64,000 bases of DNA from Sipunculus nudus (taxonomy: Eukaryota; Annelida; Sipuncula; Golfingiida; Sipunculidae). Below, in pieces: positions 1-64,000 of the stretch. The notes beneath the pieces were generated by a model. It did not search any database. It was not told where the DNA came from and worked only from the letters and a program-made list of their open reading frames with translations. A program made the translations under genes and the position numbers. The stretch is from the NCBI GenBank assembly GCA_026874595.1, contig CM049307.1:26696362-26760361 (forward strand). Direction: 5' to 3'. Position 1 is the first letter of the stretch. Every line of letters starts with the position of its first letter.

Positions 1-49
1 AATAACGTACATATATATTTATATATCAGAGTCTGCGCGGAGCATCCTT

Positions 50-517
50 TGTGATGACCCGGCAAGTCTATGTAGCAAAAGTTTGAATCGCAAACAGCGG
101 GCGGCCGGTCTCTCTCCGGGCTGCCTATTTATTGATTGCGGAAGGCGGCGTCTTCTAGTGTTGAATCAATCGGCGGGCTGCGTACCACCGATTAGGCCGC
201 AGCTCTCTGAAGATAGTCCACCAGTCCTTCTAGCAGTGCCGCGGGATGGTGCAAGTTGTCAGCAGATACCAGGCCGCTTTTGTGATGTTTAACTGAACAT
301 CAGTGTACTAGTTTTGTGTGTTTTAGCCGCAGCAGGGCATCTAGGTCTTGGTTTCTCCCGGGGCAGGCTTTTTTCCAGGTCATTTGAGAAACCCTGGGTT
401 TATGGAACTTTCAGAAATTCGGACTCATCTCTTTCACGGGAGACAGCTGTGCCACCACAGTGCGTCTGCTTCCTGAGCTAGAACAGAACATTACGACAGA
501 TACTTGAAACCATACAG
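50..517 (+). other. Candidate non-coding first exon ending in a consensus splice donor
   Basis: This stretch is GC-richer than what follows and ends with CAG|GTAAGA at 515-523, a near-perfect donor. A TATA-like run lies at about 11-25, so transcription might start near 45-55; the start given is approximate. It has only short upstream reading frames (for example one from about 401) and no recognisable protein. Strand and position make it a possible 5'UTR exon of the receptor at 42 kb, but it could belong to an unrelated transcript. Confidence 0.3.
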
Positions 518-3500
518 GTAAGAACACAATGTGTACTTAACCTGGTAATGTTTTAATAAATCTGGTGAATTTAGGGATCCATGGTAAATAATCTGCTCTT
601 TAGGTTTTTTTTTATAAGATTGATGTGCTTGCTTTTGACGATCACTCTATGTTTTCCTTTCTGTAAATATGACCAAACCATGGTTCAATTCGAAAGTTTT
701 TCCTTTAAATTCATATTTGAAACCCGAGCTTTATTATTTGGCTTGACGAGCATGTAGAAAAGTTCATTTTATTATTATTATTACAATTATTGAGATTTTT
801 AAAAAATTTTTTGTCAAACGGACACCTGACACATCTATAGACAAATTCTCTACGAGTTTGTGGTCCCGCCCGTGTGTTTTAGTCAATCACAAATCACAAA
901 TTATATGTATAATATACTTTAAAAACGTGCATAAAACAAGGGAACAATATGTATATGTTCATTTGATTCAACTCTGGGCTGAAAAGTAACCGTTAGCTTG
1001 ACCAATTCACCATAAATGTTCTGATAAATTGTTGAGGCCCTGGAAGTTTCCTTCACTATTGCAATACAGGTTTAGTGTTTTTGTCGGTTTTACAGGTAAT
1101 AACACAGAAATAGATATATTCGAATTTGTACATATGCTCACTTAAATTCCCCTTTTTGAGAAACTAAAAACAATTAACAAGAACAGAAAATAAACAAGTC
1201 CTTGTAGATTATTTCTCCTTTTAGATGACAATATTAATTTGGATATATATTTTCTATCGAAAGATCGTGGTACAATAATACTGAATCAACATAACAAGCA
1301 GGTGGTACATTAAGGCCTGTGTTAACCAAGGATACCTTACTTAGTTCTGAATGTTCCGATGACAAACACTGGTCTGTGACGAGTTCCTATGTCTATTGAT
1401 CTCATAACGCAGTCCATGCGTACAACACGCGGTATTATTCCGTAGCACGAACGTATTTCTTGGAATGTCGAGTTGCGTTTCCCACAAAGAAACATCGACA
1501 ATAGACGGAGGGATTGTTACGGAAGGTGGCGAGTACGTTCGTGTCTCGTTTCTAGTAAACACGCCCTGATGAATGTCCTTTAAGTTTACGGCATCCGTCC
1601 TAACCGGGCTACCATTCATTATTTTTCCGTTACCTCAGTAAACGTGGTGGCCCTCTGTAGGAGTTGAAGCAGAGTGTCAGGTTAGAATGTTCTTGGCTTC
1701 AATTACCGGATCACGACACATGAAAGATTTACGACATTCAAATCTAGTTTATGCACGTTATTGACATGTCGGTCTTATCTCCTCACGTAACTTGCCGGTT
1801 CTCCCGGGTGATAATGAAGCTCGACTGCCCTGCAGGCTTTCATTTTTCTACCGTATTAATTGGTGTCGCCTCACGCCAAGCTTAAACGCCCTCCCCGGGT
1901 CAGACCAGTTGTGTAAAACAATGTCTGGTTGAACTTCTGATAATTAGCATGGGCTACCGAGGCTGATCACAGGTGTTGGAGATTAATTCCAAGTCATATA
2001 CACTTGACAAGTAATAACCATTATTGGTTTTTCAATTGATTAACGACCAGGCGGACGAAGGGGTTATACACGGCAAATTACAGAGGGTACGTAGGAACAC
2101 AAGAGGTTAAATAAAGGTTCACGTTCACCAGATTAACCCGAGTCATTTTGGTTGTCTGGCATAACTGATGAGCTTTCAAGTACATCTGCTACTGCGTCAG
2201 GTTTACATCTGCTGTATTATCTTATCGAACAGGTACAACTACTCCTGGTTATATCAACGGCCGGCAAGAAACAAAATTATGTTTTAAGCTGCTGGTAACA
2301 CTTTTGTAGGTTTCTATTGAATCTATGTAATCTGAAAACGTTAAAACCCGTCAATGTTATATAGCTGCATTTGTTAATGTTAAGATATGTAGGAATGGTT
2401 TGGATATGCCGACTTTTTTATCAATACCAGCCAAAGTTTCCCAAATACGAACACGTATTTTTCATTAGTTTTCTCTAAAGATAATTCACTGCATTTCACA
2501 TATCACAGTCACGGAGCGTGAATTGATCTACCAATAGACCTTGTCTGGAGCTGACTTGTGTTAAGCTTCTTCCTTGGTTATTTTCCATAAAGTGTATGTC
2601 ACACCTAGGTAAATTAGATGCCGTGACTCCTAGACAGCCATTTTTGTCACACATTAATGACAGTATAATTGGCTCTTATGGTCACTATCCCTGCTTATAT
2701 AACTACACCTCCTCATATTTAAGTCCGTTTTCTCATTCTCTGTCCAAAATTATGTTTAAAACGTAGGTGAAACCGAATAATCAGGAAACTAATATATAAT
2801 TACTTACAAAATATATGCACAGCCTTCACATAAAACTCTCGCATATCAAGTGTTACAGAGTATTTATTCGACTAAAAACGCCCGAGAAACATGTTTACAA
2901 AAAGTGGAGAAAAATGTAGCAGATGTCAATGTAGACATTTTGAAAGGTAACCTCGCTTCCATTTCTGGATGTCGCCCCTAATCACCCGATGCCATTTTGC
3001 GGTCCGTTTCTCTCGACATTAGAGCGTCGTCGCATGTTTAACTACCTACCCGTCACAGTTAACCTCCAGTGCCAGGCTGTATATATATGAACCAGGTGGC
3101 TTCCTCTTCCGAATTTATCTCTTAAATGGATGTCTGCACTTTCCTCGCCCATTTTCTGCGTCTGTTTCGGCAATTTACCAGGGTTCTTCGATGGAGCCTG
3201 CGTTGTTCTTGACATTTAAATATCTGTTTTCAGTTAATGGATTTGTCCTTCGCATCGTCTTGATGTAATAGTGCCGCCTCAACAGCTAGAATTTCTTCCA
3301 GATTTGATGGATTTGGTCAATTATATTCTGCATTGCGATACCGGTTCCTACACATAGTAAGTTATAACATGTACACGGCTACATGTACCAGAACATTATC
3401 ATTTTGCCCGAAGTTTTGCAATAAATAAAGTTTGTGCTATTTTTATTTTTTCCAAGGGTATCGAAGGCAGTATTATGAGATTGAGATTCATTGGATGAAT

Positions 3501-3844
3501 TGAGGATATATATTTGAATGCAAACTGCAGCAGCTTCAATGCTAAAACATGAGCAGAGACCAGGTGGCATGATTTCACAAAACTCCACGGAAGGCAATAT
3601 AAAACTACTGAAATATCGTTAAAGGAAAGCGAAGGCATGGTAATATATTTCTGTCAAACCATTTACATTAATAAATTATTCATATTACATATTTTTATTA
3701 CAGACGTTGACGGTAAATGCGTTTATGCATCAACAGTATATGGATGTATATTTATCAAGTTATTCCTTAATAACATATATCCTTAATAATGATATAGTTA
3801 ATAACATCCATAATAACATGCTTTATAATAATATCTACATATAA

Positions 3845-3882
<38 letters not shown>

Positions 3883-3919
3883 AATAATAACTGTGAAGAG
3901 GACAGCACATTAAATACAA

Positions 3920-3978
<59 letters not shown>

Positions 3979-5217
3979 TTAAAAAATTAAAAAACAAAAA
4001 TTATCATGAACTCAACTTGGATAAAATGCGACGTGAATGATGAAATGTATTATATTCGTTAAAAACTCCACTTGTTGTTTGCCAGAATCTTGGAGTCGGA
4101 AAACATATGGGTAAGTTCCGTTGTTTATCTGTTTTTCTTCGATTTACAGGTCTCAACAATTGCGCCAGTCGTTCCAAAAAACTATAGCTGTTAATGAGTT
4201 TATATGAACATTTTCGGAAGTAATAGCCAAGGGCCAAGAAATAAATGATTGATTTGTGCACGAGTCAATTAAATATCTGGGCGGAACCGGATGTAGATCT
4301 AGGCATTGACGGAGGTGTGTCATCTCTTATTACTCCATAGTTTTAATTAATAACCACCTGGTTTTCATCAAATTTGGCATGAGAGAGTCCGTTACAGCGA
4401 GACCATATATGTCTTCATGCTTTTTTCTTTTAAAGGTTTATTTCATATCCTCTTTGTTCTAAGGTCAGATTAACACTTAAATAGGTGATTTCGTTAGAGC
4501 AATTACCAAACGTAATTGTAAATACTAAATGACCTCTCGTCTTTTGATTTTACCTCTGTGTCTTCCATGGAACCCCAAGAATAGGGCAAGGCAGGTTCCG
4601 TCATGGCGTCAGTCATGCTCTCTCTACCGTTATTTTTATGAGTGTGTTTGTACAAATTGAAAAAAAAACACGTATGAACGTTTCTCATATTACGCTTACA
4701 TCTTACTGCTGGAAATTCAGTCAAGGTAAAATTAGTTTCCTCCCAGTTCATTATTCTTTCCGTTTTGCTTGGAGCGTTAGATGTCTCCGTTAAATGTAAT
4801 CGCGAGCAAGAACCAGACAGATGGACAGGAGAAGTGGAAAAGAATAAACAAGAGGGAAGTCTGCAAGACACAATAAATGAACAACACAGCCGTAAAAAAA
4901 TTGTTGTGTGCAACATTAAATTACCATGTACCAAATGATTACACAATATTACATCCGCCATTGTTGCATCAGGGTCTCGTTTTGACATCTATATAATTAA
5001 TACGGAGTTGGGTTTTTTTTCTAGACCACGGTTTACCTGCTTCCGTTCTGATTTGACTCTCCAAATTCGGCAGACGTATCGGTGGTGTGCTCTTCTAGGA
5101 CAAGTTTGTTTTATTTTGCGGGATTATGCCCTATTAAGCTGAATAATTAATAATTTTAATATTTCCCCATTAAGTGCCCCTATTTCTTTTGTGCTGCAAG
5201 GTCCTCCACGCCTGTGG
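518..5217. other. No gene recognised; AT-rich DNA
   Basis: Holds an (AAT)n tract at 3847-3880 and a (TA)n tract at 3931-3970. Open frames at 1341-1619 and 4503-4988 on the minus strand show no family motif. Nothing else could be supported. Confidence 0.5.
3847..3970. repeat. (AAT)n and (TA)n microsatellites
   Basis: About eleven AAT units (3847-3880) are followed 50 bases later by twenty TA dinucleotides (3931-3970). Confidence 0.95.
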
Positions 5218-5505
5218 ACGCTTTTTCAGGAGGCGCCTCGAGGATTTTCACTGGCCTGTTAAGACCGTGGCCAGGGTGCATGTCCTGCCCAAAAGGCATT
5301 TCTGTGCAATACGCGGTCACGCGGGTCCACTATAATCCCCATTGATCCCCAATATCCATTGTAACGCCCCTAGAGGAATTTCTCTCTCAAAAGGAAGTAA
5401 AGTTTTTTTTAATCCAAAGAACACATGACTGCGCTTTCAATGAGAGGGCTTTTCAGTTTGGTCAACACTGGGCACTAAGTCCAGTGATGTGACTACCGTT
5501 TGACA

Positions 5506-7238
5506 ATTTTTAGTTCAGCTGACTGTAAGTCATTTGAGCTATAGCAAACACCCTTTGTCCGTCGTCCGTCGTCCGTCCGGCCGTCCGTCCGTTAACAGGG
5601 CACAAATGGTAACCGATGGACCTAGAAACTTTTAACTGTACATCCAGGGAGGTCCTGGGCAAATCTCCTTGGAAACCTAAATTAGGTCATGGTGACCTAT
5701 AGTTTGTGACTTACGGGCCGAAAACATGATTTTGAGCACCCAGGCAGTCAGACGGGGCACAAATTGTATCTATTAGGCCTAGAAACCTCTAACCTTACAT
5801 TTTGGGATATCCCAGGTAAATGTCCTTGGAAACCTGAAACTAGGTCACTGTGACCTTTATTCTGCGACCTATACGAAAAAGATGTCCTATGAGCACCCTG
5901 AATGTAAGATGGGGACAAATCGTATCTGTGGAGCCTAGAATCTTCTAACACAATATCCTGGTAGTTTCTAGGCAGATCTCCTTGGAAACCTGAAATTAGG
6001 TCATAGTGACCTATATTTTGTGACCTATGGGCCAAAAACATGATTTTGAGCACCCATACAGTCAGATCGGGCACAAATAGTATCCATTAGGCCTAGAATC
6101 CTCCAACATGACATTTAGGGAGGTCCTAGGCAAATGTCATTGGAAACCTGAAATTAGGTCACTGTGACCTATATTCGGCGACCTATAGGAAAAAGATGTC
6201 GTATGAAAACCCTGAATGTCAGATGGTGACAAATCGTATCTGTAAGGCTTAGAATCTTCTTACACAATTTCCTGGGAGGTCCTAAGAAAATGTTCTTGGT
6301 CACGGGGACCTTCATTTTGTGACCTACGAGACAAAAACCTGATTTTGAGCACCCTGAATGTTAGATGGGCACAAATCATATCTGTTAGGCCTAGAATCTT
6401 CTAATGCAACATCCTGGGAGGTCCTAGGCAAACCTCCTTGGAAACCTGAAATAAGGTCAAGGTGACCTACATTTTGTGACCTACAGGCCGAAAACAGGAT
6501 TTTGAGCATCAAGACAGGGCACACATTGTATTTGTTAGGCCTAGAATTTTCTAATGTAACATTCTCAGACGTCCTGGGCAAATGTCTGTTGAAAACTGAA
6601 ATTAGGTCGCCATGACCTATATTTTGCAACCTATCAGAAAAGATGTCATATAAGCGCCAAGACAGTAAGACAGGGCACAAATTGTGTCCATAAGGCCTAG
6701 AATCTTTTAATATAAAATTCAGGGACGTCTTAGTCAAGTGGCCTTGGAAACCTGAAATTAGGTCATGGTGACCTATATTGTGTGACCTATGGGCTGAAAA
6801 AAATGGGCTATTTTTTGCAACCTATCAGAAAAGATGTCAAATAAGCACCCAGACAGACAGACAAAGCACAAATTGTATCCATTAGCCCTAGAATCTTCTA
6901 ACATGCCATTCAGGGAAATCCTTGGCAATTCTCCTTGGAAACCTGAAATTGGATCATGCTTACCTATATTCTGCCGGCTATGGACCAGAAACATGATTTT
7001 GAGCACCCAGACAGACAGGGTACAAATTGTATTCATTTTTCTTGGAACCCTCTATTGTGAAATGCAGGGGGTCCTGGGCAGATCTCCCATGAATCCTGAA
7101 TTTTTTATTTTCTTTCTATTTTTTCAACACTGTAACTTTAGCCAGAGGCTATTCTCACAGACAATATATAACATTAATAAAATATGAGCACCCAGTCTAA
7201 ATAAGCTGAGCGTCATGGCCCATGGGCCACTTGTTTTA
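5506..7238 (+). mobile_element. Non-autonomous tandem-core element, pearl / Helentron-associated (HINE)-like, ~156-bp units
   Basis: The left end is an imperfect hairpin (arms 5512-5524 and 5528-5540), then a CCGTC-rich microsatellite (about 5560-5592). About ten units of ~156 bases follow, spaced 156, 158, 156, 142, 150, 155 and ~190 by their GCCTAGAA landmark. The right end has a perfect palindrome TGGCCCATGGGCCA (7216-7229) and CACTTGTTTTA. There is no coding capacity. Bivalve pearl elements have ~160-bp tandem cores, and HINEs have end hairpins and tandem cores; assignment to that class is by architecture, not by database match. Boundaries are supported by comparison with the uninterrupted copy at 7990. 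Confidence 0.65.
5684..6774. promoter_or_regulatory. Array of AGGTCAnnnTGACCT palindromes (consensus estrogen-response element)
   Basis: Perfect inverted AGGTCA half-sites with 3-base spacers start at 5684, 5842, 5998, 6156, 6454 and 6760. A one-mismatch copy is at 6604, and decayed copies are at about 6297 and 6950. Several units add a third half-site: TGACCT, eight bases, then TGACCT (for example 6007-6026). The pattern is carried by the repeat unit of the mobile element. Binding by a nuclear receptor is inference. Confidence 0.7.
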
Positions 7239-9634
7239 AGGGTTACAGGTATGTTGATTTTTATACATTCAAAAATATCTTTCCAAGATAACCATGGTTT
7301 CAAAAGTTCGGCCAAGTCATGTGTTTTATAAAGTTTTTTTCAATAAGAAGCCCCACAACTTAATTATCATTCGGGTTGGGGTGGATGGGGGTTGTTCACA
7401 GATATTTGTTAAATTCCGTTGTCTGTAGGGATGGTGAAACATGAAAAAAATATCACAAGTACATATTTAAATTGATGACAGACTAGAATCTGTAGTCAGA
7501 GCGAACAGACCTCTATCAGAATCTCCTTTAATATCAGTCATGCATTCACGTGTATGCGTTTCATGTGTGAACACTGTCATGCTTCAGTAACACGAGATCG
7601 CCTTGCGAGTGGCAGAATAAATAAATACGAATGGGTGGCTTCCACACGGGGACAAAGGAATGGCCCTTGTCATAATGGTTTATAAGAAAATATATATTGT
7701 AGTGATTGTTATTACCCCCAAAATGAAATGGACTATTGGTATGTCTTTACCCTAACCCTCTACAAATGTTCAGCAAAACATTTTTCGCCTAGTTGTCACG
7801 CTTTTTCAGGAGGCGACCTGTAATCCCAACTGAACCCCATTTCCATTATATCACCCGTTAAGGAATTTTACTCTGTCAATAGGAAGTAAGGATTTAAAAT
7901 TCAAGCGCGGAACACATGTCCACATGAATCTTTTAATAGGGAGCATTTTTCCGTTGAGTGGACACAAAGAGCTGAGACCGATTACCGTTTTATAGGTTTA
8001 CAGGTTTGTTCATTTTTATACATTCAGAAGTATCTTTCCATGATAACCATGGTTTTAATCGTTCGGCCGATTTATGGGTTGTTTGAAAACAAGTTTTTTT
8101 TTTTCAAAAGGAAGCTCGGGGGGGGGGGGGGGGATTGCACACACTTCAAAGGGTCCTCAGTCTCTTAGGGACTTTGAAACCCCTGCCAGAAACTACTAAC
8201 CAGTCTTACGTACACATTTCATGTAAAACATTGTCATGGTTCAGCAACACGGATTCACCAGGCGAGAGGCAGAACAACTGCATACGAATTGGCGGCTTCT
8301 ACCGGTGGACAGAGGAATAGGATCTTGTAATTAATCCTTTGTGGAACTGTGATTATGTCACTTAAGAATAAAAATATATTATGGTGATTCCGATTACCTC
8401 AAAAAATGTAATGGATTACGGATGCAGTTTTACTCTACCCCTTTACAAATTTCAGCAAAATATGTATATAACATTTTGCGTTAATTTGCTGAAAGACAAT
8501 GAAACCAACCAAGGCTGAAGTGGTTTCTTTGCTAAATGCTTTCATCGAAATATATAAACCTGCTTTCTTTTAACATGTCGCCTGATCTTCAACTAACATC
8601 CCACCTTTGTTATTTTATCGGGAAAAAAAATTATTTTTTGTTTGATTTCTTGAATAGAATAAGTTTTCTTTCTATGTTGATATTTTCGGGGAGGGTGTTC
8701 AGGGAAAAATTCTAGCAGAAGTAATCCTTATATCATATAAGTGAAACACGACAGTACATGCAAAACCTTAGAATTAAATTATGCGTCGTTTGGTTCCTAT
8801 CAGCTCATTACAAAAATATGCACCACGGGAGCAGCTAGTAATTTTTTTTATTACGATTTATATGTCTATGTTCGTGGTGTCCATAAATTACATTTCCTTG
8901 TGCATGAAGATCGAGACTTTTTAAAAATGTTGACTTATACTCCGTCTGTATTTTTGTGGTCCTTCAATGTACGGTATTGGCTTTCCGACCAGGTCGCGGC
9001 ATCGTCCAAAGTAGCATTCAGTACTTCGAGTACCCCCTTGCCTTAGGCTGGGTGGCTGTACGATCTGCCATACACGCCTGTGAAGTGTTTTTTTCTTGTG
9101 CATCATCAAGGGGTGTGTCTGGTGTGATCATGTTGCTCAGGTTCAACGCAGTGCTATCTACGTTTAACTTTCAAGTTGCCATCAAAAAAAATAAAAGTAT
9201 GCTTTGTGCATAAAATCTCCTATTTATCGTTGTGTACACAAAACAGCTGAAATTCTCATTTTATTGGTTGATTGTCTATTTTATTAGTGATCTATCTAGA
9301 ATCTTTTTTTTTTTTTTTGCGTCCTCAGATCAAACCCTCTCAGACACGCCCACTTCCTGCGCCATTCGGGGTCGTTATATTGTTACCAATTAATCTTAAC
9401 AATTCGCCCCAGTGCAATCAGGCGAGCGCACCCCACCCCCTCTCCCGGTACGCGGAGTATTCGACTAAAGCAAGAACCACCTGCTAAATAAATTTTGTAA
9501 CTGACTAATGTACAAAAGAAAAATGTCTGTGATTAGTTTTGACAAACACAGCCATCCAGAGTGGAAAAGGATATTACAGAATAAATTCATTTTTTTAGAA
9601 TATATATGATTATAAGTCAGTATTTCAGTCCAGA

Positions 9635-9640
<6 letters not shown>

Positions 9641-9692
<52 letters not shown>
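9641..9692. repeat. (TA)n microsatellite
   Basis: About 26 uninterrupted TA dinucleotides. Confidence 0.95.
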
Positions 9693-9695
<3 letters not shown>

Positions 9696-10842
9696 CTTAT
9701 AATTGGATGCGTATGACATTAAGTAATTTGCTATGATGTCTAAGAAAGTTACATCTAACTTTTAGGAAGGGTTTTGAATTATATTAAATTGCTTTCATAT
9801 ATGCCTCAGTGTAAAACCGTTAATTGGTTATTGGTCGGTGTTCTTTTGGTTTTCGATGAATGATATTATTAAGTTTTCTCTTAAGCCACGGGGAATATAG
9901 TATAGTTTATCATGATGTATAATAGTGGCACAATGCAGAGATACAAAAAAAGAAAATTACAGTAATGAGCTATTATAATGATAAATAGAAACCATGGTTT
10001 ATTACCGATCCAATTTCTGCAATTTACAATGACTCGCACACAAAGGCGTCAAATAGTGTCCCTGGTATGGTGTTATTTATATATTGTCACCAAGGAATGT
10101 CATATCAGAAACCGTGCAAATCAGCGCCATCAAGTGACCGGTAATCTATCAGAAGAGGAAGCGGGTCATGACGTAATAATTATTACCGGTGGTAAACCAT
10201 ATTGTGCGATTTGGACGTCAAATTAAACAAAACAAAACAAGCCCAGGAGAGTTTCGGATTAGATTGCCACTCAATTAAGCATGTTGATGGGGCTTAAAAC
10301 GTGATAAATATGTCTAATTAAAAAGGACAGACATAAAACTCGAGTGACCTTTCCCTGAGCGTTAACTAGAAGTGCCAATAATTAAACTACAGATGAGTTG
10401 AAGCCGGACGGTTTTGTCTCTCATGGTAATTTGAATATTATTTTTTTTTTATTATTTCCGACATGACGACGTGCTTGCTTCTCAGACCTAAAACTCTACA
10501 GGCTGCCAAGGCCTCGCTTCATTCCACTAATTACTGCTCCGACCTTTCTCAACAAAATAAAGGATATCCTTGAAGGTGCTATAGATGTGGACACTTTGCC
10601 ATTCAATTAGGTAATAACCAATAAATGTGAAATAAAAAAATGCCTACCTTGACCGTCATGTTATATGTATTAGCATTTTATCCTGTTGGTATTCTGAATC
10701 AGAATAGATATTGATATGATTTAAATAAATATGAATATAATTCCAATCTTATAGAACAAAACTTTTTCGTGTAAAAATGATTAATTTTAATGTTGAAAAG
10801 GCTAACGTCTCAAAATTTTAAAGGAATATGAAATATAAAAGT

Positions 10843-10848
<6 letters not shown>

Positions 10849-10886
<38 letters not shown>
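10849..10886. repeat. (TA)n microsatellite
   Basis: About 19 TA dinucleotides. Confidence 0.95.
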
Positions 10887-10888
<2 letters not shown>

Positions 10889-13522
10889 GTGAATTCATAA
10901 TATCATACGCTTTGCTCGTGATTTAATTTCAGATTACGTGACCAGATATTGAAATTTCTTTAATAAAATGATCCTGATCGAGGTCCTGTCTGTAGCGACA
11001 CTAACAAAGTATATCCCCTGAAGCCCAATCTACTGGAAATATCAAGTACGTGCATCCAAAATTCAGTTACCTCCGACATATAAAATGTCGGGATTTACTT
11101 TACTCATGCTGTGTCTGATTTATTGCTACCTTATGGAAATGCTCACTTCTCGCATCTTCATTTTCCTTTAAATAATATATATATATATATAAGAATGTTT
11201 GTATCTTACAAAATCTTGCCTAAACTTAAGTACTAAATCACAGTCATATAATAGGTAATTTATATTGACACCTTTGGCTTTAAATATTTGAATATGTACC
11301 CCGATTTATAAAACGTGGAGGCAAATAGGGTTTATGTGAGTTTTTTGTGAGTATTAATACCAATAATTCCATATCGTTTGCGCTTTTCAGAATCAAATAC
11401 TATTTAAAAATAATTTATATGATGGTATAGTCCACCATGAACTCAGAATTTTTATAAAAAAATACAAGGAAACTGTATTAAGTAAAGTTACAAGCAAGCG
11501 TATTTATCCATGGGTCCAAATAAAAAGTCATATATTTATTTATTTATTTTTTATTATAATCTGAATTGCTTTTCGAACAGATTACAAAATGTCAGTTTGT
11601 ATTCGGATTGAAATAACATGTCAAAATGGAAGTCAGTTGGAATCTTTGTTGATTTTTGCGGATAGTAGGACGAACGATGTAGTAGATACAAGTTTGCCGC
11701 TATATTGTTTTGGTATTTTTGGACCTTGGCGGGGAGTGTATTACCTTTTTTTTGGCTTACATTAAGGCTTTGCCCTGTGTTACTGGGGTCAGTAATGGAC
11801 TGGTCTGAATAACCGGAAGGAACTGGTGTAGCGGAGAATATAGATCTCATCAGAATTCCCAGAGCGGGAAATTTAGCAGCAGCTGTAAGGATATCATTGC
11901 TCGCAGGCCCTGCCACCGTCCGCACCACCAATGGAGTTCATTACAATAACAACCCCGCGTCCTCTGCTAAATTTAAACCTTGTATTCCATAACCACTGTG
12001 CAGGATGGAAATGGCTTGTCGTCGGAGAGACAAATTGTATGATGGCTCTTTTTTGCCATGAATAGTTGTAAATTACGTAATATTGCTACTCATGCTCCAG
12101 TTGTTTATCCGTGAGTGCGCCGTGTATACATGAGAACTTCAGATAAATGGCCCACAATACGCTGTACATCAACGCAAAATCAATTTGCCAGAGATTACAC
12201 AGTCGTTTTTCAGTGGGGATTTTTTTTTCCTTTCAGATCCATCAGCTGTTTTTGATCGATTCTCTTATCAAGCCATCTTTGTCATATATTTGTTTGTAAA
12301 TTGAGGTGTATGCAAAATAGACAAATAATAGTCGAATTTTTAAATATAGGTAATTGATGAATCTTGATTACAGTTACATGCACCTGGGGATACATCATTG
12401 CAAATCTGCAGCGGATTAGTCTAATGACCTGAGGCCGTAAAACATTGACTGATGATGTTATTATAACATAACGACCGATGTGGCGCCCACTCCGGTGCTG
12501 AGTTAACTGTGTAGATCCGGGTTGTATTTCCGAGATTTGCATATACATACCCGTATAGCAGCGCTGAAATAAGATAAATATAACAAAAATAGCAAAAATA
12601 GTGCTGTAATAGCTTAAATGATCTGCCTTGTCATGATTAAACTGAATTCCATCAAGATAAGTATGAGTTGTAATTCAAACTGAGTAATTAAATATTACTT
12701 AAAATCAAATATATTTTTTTGTAATTGTTACTGGAGAAAGTAACATTGTGATTTTTTTTTAAAGTTCTGTATCGCACAATAGTTGGAGTCAAGTTGCAAC
12801 GCCAGAGACACCTAATCCTAGATGCCCGTATGTCTATGTTAGATCACGTAATCCGCTACACATATTGTGTCAGAAATGTGAGGCAGTGATTTCACTTATG
12901 TTCGTCATAAGCAGTCTGTTCCCTATTGTAAGGCAACAGGACGGACTAAAGCGAAGTAAGTCTTTGAACAGGACCTCTGGCAGTTTATTATATTTTTTTT
13001 TTGTATTTCAGGGTTTTTGCTCAGGGTTCTTTAAATCTTGTTTTCTTGTGGGCTGAATCCATAATGTATTCACGAACCTGGACCCCTACTGATATAGCTG
13101 ACGTTTTAGAGAAAAGTCACATTCTAAAAAGTGACACTGAATAAAACTGTTTCAAAGTCTTCAAAGCTTCACCATAATCAGACTTTGACCTCTTCAACAA
13201 TACCATACCCGTGAACCGACCGCAAAAATATAGTCCCACCGTGAGTCACCATTGTTGAAATTATATAACCCTCCGAATCCTATACGTTAATGTCGTAACT
13301 TATATGGACATAACCTGAAGAACATACCAGTGAACAAAATAAATTGCAGTTATCCACGGGTTTACATAGGAACAATACGTGTTCCTCTGCAGGATATTTG
13401 ATGCGCTCAGGCACACTCTCCTGTGGATGTGAACACTATTTTATAATTTTTTGTGCATGCACATGGCTTTCCATCACCAAGACCATCTTGTTTCTATTTA
13501 AGCGGTCATTCCTGAAACAGCG

Positions 13523-13526
<4 letters not shown>

Positions 13527-13558
<32 letters not shown>
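13527..13558. repeat. (CT)n microsatellite
   Basis: Sixteen CT dinucleotides. A short open frame reads through it as Ser-Leu repeats, which is not evidence of coding. Confidence 0.95.
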
Positions 13559-13560
<2 letters not shown>

Positions 13561-16273
13561 GAGACGCCAGATTATAAATAAGCCCCAACAGTCAAATTCT
13601 AGAATACCTTGACTATTCCTAAAAAAACTCCTCTCCCCGCCATAAAAAAAAAATATCGTCATAGAAATAAACTCACCATCCTCTCTTAGCCTGCGCTTAC
13701 TAACGGACGGAGCTTGACAACAAACCCATTAATTATTACATAATATTTTATTAGTATGGGCGTGACAGTAAATTCCATCTTTTAAAGTGTTAATCAGCAC
13801 ACAAAACTTAACCTAGATAAAATGTTATTCATAAATACTACCACAATTTGGTTCTTGGTGTAGAATCGAAACTCATAGCAATGGTCTTTTAGAAAGAAAC
13901 AAAAATACAGTTGACAGAAACAAGTGGAAAAAATGAATGTTGTTTTATAATGATAATAAAGGTTGAAGGAGATCCTATTAGAATAATTAATAATGTTACG
14001 TCAGGCATCCGTAACAAGGTCTTATCCCTGAAACATGTTTCTTAAATGCTGCATTGGAAGGGCTTCTTACACATTATCAAAACTTCATATAACTATAAAT
14101 ATATTCCGGTAGCGTTATTGGTATTAATGGAAAACAAGATCTGTTTCAACGATGCAACCCGTGTAGCTGTCTGGACTTATAATCATTTTATATCTTTATA
14201 TACAACTGGTCCTTGTTAATGTCACTGAGGATGCCTACAGACATTTCTTGAGTTTTTCCCGATTATAATGTTATTTTATAAACCCAATGTTAATTGAGCA
14301 AGAAATGCCTACTAAAGAGAGCGCTGGTAAGGACACAAATGTAAAATAACTTATTTCCGCGCTATGACTATAAAACGCGAACATCAACCCCAGTGTCAAA
14401 AAAGTTTGTTAGATGTATGACGTATTGACAGCTCAATTAGCGACTTGAGTCGGCTTCAACAAATACAGGAACATAACCATATTTGCCGCCTTTCATTGAA
14501 GTTAAAGGTCGTAAATGCGTAATGCATGCCGGGAATGCCGGTTGTGACAAAACAAATAATTCAGAAATCAAACTTATACCAGCGTCACGCTGGTGCACGA
14601 ATTCTTGAGTGTGCGGCACAACTGGCATGGCCATGCTACTCAAACTTCAATCGCAATCAACATCTCCGGCATTGAGACACTGGATATACGTGTATTGCCT
14701 TCTAAAACATGCGATTTCGGCTCCCACGCAGAAATACACGGCACTGCGATACGCAGAAACCGGAGCCGTTTACAGCGCTAGATTCAAAAATGGCCATTAC
14801 AGCACCTTTATCCGGTTTATTGTGTATTTAGTTTCCTTCCGTCAATTTACCGAGCAGGTCGATGTAACGACCCCAAGGGATAAAAGTTTCATTAGATTAA
14901 CTCTAAGCAAATGCTTTGACGCGTCGTCTCATCCATCGCCCCATCGTTCGTTGACCACATAAAGCCTTCTCTGTCCGTGTTGTCTGTCTGACAGAAGGTC
15001 ATCCGTCTTAAATTACTGCCAGTTAATGGATGCCTTGACTTTCATTATACACATATTCATACATACATAATGGCATATCACCGCGTTTGGACACGTCCGC
15101 AGGACTGGGATCGGTTTGTGCGGGACGGGTTCTCCGTAGACCTAGTTTACATGAGCAGTGATCACTGTAATGGTGTCCGAGTGCTTCCCTTGACCACTTT
15201 CCCCATAGACGTAGAGTCATGGGAAGCGAGTAAATCGGGGCATTCTTTGTATCTTGTATTTTCTTATTTATAGGCCCTCTAACATGTGTCTCCTTTACCA
15301 AAGTATATTATTTCAAGAACTATGTCTACCATTTCATACACATCATTTGGGACTAATATCAGTTGATGGAGTAATAACGCAGTTTTCATTTAACTCGGCA
15401 TCTTGATAAACCTCCCAGCTTGTTAGCTGAATAATATCGCCAATAATGATCTTGACACCGTACCTAAGTGGTGTGAGGCGCAGGACATGCTTTAGTTTGT
15501 AGAGTCGTATGCCTTTCTTCGTGCATTGCGCGTGTACATTATGTACACAGTGACATAGTACGGGACGGTCTCTACAGTGCGGTTGTCAATAGAACTGTTA
15601 ATTGTTCCGTCTTAGAGGAGGCCTTATCGGGCCAATAAACGGCACTTTCGTTTTTTTAACTTTACACCATATTTAGCCGGGACGCTTTGATTGTGACAGC
15701 ACGGTTGGGGGGCCTTGTCCAGATAGAACCATTCTCTTACGATTAAGCCCTGGTAAAGGCATTTAGCGCAAGATTTATAATATATGATTTTAAAAATAAC
15801 CGTTTCTTCTCATTCCAAAGTGTTTACTAAACAAAGCAATATATACATATGTTGAATTAAGTGATCGATTTGAATAAGCAGCATTTTGCGTTCCGTGAGA
15901 TATGTAAAAAGATGCTAGACCAATACATTAACTTAACTTGGCGACATTCGTGTTAAATAATTTTTTTCAGAGGCACGCAATTTCGATTTCTGCAAAGCAA
16001 AGTTCACACATGGCTATATGGTTATTTTTCTTCTTAATTTGGTTCCATTTCTTTTTTTTTTTTTTTTTTTTCTTGTTATTTAAGCACGTGGGTGATATTT
16101 AAGTCTCGACCTCCGCTGGCTCTCTGCTTTTGAATGTAAACACAAAGACATGCTCTATTTTGCCTTATATTAGCTCCAAACTGCATGATCATCATGAAAG
16201 CTTATGATAAAACAACCTACACTGTTTGTTGCTTGCACATAAAAACTCCTCCGCCATGTCTTGGAAAGCTCAA

Positions 16274-16286
16274 AGGACAAAGGTCA
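16274..16286 (+). promoter_or_regulatory. DR1 nuclear-receptor-type site
   Basis: AGGACA-A-AGGTCA, two half-sites in direct orientation with one-base spacing, the consensus layout for RXR / HNF4 / COUP-TF binding. It is a single match; function is unknown. Confidence 0.3.
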
Positions 16287-17509
16287 GATTATGAATAATT
16301 TGAACATTTTAAGTGATTGATGGCGTCATCTGTCCCTCCACTCGTCGCAGACAGAAAGAGCTAAATCATTCAGACAACTGGCGCGATTTAAATAGATAAT
16401 TTTTCATTTATTTCTGTTATGTTCTTTGGCATTTTAGCCAATAAATATAATGACTTAAGATTTCATCAGCAGTTACCAGGCACCACGGAATACAGCGTGG
16501 AAGCCTGTACACGCGGGGCCTTCAGACGTTTATCTCTAGTGCCAAGCACTTGTGAACTCCTAAGTAACCGTAATATACTTAGCCATCATAATTCACGTGT
16601 TTGAAGCGGCATCTATACAGCTCCCGTATCACGGAACCTCCAAGCTTGCTTCTCGGGACTTGCTTTATACACCAATGTATTTCATTCTGGGCGAGTCTCA
16701 TCAGGCTGTTCATGCAACTGGCCTATCACCCTAAATGTCTTATTTGATGAATGTACATTCCTTGGACCCGGACGAATCGTGTTCCACGGAGCCACTGGAA
16801 AACTCAGGCGTGAATGTAAAATTACAGTGAGTCAACCTTGGACAATAGCAGTGGGCCCAGCCTCGTTTCCAGCTCGCCTTGCCATTCTGATTTTTTTACG
16901 GGAGCGTCTCTCACGTATAAGGTGATATGTACAGTAAATTAGCCGCAAAACTACTTGTTTTTACCTAATAGAATGAACATCGATCATACTTGTCTGATTG
17001 ATTAAGACATGGCTCGTGGTCGGAATATGAGCTGTGTGTATTTTACAGTTGCTTTCAGTCTCCGGTTATTGTGGCGCTATCTATTGGTAGACACATGCAG
17101 CATCAAAATATGCAGAAAATCTCCATAAATTACTAGCTTCTGAAAATCCCTGTCTTAATTAAGTTTTATCTCCATTCTCATAAACTTGTTACGTTTTTGC
17201 TACTTAAAGGCGCCTATTGTTTTCGATAAATAGATTTTTTCATTTATGTTTTACTTCAGGTGTGTGCTCTTGATTTTTCTATAACGTCACAATTTTTTTA
17301 GACAAATATCCAAGATTTATCCCGCCCTTTTATGATGGATCAGGTCGGGGTCTGATGTTGTTTCCGCCTGATCATTTGTCAGAGGATAAACGTAATACGC
17401 TTAAAGTCAGGAAACCAGGCTGCCTTAACCCGTGTCAAAGAAACCACCAGGTGTCGTTGTATTCACCACTTGCCACAATAAACAGAACTACATCAGTCCA
17501 GCGTTTCTC

Positions 17510-18541
17510 CATCCTTCCGCCAAAGGACGTTTCTGTTCAAAACATAGCTCTTCCAGTAAGGGATTGTGGAACGGCCGGGACTACTTGTCCCAACTCTCAA
17601 ACTTAAAAATCAAAAAGTGTCACAATTCAAGAAAATGTCTACTGTTTGTATTGCACATGTGTATGCTCGACAGCTATCACTTATTCTGTTTAGTCCTTAC
17701 GTTTATTCCTTATTTGATAAATTTATATCACTGCCTATGTTCTAGTTGAGGGAAATGTTTTGAATGAAAGTTCATGCTTTTTTATTCCTGGAACAAAGTA
17801 AGTATACCGGTCCTCCCTGTAAAATTTATACAAATGAAAAACAGGATTCATTTCTTAATTTCTAAAAGTTTAGATATCTGGAAATGAAATTCGGTTTCTT
17901 TTTCTTGAAACATGTTTACCGGCTGTTTGTAACCGGATGCGGAGAATATAAGAGTGTATCACTATATGACAATAAAAAGATTTGTTTTGTGGGATAATGG
18001 AGTTGGTATATATTTCTCTTAAATTAATAATAAAAGTTTGCAGTAAAAAAAATATGGAACCTCGGTATCTGTTTTGTCCTCTGATGAAGATAAGTTGCCC
18101 TTTGCTAATTGACTGCACAGGTGTCATGTTATAAATTCCTCCCAGGATTTGAAAATAAAATCATTTTAATGTATGTAGATGAGTCCTTTCAACTTATTAA
18201 ATAGTTATTCTATTTTTCTTATTAATTATTATTAAATAATTATATAGTACCAAATTGACCGGAGATCTGGTGATCCGCAGGATAAAATAGTATAGGTGTG
18301 TGGGCACTTACCGGCCAGCGAGACGTGCAGGTTTTTCCCTCCGTTAAAAAAAAAAATTCGCAAGTAAAAAGTAAATCGGTATATGGAGAAGGACTTCAAG
18401 GAATAAGTAATAGTTTGTGTGCATTTGCATGTGACATGTAAACAGAAGATGTTTCCTTAATATGTAACAAACTTTGATTTTAAAGTTTGACAATTTTATT
18501 TAGACAAGTAGTCCAGCCGCCCCATGGTGCTTAACTGATAG
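17510..18541 (+). mobile_element. Foldback-type element with long inverted arms, copy 1
   Basis: The left arm (about 17510-17713) is, as reverse complement, similar to the right arm best preserved in copy 2 (about 20555-20755). Shared landmarks are CCGCCAAAGGACG / CCGCCAGAGGTCG, GGACTACTTGTC and the CATGTGTATGC / CATGCAAATGC region. The arms still align when translated. The right arm of copy 1 is cut off near 18541. No transposase frame is present, so it is probably non-autonomous. Confidence 0.6.
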
Positions 18542-19928
18542 TCCTTACCGCAAAAACATTTTTGTTCACGTGTTTTCCTTAATTCCCAAAATCAAAAATG
18601 TATCTTAATGAATACATCTATCTACATTATATGCCTTCGAATGTAGCAGCCCTAGAGACTTAATGGGGAAAAATTTCTTCTTCTAAAGGTTTATTTCCAG
18701 AATCCCTAACCAGCAAAGTCGTGCTCTTGTGAGTTCGATTCTGCGCAGTGTGGCGTTCTCCTGCTACTGTCTACTTACAGCCGGGAACAGAGATGATGTT
18801 CCACTCTCAGTATTCTGCGAAAATTTATAAGCAGGGCGTTCCAGGATTTAGGAAAAGGAGGTGTCCCACTTAGGACTAATGACAAAATGACTTATGAAAA
18901 GGTCCCCAGGTCCGGAAAAGGGGGGCCAGAGTACAAACTTTTGTCTGAAACCCTTTGAAAAGGTTGCGGCGGCTGAAAAAAAGGGGGAGGTGCAGACCCT
19001 CCCCCCCCCCCCCACCCCCCTCTTCTGAATCCGCTTCTGATAAGAAACAAATTAATTATTTTAACAAAAATGGGTCATCTATAACCATAGGTTAACATAA
19101 GGTGAACAGACTGTGCTAAGCTACCAGATACATATACCTAAGATTAGAACTGATGGAGAAGGGAAATCTATGTGAATGTTAGACATATATATATACCGCA
19201 TCCATGTAGACATTTGACAGATAATGGTTTGGTTTATCAAATTAACTATGCAGTAAAATAATAAAATATTATATTCGTCCTTTCTTCCACAACAGAGTTC
19301 TTTCTTCTCGATTAAATGCTAAATGTAAAGGGTTTGCATTAAAAAACATGAACCAGTGTCTAGAGACAGCGGTCCCATGACTTTCAAGTAACATGGGGAT
19401 GGACACAGGTAATTCTTTATTGCTGAATTATCAGTCGTTCATGACGCAGGATCGTATCCTGACTGCACAGCCAGTCTGCTGATTGCATAATGAAATAAGC
19501 GTCTACCGATATCTGTCACACGTTAACGTGCTTGTCAGGATACCGGGGTCTAAGATATTTTGATTTTATGTGCAGGCTGACCCCGATATGCGAGAAAGAA
19601 GACTGATCTATTAGAGCTATTGCACCGTTACAATTGTTAAACTATAGTCTATTTCACGAAAAAAGCACGGTCAGCTGAACCTTAAATATGTGAACATGAC
19701 AAAAAATTCATTGATGCTTTGTGTTACATGCAGACAATGATTCACAATCGGTCCTGTCAATTCTACAAGTGTAATTATTATGAATGAGTATATGTATCGA
19801 AAATTGTAAATAATAATTTGATAACGTTTAATGCTCTGTTATAATTACGTCTTAAAAGACAATAATATTTATCAGTTGTTTTGCTTTCGGTCGTTTGCAC
19901 TTCCTGTAACATTTTTTTAACTGCAATT
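18542..19928. other. Spacer between the foldback copies
   Basis: Contains the G/C-run MITE at 18833-19038. Otherwise nothing recognised; no reading frame of note. Confidence 0.5.
18833..19038. mobile_element. Short G/C-run MITE of the GGGGCGG family (copy A)
   Basis: The left end AGGGCGTTCCAGGATTT and right end GAATCCGCTTCT match the ends of the element at 23039. Shared inner blocks are GAGGTGTCC, GAAAAGGTTG(C/T) and GGCTGAAAA next to a long C/G run (about 18999-19013). Confidence 0.55.
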
Positions 19929-20755
19929 TCCTTATTTGATAAATTTATATCACTGCCATTTTATGTTAAGGGAAATGTTTGGAATGAAAGTTAATGCTTT
20001 TTTATTCCTGGAACAAAGTAAGTATACCGGTCCTCCCTGTAAAATTTATAGGAATGGAAAACAGGATTCATTTCTTAATTTATAAAAGTTTAGTTATCTG
20101 GAAATGAAATTCAGTTACTTTTTCTTGAAACATGTTTACCGGCTGTTTGTAACCGGATGCGGAGAATATAAGTGTATCACTATATGACAATAAAAAGATT
20201 TGTTTTCGGGATAATGGAGTTGGTATATAATTCTCTTAAATTAATGATAAAAGTTTGCAGTAAAAAAATATGGAACCTCGGTATCTGTTTTGTCCTCTGA
20301 TGAAGATAAGTTGCCCTTTGCTAAATGATTGCACAGGTGTCATGCTATAAATTCCGCGCAGGATTTGAAAATAAAATCATTTTAATGTATGTAGATGAGT
20401 CCTTTCAACTTATTTAATAGTTCTTCAGAAATGACCAAATTGACCGGAGAGATCTGGTGATCTGCAGGATAAAATAGTAGGTGTGTGGGCACTCACCGGC
20501 CAGCGAGACGTGTAGGTTTTTCCCTCCTGTTAAAAAAAAATTCGCAGGTAAAAAGTAAATCGGTATATGGAGAAGGACTTCACGGAATAAGTAATAGCTT
20601 GTGTGCATTTGCATGTGACATGTAAACAGAAGATGTTTCCTTAATATGTAATAAACTTTGATTTTAAAGTTCGACAAGTAGTCCAGCCGCCCCATGGTGC
20701 TTAACTGATAGAGGCTCGATTTGAGCAGAAACGACCTCTGGCGGAACGGAAGGGT
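19929..20755 (+). mobile_element. Foldback-type element, copy 2, left arm missing
   Basis: From about 19929 to 20710 this is a close direct repeat of 17705-18541, sharing for example GTATACCGGTCCTCCCTG and CCGGCTGTTTGTAACCGG, with small indels. It lacks the left arm but keeps a longer right arm, ending near GGCGGAACGGAAGG (about 20741-20753). The two truncated copies together define the full element. Confidence 0.65.
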
Positions 20756-23038
20756 GGAGGTATTAACACCCGTGTTCGGTCTGGTTTTGTGAGGATATAA
20801 ATTGTATACGTACTTCATCTGAACCTCCTTGAATCATAAAATAGGATTTTTTGTAACGTTTAGGTTTTTTATCTACTCACACTGCATTTAACACGTAACA
20901 TTATGGTGACGGATTTCCCTATTTTTCAAACTTTGTAAGTGGTATTTCTTTTACTTGGTCTATAATTAGCCCAATCCTGCAAACAAAGATTCGATAGTGT
21001 TCTGTTGATCCCCGCCTGATCCATCAGGAGAATTTGTCTCCGCATCGTTCATCTTCCCGTTCCTTAATGTTTCAGCCTCCGGGCCACTTGCGCCAACAAT
21101 AGTTTCCCAGCGTCCAACTTGTTTTCCACTGACTTCACACGGAGAGCCCGCCGTCAGAGAGTCCGCAGCGAATACATCATGGCCGCTGATTGGTCCGTGA
21201 TGTATTGGGCTCGTTTCGACTGCCTCCGGTCTTGAATATAACGCGGCCAACTGTATTACACATGTTGGCACTTGCCGATATCTTGTCCATTTCAGTCGCG
21301 TGGCTGGCTCAAATGCTTCCAAGGCAGATCATCCGATAAAGGCCGCAGTTTATCCCTTTTTGTTAGCGGTTTCTCATATCAGGCCGGTCTCACATCATAG
21401 TCAGTGGTCATCAAAGTGGGACACGGGCACACTCTTGTAAACGACTCAAACTGCTCATCGCAGCCACTTCACAGGCTAGTGATGAATTTATGACGGGACC
21501 GTTATTAGTCAAGTCTCTTGCTTTTATTTATGTACAAGGTGTTTCCGTAGAATCCATGTTTCACTGCACGTCAAAATTGGTAAAGTTTGGGAGATGTCCA
21601 TACTTGACGAGGGACCTGGCTAGCGCAGCAGACCATTACAGGAATATAATGTCTGCTTAACAAGATTATTGATATATCTGGTGTCTGTTAAGTGGGCTCA
21701 AAGGGGCTAGTCTTTGGGGCGAAAATGGGCGTCAAAGGCCGCTTTGTCTGCACAGTAATGTGCTGTCTCGACTTGCTGGACTGCTGGCTAAGTTTAAAGC
21801 TAGCAACATCAGCAATCTAGTCAGATTTCAAAGCCCTGGTTTGACATGGCAGCCACCAACAGGTACCCTGTAACACCAATCACCAAGCCTCATATGTTGT
21901 TCATTGGCTTCACCTTCAGCTCATAACAAAATGCCATGAGTAATTTCCCGCTCTCGGTGTGCTTCTAGCCAGCTTAACACTCTCCAGATTGGTGCGATGT
22001 TGACAGGACTGCCTGATTTTCAAGTCATTAATCAAAACCTACACTCTGAAACGAGTGTCCAGCTGTGTACCGCCTGAAATAATGACGTCACATCACGGTC
22101 TTGTTTAGCCACCAGGCTGGTCGAGTATATTATAGGGGTATCAGTGATCTCCCGGGGTCTCCATTTCAGCTGCCTTTGAGTTCGGTTAATGATTACGGCT
22201 GAGAAAAGACCAATATGGGGGAGGGGGGTCTCACTTGCGACCATCTTGGGTTGATAACATATTGTAAATTATACAAGAATACATGTACCAACCATAGGGT
22301 CGTATCACTCTCAGATTGTCTGTGGTCAAATTGTCTATTATTTAATTACGTGAACACGATACCTCCCTCATGAATGTTTGCAACGGTTTTACTGTAATCA
22401 ACAGTTGCCAACTACATGCAAAATCATCTGTTCCAATCTGATGTCAGCGTGACAAGGGAGATTATTGTCATTAAGCGTAGGTGGCAGGTTAAGTTTTCGT
22501 CGAACAATAGTTCAGTGTAACGAATATATAATACACGTATTGATTGAATTTTACTGCCAGTGGTTTATTCAATCGTCCAACTTAGTATTGAATATCACCA
22601 GTATATACGGGGCCAGTTGGAAAACTGTCCGTAGATTCCATTATCAACATATCTTATTGAAGTATTGGTGCCCAAGTTTTGGTGCATACATCAGGAGATC
22701 CACATGCAATTTTTCCGTAAGAGAACAAATATTTTTTTTATTTGTTCAAAGGGAAATTTGTAAGCAAGCGTTGTATTATATTCACACAGGTGTAAAACAT
22801 CCTCCAAACATTGACACTTATACCTGGAACTTAAGCAGGAGGTGAAATTCAATGAAAATAGATTTGTTAAAGTGAGGGAAAGCATGCCCTGCGCATTGCA
22901 TATTAAACAATCATCGCAAACATCTCAGGGTTGAGCAGTGCCGTGTGGGTTAAGCAGTGCCGTGCGGGTTGAGCAGTGCCGTGTGCCTGGTTGGCTCTCA
23001 CGCAGCCTTTCATTGATTCTTATGTTCCAGAGGAAACC

Positions 23039-23223
23039 AGGGGCGGATCCAGGATTTTGGAAAGGGGGGGGGGTGTCCAACCCAGGAGGACTATGATAAA
23101 TCTAAAAGAGGTCTTCACGTTCGGAAAAGGAGGTGTCCAGGCCGCAAAATTGGTTTGAAGCCCATAAAAAAGGTTGTTTCGGCTGAAAAGGGGGGGGGGT
23201 CCGGACCCCCTGGATCCGCTTCT
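23039..23223. mobile_element. Short G/C-run MITE of the GGGGCGG family (copy B)
   Basis: Terminal inverted repeats of about 17 bases: AGGGGCGGATCCAGG at the left and CCTGGATCCGCTTCT at the right, 185 bases in all, with two G runs. It is an internal paralogue of 18833-19038. Confidence 0.65.
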
Positions 23224-23728
23224 GGAATTGGATAAAAGTCGACACTTGTTGGCCAGGGCTAAGCCGCCCTGCTTTGTCTTGTTAAATAATCGACTTGTCC
23301 ATGCACTTTCAGAATGCATAGACTTGTTTCAGTTGAACACCATTTCCCAGTGATCAATCAGTGAGTACCCAACTTAGTCCACTTCAAGTCAGCCGTGACT
23401 GAACTTGGTGACCATAAGGCTCACAACAAATCTGAATTATCCCCGTGTGACCAAAGTGATCGAAGTTGTGATTGAGAGCTTAACATCAAACTTTGGAGAA
23501 CTCAATACAAGACGGACAGATGAAATTCATATTCAGGACAGATCCATTCTTAAGTTGTTTAAAAAAGTTACTTTTTAAATATGTCCCTCCCAATTTTTTT
23601 CTATTACCTGAGATGCAGGAAACGTGTACCTCGGTGACGGCTGGCTCCCATGGTTAAAATCCATTTAAGTTATATGACGCCTTTCTTTGATCATGGAAAG
23701 CCATTCGGGACCGTTTTAAGTGGCATGC

Positions 23729-23730
<2 letters not shown>

Positions 23731-23774
<44 letters not shown>
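23731..23774. repeat. (TA)n microsatellite
   Basis: About 20 TA dinucleotides with one phase break. Confidence 0.9.
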
Positions 23775-24474
23775 GTGTGTGTTTATATGTATGTATGTAT
23801 TAGCAGAAACACTGCTTGCGAACTCCTTGCCTGATTGTTATACTGACGAGGAGAGGTCGAAATTCAAAGTTAATACCATGCATGGGACAGGTGTGACTAA
23901 GGCTAAGGTACTCGTCTAGCGCTTATATACATTAGAAATATCCTGTTTTCCTGGTAGTTTTTATGTGGGATCCTCCTTTACCTTCATCCCATCGCTATAT
24001 ACTTCAGATTCAGTAGGTATCAGCAGAGTACACGGCAGACCCCATTAAGTCAATAAAAATCGTAGAAGAACTTTTCACCTGACCTGGAAACTTCATATAG
24101 ATATTATTCACTCTTTCCTGTATCACGTGCCATCGAGTTCGATGTTTCCTTGTCAGCTTATGCACTGTTAACAGAAACCCACTTGGGGTAGTAAATTTAA
24201 CTTTTCTGTCTTGAAGCTAAAGTCAACCTTTGTAAGCCAAAGCTACCACGCACTATACAGTCTGCGTGTGTGGTCTGATCTATATATAGAAACCACATAA
24301 TACTAAGCTTTGTTGGTCACTTGTGTATAAAACTAGTACCACAATGACATGTGAATATATTTTTAGGTATGTTATATACGATGTTTTGACATATCACCGA
24401 CACGTCAGTAATATGATTATAGAAACAGATTGTGCATAACCTTACACTGTTCTGGTACGAGATGAACGTTTGTG

Positions 24475-24718
24475 GCGGGGGGGGGGGGGGGCCCGTCGCA
24501 TCCAGTTCTCCCCTTTCTCCCGGAATTCACTTGGTCTAATAATGATTAAATTTTATAAAACACAATCACGAAATTCCTGTCACTGGTATCCGCAGATTCC
24601 GATTTTATTTTAATATAACGCAATGCACATGCATTAATGAATGTATTGTTTTTTTAATTAATTTTATTTTTAATTTTATACAAATGATATTTCTATTTGG
24701 AATTAAAACATGTGAGGT

Positions 24719-24781
<63 letters not shown>

Positions 24782-25189
24782 CTGTAATTGTCTTTGCCAA
24801 ATATTTTAGCCCCCTTCCCTCCCTCAATCCTGGCTACGCCCCTGCCTTCGGTTGAACCTGCGTTTAAAATAATGCTGTGAGGAAGGTGGGCGTTGTGGCC
24901 GATCACTCTTGATTATCGCCAGGATCGCCAGGACGCAAATTACACTTTGTGGGGGGGGGGGGGCGTCGCATCCAGTTCTCCCCTTTCTCCCGGAATTCAC
25001 TTGGTCTAATAATGATTAAATTTTATAAAACACAATCACGAAATTCCTGTCACTGGTATCCGCAGATTCCGATTTTATTTTAATATAACGCAATGCACAT
25101 GCATTAATGAATGTATTGTTTTTTTTAATTAATTTTATTTTTAATTTTATACAAATGATATTTCTAATTGGAATTAAAACATGTGAGGT

Positions 25190-25278
<89 letters not shown>

Positions 25279-25437
25279 CTTTAATTGTCTTTGCCAAATA
25301 TTTTAGCCCCCTTCCCTCCCTCAATCCTGGCTACGCCCCTGCCTTCGGTTGAACCTGCGTTTAAAATAATGCTGTGAGGAAGGTGGGCGTTGTGGCCGAT
25401 CACTCTTGATTATCGCCAGGATCGCCAGGACGCAAAT
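24475..25437. repeat. Recent tandem duplication of a ~480-bp unit
   Basis: Copy 1 (24475-24937) and copy 2 (about 24948-25437) are nearly identical, from a G run with CGTCGCATCCAGTTCTC through GCCAGGACGCAAATTA. They differ by single bases and by the length of an internal (TA)n tract (24721-24764 and 25193-25266). Each contains GGCTACGCCCCTG, the inverted end motif of the GGGGCGTAG elements seen elsewhere in the window. Confidence 0.85.
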
Positions 25438-26730
25438 TAAACAGCTGTATGGAGGTTTAACTGTTCTCGTGCTGCGGTTGATGGGTGCATGTAAAACCCT
25501 ACATAAAAACTCCATTTGCCAGTTGTAATTTAGCGGGAAGTGCGCCCCAAAACTCTTCAACATCTCTGGGTCGGTCGTCGGAGCTATACCTACCCGATGT
25601 GATGGGAGGCATTATGTTTCCTCTGCACGAAATAGGACCGGGAGGTACGCATCAAGATTTATATGGGGTTCGATGGGGTTTATTACGCCCATTTTATCCC
25701 GAGAAATGTCAAACCCGGGCAGTTTGTCGCGGTATTTTATGCTTGTTTGGGATTCTTACACAGTTATAAACTAGAAATATTTCACTTATTTCTGCTCCCC
25801 AGGGGTCAAGCTTAATGTTTCAGTTTAAGAGGGATTCAGGAATAATTCGGAAAGTTTAATACTGTTTTTGTGACACATAACTTTAAATAGTGTTTTCCAG
25901 GTTAAAGACATCTGCATATCGTTGGTTTATAAATTTTAATTGGTGCGTAAGTGAATCCGGTTATTACCTGCTTATGTCCTTTGTTTTTTCGATCTAGTGC
26001 TCGACTCGTTGACTTTTGCGTAGCTTTATGTAAAACATAACACGAGCAGACATATACTGTAGAAATAGATGCTGGTTAAGAAAAAAACTTCTCCGGTCAG
26101 AAGTATTTATAAGTAAACAGAAAGAAAACTCGTAAGACCTGCCACCTTCTGTTCTTTATACGGGAATATGCCTGTTATACGCATCTCTCACCTGTTTTAA
26201 CAAAAGTCACGCAGGTAACAGTATTATTTGCAAACAGAAAAGGGAGAAAGAATATGTCAGCTCTGCTAACCTTGGGATAAAAATGTACCTGTTATATGCC
26301 ATGGCAACATGCAAAAATAAGGGCAGGTCTGAACCAGTGTAAACTCGTGACACACCGTTTTCGGTCATTATGCTCGCGATATCCCGAGGATTAGACTGTT
26401 TTTGTTTTTGTTTTTGCATAATCTGGATTGTTGAGAGACCAAAATATTTCCGTTATCGGCACTTCCCTCCAGGCACCTATTTTGATTGCTGCGTTTTATT
26501 CAGAGGTTTGCTTCTCGGAGTGCCGCATCCAACCTTTTCGCATCGCTCGCCGCTACGAGTGTTTTATATTCGGTGACATTTGCCCACAAGAGTCCAAGTG
26601 AAAGCCGGTCTCACGTAACGCTTTCAAAGTAAGACCCCTGTCGAGGTATAGGGTAATATAACCCGCCCTACAATGTCGCCACGGAAATCTTAACAGAACA
26701 AGCTTTTTATTGGCCACATTTCTAATATAA

Positions 26731-26745
26731 ATATAAATAAATATA

Positions 26746-26776
<31 letters not shown>

Positions 26777-26802
26777 CATATATATATATCATATATATAT
26801 AT

Positions 26803-26868
<66 letters not shown>
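26731..26868. repeat. Compound (TA)n-(GA)n microsatellite
   Basis: A TA-rich tract with ATC interruptions (26731-26834) passes directly into about 17 GA dinucleotides (26835-26868). Confidence 0.9.
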
Positions 26869-26875
<7 letters not shown>

Positions 26876-27684
26876 AGTTTATCAATTTAATTTTTAATTT
26901 GATAACCTTTTTCTGTCGGTAATATTTTTTTCTTAATGAAAAATATTGCTTTCTGTTGTGTTGTGAATTCATAGTTCTTAAGAAAGATCACGGCAACAAG
27001 ACGGGAATTGTCAACAATGCATGTCGAGACAAATTTATGTAAGCGCTAGAGGGAAGAAACTATTAATGATAAAGTCATCATATTTGCCGTCAAATGCACA
27101 ATGGCTGTATATGCGTCAAACCTAATGTATAAATATATAGTTATTTCACAGTATATAAGCTTGGCTTACAACATATTAACCTTGTTGTGCCCTGTGTAGA
27201 CCTTCTGTGGAAAATTATTGATAAAGGCTTTTTAGCCATTTGTTTACACAAATCCTATCAAATGAAATCATATACCACGGCCGGTACTGCATCTTGCTAA
27301 GCCTAACATGGTGAACACTATATCTATATCCCACAGAATCTGTACCTATACACGATACAATGTCATTGCAATTTTGTTTTTTGCCAGTTTAGCTTCTAGT
27401 TGGGTCACATGGTATATTTTTGACGGTTTAGTAGGGATTATTTCCGTTAATTGCCAGGAAAAACCTTTAGAATTGTTTGGCTCATCTTACCCCCACGTTA
27501 CAGATTTTCTGGAGAAAGCATGATTTTTAGAATCTCTTTTGATTCTCCTTCTCTCAAATGGACATCTGTTTTGGCAGAGTCGATACAAATGACATCGTGT
27601 GTCGTAAGTAACGATGGCATACTTATATGAAAGAGATGATAAAAAAGATTTGCTTTTATGGTTAAATGTAGTAGTTTCACATTG

Positions 27685-27688
<4 letters not shown>

Positions 27689-27765
<77 letters not shown>
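27689..27765. repeat. (TA)n microsatellite
   Basis: About 38 TA dinucleotides with one CATA break. Confidence 0.95.
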
Positions 27766-27769
<4 letters not shown>

Positions 27770-28154
27770 CGGTAACAGAGGTCCATGTGTACACACGAAT
27801 ACCGTAAAACAGATAAAGGTTTGATTTACATCTCTCAGTAGTGCTCATTGCGCACTCATAAAAGGACATGTTCAGTATGACCTCATGAAAGTGACAAAGT
27901 TCCTTGGCGGGGGGTCAACAGGGCTGGATGGTAGGTGAACTGAGAAGTATTTAAGATAATTTCATCTCACTTGCTAGACATTTTTGAGCAAACTGGGGCA
28001 AAATCAGGACTATGCTAATTAATATATATTAACATGTACCACATAATATAAAAATGTGTTAACCGAGGCCTAGGAAGTAGATCAAAAGTGCACAGGGTGG
28101 GGGGGGGGGGCAAACTGATACTTAGGAATTTGAAAAATGATGGTGGATGCAGTG

Positions 28155-28161
28155 TATATAT

Positions 28162-28214
<53 letters not shown>
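28155..28214. repeat. (TA)n microsatellite
   Basis: About 28 TA dinucleotides with a CATG break near 28165. Confidence 0.95.
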
Positions 28215-28217
<3 letters not shown>

Positions 28218-29010
28218 TGGAAATTGCATCATGGATGATAATGAACATGCAAAGAAATCGAAGAATTTTAATAAAATTTTCTTTGCATTCCAAAAACAAA
28301 AAGAAAATATGCAATTTGTATAGATATATCTATAGCGGAGTCACCCGGCATTTAACAGATATTTACGATATACCACATAGGATCAATTAATAAAGCATTG
28401 ACATCAGTGCAGTTATCTACGATTGGTTATTACGTTTTTTATCATATAATGGTACCTGTGGTTCTGAGGGAACTGTTTTAAAGAGCTGAATAATAGAAAA
28501 CTGTTTACGCCAGTCTGGTGAAGTCCAGTTTTCCCCTTAACTTTCAATTAAGTTTGCCTACATAAAAAAGTGGGCCCCCCTCCTCCCCCCTCCCCCTAAA
28601 AAATTCTACGGCACTGGTTATTCAAAACAACGTGCACTAAATCCCTTTAAATATCCACATATTGTATCCAGACAATCCTCATAAAAGTACTTAAATTGAA
28701 AGAAAGGTCAGGATTGTGGCAGGTAAAATTGTTTTGTAATTTTCCAACAAACAAGCAGTGGGTTTAAAAGTATGTCGCTGTCTGCACTTTTATAAAACAG
28801 GACTTCGTAGAAGTGAAGCAATTCCAATCTCCCTCGCCCTTAGTGACATTTAACTTGAAGGAGCGGGTTGTGTACCTTATCCAGTGAATATATTGACCCA
28901 GCGTGTAGAGGCCATCATTTCCGCTCAATCAAAATCAAACCTTAACTTTCCTATAAAGTTAATGATTCAGTAATAACACCCGGAAGACCATATATTTCTT
29001 AATTTTAAAC

Positions 29011-29405
29011 ACGGCCTCCCATCAACTGTAAGTATTGCGGGTGCGGGCCCGCATGTTAACCCGGGCTCCCAATAACTGTAAGTCGTGAGGGTGCGTGCCC
29101 GTATATTAACCCGGGATCCAATCAACTGTAAGTCGTGAGGGTGCGGGCCCGTATGTTAACCCGCCCTCCCATCAAATGTAAGTCGTGAGGGTGCGGGCCC
29201 GTATTTAACCCAGCCTCTAATCAACTGTAAGTCGTGAGGGCGCGGGCCCGTATTTTAACCCGGCCTCCCATCAACTGTAAGTCGTGGTGGTGTGGGCCCA
29301 TGTTTTAACCCGACCTCCCATCAACTGTAAGTCGTGAGGGTGCAGGCCCATATGTTAACTTGGTCTCCCATCAACTGTAAGTCGTGAGGGTGCGGGCCTG
29401 TATTT
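29011..29405. repeat. 50-bp minisatellite, ~8 units
   Basis: The ATCAACTG landmark recurs at 29021, 29071, 29121, 29171, 29220, 29270, 29320 and 29370, a period of 49-50 bases. Each unit has CTGTAAGT (the first reads on as ATTG, the rest as CGTG) and most have GGGCCC. Divergence between units is a few per cent. Confidence 0.9.
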
Positions 29406-30754
29406 TTCAAATCAAGCTGAAAAAAATTGGTGGCAACAATTTTGAATACTAAGGATTTTCCGACCAAAATTTTATCCCCCCCCCCCAAAAAAAAAAGTCG
29501 GCTATTTTTTTAAAGTATTTTTTTAGTGAATTCTTGCCTCCCGGAGAAAACGATAGGATCGAACGTTTGCCTTTTTTATGAATGCCGGTAAGATTAGCAA
29601 CAAAGATCTCTGACAATGTCAAAAATTTTCCATCCGATTTTTATAACTAAAAAATGGCAGACGATGATGGAACCGGAAAATTGTCGATTCTTAGTCTTTT
29701 TTATCAGTCATGGCGCCAGAACCAGAAGAATAAATGTTCAGAAAACTCTAGTGATTCGCGAGAAAAATCATTTGGTGTGCGAAACATCCCTGTGACTTGC
29801 ATATTTTTTAGGGCAATAAATTTAAATAGACCGGTAAAAAGAATTATTAGTATATGAGGGGCCGACTTAAATAATATAATCAAGCTTAATGCAAAGGATA
29901 TACACGTCATGAGCAATATATTATTACACTTAATAAAATGACATTCAAATTCTGGTAGAGACGGGCGTTATTTTCAGACTGTTGATGTATTTACAGAATA
30001 GGATACTCCTGGTTTGTTGTCCCACAATTGTCTTGGTAACTGAAATTTAAACCTCGGCTCACGTATAACGCTTTTGCCAGTGATGGAACTCAGCGCGTCA
30101 TGACGTCATTAGGCCTTGCAGACCTTTAGATGTAGTCGGCCACAGATGATAATATAATGTTTTTAATTTCTGTCTGAGTTTATACGACACGTCCACCTGT
30201 GCCTCCCTTAAACATTCCCTTTTTAAACGCTGACTTCGAATCAAATCACCGCAAACGGAAATGCATAGAGTAAACCAAGGTTAGATGTTTTGGTCTGAAT
30301 ATTTAAAAAATATAAATGCTCTATATACAAACCATTGCTGAAGCGCCACTTTGCTGTCAATCCATTACATATATACTGAAAGCTTAAGCTTTGTTTTTTT
30401 CCTTCAACTGCTGATAAATCATTTTTGATAAATTTTCTACAGTACATTATTAATCATTTACATTTGAAATAAATATTCAAAAACAAAGACAACATTTACG
30501 ACAAATCATGTTGTCAGTGAAGGCATTGACACATGCGATTTCCTAAATTTTCTTAAGGTGATATGAAATCTGTAGGGTTATTGAGAAAAGTATGACGACG
30601 CTATTATAACGTTGACAGGATAATTTCAAAATATAAAAATTATGTTTTAATCTTAGAAATTAAGTGAAGGTAAATTGTCTGATTGGGACGTAAAACCTCG
30701 CGCGTGTGTATATATATACTCATATATATATGTGTGTGTTTGTGTGTGTGTAAA

Positions 30755-30807
<53 letters not shown>

Positions 30808-30830
30808 TGTTACAGGTGCACTTTTTATTG
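29406..30830. other. No gene recognised
   Basis: A C run lies at about 29467-29478. A 67-codon ATG frame at 29654-29857 has a good start context but no domain. TGACGTCA occurs at 30101-30108. A (TA)n tract abuts the LTR at 30703-30804. Confidence 0.5.
30703..30804. repeat. Compound (TA)n-(GT)n microsatellite
   Basis: Broken TA and GT runs, then about 22 clean TA dinucleotides (30760-30804) just before the LTR. Confidence 0.9.
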
Positions 30831-31523
30831 TGTGACACGGGTGTAACTCATGTTGTAGCGCTCTTGTCTGGCCGCTTGTTACATTCTATGTTTAATCCGT
30901 ACCGGTTGAACTCTTGTTGTCCTGCTGGCTTGGTCGTGAGTCACGTGTACACCATGGTGTGTGGAGACACGCAGCGCTGTTTTTCTAGAGAATTCCTGAA
31001 ACGCGTGTTTACTGTTGAGTAGGGTCCTTATAGACTGTTCGAGAAGTGGAACATTCCCGGCTAGGGGTGTGAAGGTATATAAAGGGGCTGTTTTTTAGAA
31101 CCAGAGGGCAGAGAGCAAAGAAGATTCCAGCGGACGCAGAAGCGTGTGTCAGATTCTAGGACCTTATCTGACGAATGCGGCAATAATACATTTTCAAAGA
31201 CTTTCTCCTGGATTTAATGCATTTGGACTTCAGTTTACTTTCTGGGTTGTTGCAAGAACTTTCCACAGGACTGTTATTCTCCGAGAGTTTACATTTAAAG
31301 GACTTATCGTGGTGATGGTATTGGTATCCAGGTACTGTACCATTATCTTTCTGTGTGATTGTATTGACTTGTTGCTATAACGCTGTTTTATTGTATAATT
31401 GTATTGATTTAGTGTATTGTATTGTTAGGGTTGTTTTAAGAATAAATTAAAGTTATTTATTAACAAAAAAACACGGACTTCTTTATTCATTCCCCTAGAC
31501 ATTTCACGATGTCTAGTGTTACA
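30831..31523 (+). mobile_element. Solo LTR of a retrotransposon (probably Ty3/gypsy-like)
   Basis: Begins TGTGACAC and ends GTGTTACA, so the termini are TGT...ACA with a 7/8 inverted match; 693 bases. Inside lie a canonical TATATAAA (31076-31083) and, about 360 bases later, AATAAA (31441-31446), as expected for U3-R-U5. No primer-binding site follows and no polypurine tract precedes, so no internal region is attached. The five bases on each side (TATTG / GAATC) do not match as a target-site duplication. The superfamily is a guess from size and termini. Confidence 0.7.
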
Positions 31524-33769
31524 GAATCTGATTTGTTTTTTTTTATCTCCATTACAAAATTTGTGTTCATCACGCATACGTGATCCGTTTATATTAGGTT
31601 CCGTAACATAAAATATTTGTGTGTGTGTGTTGTTTTCGAAGACTTGCACTTCAAAGCTGCGGCATATCTCTGTGAAGTGGATCTCTCTATTTATAAGTCA
31701 CCGACAAAACAAGCAAGGTGGGCATTTATCAGAGATCCAGTCTGGCGGAGAATGAGAGACTAATGGTCCTAAATATGATTCAGCGACTGCTACAGTATCA
31801 GCACTGGCGGAGTCACGGGTCTTCTGCTGCTACAGTCATTCCATAGACAGTAGAGCAGAATGCCAGACTAGCACAGGCTGTACTCAATCGACCACATGCG
31901 ATGGGATTTTGTTTCTTTTAAGAAATAAACCCGCAGGAATTTTCGGTCAGGCTATTTTATTCGTTTTATCGTATCAGCGTGCGTGTCAAACCAGTCATGA
32001 TATAAAATAACTATATTATTTAAAACCCCTTATTTCAAGAAATGTGTTATAGTTATTTTCCCTGTGTATTTGTTCTTTGCTTGCTTAACTGCATACTTAT
32101 TAAAGTTTTTAGCTTTTTTTCTAAAAAAAAAAAATACAGTAGCATGTAAGGCCAAAACAAAAGGTATGGTTCTCCGGCACTTTTTTTTCAAATATCAGTG
32201 CGGGCGGGGGATTTTTTTTTTTTACCTCTTTTTGTATGTTTCGATAAAATGTCATATAATCAGGGAAAAGGCAAGATAATAACAGATTTTTGATGCTAAA
32301 AAAGTAAAAGCAGTACAAAACAAAGAAAATCTTATCAAAATGTTTACTTCTTGAAAGATGAAAATCAAAATCAAAATGTTTGATGCCGGGGGTTAAAATT
32401 GACGCGGGCAGTTCCTGAGAACCATACCTTTTTTGGCCTTATATTTATTGTGCTTAACCTATTTTAAGTCAGAACAAACTAGAACCAGTGATACTTTGCT
32501 TGCAGGCCTTAAGAAAAGCTAGACTTGCATGGAGCAGTCAATACAGTTCTTCGTAGTGCTTGAGTATCTATTTCCGGTTCCGTCTACACTCATCTTTGGC
32601 TGCAAGGAACTGTCAAACCACCAAGTCCCGTTTTATTTCATGCTTCTGCAAACTGGAAATATGGCTGCCAAAGAAATGAGGTCTCCTCACGAATCGAAAT
32701 GAGCTAGCGTGCTCTTCCCATCAGGGCCTTGTTCGTGTTATCAGAACTTAATTTTACGCCACGGGCGTCATAGTAAAACGAACGCCGCCTACCCGGGATT
32801 GTCTGAGACCTAACGCATGCAGCCGAAAAGAATAATTTCAGACTTGGCGTGGCTGCCCGTGCACCAGAAGTCTAACCGTGTTTGTCTACAAATAGCATTA
32901 TTCTTTTCTGTTGTCCGTTCAGATCAACGGAACAGATTAAAGTTGCAGTTTTGCTGAATAGACATCAGTCCCCTGGGACATGTGGCCAACTGGGTTTTGG
33001 CGGCGTTGTCATGTGACTGATCTCAGACCGTGTGAGTGAGCGTTTGCCTCATACAGGGCGTCCGAGTGTCTCCCTGAGCGCAGGGAGTATTAAAAGCTGA
33101 TAACCTGTGACGTGGACAGGGACTGGAAGGTATGCATCAAGCGGTAACCGTGGCTCTATATCCACAGTTGTCTGGCTCACAGAGATCACAATCAAGCTAA
33201 CACTCGTGTCGCCAACAGATAAGCGCCTCGTAACTCTGTCTCTATCCCTGGATCTTCAAAGCTGGACCTGGACGCCGATTTGGCACGCACATTCTTCGCT
33301 CACGATTTTTTTTGTCTATGGAGCCTTAATACCAACCTATGTTGACGTGATTGTCATGTACAACCCTAGTGTCTCCCATACAGTCATGGCTGTATGAACC
33401 TCGTAAAAGTGTTGTTGTTTCAAGAATGCCCTCACCTAACAAAGGCTGGATCGTTAAATCGATATATCAATACAAATCGACATGTTACGATTCGTGATAT
33501 ATTTTTATTTCACAGGGGCGTAGCTGGGGGGGGGGGGGGGGCGCAGGAAACTTGTAGCTGAAAATAATGTTCAGAACATAGAAATATCAGTCAAGTTTCA
33601 TTACACTTTTATCTGCAACAATTTATACAGAAAATTAACCCAGAGACATTTCTGAATCTGTCATGATAAAACTAAGAACGTTGATATAAGGAACCTTGCA
33701 CTAGCAACTAATGACTAATAAATTTATTGTAATAACTGAATTTTCAGCCATTCTCAATTTTCATATATG
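31524..33769. other. No gene recognised; one MITE
   Basis: Contains the TIR element at 32147-32441 and an AGGGGCGTAGCTGG motif with a long G run at 33513-33541 (a possible fragment of the G-run MITE family). The 33107-33397 open frame has a non-ATG start and no motif. Confidence 0.5.
32147..32441. mobile_element. MITE with ~25-bp terminal inverted repeats
   Basis: The left end TAAGGCCAAAA then AAAGGTATGGTTCTC is matched in reverse complement at the right end (GAGAACCATACCTTTTTTGG...CCTTA). GCGGGC blocks lie just inside both arms. About 295 bases, without coding capacity. Confidence 0.75.
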
Positions 33770-35507
33770 CGTAAAAATCTGAAAAAAAATACAAGTAGTG
33801 CCACCAGTCTGCAAGAACTGATGAAACACTCCATGATCAATATATATCCCAAGAATCATGGCTATCAAGGCATTAGTTATTCAGATACTGGAGCCTTTGT
33901 TTGTTTCAATTTTTTTATTATTCTTTGGGGTATTTACGAGCCCTATAGCTCGGCGAATATGGGTAACAGGGACCTATTTACAGGTTTTCATGGAGATTTT
34001 TCATGGACCTCCCTGGATATTAAGTTTGAAGATTCCAGGTCCAGTGGTTACGATTTATGCCCTGTTAACAGATGACAGTTTCATTGCAGGTCTGAAAAAA
34101 AGAGAAAAAAAATTGTAAAAATTGAAAAAAATACAGGTGGCGCCACCAGTCTGCAGGAAGTGATGGAAAATCCCATGATCAATATTCATGCAAAGAATCA
34201 TGGTGATCAATGCAGTAGTTATTCATATACTTGAGCTTTTGTATCAAATTTCGCATTATTCTGGGGGGTACTTCGGAGCCCCATAGCTCAAAGGATATGG
34301 GCAACAGAGACCAAATTTCAGGTTTTTCAAGGAGATTGTTCAGGGACCTCCCTGGATATTAAGTTTGAAGAATCCAGGTCCAGTGGTTACGATTTGTGCC
34401 CTGTTAACATATGAAAGTATCATAGCAGGTCTGAAAAAAAAGAGAAAGAAAAATGCGTAAAAATCTGAAAAAAATACAAGTAGTGCCACCAGTCTGCAGG
34501 AACTAATGAAACACTCCATGATCAATATATATCCCAAGAATCATGGCTATCAAGGCATTGGTTATTCAGATACTGGAGCTTTTGTTTGTATCAATTTTTT
34601 TATTATTCTTGGGGGTATTTACGAGCCCTATAGCTCGGCGAATATGGGTAACAGAGACCTATTTTCATGTTTTCAAGTAGATTTTCCATGGACCTCCCTG
34701 AATATTAAGTTTGGAGATTCCAGGTCCAGTGGTTACGATTTGTGCCCTGTTAACAGATGACAGTTTCATTGCAGGTCTGAAAAAAAGAGAAAAAAATTGG
34801 AAAAATACAGATGGCGCCACCAGTCTGCAGGAAGTGATGGAAAATCCCATGATCAATATTCATGCAAAGAATCATGGTGATCAATGCAGTAGTTATTCAT
34901 ATACTTGAGCTTTTGTATCAAATTTTGCCATATTCCGGGGGGGGGGGTATTTCGGAGCCCCATAGCTCAAAGGATATGGGTAACAGAGACCTAATTTCAG
35001 GTTTTCAAGGAGATTGTTCAGGGACCTCCCTGGATATAAAGTTTGAAGAATCCAGGTCCAGTGGTTACGATTTGTGCCCTGTTAACATATGACAGTTTCA
35101 TTGCAGGTCTGAAAAAAAAAGAAAAAAAAAATCGTAAAAATTAAAAAAAATACAGGTGGCGCCACCAGTCTGCAGGAAGTGATGGAACATCCCATGATCA
35201 TTATTCATGCAAAGAATCATGGTGATCAATGCAGTAGTTATTCAGATATTTGAGCTTTTGTATCAAATTTTGCATTATTCTGGGGGGTACCTTGGTGCCC
35301 CATAGCTCAAAGAATATGGGTAACAGAGATCTTTTATCAGGTTTCCAAAGGGATTTTTCATGGACCTCCCTGGATGTCGAGTGAGAAGATTCCAGGTCCA
35401 GCAGTTACGATTTGTGCCCTGTTAACGGACGGCCGGACGGCCGGACAGACGACGGACAAAGGGTGATCGCTATAGCTCAGATGACTTTCAGTCAGCTGAG
35501 CTAAAAA
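33770..35507 (-). mobile_element. Second tandem-core element of the same family, inverted, ~342-bp units
   Basis: Read on the minus strand it opens with the same end as the element at 5506: a strong hairpin (arms 35474-35486 and 35490-35502, 12 of 13 paired), the CCCTTTGTCCGTCGTC motif and a CCGTC / CCGGC microsatellite. The core is five units marked by CCACCAGTCTGCA at about 33801, 34143, 34486, 34817 and 35162. Two unit types alternate (A-B-A-B-B), the A-A spacing being 686 bases. GTTAACAGGGCACAAAT and neighbouring blocks align with the 156-bp units of the other element. The far end is not recognisable and may be lost. Confidence 0.65.
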
Positions 35508-36264
35508 TGAACACAAAATTATGATCCAAATATATCGCCATGTCTTTACTTCAGTACGTACTATAAGCTCTGCTTTGCACCAGATGATTGTTTATGTATA
35601 CATAATGTCGACATGCGACACACTGTATCGCTTCTTTATATTAGGTAACAAGCATCTGGACAGACTGTCCTAAATAAAGAAAGAAAATTTAGTAGGTCTA
35701 TTCTGCCGGTTTAAAATGTCCATGTGTGATATTGAAACGGAGGGAGAATTAATTTTTAATTTCAGGCACCGTGGGTGATTCTCGATCATCTAAATGTACA
35801 TTTAGCAAAGTCATTATGATTTATGCACAAGCTTAAGATTACATCTTAATTATGGCTGGAAGAAATTACATGAATTTGAAATTATGGTTAGCTGTTTATT
35901 TGGATATAATGTAATGTACACTTATTTGTGTAATGAACAAAATCTTAATAATATTACGGAGTCAAGCAACCCTTCTATTCTCATAGAGAATAATCCATAT
36001 TGTCAATATGGAATGTGAGATTATCCAGTATGATGAATTATGCACCCGATCTAATTTACTTACCCGCAGATCAATTTTATTGCAATTTGTCACGAATGTA
36101 TGCAAATCGTATAGCACCTGGTAAATGACAAATCATTTATGTCACCCGCACCCTCGTTAAGTTCCTTCTGTTGTACTGAAGTAAATGATTCAAAAGGCAA
36201 AATAGGTAAAAGTTGTGTTATTAAATTATTTTTTAAGAATGGATAGAGAAATGACTGCCAATGG

Positions 36265-36329
<65 letters not shown>

Positions 36330-36640
36330 CACGGGATGCGACCCGATCATCAGGTGAAGGTGGTTAGAATGAAGCTGACGGCAATTGTATATGACCTATC
36401 ATTTGATTTATCATTAATTTTATCAATTAAAAGGCGATAAAAGATTTCATCACCCACTTCAGATTAAGTTTTGTTTAATACGAAGGCATATTGACTTTTA
36501 GCCGGTTTCTTTGCAATGGTGAGCTTCAGAAACAAAATCAGGCTATAAAAATAGCATGATTAACATACACAGAAAGTTCTAACCTAACAAGTCTAAATTT
36601 TAAGTATTACAGTTGGAGACATGAACTTGGATTTCCCTGT
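35508..36640. other. No gene recognised; one microsatellite
   Basis: (TA)n at 36269-36327; otherwise plain AT-rich sequence. Confidence 0.5.
36269..36327. repeat. (TA)n microsatellite
   Basis: About 29 TA dinucleotides. Confidence 0.95.
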
Positions 36641-37040
36641 ACTACCTGTACATGAACTTTTTTTATCCGATTATTATACATATTTGGGACATGAACTTTT
36701 GTTAACCGGTATTATATACTTTTGGGATATGAACTTTTGTTATCCGATATAATACACTTTTGGGGCATGAACTTTTGTTATCCGGTATTACACTTTTGGG
36801 ACATGGACTTTTATTATCCGATATTATACACTTTCCGGACATGAACTTTTGTTATCGGATATAACACTTTGGGGACATGAGCTTTTGTTATCCGATATTA
36901 CACATTTGGGACATGAACTTTTGTTATACGATATAACATTTTTGGGACATGAATTTTTGTTATCCGATATTACACTTTCGAGACATGAACTTTTGCTATC
37001 CGGTATTATTAAAGAATAGGACCTGGACCTTTGTTATTAG
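36641..37040. repeat. 36-38-bp minisatellite, ~11 units
   Basis: GGGACATGAACTTTTGTTAT-type units recur with ATGAAC at 36691, 36729, 36767, 36803, 36841, 36877, 36913, 36949 and 36985. The period settles from 38 to 36 bases, with degraded units at both edges. Confidence 0.9.
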
Positions 37041-40000
37041 GTTACAATGACGTGGCCCATTTAATCCCGTATAACATGTCATATTATGAACATTGCTTAC
37101 CCTTTATTAAAGATTATGTTTACGTGACACTTTATGACGACCATTGCCTTTTGTTTCATTGACCTTATACACATTAACGGAATTCCTAAAGCGTACGTTC
37201 TTGTTACAAACTACCAACGTCCCAACAGAAGTGGGGGCTTTTGAATGGACGGGACTCCGGCACTCCAACTGATTAAACTGATCGATCTTATACAGACATG
37301 CATGGCGAGTATCTTTGAAAACTGATGTTCGGTTTTGTCGAAGATGTCTCTGCTTATTACCATGCAGATAGATAAATTGGCCTTCATGTTACCAAGAGTG
37401 ACCTACAGCTACCAGGATCGATGAATATTTTGTATTTTTTACATTTATTTTCTTTTCGAGGATTTTGTCTTTGAGATGTTCAGTGTAAATACAGGTGCGT
37501 CGCTAATGGAACCCGTTTACGCCTGCCGTCAGATTGTATAATCATCAAAATAACGCAATACATGTGTATACAAGTTATATCTAATTATAAATCCATGTCA
37601 TGGAATTCATGAATTATTACTTTGCTGGCAGTATAAATAGGTTTTAAATTCTTAGTGGAACATGTTAAGGAGATACTTAAACGTTTATTTTAATAGAATT
37701 CTGATGCACCTCTCAATGTAACTGCATGTTGGGGTATTTCTTAAGTTCTTTTTATTGAAAATTACTAAGGCATGAAACTTAGATACAACAAAGTGACTCA
37801 ATTCCAGCTTAGAATAGTCCAAAATTTTAATATCTGTGGAAATTATTAAAAGGTGACAACATATTCAGTCCTACTTTAAGCAATTAACGACAGTGGTCAC
37901 AAGCATTTAACAGCTGTTAATTATTTGACGTCAAGCAAAATAATGCAACCGCATTAAAATATAAAATGTAGCTGTTCGTGTTGATATATCATCTCTAAAA
38001 TCAATGGTAAAATATCAGGAAAACATCTCACATAAATCAGTGGTTGAATCAGGGCCTTGTATGGTGGAGGAGGAGGAGGAGGGGGGGCATCAATCCTTTC
38101 AGTCAGTGTTTATTTTGTCAGATTTTTTTCAACATTTCTTTGAGTATAGATCTCATATCGGGGAAATTTAGGATTTGGTCAACTATTTGCCTGAATTTTT
38201 ATAAATGTGAGTTTTATATTTTATATTTTAAATAAAATGTCAATGTTAATTATAGGAATTATAAAATATTGAAATAAAAAATGAAAATAGATATTTCATT
38301 ATGTTGATGGTGGAGTGAAGAAATAAATTATATTCTGGGAGAGGCTTTTGTGTTATTTATCACAAGGGGGAGTTGAGCATAAACTTCTTGCAGCTGTCCT
38401 TATTTCTGAGATCGGTTCTCCAGTATATGTTGTCCCTCTCACATGTTTTTACTCGGCAAACAAGACCGCCCGTCAATTTTGTACACAGTTTCCTATTAAA
38501 GTATACAAAATAAAGCTTTCCAGAATGTTATCTCCAGTAAGAGATTCTAAGTAGACGTGGGGTTAAATTAGAGAGGATAACATTATGAGGGCGGAGGGAC
38601 TGTGGGATCAGCAGGTTGTGTGATACGAAGGTCACCGTCGATATTTAAAGAACTTGTAATTGGTGAAGTACAGCTTTCATGACTTTATGATTTGAATTTT
38701 CCTGAATTGCGGTCCATCATGTCTCTCTTGCATGTGCCAAAACAGCCATTAATGGTCTACTTGTGCTGTTCTATTCACCAGCAGGACTGCATTAGGCTGT
38801 GACCACGTGACCCGCTCGCGGGGACTTATCACGGCCGACCGGACGGCCAAATGTATCGCCGTCAGCGCATCCCATGTATTCTCTTACTAATGGAAGTGCG
38901 TTTAAATAGGCGGCCACTTACCGGGGTGTGTTCTGCCAGCAAACAGCCATCCAGTGGTGACTGCTCAGGTGTGCAGACAGCCTGGTCAGTGCCTGTGAGC
39001 GTTCTGGGATTTACAGGCTGGTTTGTTGCTGGAGCACCACCCGAGAGTCAGGCCAGCCCAGCAAGTGCACCAGCCCGGACCGCCAGGTTCACTGATGCGA
39101 GATGTATTGTTTTGGTCGCTGTCATCCCTCTTCTTTAGGAAACGCGAGGTTTTACGGATTAAGGGCTGTGAAGGGTCATGCCATAACAATGCAATTATCT
39201 CAATCAATCACTGCCTGCGCAGAATGAGTCCATTCTAATTAAGTCATAACAAAGCTCCAACAAGAGATATTCTGCAGTTTTTAAATGATTCGCGGCTGAT
39301 TTTTAACTACAAACAAAATTATTTATTCGAAATTTTTAAATTTACATAGTTAATTTAGAAAAAACTGACATTTCTGCATCTCATCAAGGTACATTCAAAA
39401 TTAGATGTACATGTTCTTTTTTTTAGAATTTAATTCCTAAAACTTATCATGTTTTGTGAAACATTGAATGTACTCATTAGTTTTTTAAATACTTTTCAAA
39501 TAATCACATTACGAGAATCAATTTTGGTGTGATTCTATTATAAATGACAACTATGAGTATGGTTGGTATTCCATATGATTAATGTGTGTCGTGAAGAAAA
39601 ACCACATTCAAATGCATAGCATATGATCAATGTCTGATGACCTTTACGACCACAGAGTGGACAGGGCTTGTCCTTCCTGTAGGTGCAGTCTGGCCCAGCA
39701 TCAAAACGTCATTTATTTATTTGATATATACATGTAATAATAATCAATCATGATGCCGGGTTCATTGCCTTGTCGTCAGCACCTTAGACATTGGATTAAC
39801 CTGATGATTGTCATCATTCATATCAGGAATTAAATTATAGTATTTGTATAATCATAGAATTCAGACTGAACAACTTGGTGAAAGTTTTCCTGATTTATTA
39901 CATGCACTTTAGCCAGAATGTCTTGATGAACATCTTACTAATTTATAAAAATGATTACAGCCGGAGCTATAGTTATATCTTATCGTCGAAACAGACACGT

Positions 40001-41699
40001 GGCCAATGTATTTTGATTGGCTGCTGGCATGTAACTCACAGCTGTTCATCAATTTGACCCCTTTTACATACTCCGCGTGCCTGCCATGTTGATGATGTTG
40101 TTGCTCATATCCTGGAGTAAGGTAGGCAAACACCGCACCTAATTAGTAACAGCGGTATAATAATCACGTTAGCTAGGTCCCTTGGATCAACGTGAGTTAA
40201 AATACTCCCTCTAGTCATAATACAGCATGTTTTTCTCAGGTATATTCAAGTGTACGTCATAAGTTAAGTGCGCAGCCTGCTTTAATTTCCTCCAAAATAC
40301 CCATCAGGAAAACAAATTTATAACATATGCCAAAAATCAATGAGAGACCTTCCACGTTTGTTTGTGAACAGGAAGACAATTCCAACAATGTTAACAGCCA
40401 ATAAAATTCATCAGCAGGGTTCATTTGTTTAGCTGTATCATATCTCGATAGAGTTGTAATTGTTTCCAAGTGTGTGCATGGATATTGCAGGCAAGGATAA
40501 CAATGCTGTCTGCATGTGCCTGTGCCTGAAAATCATTAAGACTAAGTTAATTAAACCACAAAAAGTTCCGTGCATTTTTTTAAATCGATTCATGTTTATA
40601 CCACAATTAGATACAGAAAGAAAGTCATTACAGCCAGGTGTTCTAAATCAATCAAGGCTTTTCAGAAAGAGTGAAAGTTGACAAATTATTGCATGATGTA
40701 AGGTGTTCCGGCATGATGGGGCGGTGAAAGGTAACACTTGGAACGGTGGAGGAATGTGTCGAGAAAGATGTTGCCACATGGAGAGCTAAGAAATGGAGGT
40801 CTGAAGTAGCAAATTTACATGAGTGAGACCATTTACCACAGCGGTGATAATATTCATGTCCTCAATAATGAAGCCAAGTTGCGTGAAGCTTGGCTATGAT
40901 TATGTTGGCAGTGTGCACTCCTTACTCCTAGCTGCCTAACCAAAGGTGATTATCCCGGCCCATCGTTCTTTATTGATTTTTACCGCCAATCATTGGAGAG
41001 GGTTCTGATTCTAGCTAAGTCCTTTAAGGCCTAATTAAACGGAAGAGAATCAGCGATATCTAAAACTTTTTTTACCATAGACGGCAGACTTTTAAGCTAT
41101 AAAACCTAGCTTTGAACTAATTCTGCTAATCAGACGGAGCGATCGTAACAGCAATCACTACACGGTGACCGGGTGTTCTCTCCATTGCAACCTGCACCAG
41201 TTTACCTTTTTGTATTTTGTTTTGATCTGTTGGCAGATATTAAGGTCAGACTACCATTATCACGTTCACTGTGTGTTTGAACGAGTGTTAACAAATAATA
41301 TTTTTTTCTGGTATTTTGACCGAATGTCAAGTGAAGGAGGAAATATTTTAACTGTAATTATTTCAATATTACGAAGACAGTCATTTGCTGGAATGGGCAC
41401 ATTAAACTTTGGTCGGAGGCGGAAAGCAAGAAGCAAATATCTACAGAAAATAAGGTCAAATTACAGGAACATAATGAAAGCAGAAAGGATAGAGAGTAAA
41501 AGTTACCTTTTATATTTTGTGTTTTCAGAAATCATGGTAGTCTTTGCGGCTGTAGTTTTTAACCCCTAACATTTGCCCTGTGGGTGTTAATAGCATGCAG
41601 AGTATGCTGACTTGCCTGTGAAATGTGAGGGAGAAATAGGTGCGTTGGGAAACTGACTAATGTGAATAGACAGATCAGTATGTGTGGGGGTCTCCCAGA
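37041..41699. other. No gene recognised upstream of the receptor
   Basis: Contains TGACGTCA at 37926-37933, a short AGG-repeat at 38065-38087 and a GC-richer block at 38830-39170. Open frames at 38851-39138 and 41165-41569 lack recognisable motifs; the latter starts with GTG. Confidence 0.5.
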
Positions 41700-41930
41700 A
41701 GGCAAGATGCTAGCGCCCAGCCTCCGACATGCTGCTGCTTCGGGCTTGCATTGATTGGTCGGGCCAGCACAGCACGGCTAACCAATCTCTGTAGCCCTGC
41801 CTCTAGTTCTTATTACTGTATTTCGCTCCTGTTCAGCAGGGCGGCTCAATACCTGCACACACATTAACGTGTGTTGTAAGCTTCATTCACAACGATCTGG
41901 ACTCACATATTGCCGTATTTTTCTCTTCAG
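41700..41930 (+). promoter_or_regulatory. Candidate proximal promoter with paired CCAAT boxes
   Basis: This block is more GC-rich than its surroundings and holds an inverted CCAAT box (ATTGG, 41754-41758) and a direct one (CCAAT, 41782-41786), 28 bases apart. No TATA box is evident. They lie 350-380 bases before the receptor ATG, a plausible position for a TATA-less promoter. It competes with the model in which the exon is reached by splicing from far upstream. Both may be true if there are two promoters. Confidence 0.35.
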
Positions 41931-41933
41931 CAG
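41902..41933 (+). promoter_or_regulatory. Splice acceptor of the receptor exon (branch point, polypyrimidine tract, tandem CAGCAG)
   Basis: CTCAC at 41902-41906 fits the YTNAY branch-point consensus, with its A 25 bases before the AG. A pyrimidine-rich run follows and ends in TTCAG at 41926-41930. The next three bases are again CAG, so this is a NAGNAG tandem acceptor that could give two 5'UTRs differing by three bases. Vertebrate SSTR genes commonly have intronless coding regions preceded by a spliced 5'UTR. That parallel is inference. Confidence 0.6.
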
Positions 41934-42135
41934 GTTCAAGCCGTGACGGAGTTAAGTCATTTACGACCAGGTCCCACCTTGGCCGGCCTGGGACCGGTGA
42001 TTACAAGCAAAACCACTGGTTGTCTTCTTATTTCAAGTTCAACAATAGGTCTTCTACCGCTACTGCGCCAGGAGCTGAAGCCACAGAATATCTTTGTAAT
42101 TGACTTTAATTCCGAATTCGCAAGTTCTGTTCACG
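41931..42135 (+). other. 5'UTR part of the receptor exon
   Basis: This 205-base leader lies between a strong splice acceptor and the receptor ATG. It contains no ATG at all, so the ATG at 42136 would be the first AUG of this exon, which supports the start chosen. It could instead be reached by transcription starting just upstream, in which case the mRNA would be unspliced here. Confidence 0.6.
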
Positions 42136-43425
42136 ATGGAACAAGACGTTACAACACCGCTTCCTTTCTTCGGAACAGCCTTGCCGGCAAATTCTACTCA
42201 GTTAACATGTGCTCAGTATATGAATATATCAAATGGAACTTACTCATGGCAGACTGGAGGTGGGCAATTGACACCAATGACGCTGATTTTCTGTTGTTTC
42301 TACACACTTATATGTGTGGTCGGAATGCTCGGTAATGGTCTGGTTATTTTTGTGGTGCTCCGCTACGCCAAAATGAAAACAGTGACAAACATGTACATTT
42401 TAAATCTGGCTATATCGGATATGTGTTTTCTGGTCGGTCTACCCTTCCTCACCACCACACTGGTGTACCGGAAGTGGTTATTCGGAACAGTGGTGTGCAA
42501 GCTGTTCTATATATGTACATCAATCAACTGGTTTACCAGTGTGTTCACGCTGACCGTGATGAGCGCTGACCGCTACTTTGCCGTGTGTCACCCTATCAAA
42601 TCCATGAACTACAGAACACCTCTGGTGTCACGGATCGTCTGCGTTAGTGTTTGGACTCTATCGTTCTTAGTCATGCTTCCCATAATCCTCTACACCAGAC
42701 TCGAGCACATTTCTACTCCATGTTCAGATAAAGTATCATGCACGTTCAACTGGCCAAAAGGACAAAGGATTTCGGGTGAGAAAGCCTTCATTGTGTATGC
42801 CGGGGTGCTGGCGTTTGCAGGGCCCGTAGCTCTTATCAGTGTGTTTTACCTTTTGGTTGTACTACGATTGCGTCACGTTGGACCAAAGAAAAAATCAGGC
42901 GACAAGAAGAGAGCGCACAAGAAGGTAACACACATGGTACTTGCGGTAATTACTGTATATATAGTATGTTGGCTCCCATACTGGTGTTTTCAGCTGGCTC
43001 TAATATTTGGTCCGTCAGACCCAAAAGCCTGGCAGGTGTCGCTGTTTCAAATCTTCACCTTGCTCAGTTACGCCAACAGCATGGCAAACCCGTTGCTGTA
43101 TGCATTCCTCAGTGACAACTTTCGCAGAAGCTTCATCAAAGCGTTCAAATGTGTGGCTAATGCAGAGGTTAATGGTGCTCTGCAGGTAGAGCACAGCATG
43201 TTTCCCGGCAGAAAATCCTCCCAGAAGAATGAGTTCCGGTTCCGGAAACAAGCCAGAGCGGAAGAGGAACATGAGACTATAACTTTGACCACCACCGCGA
43301 TAACCACCGAACATTCTAAGGACAGGAACGGAACCCAGCAAACCAACCTGGACGAGGCTAAAAATGTGATCGTGGCAGATAAAAGTAGTGTCTCAGAATG
43401 CACGTCACCGCCAACGCAAGTGTGA
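42136..43425 (+). CDS. Somatostatin / allatostatin-C-type G-protein-coupled receptor, complete single-exon CDS
   Basis: Encodes a 429-residue class A GPCR, predicted to sit in the plasma membrane and bind a neuropeptide. Seen in the sequence: N-terminal N-glycosylation sequons at N19, N30 and N33; TM1 GN (66-67); TM2 LNLAISD with D95; C121 at the top of TM3 pairing with C202 or C196 in ECL2; DRY at 145-147; TM4 W173; basic third loop (251-263); CWLP at 278-281; NPLLY at 318-322; helix 8 SDNFRRSF; C339 as a palmitoylation candidate; a Thr-rich tail cluster (381-391); C-terminal TQV. Known from the family: RYAKMKT.TN.YILNLAI.D, CT.NWP and YAFLSDNF are shared by vertebrate SSTRs and insect AstC receptors. 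TSIN.FTS in TM3 and SADRY.AVCHPI favour the AstC branch. The start is the first ATG in the exon (A at -3, G at +4); in-frame codons upstream begin only with TTG. Length is normal and no frameshift is seen. The exact ligand is not decidable here. Confidence 0.96.
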   Translation: MEQDVTTPLPFFGTALPANSTQLTCAQYMNISNGTYSWQTGGGQLTPMTLIFCCFYTLICVVGMLGNGLVIFVVLRYAKMKTVTNMYILNLAISDMCFLVGLPFLTTTLVYRKWLFGTVVCKLFYICTSINWFTSVFTLTVMSADRYFAVCHPIKSMNYRTPLVSRIVCVSVWTLSFLVMLPIILYTRLEHISTPCSDKVSCTFNWPKGQRISGEKAFIVYAGVLAFAGPVALISVFYLLVVLRLRHVGPKKKSGDKKRAHKKVTHMVLAVITVYIVCWLPYWCFQLALIFGPSDPKAWQVSLFQIFTLLSYANSMANPLLYAFLSDNFRRSFIKAFKCVANAEVNGALQVEHSMFPGRKSSQKNEFRFRKQARAEEEHETITLTTTAITTEHSKDRNGTQQTNLDEAKNVIVADKSSVSECTSPPTQV

Positions 43426-44040
43426 CCAACATGTACGTTAAGTCTACCTATCTCTTACATATGTTGTCGTATTTGTATATTAATCGTCGCAATCAGAGGC
43501 CCAGTGCTGAACCACCTAGTCACATTGCCAGAACTTTCAATATTTCAGCCAATATATATATATATTTGTACACATATATGAATATTTACTTGTATAAACC
43601 TATAAAACAGCATGTAAATGATGTTTGTGTAAAGTATACTGATGAAATATATCATACGGACACTGGTGGTCAGGCTTCTCAACCCACGGATAGTGTTGCT
43701 TAAGAACCAGCGGCCATGTTTGCTCAGATCGGCCAATACGTGATCGTTCAACGTGAAGATCGACCTAAGTTTGTTTGAGCGATATACGGCAAGAAGGACA
43801 CCAAGGCCAGTATACTTTTGAAGCTTTCTCGAGTCATAAAAGAATCTATATAACAGGTATTCTTTATGTTTATTGAAAGGAAAATAGAAAGTAAATGTGC
43901 TACTCAATGCATGCGTAGTGGGTCCAGTTTATGACATTCTTCATCATAGTAAAAAAAACATTGCCTGGCCTGTGACACTGAAGGCTGGTGTATGTAATTG
44001 TATACATAGTCCTGTATGAAAAAGTAAATGTTTTACAAGA
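43426..44040 (+). other. 3'UTR of the receptor gene
   Basis: Non-coding sequence after the TGA stop, running to the predicted cleavage site. It contains a short AT-rich microsatellite around 43552-43566 and no convincing further reading frame. The end is set by the AGTAAA signal at 44023; a canonical AATAAA at 44321-44326 offers a longer alternative. Confidence 0.6.
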
Positions 44041-44080
44041 TACTTGTGTCTTTCATTGTTTATTTTTTTGGTCTTGTTTG
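43989..44080 (+). terminator. Poly(A) signal region: four UGUA motifs, AGTAAA, U/GU-rich downstream element
   Basis: TGTA occurs at 43989, 43993, 43999 and 44013, directly before AGTAAA (44023-44028), a known variant hexamer. Likely cleavage at about 44038-44042 is followed by a T/GT-rich stretch to about 44080. UGUA is the binding motif of cleavage factor Im, and this layout is that of a CFIm-supported site with a non-canonical hexamer. The site itself is predicted, not observed. Confidence 0.55.
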
Positions 44081-46589
44081 AAGATTAAGATTCATAAAGC
44101 CAACCCAGATCTCATTATACATTGATGATGCTTTCCACAGTGACGATAAAGGCCTGTGTAATATTATCATAGTCACGTGGCCCTGTCGTAACGTGGTTAA
44201 TTTAAGACCAACAAAGCCCGGGCTTTCACGTGAAGAGACATAGCACAGTGGCTTTATGGTCCACCTCAGCTACCGATAATGTAATACTACATCTCGCTGG
44301 CCTTGTCGCCGCGAAAAGAAAATAAATCTGTCACCATACAAAGGGCCAGAGATACAAGAGAAACAGATAAAAGAGTTCCCTTGAGAATGAACCTGGGTAC
44401 CTTTCTTAAAAAATATGACGTCAAAATTATATATTAATTATTGAATGCAATGGTTTTTATAGTAACATTGTTTCCTGAATAACATATTGACGTATTTTAT
44501 GGTAACTTCTAGCGTATTGGTTCTTCACTCGTTAGAAAGGTGTAATTAAAGCTAGTGCACCAGGCCATTGTAAATTAACAAAGACCGCACAATAGATAAT
44601 ATGATTAGTAGTTCCAAGTACTGAACGTCACCTCAGGATACGTTGTTTTCCATTGTTTCCTGTACAATACAGAGACCTGTGTCCTTCTACCAAGTTAATT
44701 ACCTGATAAGGCCCAGGCGGAACCAACCAAAATGTGATGGGCGCATAATTACTTCCCGGTAGGGTTGGTGTGACCATCAAACAATACGGCAAGTTTCAAA
44801 CCTTTAAGCCTAAAATTAATCTATGTGGTAAGGACAACCTTAATAATTCCAGCAGTGATTGAACTCAGCATTGCTGAAGTTTTTTCAACACGGTAATACA
44901 TGGAATAATAGATTTAGGAATGTAAAAAATGTGAGTACAGATAGAAAAAGTGGAAGCGCTTTCAATTGAAGGGAAACACAAACAGCAAAACACTTGCAGG
45001 ACCGTTTGATCTTTCCCTTGTTCAAAGATTTATCTGCAAAATCAAAGAAAATGCGTGTGTCGGTTATATATAAGCATTGTTGATGTTTTGTTTTTGAAAA
45101 GTTTTTTGTGCCGATTTTCGACTTCCTTTTTAATGAATAATTAACTTACGGTAACATATAAAACGGTTATTTCCCTAATGGAGTATTACACTGTAACAGT
45201 ATGTTACACCACAACCGAAACGAAACAAACACGCCTTAAATATTTGATGTAAACAAGATGTAACAACAGCATAATGACTACGCCTGAATTATATAGAATA
45301 CAAGATACACTGTTATTAGTTGATTATCATGTAATGAACACTGAAGTAGGGTTACCGGTACATGCTTTAACAGGGATAATTAGTTTAACATGAACCTACA
45401 TCTCAGCAGTTATCGATTTACTTCTTACCATCATATACGTCGGGGAAGGTGAATTGTTAGTTGATTAAGGCATATAAACATTGATCCACGTGATGCTGCT
45501 CATCTTCATATACTATTAGTTCCGTAGCAGCCACGCTTTCACAGACTTTGATTCAGCGAGCCCTTTTTGTCACCTATTTCATGAATAATTAAAAGTTCAA
45601 TTGAAAAAAAAATGACTCGCGTAAACTTGTTTAACGCGGCTGCAGGAGCACGTCTGTTGCCAGTCCTCTCACAAATGTCTAGCTATTGCATACCTGGGGG
45701 GGGGGCAAGAATTTGACCAATCAAATAAAGCCACATAAACTTGTTTCGTTTCTGGTGAACACGTGTTCATGTATGAACAAAAAATTGTTAGCATTTTATT
45801 TGTTGGTTTGATTGGCAGTACTATTTCGGCTTCACACTTATAGGCTTGTTCATTGTTCATGAAATAGACACTTTATGGAAATGAAATGAGCCCAAAGTAT
45901 ATTATTAAGTGCCACGTGCAATTGCCATGTTCATATAGTATGCATTTTTTTCTGTTGACGCAAATAAATGTAGCTTGAGTGAGTAGGCTGGGCATGTTTC
46001 AGCAACATCCTATATTGGTACATCCGAAACACAAACGAACTGTGATTGCAGCGAGACAAGAGGCAGATTAAATAAAAGCACACTGGCTTCTCAGTACGTA
46101 AGGTAACGCGCGAATCGGAGTGGCCACGCCGGTGCTGGACCTTCAGGCTAAGCTAGAAATAATTACCTTTATGAGCTGGACGCTGCAGCACATAAACGTG
46201 TCAGGGAGACGTATCATCTACTAGAGAGTAACTATAAGCTACATTAACGGTGTAATGACATCGGACAGAGCACAAAATTAACACGTGATTGACATGCAGG
46301 CGGCTTTCTAATGGGCTTGCCACAAACAGGCCACGCCCGATGGCATCGCCAAAGGTAAAAGTTTCATGGTTTTATGGGACACGTTACACCATTACGAAGG
46401 TTTTAAGAGGAAAATATTACTTGTTACCATCCTGCCACTGATAAAGATACTGTAGCCAGGAAAACAACACTGATCGACACGGTGACACGAAGACCGACAA
46501 GATGGCACAGAAGCCTACACGTAAACAGATGACTACCTAAAAAAAACTCACGCACGAATAAAACTCAGACATGAAAATAATAAGACACA
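44041..46589. other. Downstream flank of the receptor gene
   Basis: Contains an alternative AATAAA (44321), TGACGTCA at 44416-44423 and the MITE at 45527. The stretch 46080-46370 is less AT-rich, with blocks such as AATAATTACCTTTATGAGC, and could be a conserved non-coding element; that is impression only. Confidence 0.45.
45527..45870. mobile_element. MITE with GCAGC...TTCATGAA termini, degraded copy
   Basis: The left end (GCAGCCACGCTTTCACAGAC, continuing to ATTTCATGAATAATTA) is a paralogue of the left TIR of the element at 53588. The right end keeps only the inner part (TTGTTCATGAAATAGAC). Confidence 0.6.
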
Positions 46590-47762
46590 ACACTAGTACC
46601 AGAAACGACACTGTAACACCAGACATTGTGACAATAGTCTAGTGCCAAGAATGACACTGTAACACCAGGCATTGTGACAATAGTCTAGTGCCAAGCATGA
46701 CACACACTGCAACACCAGACATTGTGACATTAATCAAGTACCAAGAACAACACTTTAACAATAGACAATGTGACCTGTATATAGAACCAAAATCAACACT
46801 TTGACACCAGACATTGTGACATTAGCCAGGAAGCAAGAACGACAGTGTAATGCCAGACATTGTGAGATTAATATAACACATAAACAACTGTAACACCAGA
46901 CATTGTGACATCAATCTAAGACAAAGAACACACTTTAACACCAGACACTGTGACATCAGCCTGGTAGCAAGAACAACAGTATAACACCAGACATTGTGAG
47001 ATTAATATAATACATAGAACAACACTGTAATACCAGACATTGTGACATCAATCTAATACCAAGAACGACACTGTAACACCAGACATTGTGACATCAACCT
47101 AATACAAAGAACGACACTGTAACACCAGACATTATGATATCAATATTTTACTTAGAACGACACTGTAACACCAGACATTGTGACATCAACCTAATACAAA
47201 GAACGACACTGTAACACCAGACATTATGATATCAACATATTACTTAGAACGACACTGTAACACCAGACATTGTGACATCAATCTAAGACAAAGGGCGAGA
47301 CTTTAACATCAGACATATTTCTAGGACCAGGAAAGACACTGTAACACTAAACATTTATGACATCAATCTGAGACCAAGAACGACACTTTAAAACCAGACA
47401 TTTTAACATTAATCAAAGACCAAGAGAGACACTATAACAGTAACACCAGACATTGCGAGATCAACCTAGGACCAAGAACGACACTTTAACACCAGACATT
47501 GTACCATTAATCAAAGACCAAGAAAGATAATACAACACCAGACATTGTGAGATCAACCTAGGACCAAGAAAGATACTGTAACACCAGCCATTTAGAGATC
47601 GACCTAAAACCTAGAAAGACACTTTAACACCAGACACTGTGACATTAATCTCAAACTAAGAACAACATGTACTGCAGTTTTACACCAGACATTGTGACAT
47701 CAAGCTAGGACCAAGAACGACACTGTAACTCCATACATTGTGACATCAGTCTAGCACCAAAT
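46590..47762. repeat. 46-bp minisatellite, ~25 units
   Basis: Units around ACACTGTAACACCAGACATT, then GTGACATCAATCTA. TGTG landmarks at 47041, 47087 and 47133 give a 46-base period. Units vary in length and sequence, with poorer copies at the left edge (from about 46470). Confidence 0.9.
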
Positions 47763-50700
47763 ATGATATATTCATAATTTGTACAGCGATTAAAGCAAAT
47801 CTGGTTACAGTTATAGCGGTTTAATATTGGTACCACGGACAATAAATTCCATAAATTCACACAGAAACAGGTTCTACATTGGAGTGGACGAAAACACAGG
47901 CTTTAAGCGAATTAAACTTTGCATTGAAAAATGAGTTTATTAAATCACAGGTGAAAGTACCATTGGTTTCAGTATTTCAAACACAGTAACTGGTTGGTTT
48001 CACAATAAAATCTCCTCGTTTTCTAACGTCCAATCAGCTGACCTAGGTTATCAATTGATAACATCCCTCGTTGGGCGTTGGTTAATTAGAACATCTTGTG
48101 CCGCCCTACCTCGCCAGCCATCTAATCCAGCCAATGTGTGTTCTTATGGGCTTTAGCAAGATGCTACAACTCCCCAGCGTCCAGATTCCAGCGACTTAGC
48201 CGGCTGACCCGCCAGGGAGAGCAGGTTTGTGTACATAAGCGCCGATTGTTTGTCCGACACAACTGCGGCCATTCCCACACAGGCCAATTATCTCCAGTAT
48301 TGGTGGACTAAATGAGCGACTAATGCTTGATCATTGAGTCTCCATGGCTGACCAGCGCCCCCGAACCAAGACAGTGAAGCTATAACAACCACGGTCTCGA
48401 ACAGCAACAAGTCAGCCGAAATAGCTAACATTTTCTGCAGAAGGAAAGGGGAAAACAAAATGGAAGGTGTGTAAGATCAGTCCAGTAAACAATTGATACC
48501 AAAGATACACTAGTTAGAGAGCAGACAACAGAGCTCATAACTCCGCCTGTTGAAAATCAACACAGCTCTAATTTTTTTGGGTAATTTTCATGCTAAAGTC
48601 TCATCATACTACAAAGTTTCGTGGAATTCAGTTCGGAGTCTTTTTATCTTATCCTACCAAAAAAAGCCAACAAACAAACTGATTTTGAAGACGAGGTAAC
48701 ATAACCTTAGATATCACTCAAACCTAATCAGTCCCATCGTTGACAACTATTACGGGTTGTTTACCAGACACTCACACAAAAATTTATAAGGTTACGGTTC
48801 CTTTATTAAACGTCCATAATGTACCCTCTACCTACTGTTCTAATCTCAGTTTCACCAACCAAATAAACCGGTGTCTCCTATCAGATTGATCTGAGAATGT
48901 CGACACTGCAGCGTGACGTCTCACCAACCTGGCCACCAAGTGACCGTCTCTTCGACAATATATGACATAAGAGGGTTCGTAGATTGAGTAAAGAAACGAG
49001 CGCTTGGGTAATCAAATGCGGGTAATTCTAACCGATTACTTGAGTCCGAAGACTGGACTCGAGTACTCGTGTTGGATTTCATCTGGACATATCTAAGTAG
49101 TCATGTACCTATTAATGATTTCTTTATTTTCTTTGCCCTCCAAAAATAAGGTGTTATTGCATATGAATATACCACTGCATGCCAATAACAGCATTTCTGG
49201 ATTAATTGTAAAACCATATTTTCATCTGTACAAAGAGCACAAATACTGTACCAAAAAAAATTAATTTCCCATTTTAAAATCTCATCTACAATGTCGTTAT
49301 TGAATCAAGTAATCTAGTTACTCGTTTCGGTCCCACTGAGATGTACAGTTCATTACAGTATATGATCCAAGAAGTATGACCCATGCAGCACGAAAGGTTT
49401 CTTTATGCCTCAAAGTTTACATTCCGTAACTCGCCTACTCCAATACTGAGGACCAAATAGTCTTGTTGTGAAAAATTATCCGCCCCGAAACAATCACCCA
49501 TCGCAGTTCCTCGCTGTATTACCAATACCACGAGTACATGAACCCGGTTCAACACCCCTTGCCCTCTGCATAAAACTGAAAACCCCCTCATACCTTGTAA
49601 ACAAACAGACAGGAAAAAGACAGACAATACAGATGAAATGACAGGAAGAAACTCTTACCTCAGTTCTCTGTTGGCTTGGTTAACAGCAAAACTTAGCTCG
49701 GCTGATTCCATTAATAATAACCGAACAATAGTGTAGCTGCGCACGCATGAAGACGTGTTTTATTTTGACATAAAGTCTCAAGGTAACATATTAAATATAA
49801 TTTTTATAACCATTTCATTCATTTCGATAAAAAGCTCATCACAATTCAGGATCACACGTCATTAAAAAAATGTTCAGTGGCATGGCGGCTCCGCACAATG
49901 TGACAGGCGTGGCCATCCAGAGTCATGTGACAGATGACGTCATTTACACATTAATGTAAGCTTACTCCTGAATTCATATTACCGGGAGTCGCCGGTAAAT
50001 GATGATGGAAGCAAACGAGGATGAGATTGGCTACCGGTGCATCACAGAATAATGTGTGACGGGAAATGTAATATAATCACCGGACATGGCGGGTGTCACG
50101 TCACTGGGCATGGTTAGTTGCAAATTCATGTAATATAATCATGCCGTTGCACATTTTTGTAATAAAGTCACAGGTTGTACGATGGAAAATACAAGACACA
50201 TAATTATATTATTAAACACTTTTTAATATTTATATGATATCCCCATTGTCAGCCAAGGAACACTTATATACTGTATATACTCTCGTTTTGTTTGTCACAA
50301 TTTCTTACACTCGGCAAAATCATATAAAGAGGATTCTTTGCCACGCTTCACCGTATACCAACAAAACTGATATATGACAACCGCTAAAGGGTTATGGTGG
50401 AAACCAAATGTATATACATAACAAAGAAATCAAGAGCAAAGGTACTCTATGGTCTTTTTTTTTTTTCTTCGGAGTAACGACCTTGGTAAAACGCGTGGAA
50501 TACAACATTTGGCGTCACGATAAATTACAGAGTTACGTACCTTATCGGTGCGTGTAATGCAATATTTACCCGGCGTTTATACACTAAGACTCTCTTTAAC
50601 ACTGGTTTATGATCGCCTTGAGATGAGAAAGAATGCATCAACATAACTCCTGAGCCATTTGGTTTTGCCAATGAGACCCGGGTGACAATAGAATAGCAAT

Positions 50701-53040
50701 GACGACAAACGAGAACGGAGGAAGTCCGGCCCCTGCGTCATGACGGCGCTCGAGGTGGGACCAGTATTCATTTAACGACCCTTTCCGCGTGCTTTCACTT
50801 CGGAAGTGTTGAAAGCTTTATTCATTGTCATGAACGCCATACTTCAGGCAAATAACAGTCCCACAAGGTGTTAAAGTACACAACCTCCTGAGACAAAATA
50901 AACCAATTTGTCATGTCTATGTACGGGATATTTACCGAGGTGCATGACCGCTGTACATCGGGTTTTGTTTATGACTGTTAAACCTATTTCACATACCCCT
51001 ACGGTCGACATATTTCATAAAGAGTAAAAAGGACATGTACGTGTTTGACACCATATGAAGGAAATAATGAGAGAATCTACTAATCATTACCCTTTCCTGA
51101 CCTTGCCAATTTCTTACCTATGACAGAATGGTGTTTTCACATTATGTATTTACGACCAAAGGTTCATAATTACATCTTGCCACCCCGGACTGACATTATC
51201 AGTTTGGGTGGGAAGTCTGTTATAAGATCAAGAATATACCAACACTTGTAGGGGAAGTGAAATTCTATTGTTTTTTATTGACACCAGTTTATTGAATACA
51301 CACACAATACCATATTTCATAAACAATTATATAGATAATATTATTATATACATTACATATTATATTATATACATAAGAACCGTTTTAGCGACAAGAAAGC
51401 GGACCTGAGACAAAAAAGGAAGAGAAGCATAAAGAAAAAGTAGTTTAGGAAAAAGAATAAAGAAAGCTTACGTTTAAGGGAATGTTAATTTACTTTTAAA
51501 GGTTGTTTAATTTAGTTTTGATAACTTAAACGATAATCAATATTTATCAATATCAATAAATAAAACAAGGTCCTCATTTAAGGATAATACTGTCGCTCTA
51601 CATGTGTATTATGAATGTGGGGTTTTGATCTTTAAGGACTTATGGTGTCGAAAAAATGTTGAATATGGTCTTAAAATTACTTGAATGTATATAAATGTGT
51701 GTGTGTCTGTCTTGGTGTATGTGCATGTAATACAAAAACCAGAGAACTCCGCCGCATTCAAGGATTCAAAAGATGAACTCGGGAGACAGGCCTGTATTTC
51801 TTTGTGGTGTCAATTTGTTTCGGCCATTTAACAAAGTCACATGGGAGGGAATTTCAGAATAAAATCAAAATATCATGTAGTATTTTTTTACTGAAAATAA
51901 AAAGGGATAAATCATCCACTGAACGGTTGTATCTCTATCGTTGATAACTTAACCATAAACCACACATGCGTCTTGGCAGCAGCTCCAGCGGGACCTGATC
52001 CTCCAAGGACCGATCCATCAATGGGTGATGCATCCCAAAGAAACCAAAGGTCACATTCTGGAGGAAGAGATGTCAGTGACGTCATAAGGTCGAGCGTCGT
52101 TCAGACACCCGGCTAAGTGGCCCCTTGAGACCATTTGAGCCTCTTAACACTCGCAACCCCTACCTGAATAACGCCGCATGCCGGCAGACCGTCACCACTT
52201 ACAAGGGGGGTTGGTTAACTCCCAGCCTAGCCAAGCCATCATCAGTATTTACTGTTGCTGTGTCACACCTTATTATAATCAACAGCTTTAGCCATGTAAG
52301 TGTCTCATTAGATATATGACACACTCTGAGCCACGCTTGACTCGGCGGCCTCTCTGTAATCTGGAAACCCTGAACTCTGACGATAGGTCAAGTAGAATTG
52401 CTCTTTACAAGAATGATGATATTTCATGGTGTTTAACTAGACACTAGAATGGTAATTTGTCTCCTTGTGTAACATTATATATCAAATCATCTATAATCCA
52501 GCAGGGCAGATAAGACTGTAGAGCCAAGTCACTGAAGTTAATCTAATCACATCTGAATAGAGAGAAAATGTCAAAATCAACTACGAGTATTTTTATTCAA
52601 AATAATGTATTGATGCCTTTAATCAATGTTATTGTGTGTTGGGTTTGTAATCATGCTCCATGCGGACCCGTGGTTAATGAATGCTTCCTTTAACACATTT
52701 CAATCATTATTTCCTTGATCAATCAGAGCAGGGGGAAATGTCGTTCATCTAAATGCACGTCGTCTGTGTTTAAATTCCAAATTATCAGTCTGATCAGCAA
52801 AAGTCGCCTGATTAAGATTACTTTGGGGAGGTGTTTAAAGAAATTTTACGCCTGGGAGATTATGAAAAGGACTAAAATTAATTATTCTGATAATATACAA
52901 TATTTAATCAATTCTTTTAAAAATCAAAGTGACATGAGGGGAGATCTTTTTAGACATAATATAAACATTCTGTTATAGGAGCCTATGGGCGATAATCCTG
53001 ATAACTATTGTTACGGAGTGACATAAAAGCCGACCAAACT
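47763..53040. other. No gene recognised
   Basis: Has a GC-richer block at 48050-48370 and TGACGTCA at 49935-49942 and 52077-52084. Open frames at 49403-49627 and 52715-52978 show no domain. Confidence 0.5.
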
Positions 53041-53059
53041 GTCTCGCTAGTGAAGCTTG

Positions 53060-53132
53060 CTCTTCTAGCGAAGCGGTTGGTACGTCGGACTTGTGCGCCA
53101 CCAAAATGGGTTCGAATCCCGGATCGGCCCAG
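53060..53132 (+). repeat. tRNA-derived SINE-like head (pol III A and B boxes)
   Basis: TAGCGAAGCGGTTGG (53066-53080) resembles a pol III A box and GGGTTCGAATCCC (53108-53120) is a near-perfect B box, at tRNA-like spacing. The would-be acceptor-stem ends do not pair, so this is not a functional tRNA. It may be a SINE head or a tRNA pseudogene. Confidence 0.5.
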
Positions 53133-53587
53133 AATTTTCCACTGAAAAAATTGTCTTCGTAACAAATGGGGGCTCGTCCAACGTGACGGTAAACTTTGTG
53201 GTCCAGGGATTAAGCTCACCAAAGTGTGACTCCTGGGATAATTAGTCTTGTTCTGATAAGAACGCTCTTAAGAATGGAGAAACTGTTCTGTTTAATAACG
53301 GATTACGTAGCATGTGTTTATACAGGTGGGCCATCATCACCTGTCAAGGGGCACGATGCAAGCGCAGCACAGAGGAGCAGGAGAGGTCGTGCAGGGCCTT
53401 TGTCAGGTGGACAGATTAAATACTAAAAGAACAATGTTAGCTCGACTTGCACGAAGAAGTTGAGAATTTTAAAAATCCCTGAAGGTCCGTCCTGATGATA
53501 TCATCTCCTGTTAAAGTGGGACTGAAAGATGTGCCTTTGGGTTATTAGACCAAGCGGGATTCCAGAAGGAATCTTTGAATGTCTGTG
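53133..53587. other. No gene recognised; retroelement-like primer-binding motif
   Basis: TGGGGGCTCGTCC at 53167-53179 equals the first 13 bases of a tRNA-Pro-type LTR-retrotransposon primer-binding site and follows TAACA. Nothing else is identified. Confidence 0.3.
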
Positions 53588-53976
53588 GCAGCTACGCTTT
53601 CACATACTTTGATTCAGTGAGCCACTCTGGCGTCAATATTTCATGAAAAATTAACAAGCTTGCAAATTCTCGGGCCGAAATAAAAACAGTCAGTAATCAT
53701 CCCAACGAAAAACTGTGAATAATACACTCTTTACACAAAACACATGCACCAGAAACGGGATAAATTTATATGGCTTAATATGATTGGTCAAATTCTCGAT
53801 GCCTATCCGGAAATGCTAAATGTTTGGTGTAGAACTAATATAGAACCAGACATGCTACGGCAGCCGCGGAGAACTAGCGTACACGAGTCATTTGATTGGT
53901 TCAATTGCCATGTTTCTGTTCATGAAATAGACGCCAGAGCGGCTCCCTGAATCAAGGTCTGTGACATCGAAGCTGC
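53588..53976. mobile_element. MITE with ~60-bp terminal inverted repeats
   Basis: The left arm (53588-53648: GCAGCTACGCTTTCACA... to ...ATTTCATGAA) and right arm (about 53917-53976, reverse complement) match over about 60 bases, including TTTGATTCAG / CTTGATTCAG and CTCTGGCGTC. The similarity may reach a few bases outward (GTCT). Total about 390 bases, no transposase. A degraded relative lies at 45527. Confidence 0.8.
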
Positions 53977-54269
53977 AATAGACTTAACAGTTTGAAGATA
54001 AATCACTGTGTTGTCAGCAAACAGGTTAACAAGGATCTATCAAGTATCGGAATGTACATGAAAATTGATTATCGGATTATCAGTCATAAAAAGTTAAAAC
54101 GTTAAATTAAGAAGTATTGAAGCATTGGTCGACATGAAGATATCTCATTATCAGTCAGATATCAGATTAATATGAAAATGAATTGTTGGTTAATAATACC
54201 AGAAAGGCTAAAAGGATAAGGGTCGTGTGAATTTCAATCAAAAACTGGAGATACGCTATTGCCTAACGA
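53977..54269. other. Spacer before the 41-bp minisatellite
   Basis: AT-rich, with faint minisatellite-like fragments (ATTATCAGTC) near 54080 and 54150. Confidence 0.4.
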
Positions 54270-56330
54270 TCCCTTGAAGCAAGGATCGAGTTATCAGTCC
54301 GAATATGTTAACAGGAAGATGGATCGTCAAGTTATTAGTCTGAATAGGTTAATAGTAAGATGGATCGTAAAGATATCAGTTCGAATAGGTAGACAGGAAG
54401 ATGGATCGTCAAGTTATTAATCCGAATTGGTTAATAGGAAGATGGATCGTCATGTTATCAGTTAGAATAGGATACCAGGGAGATGGATAGTCAGGTTATC
54501 AGTCCGAATAGGTTAACAGGAATATGGACCATCACGTTGTCAGATAGAATAGAATAACAGGAAGATGGATCGTCAAATTATCCGTCCGAATAGGTTAATA
54601 AGAAGATGGATCGTCAATTGATCAGTCCGAATAGGTTAACTGGAAGATAGATCGTCAAGTTATCAGTCCGAATAGGATAACAGGAAGATGGATAGATGGA
54701 TAGTCAAATTATCCGTCCGAATGGGTTAACAGGAAGATGGATCGTCAAATTATCAATCCGAGTAGGTTAACAGGAAGTTGGATCGTCAAGTTATCAGTCC
54801 GAATAGGATAATAGGAAGATGGATCGTCAAATTATCCGTCCGAATAGGTTAATAAGAAGATGGATCGTCAATTGATCAGTCCGAATAGGTTAACTGGAAG
54901 ATAGATCGTCAAGTTATCAGTCCGAATAGGATAACAGGAAGATGGATAGATGGATAGTCAAATTATCCGTCCGAATGGGTTAACAGGAAGATGGATCGTC
55001 AAATTATCAATCCAAATAGGTCAATAGGAAGATGGATCGACAAGTTAGCAGTCCGAATAGGATAACAGGAAGATTGACCGTCAAGTTATCAGTCCGAATA
55101 GGTTAATAGGAAGATGGATCGAGCGCCCAGTTATTAGTCCGAATAGGTCGATAGGAAGATGGATCGTCACATTATCAGTCCGATGGGATAACAGAAAGAT
55201 GGATCGTCAAGTTATCAGTTCGAATAGGTTACCAGGAAGATGGATCGTCAAGTTATCAATCCGAGTAGGTTAATAGGAAGATGGATCGTCAAGTTATCAG
55301 TCCGAATATGATAAAAGAAGATGGATCGCCGAGTTATAAGTCCGAATAAGTTAATAGGAAGAAGGATCATCACATTATCAGTCCGAATAGGTTAACAGGA
55401 AGATGGATCGTCAAGTTATCAGTCCGAATAGGATCATAGGAAGATGGATCGTCAAGTTATCAGTCCGAATAGGATAATAGGAAGATGGATCGTCAAATTA
55501 TCCGTCCGAATAGGTTAATAAGAAGATGGATCGTCAATTGATCAGTCCGAATAGGTTAACTGGAAGATAGATCGTCAAGTTATCAGTCCGAATAGGATAA
55601 CAGGAAGATGGATAGATGGATAGTCAAATTATCCGTCCGAATGGGTTAACAGGAAGATGGATCGTCAAATTATCAATCCAAATAGGTCAATAGGAAGATG
55701 GATCGACAAGTTAGCAGTCCGATTAGGATAACAGGAAGATTGACCGTCAAGTTATCAGTCCGAATAGGTTAATAGGAAGATGGATCGAGCGCCCAGTTAT
55801 TAGTCCGAATAGGTCGATAGGAAGATGGATCGTCACATTATCAGTCGGATGGGATAACAGAAAGATGGATCGTCAAGTTATCAGTTCGAATAGGTTACCA
55901 GGAAGATGGATCGTCAAGTTATCAATCCGAGTAGGTTAAAAGGAAGATAGATCGTCAAGTTATCAGTCCAAATATGATAATAAGAAGATGGATCGCCGAG
56001 TTATAAGTCCGAATAAGTTAATAGGAAGAAGGATCATCACATTATCAGTCCGAATAGGTTAACAGGAAGATGGATCGTCAAGTTATCAGTCCGAATAGGA
56101 TCATAGGAAGATGGATCGTCAAGTTATCAGTCCGAATAGGATAATAGGAAGACTGATCGTCAAGTTATCGGTCCGAATAGTTTAATAGGAAGATGGATCG
56201 TCAAGTTTCCAGTCTAAATAAGTTAATAGGAAGATGGATCGTCAAGTTATCAGTCCGAATAGGATAACAATAAGATGGATCGTAATGTTATAGGTCTGAA
56301 TATATATAACGAAGATGGATCGTCAAACTT
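54270..56330. repeat. 41-bp minisatellite (~50 units) with higher-order duplications
   Basis: Core: GGAAGATGGATCGTCAAG, then TTATCAGTCCGAATAGG. GTCCG at 55381, 55422 and 55463 fixes the 41-base period. Within it a ~253-bp block is duplicated (54601 and 54854). A ~666-bp block is duplicated as 54854-55520 and 55521-56187, tagged by the rare insert GAGCGCCCAG at 55121 and 55787. Confidence 0.95.
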
Positions 56331-59300
56331 CACTCGCATCTCGTTGACACATTGACAGGAAGATGCTATATTTTCTGTCGAAACCTTTGTTGAGAGGAGA
56401 ATCCTTGGACCATCAGACCAAACATTTGATAAGAAGATTGATAGTCGGGTTATACTTAAGGTAACGGAACTTTGGCTTATTCATCAAAAGTTGTAACAAG
56501 AAGAACTGTTGCTCCGTTATCAATATAAACAGGTTGATAAGGAGTCTAGAAAGAAACTGACAACCAAACGGGTCGTTTAGATACCATATTGCACATGAAT
56601 AAGCATTACTAATATTTTCTTTTACACATTTAAAACTCAAACTCCGTAAACCATACACGCACATAATAGGAATGTGATGATATGGCTTGTACTGGGTAAT
56701 CAATCCCAACACAACAGACATGCAGAAAACCAATTATCCTTTCGCGGTTTAACTTCCATTTTATCAGTGTCTACGGACTAGTGTGTGAATTAAGGACAAT
56801 ATTTATCGGCATGGTAAATATAAATGAACGGGTTTTATAAAAGCATTGACTTAAAACTATGGTTAGACATTTCACATAATTGCCACAAAATACAAGCTAC
56901 ATGAGATATAACGGCTGTGTATAGATAGTACCTGATGTTATAAGATGGCTGTCCTGTGATGAGTGACCTGGAAGAGGAGGATTGTCTGTTCACTTCGTCG
57001 TCTGGCTCCTGATATAACCCCGGCTGCAGCTGAATCATATGTGTTTGTAATGAGGTTCTGAAATGAGGCCGGTAATAGATGGGACCCCCGAGTCAAGCCG
57101 ACAAGAAAAGCCGGAGCCCTCGGCCTGTACTACATTTCAGGAGTATAAAATATCGGGGTAAAGGTCACTTGTACTACGTTAAAGTACAAATAATCGATCT
57201 ATGTCGTCAGTGTGTGTTAATAAGATCATTCATGAGATCATTCTTTGATGATATTTAAAACACCACTGTATAAGTTCATGTCTGGACAAAGCAAGTATTC
57301 ATTTAACTATTTTCTTCTGCTTTTTCACACCTTGTTGTTAGTTCTTCAGTAAGAAAGGTTAGTAATGAGTTCTGTTTCATAAGTTTTCTCCCAAGTATAT
57401 ATTTATTTGTGTAATATTTTTACACCTATATGTATATATTTTTAATGAAACAATGTATTTGTTTCTGCCTTCACTGACGCATTATTCATTCAAAATTCCT
57501 GAAAATAATTTGGAAGAATTAATTCTGGAGGAGCGGTTGCTGGACGATATACCTTGGGGACAGTCCCGCACTAGAAATTAATCCCTCTCTCTGATACTCC
57601 ATTTGCAAAAAAGAATTAATAATAATTTATTCATTTATCATGTGGTCTATTTCCTTCAAGCCATAGATCAATTCTAAATGAAAAATAAACGAGATATTTC
57701 ATTTTGCCTAGATGACGTATATTTGTGTTTAAATTAACTTATTTCCGCCTGTAAATATAGTGTTCTCCCTAATGCTATCTAACAGACGTTAAATATATTA
57801 AGAAAAAAATAGATCGGTTTCTCAAACATCGCGCGCGTAAATTATGACCTACGCACCAAAAAGGTTTATTTTGGTTTTCAGTAGAGGTTTACGTTTATAG
57901 GATAATTCCTTCGAGAAACAATATAATTTAGATAAAATTTCCATTTTTTTATAATGAGTTATCACCTGTTTAACAAAGTAATCCTGATAATACCAGTGTC
58001 CCCTATCATATTTTAAACTATAATAAAATTAATTTGCCAGACCGAACTTATTTCAGAAATAGGTATCATACATAGAAATAGGAACCAATATGCCTTTAAT
58101 GATATTTGTTGCTTAATGTATGCTTGGTTATTTGATAATACTTGAGGGCATTAGATGAACCGTAGGTTATATTCTATTATTTGACAACAGTATACATGCC
58201 TTGAGGTCCACTGGACTTAGTTCACTAGTTAACTCTATAATATACTTCAACAAGTGATTTTTTTAAAGAAAGAACAAGCAACATAGAAAATATCCAATAA
58301 TTAAATGTAATGCACTTGAAAAAAAGTTAAATTACGCCAACTGTTTGAAGCAGCTGTCAGATATCCCTCTGAGGGAATACAAAATTTCCTTTTAAGGACT
58401 CGAGGGACATGATCACAGAAGCCCGCGGTAGACCAAATGGCTTACAGGCCCCTCAGATTATATCTTACGTCATCAAATGTACGCTTCAAAGCGCCGATTT
58501 TCCCGACGGACCCCGGGAGATGTACAGCCGGGTTCTTTGGTTTATGGCCTCACAATTTCACAGCCCAGCAGTTTCGTGCTGTTACCTATAATCGTCGGGA
58601 AAAGTTTACAGCTTACACCAAATTTGTCCATCTGCCTTCCAATCATGGCGTAATAGGTGAAACCGGAATTATTATTCGGCGGTATTTTATTGACAGGAAG
58701 AAAAATTTACGGCCATACTGCATGGGATTATACTTAGGAAGAGCTTGATATATCAAGTGATGTGGTGTAATTAAGTGGTTCCGGATGCCGCTATCTTCCC
58801 ATGTGCTCTGTGCAAGCTGTTTGTCCAGCAAGCCGATGTTACTTGACAGTATTCAAATGTATATGGATGACAAGGATCATTTATTATACCTTGTTTTGTA
58901 AGGGTTACCAGTCAGTTAGAGATTGCTGGATGTATGACCACCAGTCGTAAATTCAGAATGTGCAAAACACCATTCTATCATAGGTTAGGGAGCGCCTTAA
59001 ATATTCATGTAACGTCAGGAAGTGATTGTGATTTGCAAACCTTCGGAGGGGTTCCGTTTAAGGAACATAAATGCATATTTTGTATAACTTTTTTTGGATG
59101 ACTTGTATATAAATATGACCTTGTTTTAAATTCAAATTAACAAACTTACAAACAGCTTAACTGACTTTTGCCCTGTATATAATCATGGCAAGTCGCGTTA
59201 AAACATGGCACACCGTGTATTCAGGGGCAAGTAATGGTGCTTAATCAAAATATGTTGTATGCCTGGCTGGCAAATGGACCAACATGCTTTCAAATTGTTG

Positions 59301-60169
59301 GTTTCCATGGCAACCTGTGCTTATATATTATCCAGTAATTCTGTATTTTAAAATTGCTATATATTTGTTGCTTTTAATTGTAAAACATTGAAATAAACAC
59401 TAAAATGTAGCAAATTAAAATATTTGGCTTACCATTTAAATTTTAATATTTTCTTTTTTTTTCTTACTCCGCTCGATATTGTAACTCTGTCTTATAATAT
59501 TGTTTATCCATCTTAAGCATACAATTGTAATTATAGTAGCTATATTACATGAGGGACAGCATCTAAACAACATAATACACATTTAGTATTTAAAATTGCT
59601 CTGACCTTTCAATATATTAACCTTATACCTGGTTATATATTTGTTCAATTTACAAAGAGAATTTCATAACTGCTCCAAATGGTTGCCATAATAGCTCAGT
59701 TCTAGCTCAATAAGACAGTTACCTCATAAGGTCGCCCAGTACGTGAAGCTAAATAAGAAGTGATCCAGGGTTTTAAAGCGATGTCGATATATAAGGAAAT
59801 AAGTTTTTAGGTAATAAACTGATAATTGGCTTTTACGGTATTAATGGTAATAAACTTGCACATATTTTGTGCATACATCTTGCTCTCTATTTGTTATAAA
59901 CAAGGCCCCAAAGGCCTTATGTGTGACTGTTTAATTTTTCACGACTGCCGTTAGAGATTCTTGTTGAATCGCTTTGTAGTCGTGTAGTCATGACAAGGTC
60001 GTTTCATGTCGTATCCATTATAGTTATACCCAGTTTCACATCACGCAATGAAAAAGATAATCCTCAACAAAAATCTCCTAAATCGGCAAACAGACAAACC
60101 AACCAACCAACCAAAGGGAAAGCATAATACGACGTAAGTATGTTAATAATTGTATCCCCAGACAAAGTC
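56331..60169. other. No gene recognised
   Basis: AT-rich sequence. A less AT-rich open block at 58400-58750 has no recognisable protein motif. A possible tRNA-like A box near 59690 has no B box. Confidence 0.5.
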
Positions 60170-60934
60170 AGGATACTATGGTTAAGGCACGGTCGCGCCG
60201 CCGCCTCCGCCACCGCCGCCGCCGCCGCCGCCGAGACTTCTTTCAGGCGAAATAACTCGAAAACGTTTCACAGATCTTTACCAAACCTTACATGTCTATA
60301 AATATGGGTGAGAGGACGAAGCATGTTTACAATGGGGTCACGACCTTTACTAGGAGAGTGACCTTTACCATGAAAAGGTCCATTTTCGGAGAAAATCACA
60401 CAAATTCTTAAATATCACAAAAATTATTGCATGATTTGATCCAAAAATCAGGTTGACCGAAGATCTTGGATAGTGTTGTCATGTACCGGAAACTGGTGGC
60501 GTCACCTGTTATCCTTTTCTTGTTTTCGTGCCGCGTTGTACACCCATCATTGCCAACTGACATGTACTGTGAGCATTATAAGTTAAAAACTAATGGACAG
60601 TTTCTTTCATATTATGCATATACATAGATATACCCATGTGAAAGTTGCTAATATCTGAGGAATCGTTCAATGTATTGGTGTGCAATTTGGCATGTAAATC
60701 CATCTTAGACAATTTTATTTCATCAATCAGACACATGGCGCCACCTACCTTACCAGTTTAATAGTATAAAAAATTCCCCTTTTCTCAAAAGTTATTCGCC
60801 ATATTGGCCCCCATATTTGGTGAAAAATATTGTTTCTCAAGTTTAAAGATAGAAGAAACCATGGTCTCTTACCAAGTGCCAGTATATGCTATTGAAAATG
60901 GGGGCCTATTCTTAATTTTCTGAGGATACTATGG
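60170..60934. repeat. Repeat-like block flanked by a 12-bp direct repeat, with (CCG)n
   Basis: AGGATACTATGG occurs at 60170-60181 and 60923-60934. The first copy is followed by a GCC/CCG tract (60195-60233), unusual in this AT-rich window. The direct repeat could be a long target-site duplication or part of a repeated unit. No coding sequence found. Confidence 0.35.
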
Positions 60935-61846
60935 CACACAGGTGCCAAGAAATGTCTAGTATTTATTTATTTATTTATTTATTTTAATTCATTAAATATT
61001 TCCCTAACATTGAAACAGAAAGTTACAATATTATTATGTTGGCATATTTAACACAATAAAAGTTATTAGAGTATGAAGGATGAGAATCAACATACTTTCA
61101 TAGCTCTTACTTCCGCAGCACTGACCAGTAAATTGACCAGAACATTAAAAAGTCACCAAAACTGTAGAAAATACAAACAAATCAATGAATGGTTGACCTT
61201 ACAGAGATCAATTTATATGCGAAAGAATCATATGCAAATCCATGAAGACGTTGCTGAGAAAACTGTTATCTGTATGTATATATTGATATAAGCACCAGTT
61301 AAGCATTTGCATCGATGTATTTTCTTAATATTTTGCACGATAACAGGGAAATATCTATACAACATATATACATTTTTATGTCAGATCGCATCATTGGCAA
61401 AAAAAGAGGGTTCAATGATCAAGGCAAAAAAAACCCACCGAAAGTAGCGCACTTGTACCAAACATCTCGTGAGAAGAGCTGTTGACCAAAATAAGATTTA
61501 TAGAAGACGGATAGATGGAAAATCCGTTATAGAATTGCCGACTTGCAGGTGAGCAAAATATATTCGCATTCTCGTATCAAATGTTCTGTGAGACCAAAGA
61601 ACAACTGACGTATGGTATCATGGTCTACCTGTCTGTACGTCATGTATTGTTCTCTTTCTCACGAAATAAATTGTCTCTCTGCACATTGTCACAAAGTATT
61701 AATTGTTTGTTTTCATTAAATAAAGTCATGGGGCGTTTCCGTTTATTGAATACGAAGGTATTTACAATTTACCTTGAATGGTACATGTCATAAGAAAGAA
61801 CACTTTGCTTTATCTATTTAGCACGGCGGCGGAAGATTTAGGTGAC
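60935..61846. other. No gene recognised
   Basis: A short (TTTA)n tract lies near 60961. Open frames at 61073-61291 and 61581-61793 carry no motif. Confidence 0.5.
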
Positions 61847-62075
61847 AGGGGCGGATTAAGCCCCCCCCCCCTATGGACCTGAAAGTTTTAGGTAACCAAA
61901 AATAGTGCTTACTGCTGAAATGATAATTCCCGAATGAAACAATAAACTACTCCGAAATGCTATTTTCAAAAAGTATCTACACTATAGGGGAAGGTAATAC
62001 CCCCCCCCCCCCCTCCCCGTCAACCCCCGCCACTGCACCCCCACCCCCCACCTTTCAGTTCCTGTGTCCGCCCCT
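61847..62075. mobile_element. Short G/C-run MITE of the GGGGCGG family (copy C)
   Basis: The ends AGGGGCGGA and TCCGCCCCT form a 9-base terminal inverted repeat, with long C runs at 61861-61871 and about 62000-62012. The inner sequence differs from copies A and B. Confidence 0.5.
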
Positions 62076-64000
62076 GCATCATGCGATTACTTTAATTGTA
62101 GATCATTGTATATATATAGTTTTCTAAAAGATATTGTTGATGAAATGAAAGACAAGAACAACACGCACAGATGTCTGAACATGACATGCCGGGACTTTGA
62201 CAAAGGAAAGGGCGTTGCCTGCCATAATGAATTCTCTGAGATTTAATGCTAAAAGCTATGGTCGCCTTTTCGTGAAGAGAGATCTGCGGGAGATTACGAT
62301 TCTTTCTTTGAATGTTGTTTTGTTCCTAGAAATAAAAACAAATTAAAATAAAACTCAGATAGCTCTTAAAGGAGAGATCAGCAAGACATGGAAATCGCTG
62401 GTTTTTCTGTAAGTTTGTCTTGTTGATCACCGGGGCGGGTTAGGTGGGGGAGAGGATGGAAGACGGAGGGGGGGGGGGGTTGATTAAATAGTGATTGATA
62501 TTGCAGTGCAGCGGGTTAAAGACAGTATTTTTACAAATTTTTCTCATGTTAGTGATGTCAACAGAGTGCTTTGCTTCTGAAACTGCTGTACGAGGAAAAC
62601 TCTGCTGTATTGTCTAACAATAAATACCAGAGGTGTTCATGGTTTCATTACTGACAGAGCACCACCTGGTAAAACGATGGCCTGCTCCGTTCATGCGGTA
62701 CCTGTATTGTATGAATTAAAAAGGACGAGTGCCAGAAATCACTCGATTCATGCTAGAGGTCGGTACGACCGTAAATGGCCGCGTGACCCAACGACCTATC
62801 GCGGACACGCGCTTCAGTTATTTATTAACTTTATTGTATCTTTCTTCAGAATATTTACTATAAAGAATTTTACTAAATCGCTTTAGAGTTAAAACATGAT
62901 TTTAAACATAGGGACCGAGTTGATTGTAGCATTTAGCGGACTGAACAAGAATTGTCTTTAGCATATTTCATTTAGATTCAGTGATTTAAATGATATACCT
63001 CCATGGGTGGACATGACCAGGGACAATTCTCAGTACAATTATGTGACTTAATGTATTTTTTTAATCTCAGTCTCATTCGTTTATGTACGTGCATGTATGG
63101 ATTGACGCTGTCTCAGTGTGTCTTGGAAATATGAACAAATACCGTATAGGATCGCAAAGAAAAAAAGTTACAATCTATCAAATATATTATATGATATGTT
63201 AATATGTGAATAGTCAATATGAATATTTTTATTATTATAACGATCTCTACTTTTTTTGCAGCGATCAATACCTATAAAATTGAATGCAAATATTTATGGA
63301 AATGTCAAAACAATGAAAGGCCCCTTGAATATCTGCCCTCAGTATAGATATCCTAACAACAATTGGCTGTGTATTTCACATGTTTAGCCATAATGTTCTA
63401 TACTTGAATATGTTTACTATTGTCTAGTTCTTTGCTTTTAGTAATGTGTAATTAAGTGGGAGTAAAGGAATTTGTTGAATCTGCAAAACTTAGTCTTTAT
63501 TACCCAAGTTAATTGGACATGCAGAATTACTCATAAAACAGCCAATTTTTCAAACCGATCCGCTGTATAACATAACAGATATAAAACAAGTCTCTCGTCC
63601 GTAATATACGTTTTATAGAGTGTTTTCGTATCGGATTGTCTTTCCGTGGCATTTCTTTTGTCCCTGGAAAATCTGTTAACTGTTACTTGATCCTTAAACA
63701 AAATTTCTGTGAGCTGAAAAAATTATTTGTCAAGTCTGCTTGGGTCCATTTTATAGTCAGATGAATTAAAATCTTAGCTGATCCATAACAATAGAAGTAA
63801 AGACCAACAGACTTACATAATTTTCTGGCGGGTTTCTCAAATAAATCTCGGTTACTGTTTGCGTATTTATGGTCCATCTGACATATTATGGGCGAACTTT
63901 CTAAAGATCACACTTGTTGACGTGGTATTGATAACACAAAATCTTACCGTGGCCTTCAAACTTTTTGATTATAAATGTTCTTTAAGTTGTAATCATGCAT
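62076..64000. other. No gene recognised
   Basis: A G run lies at about 62469-62480. The 62677-62886 frame begins with ATG but has no recognisable domain. The rest is AT-rich. Confidence 0.5.

Follow-up and report, generated by a model that had tools for sequence, protein, structure and literature searches.

A putative HINE-type Helentron carrying an array of receptor-like palindromes in Sipunculus nudus

We analysed a stretch of 64,000 nucleotides from Sipunculus nudus (contig CM049307.1 of assembly GCA_026874595.1), hereafter the window, which contains a mobile element of about 1.73 kb that we call E1, an empty counterpart of its insertion site, and a sister element, E2. The ends of E1 are fixed only to within several bases because they lie inside T-runs. 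The features identified are the following:

5502 to 7233, forward strand: E1, a putative non-autonomous Helentron (HINE/Pearl type), delimited by comparison of filled and empty sites and by sequence
5513 to 5520, forward strand: 5' subterminal repeat of E1, GTTCAGCT, from sequence
5535 to 5541, forward strand: short inverted repeat to the 5' subterminal repeat of E1 (TGAGCTA, 6/7 complementary to TAGTTCA)
5557 to 5592, forward strand: (GTCC)n microsatellite of E1, from tandem-repeat analysis
5591 to 7103, forward strand: tandem core of E1, nine satellite-like units of ~156 bp and a partial tenth, from repeat analysis
7204 to 7211, forward strand: 3' subterminal repeat of E1, AGCTGAGC, 7/8 complementary to the 5' repeat
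7216 to 7229, forward strand: perfect 14-bp 3' palindrome of E1, TGGCCCATGGGCCA, followed by CTTG and the target T-run
7766 to 8143, forward strand: diverged paralogous empty site, matching the left (5280-5510) and right (7233-7400) flanks of E1
33766 to 35508, reverse strand: sister element E2 (left end at 35508, other end at about 33766), found with blastn of E1 against the window

The left end of E1 reads TGAGCTATAGC...CACCCTTTGTCCGTCGTC. The partial tenth unit of the core, at about 7008-7103, refines the unit count of the earlier note on this DNA. TRF reports a period of 314 bp in the core, where two unit types alternate, and the identity between units averages 72.8% over the compared columns.

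A host sequence of ~380 bp is present twice, side by side and diverged, and E1 occupies one of the two copies. The empty copy reads CCGTTTTATAGG, and the filled one reads CCGTTT, the element, then TTTTAAGGG. The target of E1 is thus a run of Ts, with no target duplication beyond these Ts, as judged from one insertion with a diverged paralogue as reference.

The left ends of E1 and E2 are 84% identical over 173 aligned columns (5506-5678 against 35508-35339), after which the matches to the core are repeated. The tandem units of E2 are spaced by 332-346 bp, and each includes a block, roughly 115-130 bp long, with homology to the E1 unit. This block starts with GTTAACAGGGCA, directly after the same microsatellite. 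The common left end and segment, together with the different unit length, suggest that the two arrays were built separately. The 5' subterminal repeat of E2, GCTCAGCT, is the exact reverse complement of the 3' repeat of E1, and the inverted repeat near its 5' end is an exact 8-bp pair, TAGCTCAG/CTGAGCTA. We looked for a 3' end of E2 and recognised none, so that the mobility of E2 in its own right is only putative.

Several other features were found in the window. A single long reading frame on the forward strand (42100-43425, 441 amino acids from stop to stop) encodes an animal-type G protein-coupled receptor of the rhodopsin family, with somatostatin receptor type 2 as the closest among PDB sequences. 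Tandem repeats with units of 41 bp (54289-56326, about 49 copies), 46 bp (46593-47760, about 25 copies, with sub-periods), 50 bp (29008-29403, about 8 copies) and 36 bp (36650-37006, about 10 copies) are scattered along the sequence, and a unit of 497 bp starting with a G-run occurs in two tandem copies (24481-25439, 93% matches).

The earlier note had described E1 as a mobile element with a tandem core. This was right, and the architecture of E1 allows us to refine it to a Helentron of the HINE/Pearl type. The HINE plan has been described for oyster (PMC7492417) and for mite and fly (PMC4067079). As in that plan, E1 has an inverted repeat beside the 5' subterminal repeat and then a microsatellite (6/7 in E1, exact over 8 bp in E2), a short 3' palindrome 4 bases before the T-run, and the central satellite-like tandem repeats that HINEs often have. 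It sits in a T-rich (TT) target and lacks a target-site duplication, again for one insertion read against a diverged paralogue. The candidate subterminal inverted repeats of E1 have arms of only 8 bp, 7/8 complementary and about 11 and 22 bases from the ends; the 5' repeat of E2 and the 3' repeat of E1 are complementary at 8/8 positions. Published repeats are longer (mite, 12-15 bp; fly, 13 bp), and in mite their distance is 2-4 nt to the 5' end and 38-60 bp to the 3' end (PMC4067079). The 3' palindrome of mite HINEs lies 8-35 bp from the end (PMC4067079), whereas that of E1 is nearer the end.

The closest parallels are in bivalves. Cg_HINE of Crassostrea gigas (PMC7492417), like E1 with its candidate subterminal repeats, has a left module with a subterminal repeat, an inverted repeat and a microsatellite, a satellite-like core, with units mostly of 140-180 bp, and a right module made of a subterminal repeat and a palindrome; it also uses T-rich targets without target-site duplication. 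In some Cg_HINE, related left modules are joined to different cores (PMC7492417), as in E1 and E2. Unlike in Cg_HINE, the 156-bp unit of E1 holds a palindrome of the oestrogen response element (ERE) type, and the likeness described here is one of plan. The bivalve Pearl elements (CvA and others) and DTC84 resemble E1 in having core repeats of ~160 bp in short arrays, and a conserved palindrome is reported near the repeat junction of DTC84, which we liken to E1 by description (PMC7492417, PMC5139131). The repeats of CvA are related to the BIV160 family (PMC7492417, PMC5139131). Taking two BIV160 primers (PMC5139131) as a proxy for the monomer motifs, we found no match with up to three mismatches in the window, and their matches in the element cores were no better than in shuffles. 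Pattern scans of collections of viral and genome contigs, and blastn against phages and plasmids, yielded no hits; these collections are described as free of animal genomes, and the result has no bearing on copy number.

The palindromes lie one per unit in the nine complete units of E1:

5684 to 5698, forward strand: unit 1, AGGTCA-TGG-TGACCT, exact
5842 to 5856, forward strand: unit 2, AGGTCA-CTG-TGACCT, exact
5998 to 6012, forward strand: unit 3, AGGTCA-TAG-TGACCT, exact
6156 to 6170, forward strand: unit 4, AGGTCA-CTG-TGACCT, exact
6297 to 6311, forward strand: unit 5, two mismatches, with a deletion immediately 5' of the site
6454 to 6468, forward strand: unit 6, AGGTCA-AGG-TGACCT, exact
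6604 to 6618, forward strand: unit 7, one mismatch
6760 to 6774, forward strand: unit 8, AGGTCA-TGG-TGACCT, exact
6951 to 6965, forward strand: unit 9, three mismatches, with a TTACC common to this unit and four of the five sister units

Our pattern scan agrees with the earlier note on the six exact matches to AGGTCAnnnTGACCT (at 5684, 5842, 5998, 6156, 6454 and 6760) and on the single mismatch at 6604; the two units it had called decayed turn out to have two (6297) and three (6951) mismatches. The additional TGACCT that it had noticed eight bases on in several units is exact in four of the nine (6021, 6320, 6477 and 6783). Base frequencies predict 0.0027 exact sites in 64 kb, and the motif is therefore not chance background. 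The six sites are tandem copies, and hence represent one origin rather than six independent events. With up to two mismatches allowed, the window contains 10 matches (8 in the array) against 2.24 expected; none of 100 shuffles reached 10 (the largest count was 7). Irrespective of sequence, 48 inverted repeats with two 6-base arms around a 3-base spacer occur in the window, the six included.

The spacers of the six exact sites (TGG, CTG, TAG, CTG, AGG, TGG) do differ, as the earlier note had claimed, but they partly follow the alternation of the two unit types. Both CTG spacers belong to one type (units 2 and 4), the other type comprises units 1, 3 and 6 (TGG, TAG and AGG), and unit 8 (TGG) combines parts of both. 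The spacers are thus not six independent draws.

E2 gives a different picture. Exact matches to AGGTCAnnnTGACCT occur in 6/9 units of E1 and in 0/5 units of E2, where the corresponding sites have 3-5 mismatches each: AGATCT-CTG-TTACCC, AGGTCT-CTG-TTACCC (twice), TGGTCT-CTG-TTGCCC and AGGTCC-CTG-TTACCC. The half-sites AGGTCA or TGACCT are found 17 times in E1, 49 times in the whole window, and never in E2. The suggestion that the element could spread ready-made ERE arrays finds no support in this sister copy, the one other copy at hand, which has the homologous core block with neither palindromes nor half-sites. The TTACC of unit 9 and of four of the five E2 units would fit an ancestral unit that was not palindromic. 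We dropped the view that the palindrome is clearly derived and TTACC ancestral, since the unit tree sets E2 beside the palindrome-bearing unit 1 of E1 (support of 0.806 for the grouping). The palindrome may have been gained in E1 or lost in E2, and the tree fits both.

We then analysed the conservation of the palindrome relative to its surroundings, with column statistics restricted to columns that have letters in at least 12 of the 14 units of E1 and E2. These tests were devised after the pattern had been noticed and concern a single array and two elements. Between the E1 and E2 consensus sequences, 33/133 aligned columns differ, as do 3/12 half-site columns, and at 88/119 mask positions the number of differences is equal to or below that of the half-sites. 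The earlier note had counted half-sites mutating at the background rate, together with a lack of receptor binding, as speaking against a function, and this is the rate found for this one pair of elements. Conservation of the half-sites beyond their surroundings across copies was thus not observed in the E1/E2 pair, where none of the five E2 units is intact.

Within E1, the half-sites changed from the consensus at 5/107 positions, the preceding 20 bases at 9/156 (Fisher p=0.79), the 20 bases that follow at 34/180, and the sequence upstream of the conserved block at 129/675 (p=8e-5 against the half-sites, with the relatedness of the units ignored). The spacer is unusually variable (11/27 changes). 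In mean identity over all nine units, 8/119 mask positions are at least as high as the half-sites, a count that includes the palindrome's own position. The half-sites rank first of 119 when units 5 and 9 are omitted and eighth when they are included; our verdict uses the nine. With E2 added, 25/119 mask positions do as well or better. Six intact units of nine is the highest count among the 119 mask positions in E1, and among all 14 units six intact are reached at 2/119, again including the palindrome. In E1, half-sites and spacer contrast more strongly than at any other of the 119 mask positions, whereas in E2 the contrast is reversed, with an invariant spacer and 105/119 positions that score as high.

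By parsimony, the 12 half-site columns of E1 require 5 steps (11/119 masks have as few or fewer), the preceding 20 bases 0.47 steps per column, and the three spacer columns 8 steps (4/119 masks have as many). Three columns drawn at random from the 34-column block reached 8 steps in 9/20,000 draws. For E1 and E2 together, the half-sites take 12 steps (18/119 as few or fewer) and the spacer 10 (41/20,000 draws). E1 has a conserved block of ~35 bp that contains a hypervariable triplet, and a CCTTGGAAACCTGAAATT block adjoins the half-sites in its unit. The free spacer between held half-sites is a hint of constraint in the E1 array alone. A conserved block with a variable triplet would suit either a protein site or the loop of a hairpin.

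These observations can be read in several ways. The palindrome could be a real ER-like homodimer site, selected in one HINE subfamily and either serving the element, through transcription or open chromatin in the germ line, or co-opted by the host. The held half-sites and free spacer of E1 agree with such a site. In gel shift, the estrogen receptor of the snail Marisa cornuarietis binds GGTCAnnnTGACC in the absence of ligand, and its ERR apparently does not (PMC3778743). This makes binding of the E1 palindrome plausible, with the reservation that the receptor is that of a mollusc and the element that of Sipunculus nudus. There is also a precedent in Drosophila miranda, where DINE-1-like elements supplied sites for the MSL complex (PMC4067079, PMC4384637). 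Yet, E2 has 0/5 sites and no exact half-site, and the neighbouring 20 bases, devoid of AGGTCA and TGACCT, are as conserved in E1 as the half-sites. We consider this reading unlikely. The same low probability applies to its extended form, in which one HINE subfamily would spread selected clusters of perfect ER-type palindromes (at least six sites, with a free 3-base spacer) as constitutively bound ER hubs, E2 being the ancestral or the lost state.

Another possibility is that the palindrome folds into a DNA hairpin, with a stem of 7 bp and a loop of 3 bases, and thereby promotes either tandem amplification or rolling-circle replication, the loop being free to vary. The variable part is indeed the loop, and the hairpin formed as single-stranded DNA in the three intact E1 units that we folded, of six (z of -2.67, -3.02 and -1.66). 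It was absent from the two folded stretches of E2, which has five units and also a tandem array. We sought compensatory changes between the arms in the decayed E1 units and found none; the paired arm positions drop to 4, 5 and 3 of 6. This makes a hairpin role somewhat less probable still than a receptor site. Finally, the array could be too young for its bases to differ, as may happen for a tandem array within a single element. We rejected this very improbable reading because the mean identity of the units is no more than 72.8%, and the conservation is patchy with a peak in the ~35-bp block.

With good confidence, we favour the reading of E1 as a non-autonomous HINE of the Pearl/Cg_HINE kind, in which the palindrome was multiplied with the array and its likeness to a receptor site is most likely incidental, although binding by a mollusc ER in vitro is quite conceivable. 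The element was probably moved by rolling-circle transposition with the enzymes of an autonomous partner, and it inserted into a T-run. Its core would have grown as the segment that directly follows the microsatellite was duplicated in tandem, and the ERE-type palindrome, inside the conserved block of ~35 bp, would have been amplified along with the array as a passenger. Since all five E2 units lack the palindrome, tandem amplification can proceed without it, as mobility probably can. With a nearby sister copy that lacks them, the palindromes probably reflect a peculiarity of a single array, not a conserved function.

Mobile elements that carry binding motifs are known from other systems. ISX of D. 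miranda, a DINE-1-like element, is like E1 of the Helitron/Helentron type (PMC4067079) and bears protein-binding motifs, but for ISX/DINE-1-like elements binding and function are reported (PMC4067079, PMC4384637), whereas E1 is known from its motif. In mammals, L2/MIR and ERV1 spread ERalpha motifs (PMC7145552). They share with E1 the presence of ER-type motifs in mobile elements, but belong to a different class and come with binding data. The authors of PMC3778743 point to a lack of knowledge of EREs in mollusc genomes. Our search of open-licence PubMed Central articles found no description of ERE-type palindromes in HINE-like elements, and six sequence strings from E1, E2 and one spacer variant matched 10 papers, none of them on molluscs or mobile elements, judging by titles and the openings of abstracts. 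One paper on Lucina haemoglobin, which names transposable elements and ESR1, was set aside as irrelevant.

The element itself is ordinary, and a rewiring of receptor control is possible but unsupported. If the sites were bound, they would make E1 a rolling-circle element that seeds dense arrays of nuclear-receptor sites, for a receptor reported to be ligand-independent in a snail. The window also offers a HINE next to a diverged version of its empty site, together with a sister whose core units differ in length. Taken as a pair, E1 and E2 speak for the idea that tandem cores of this kind can arise from sequence of the element itself, next to the microsatellite.
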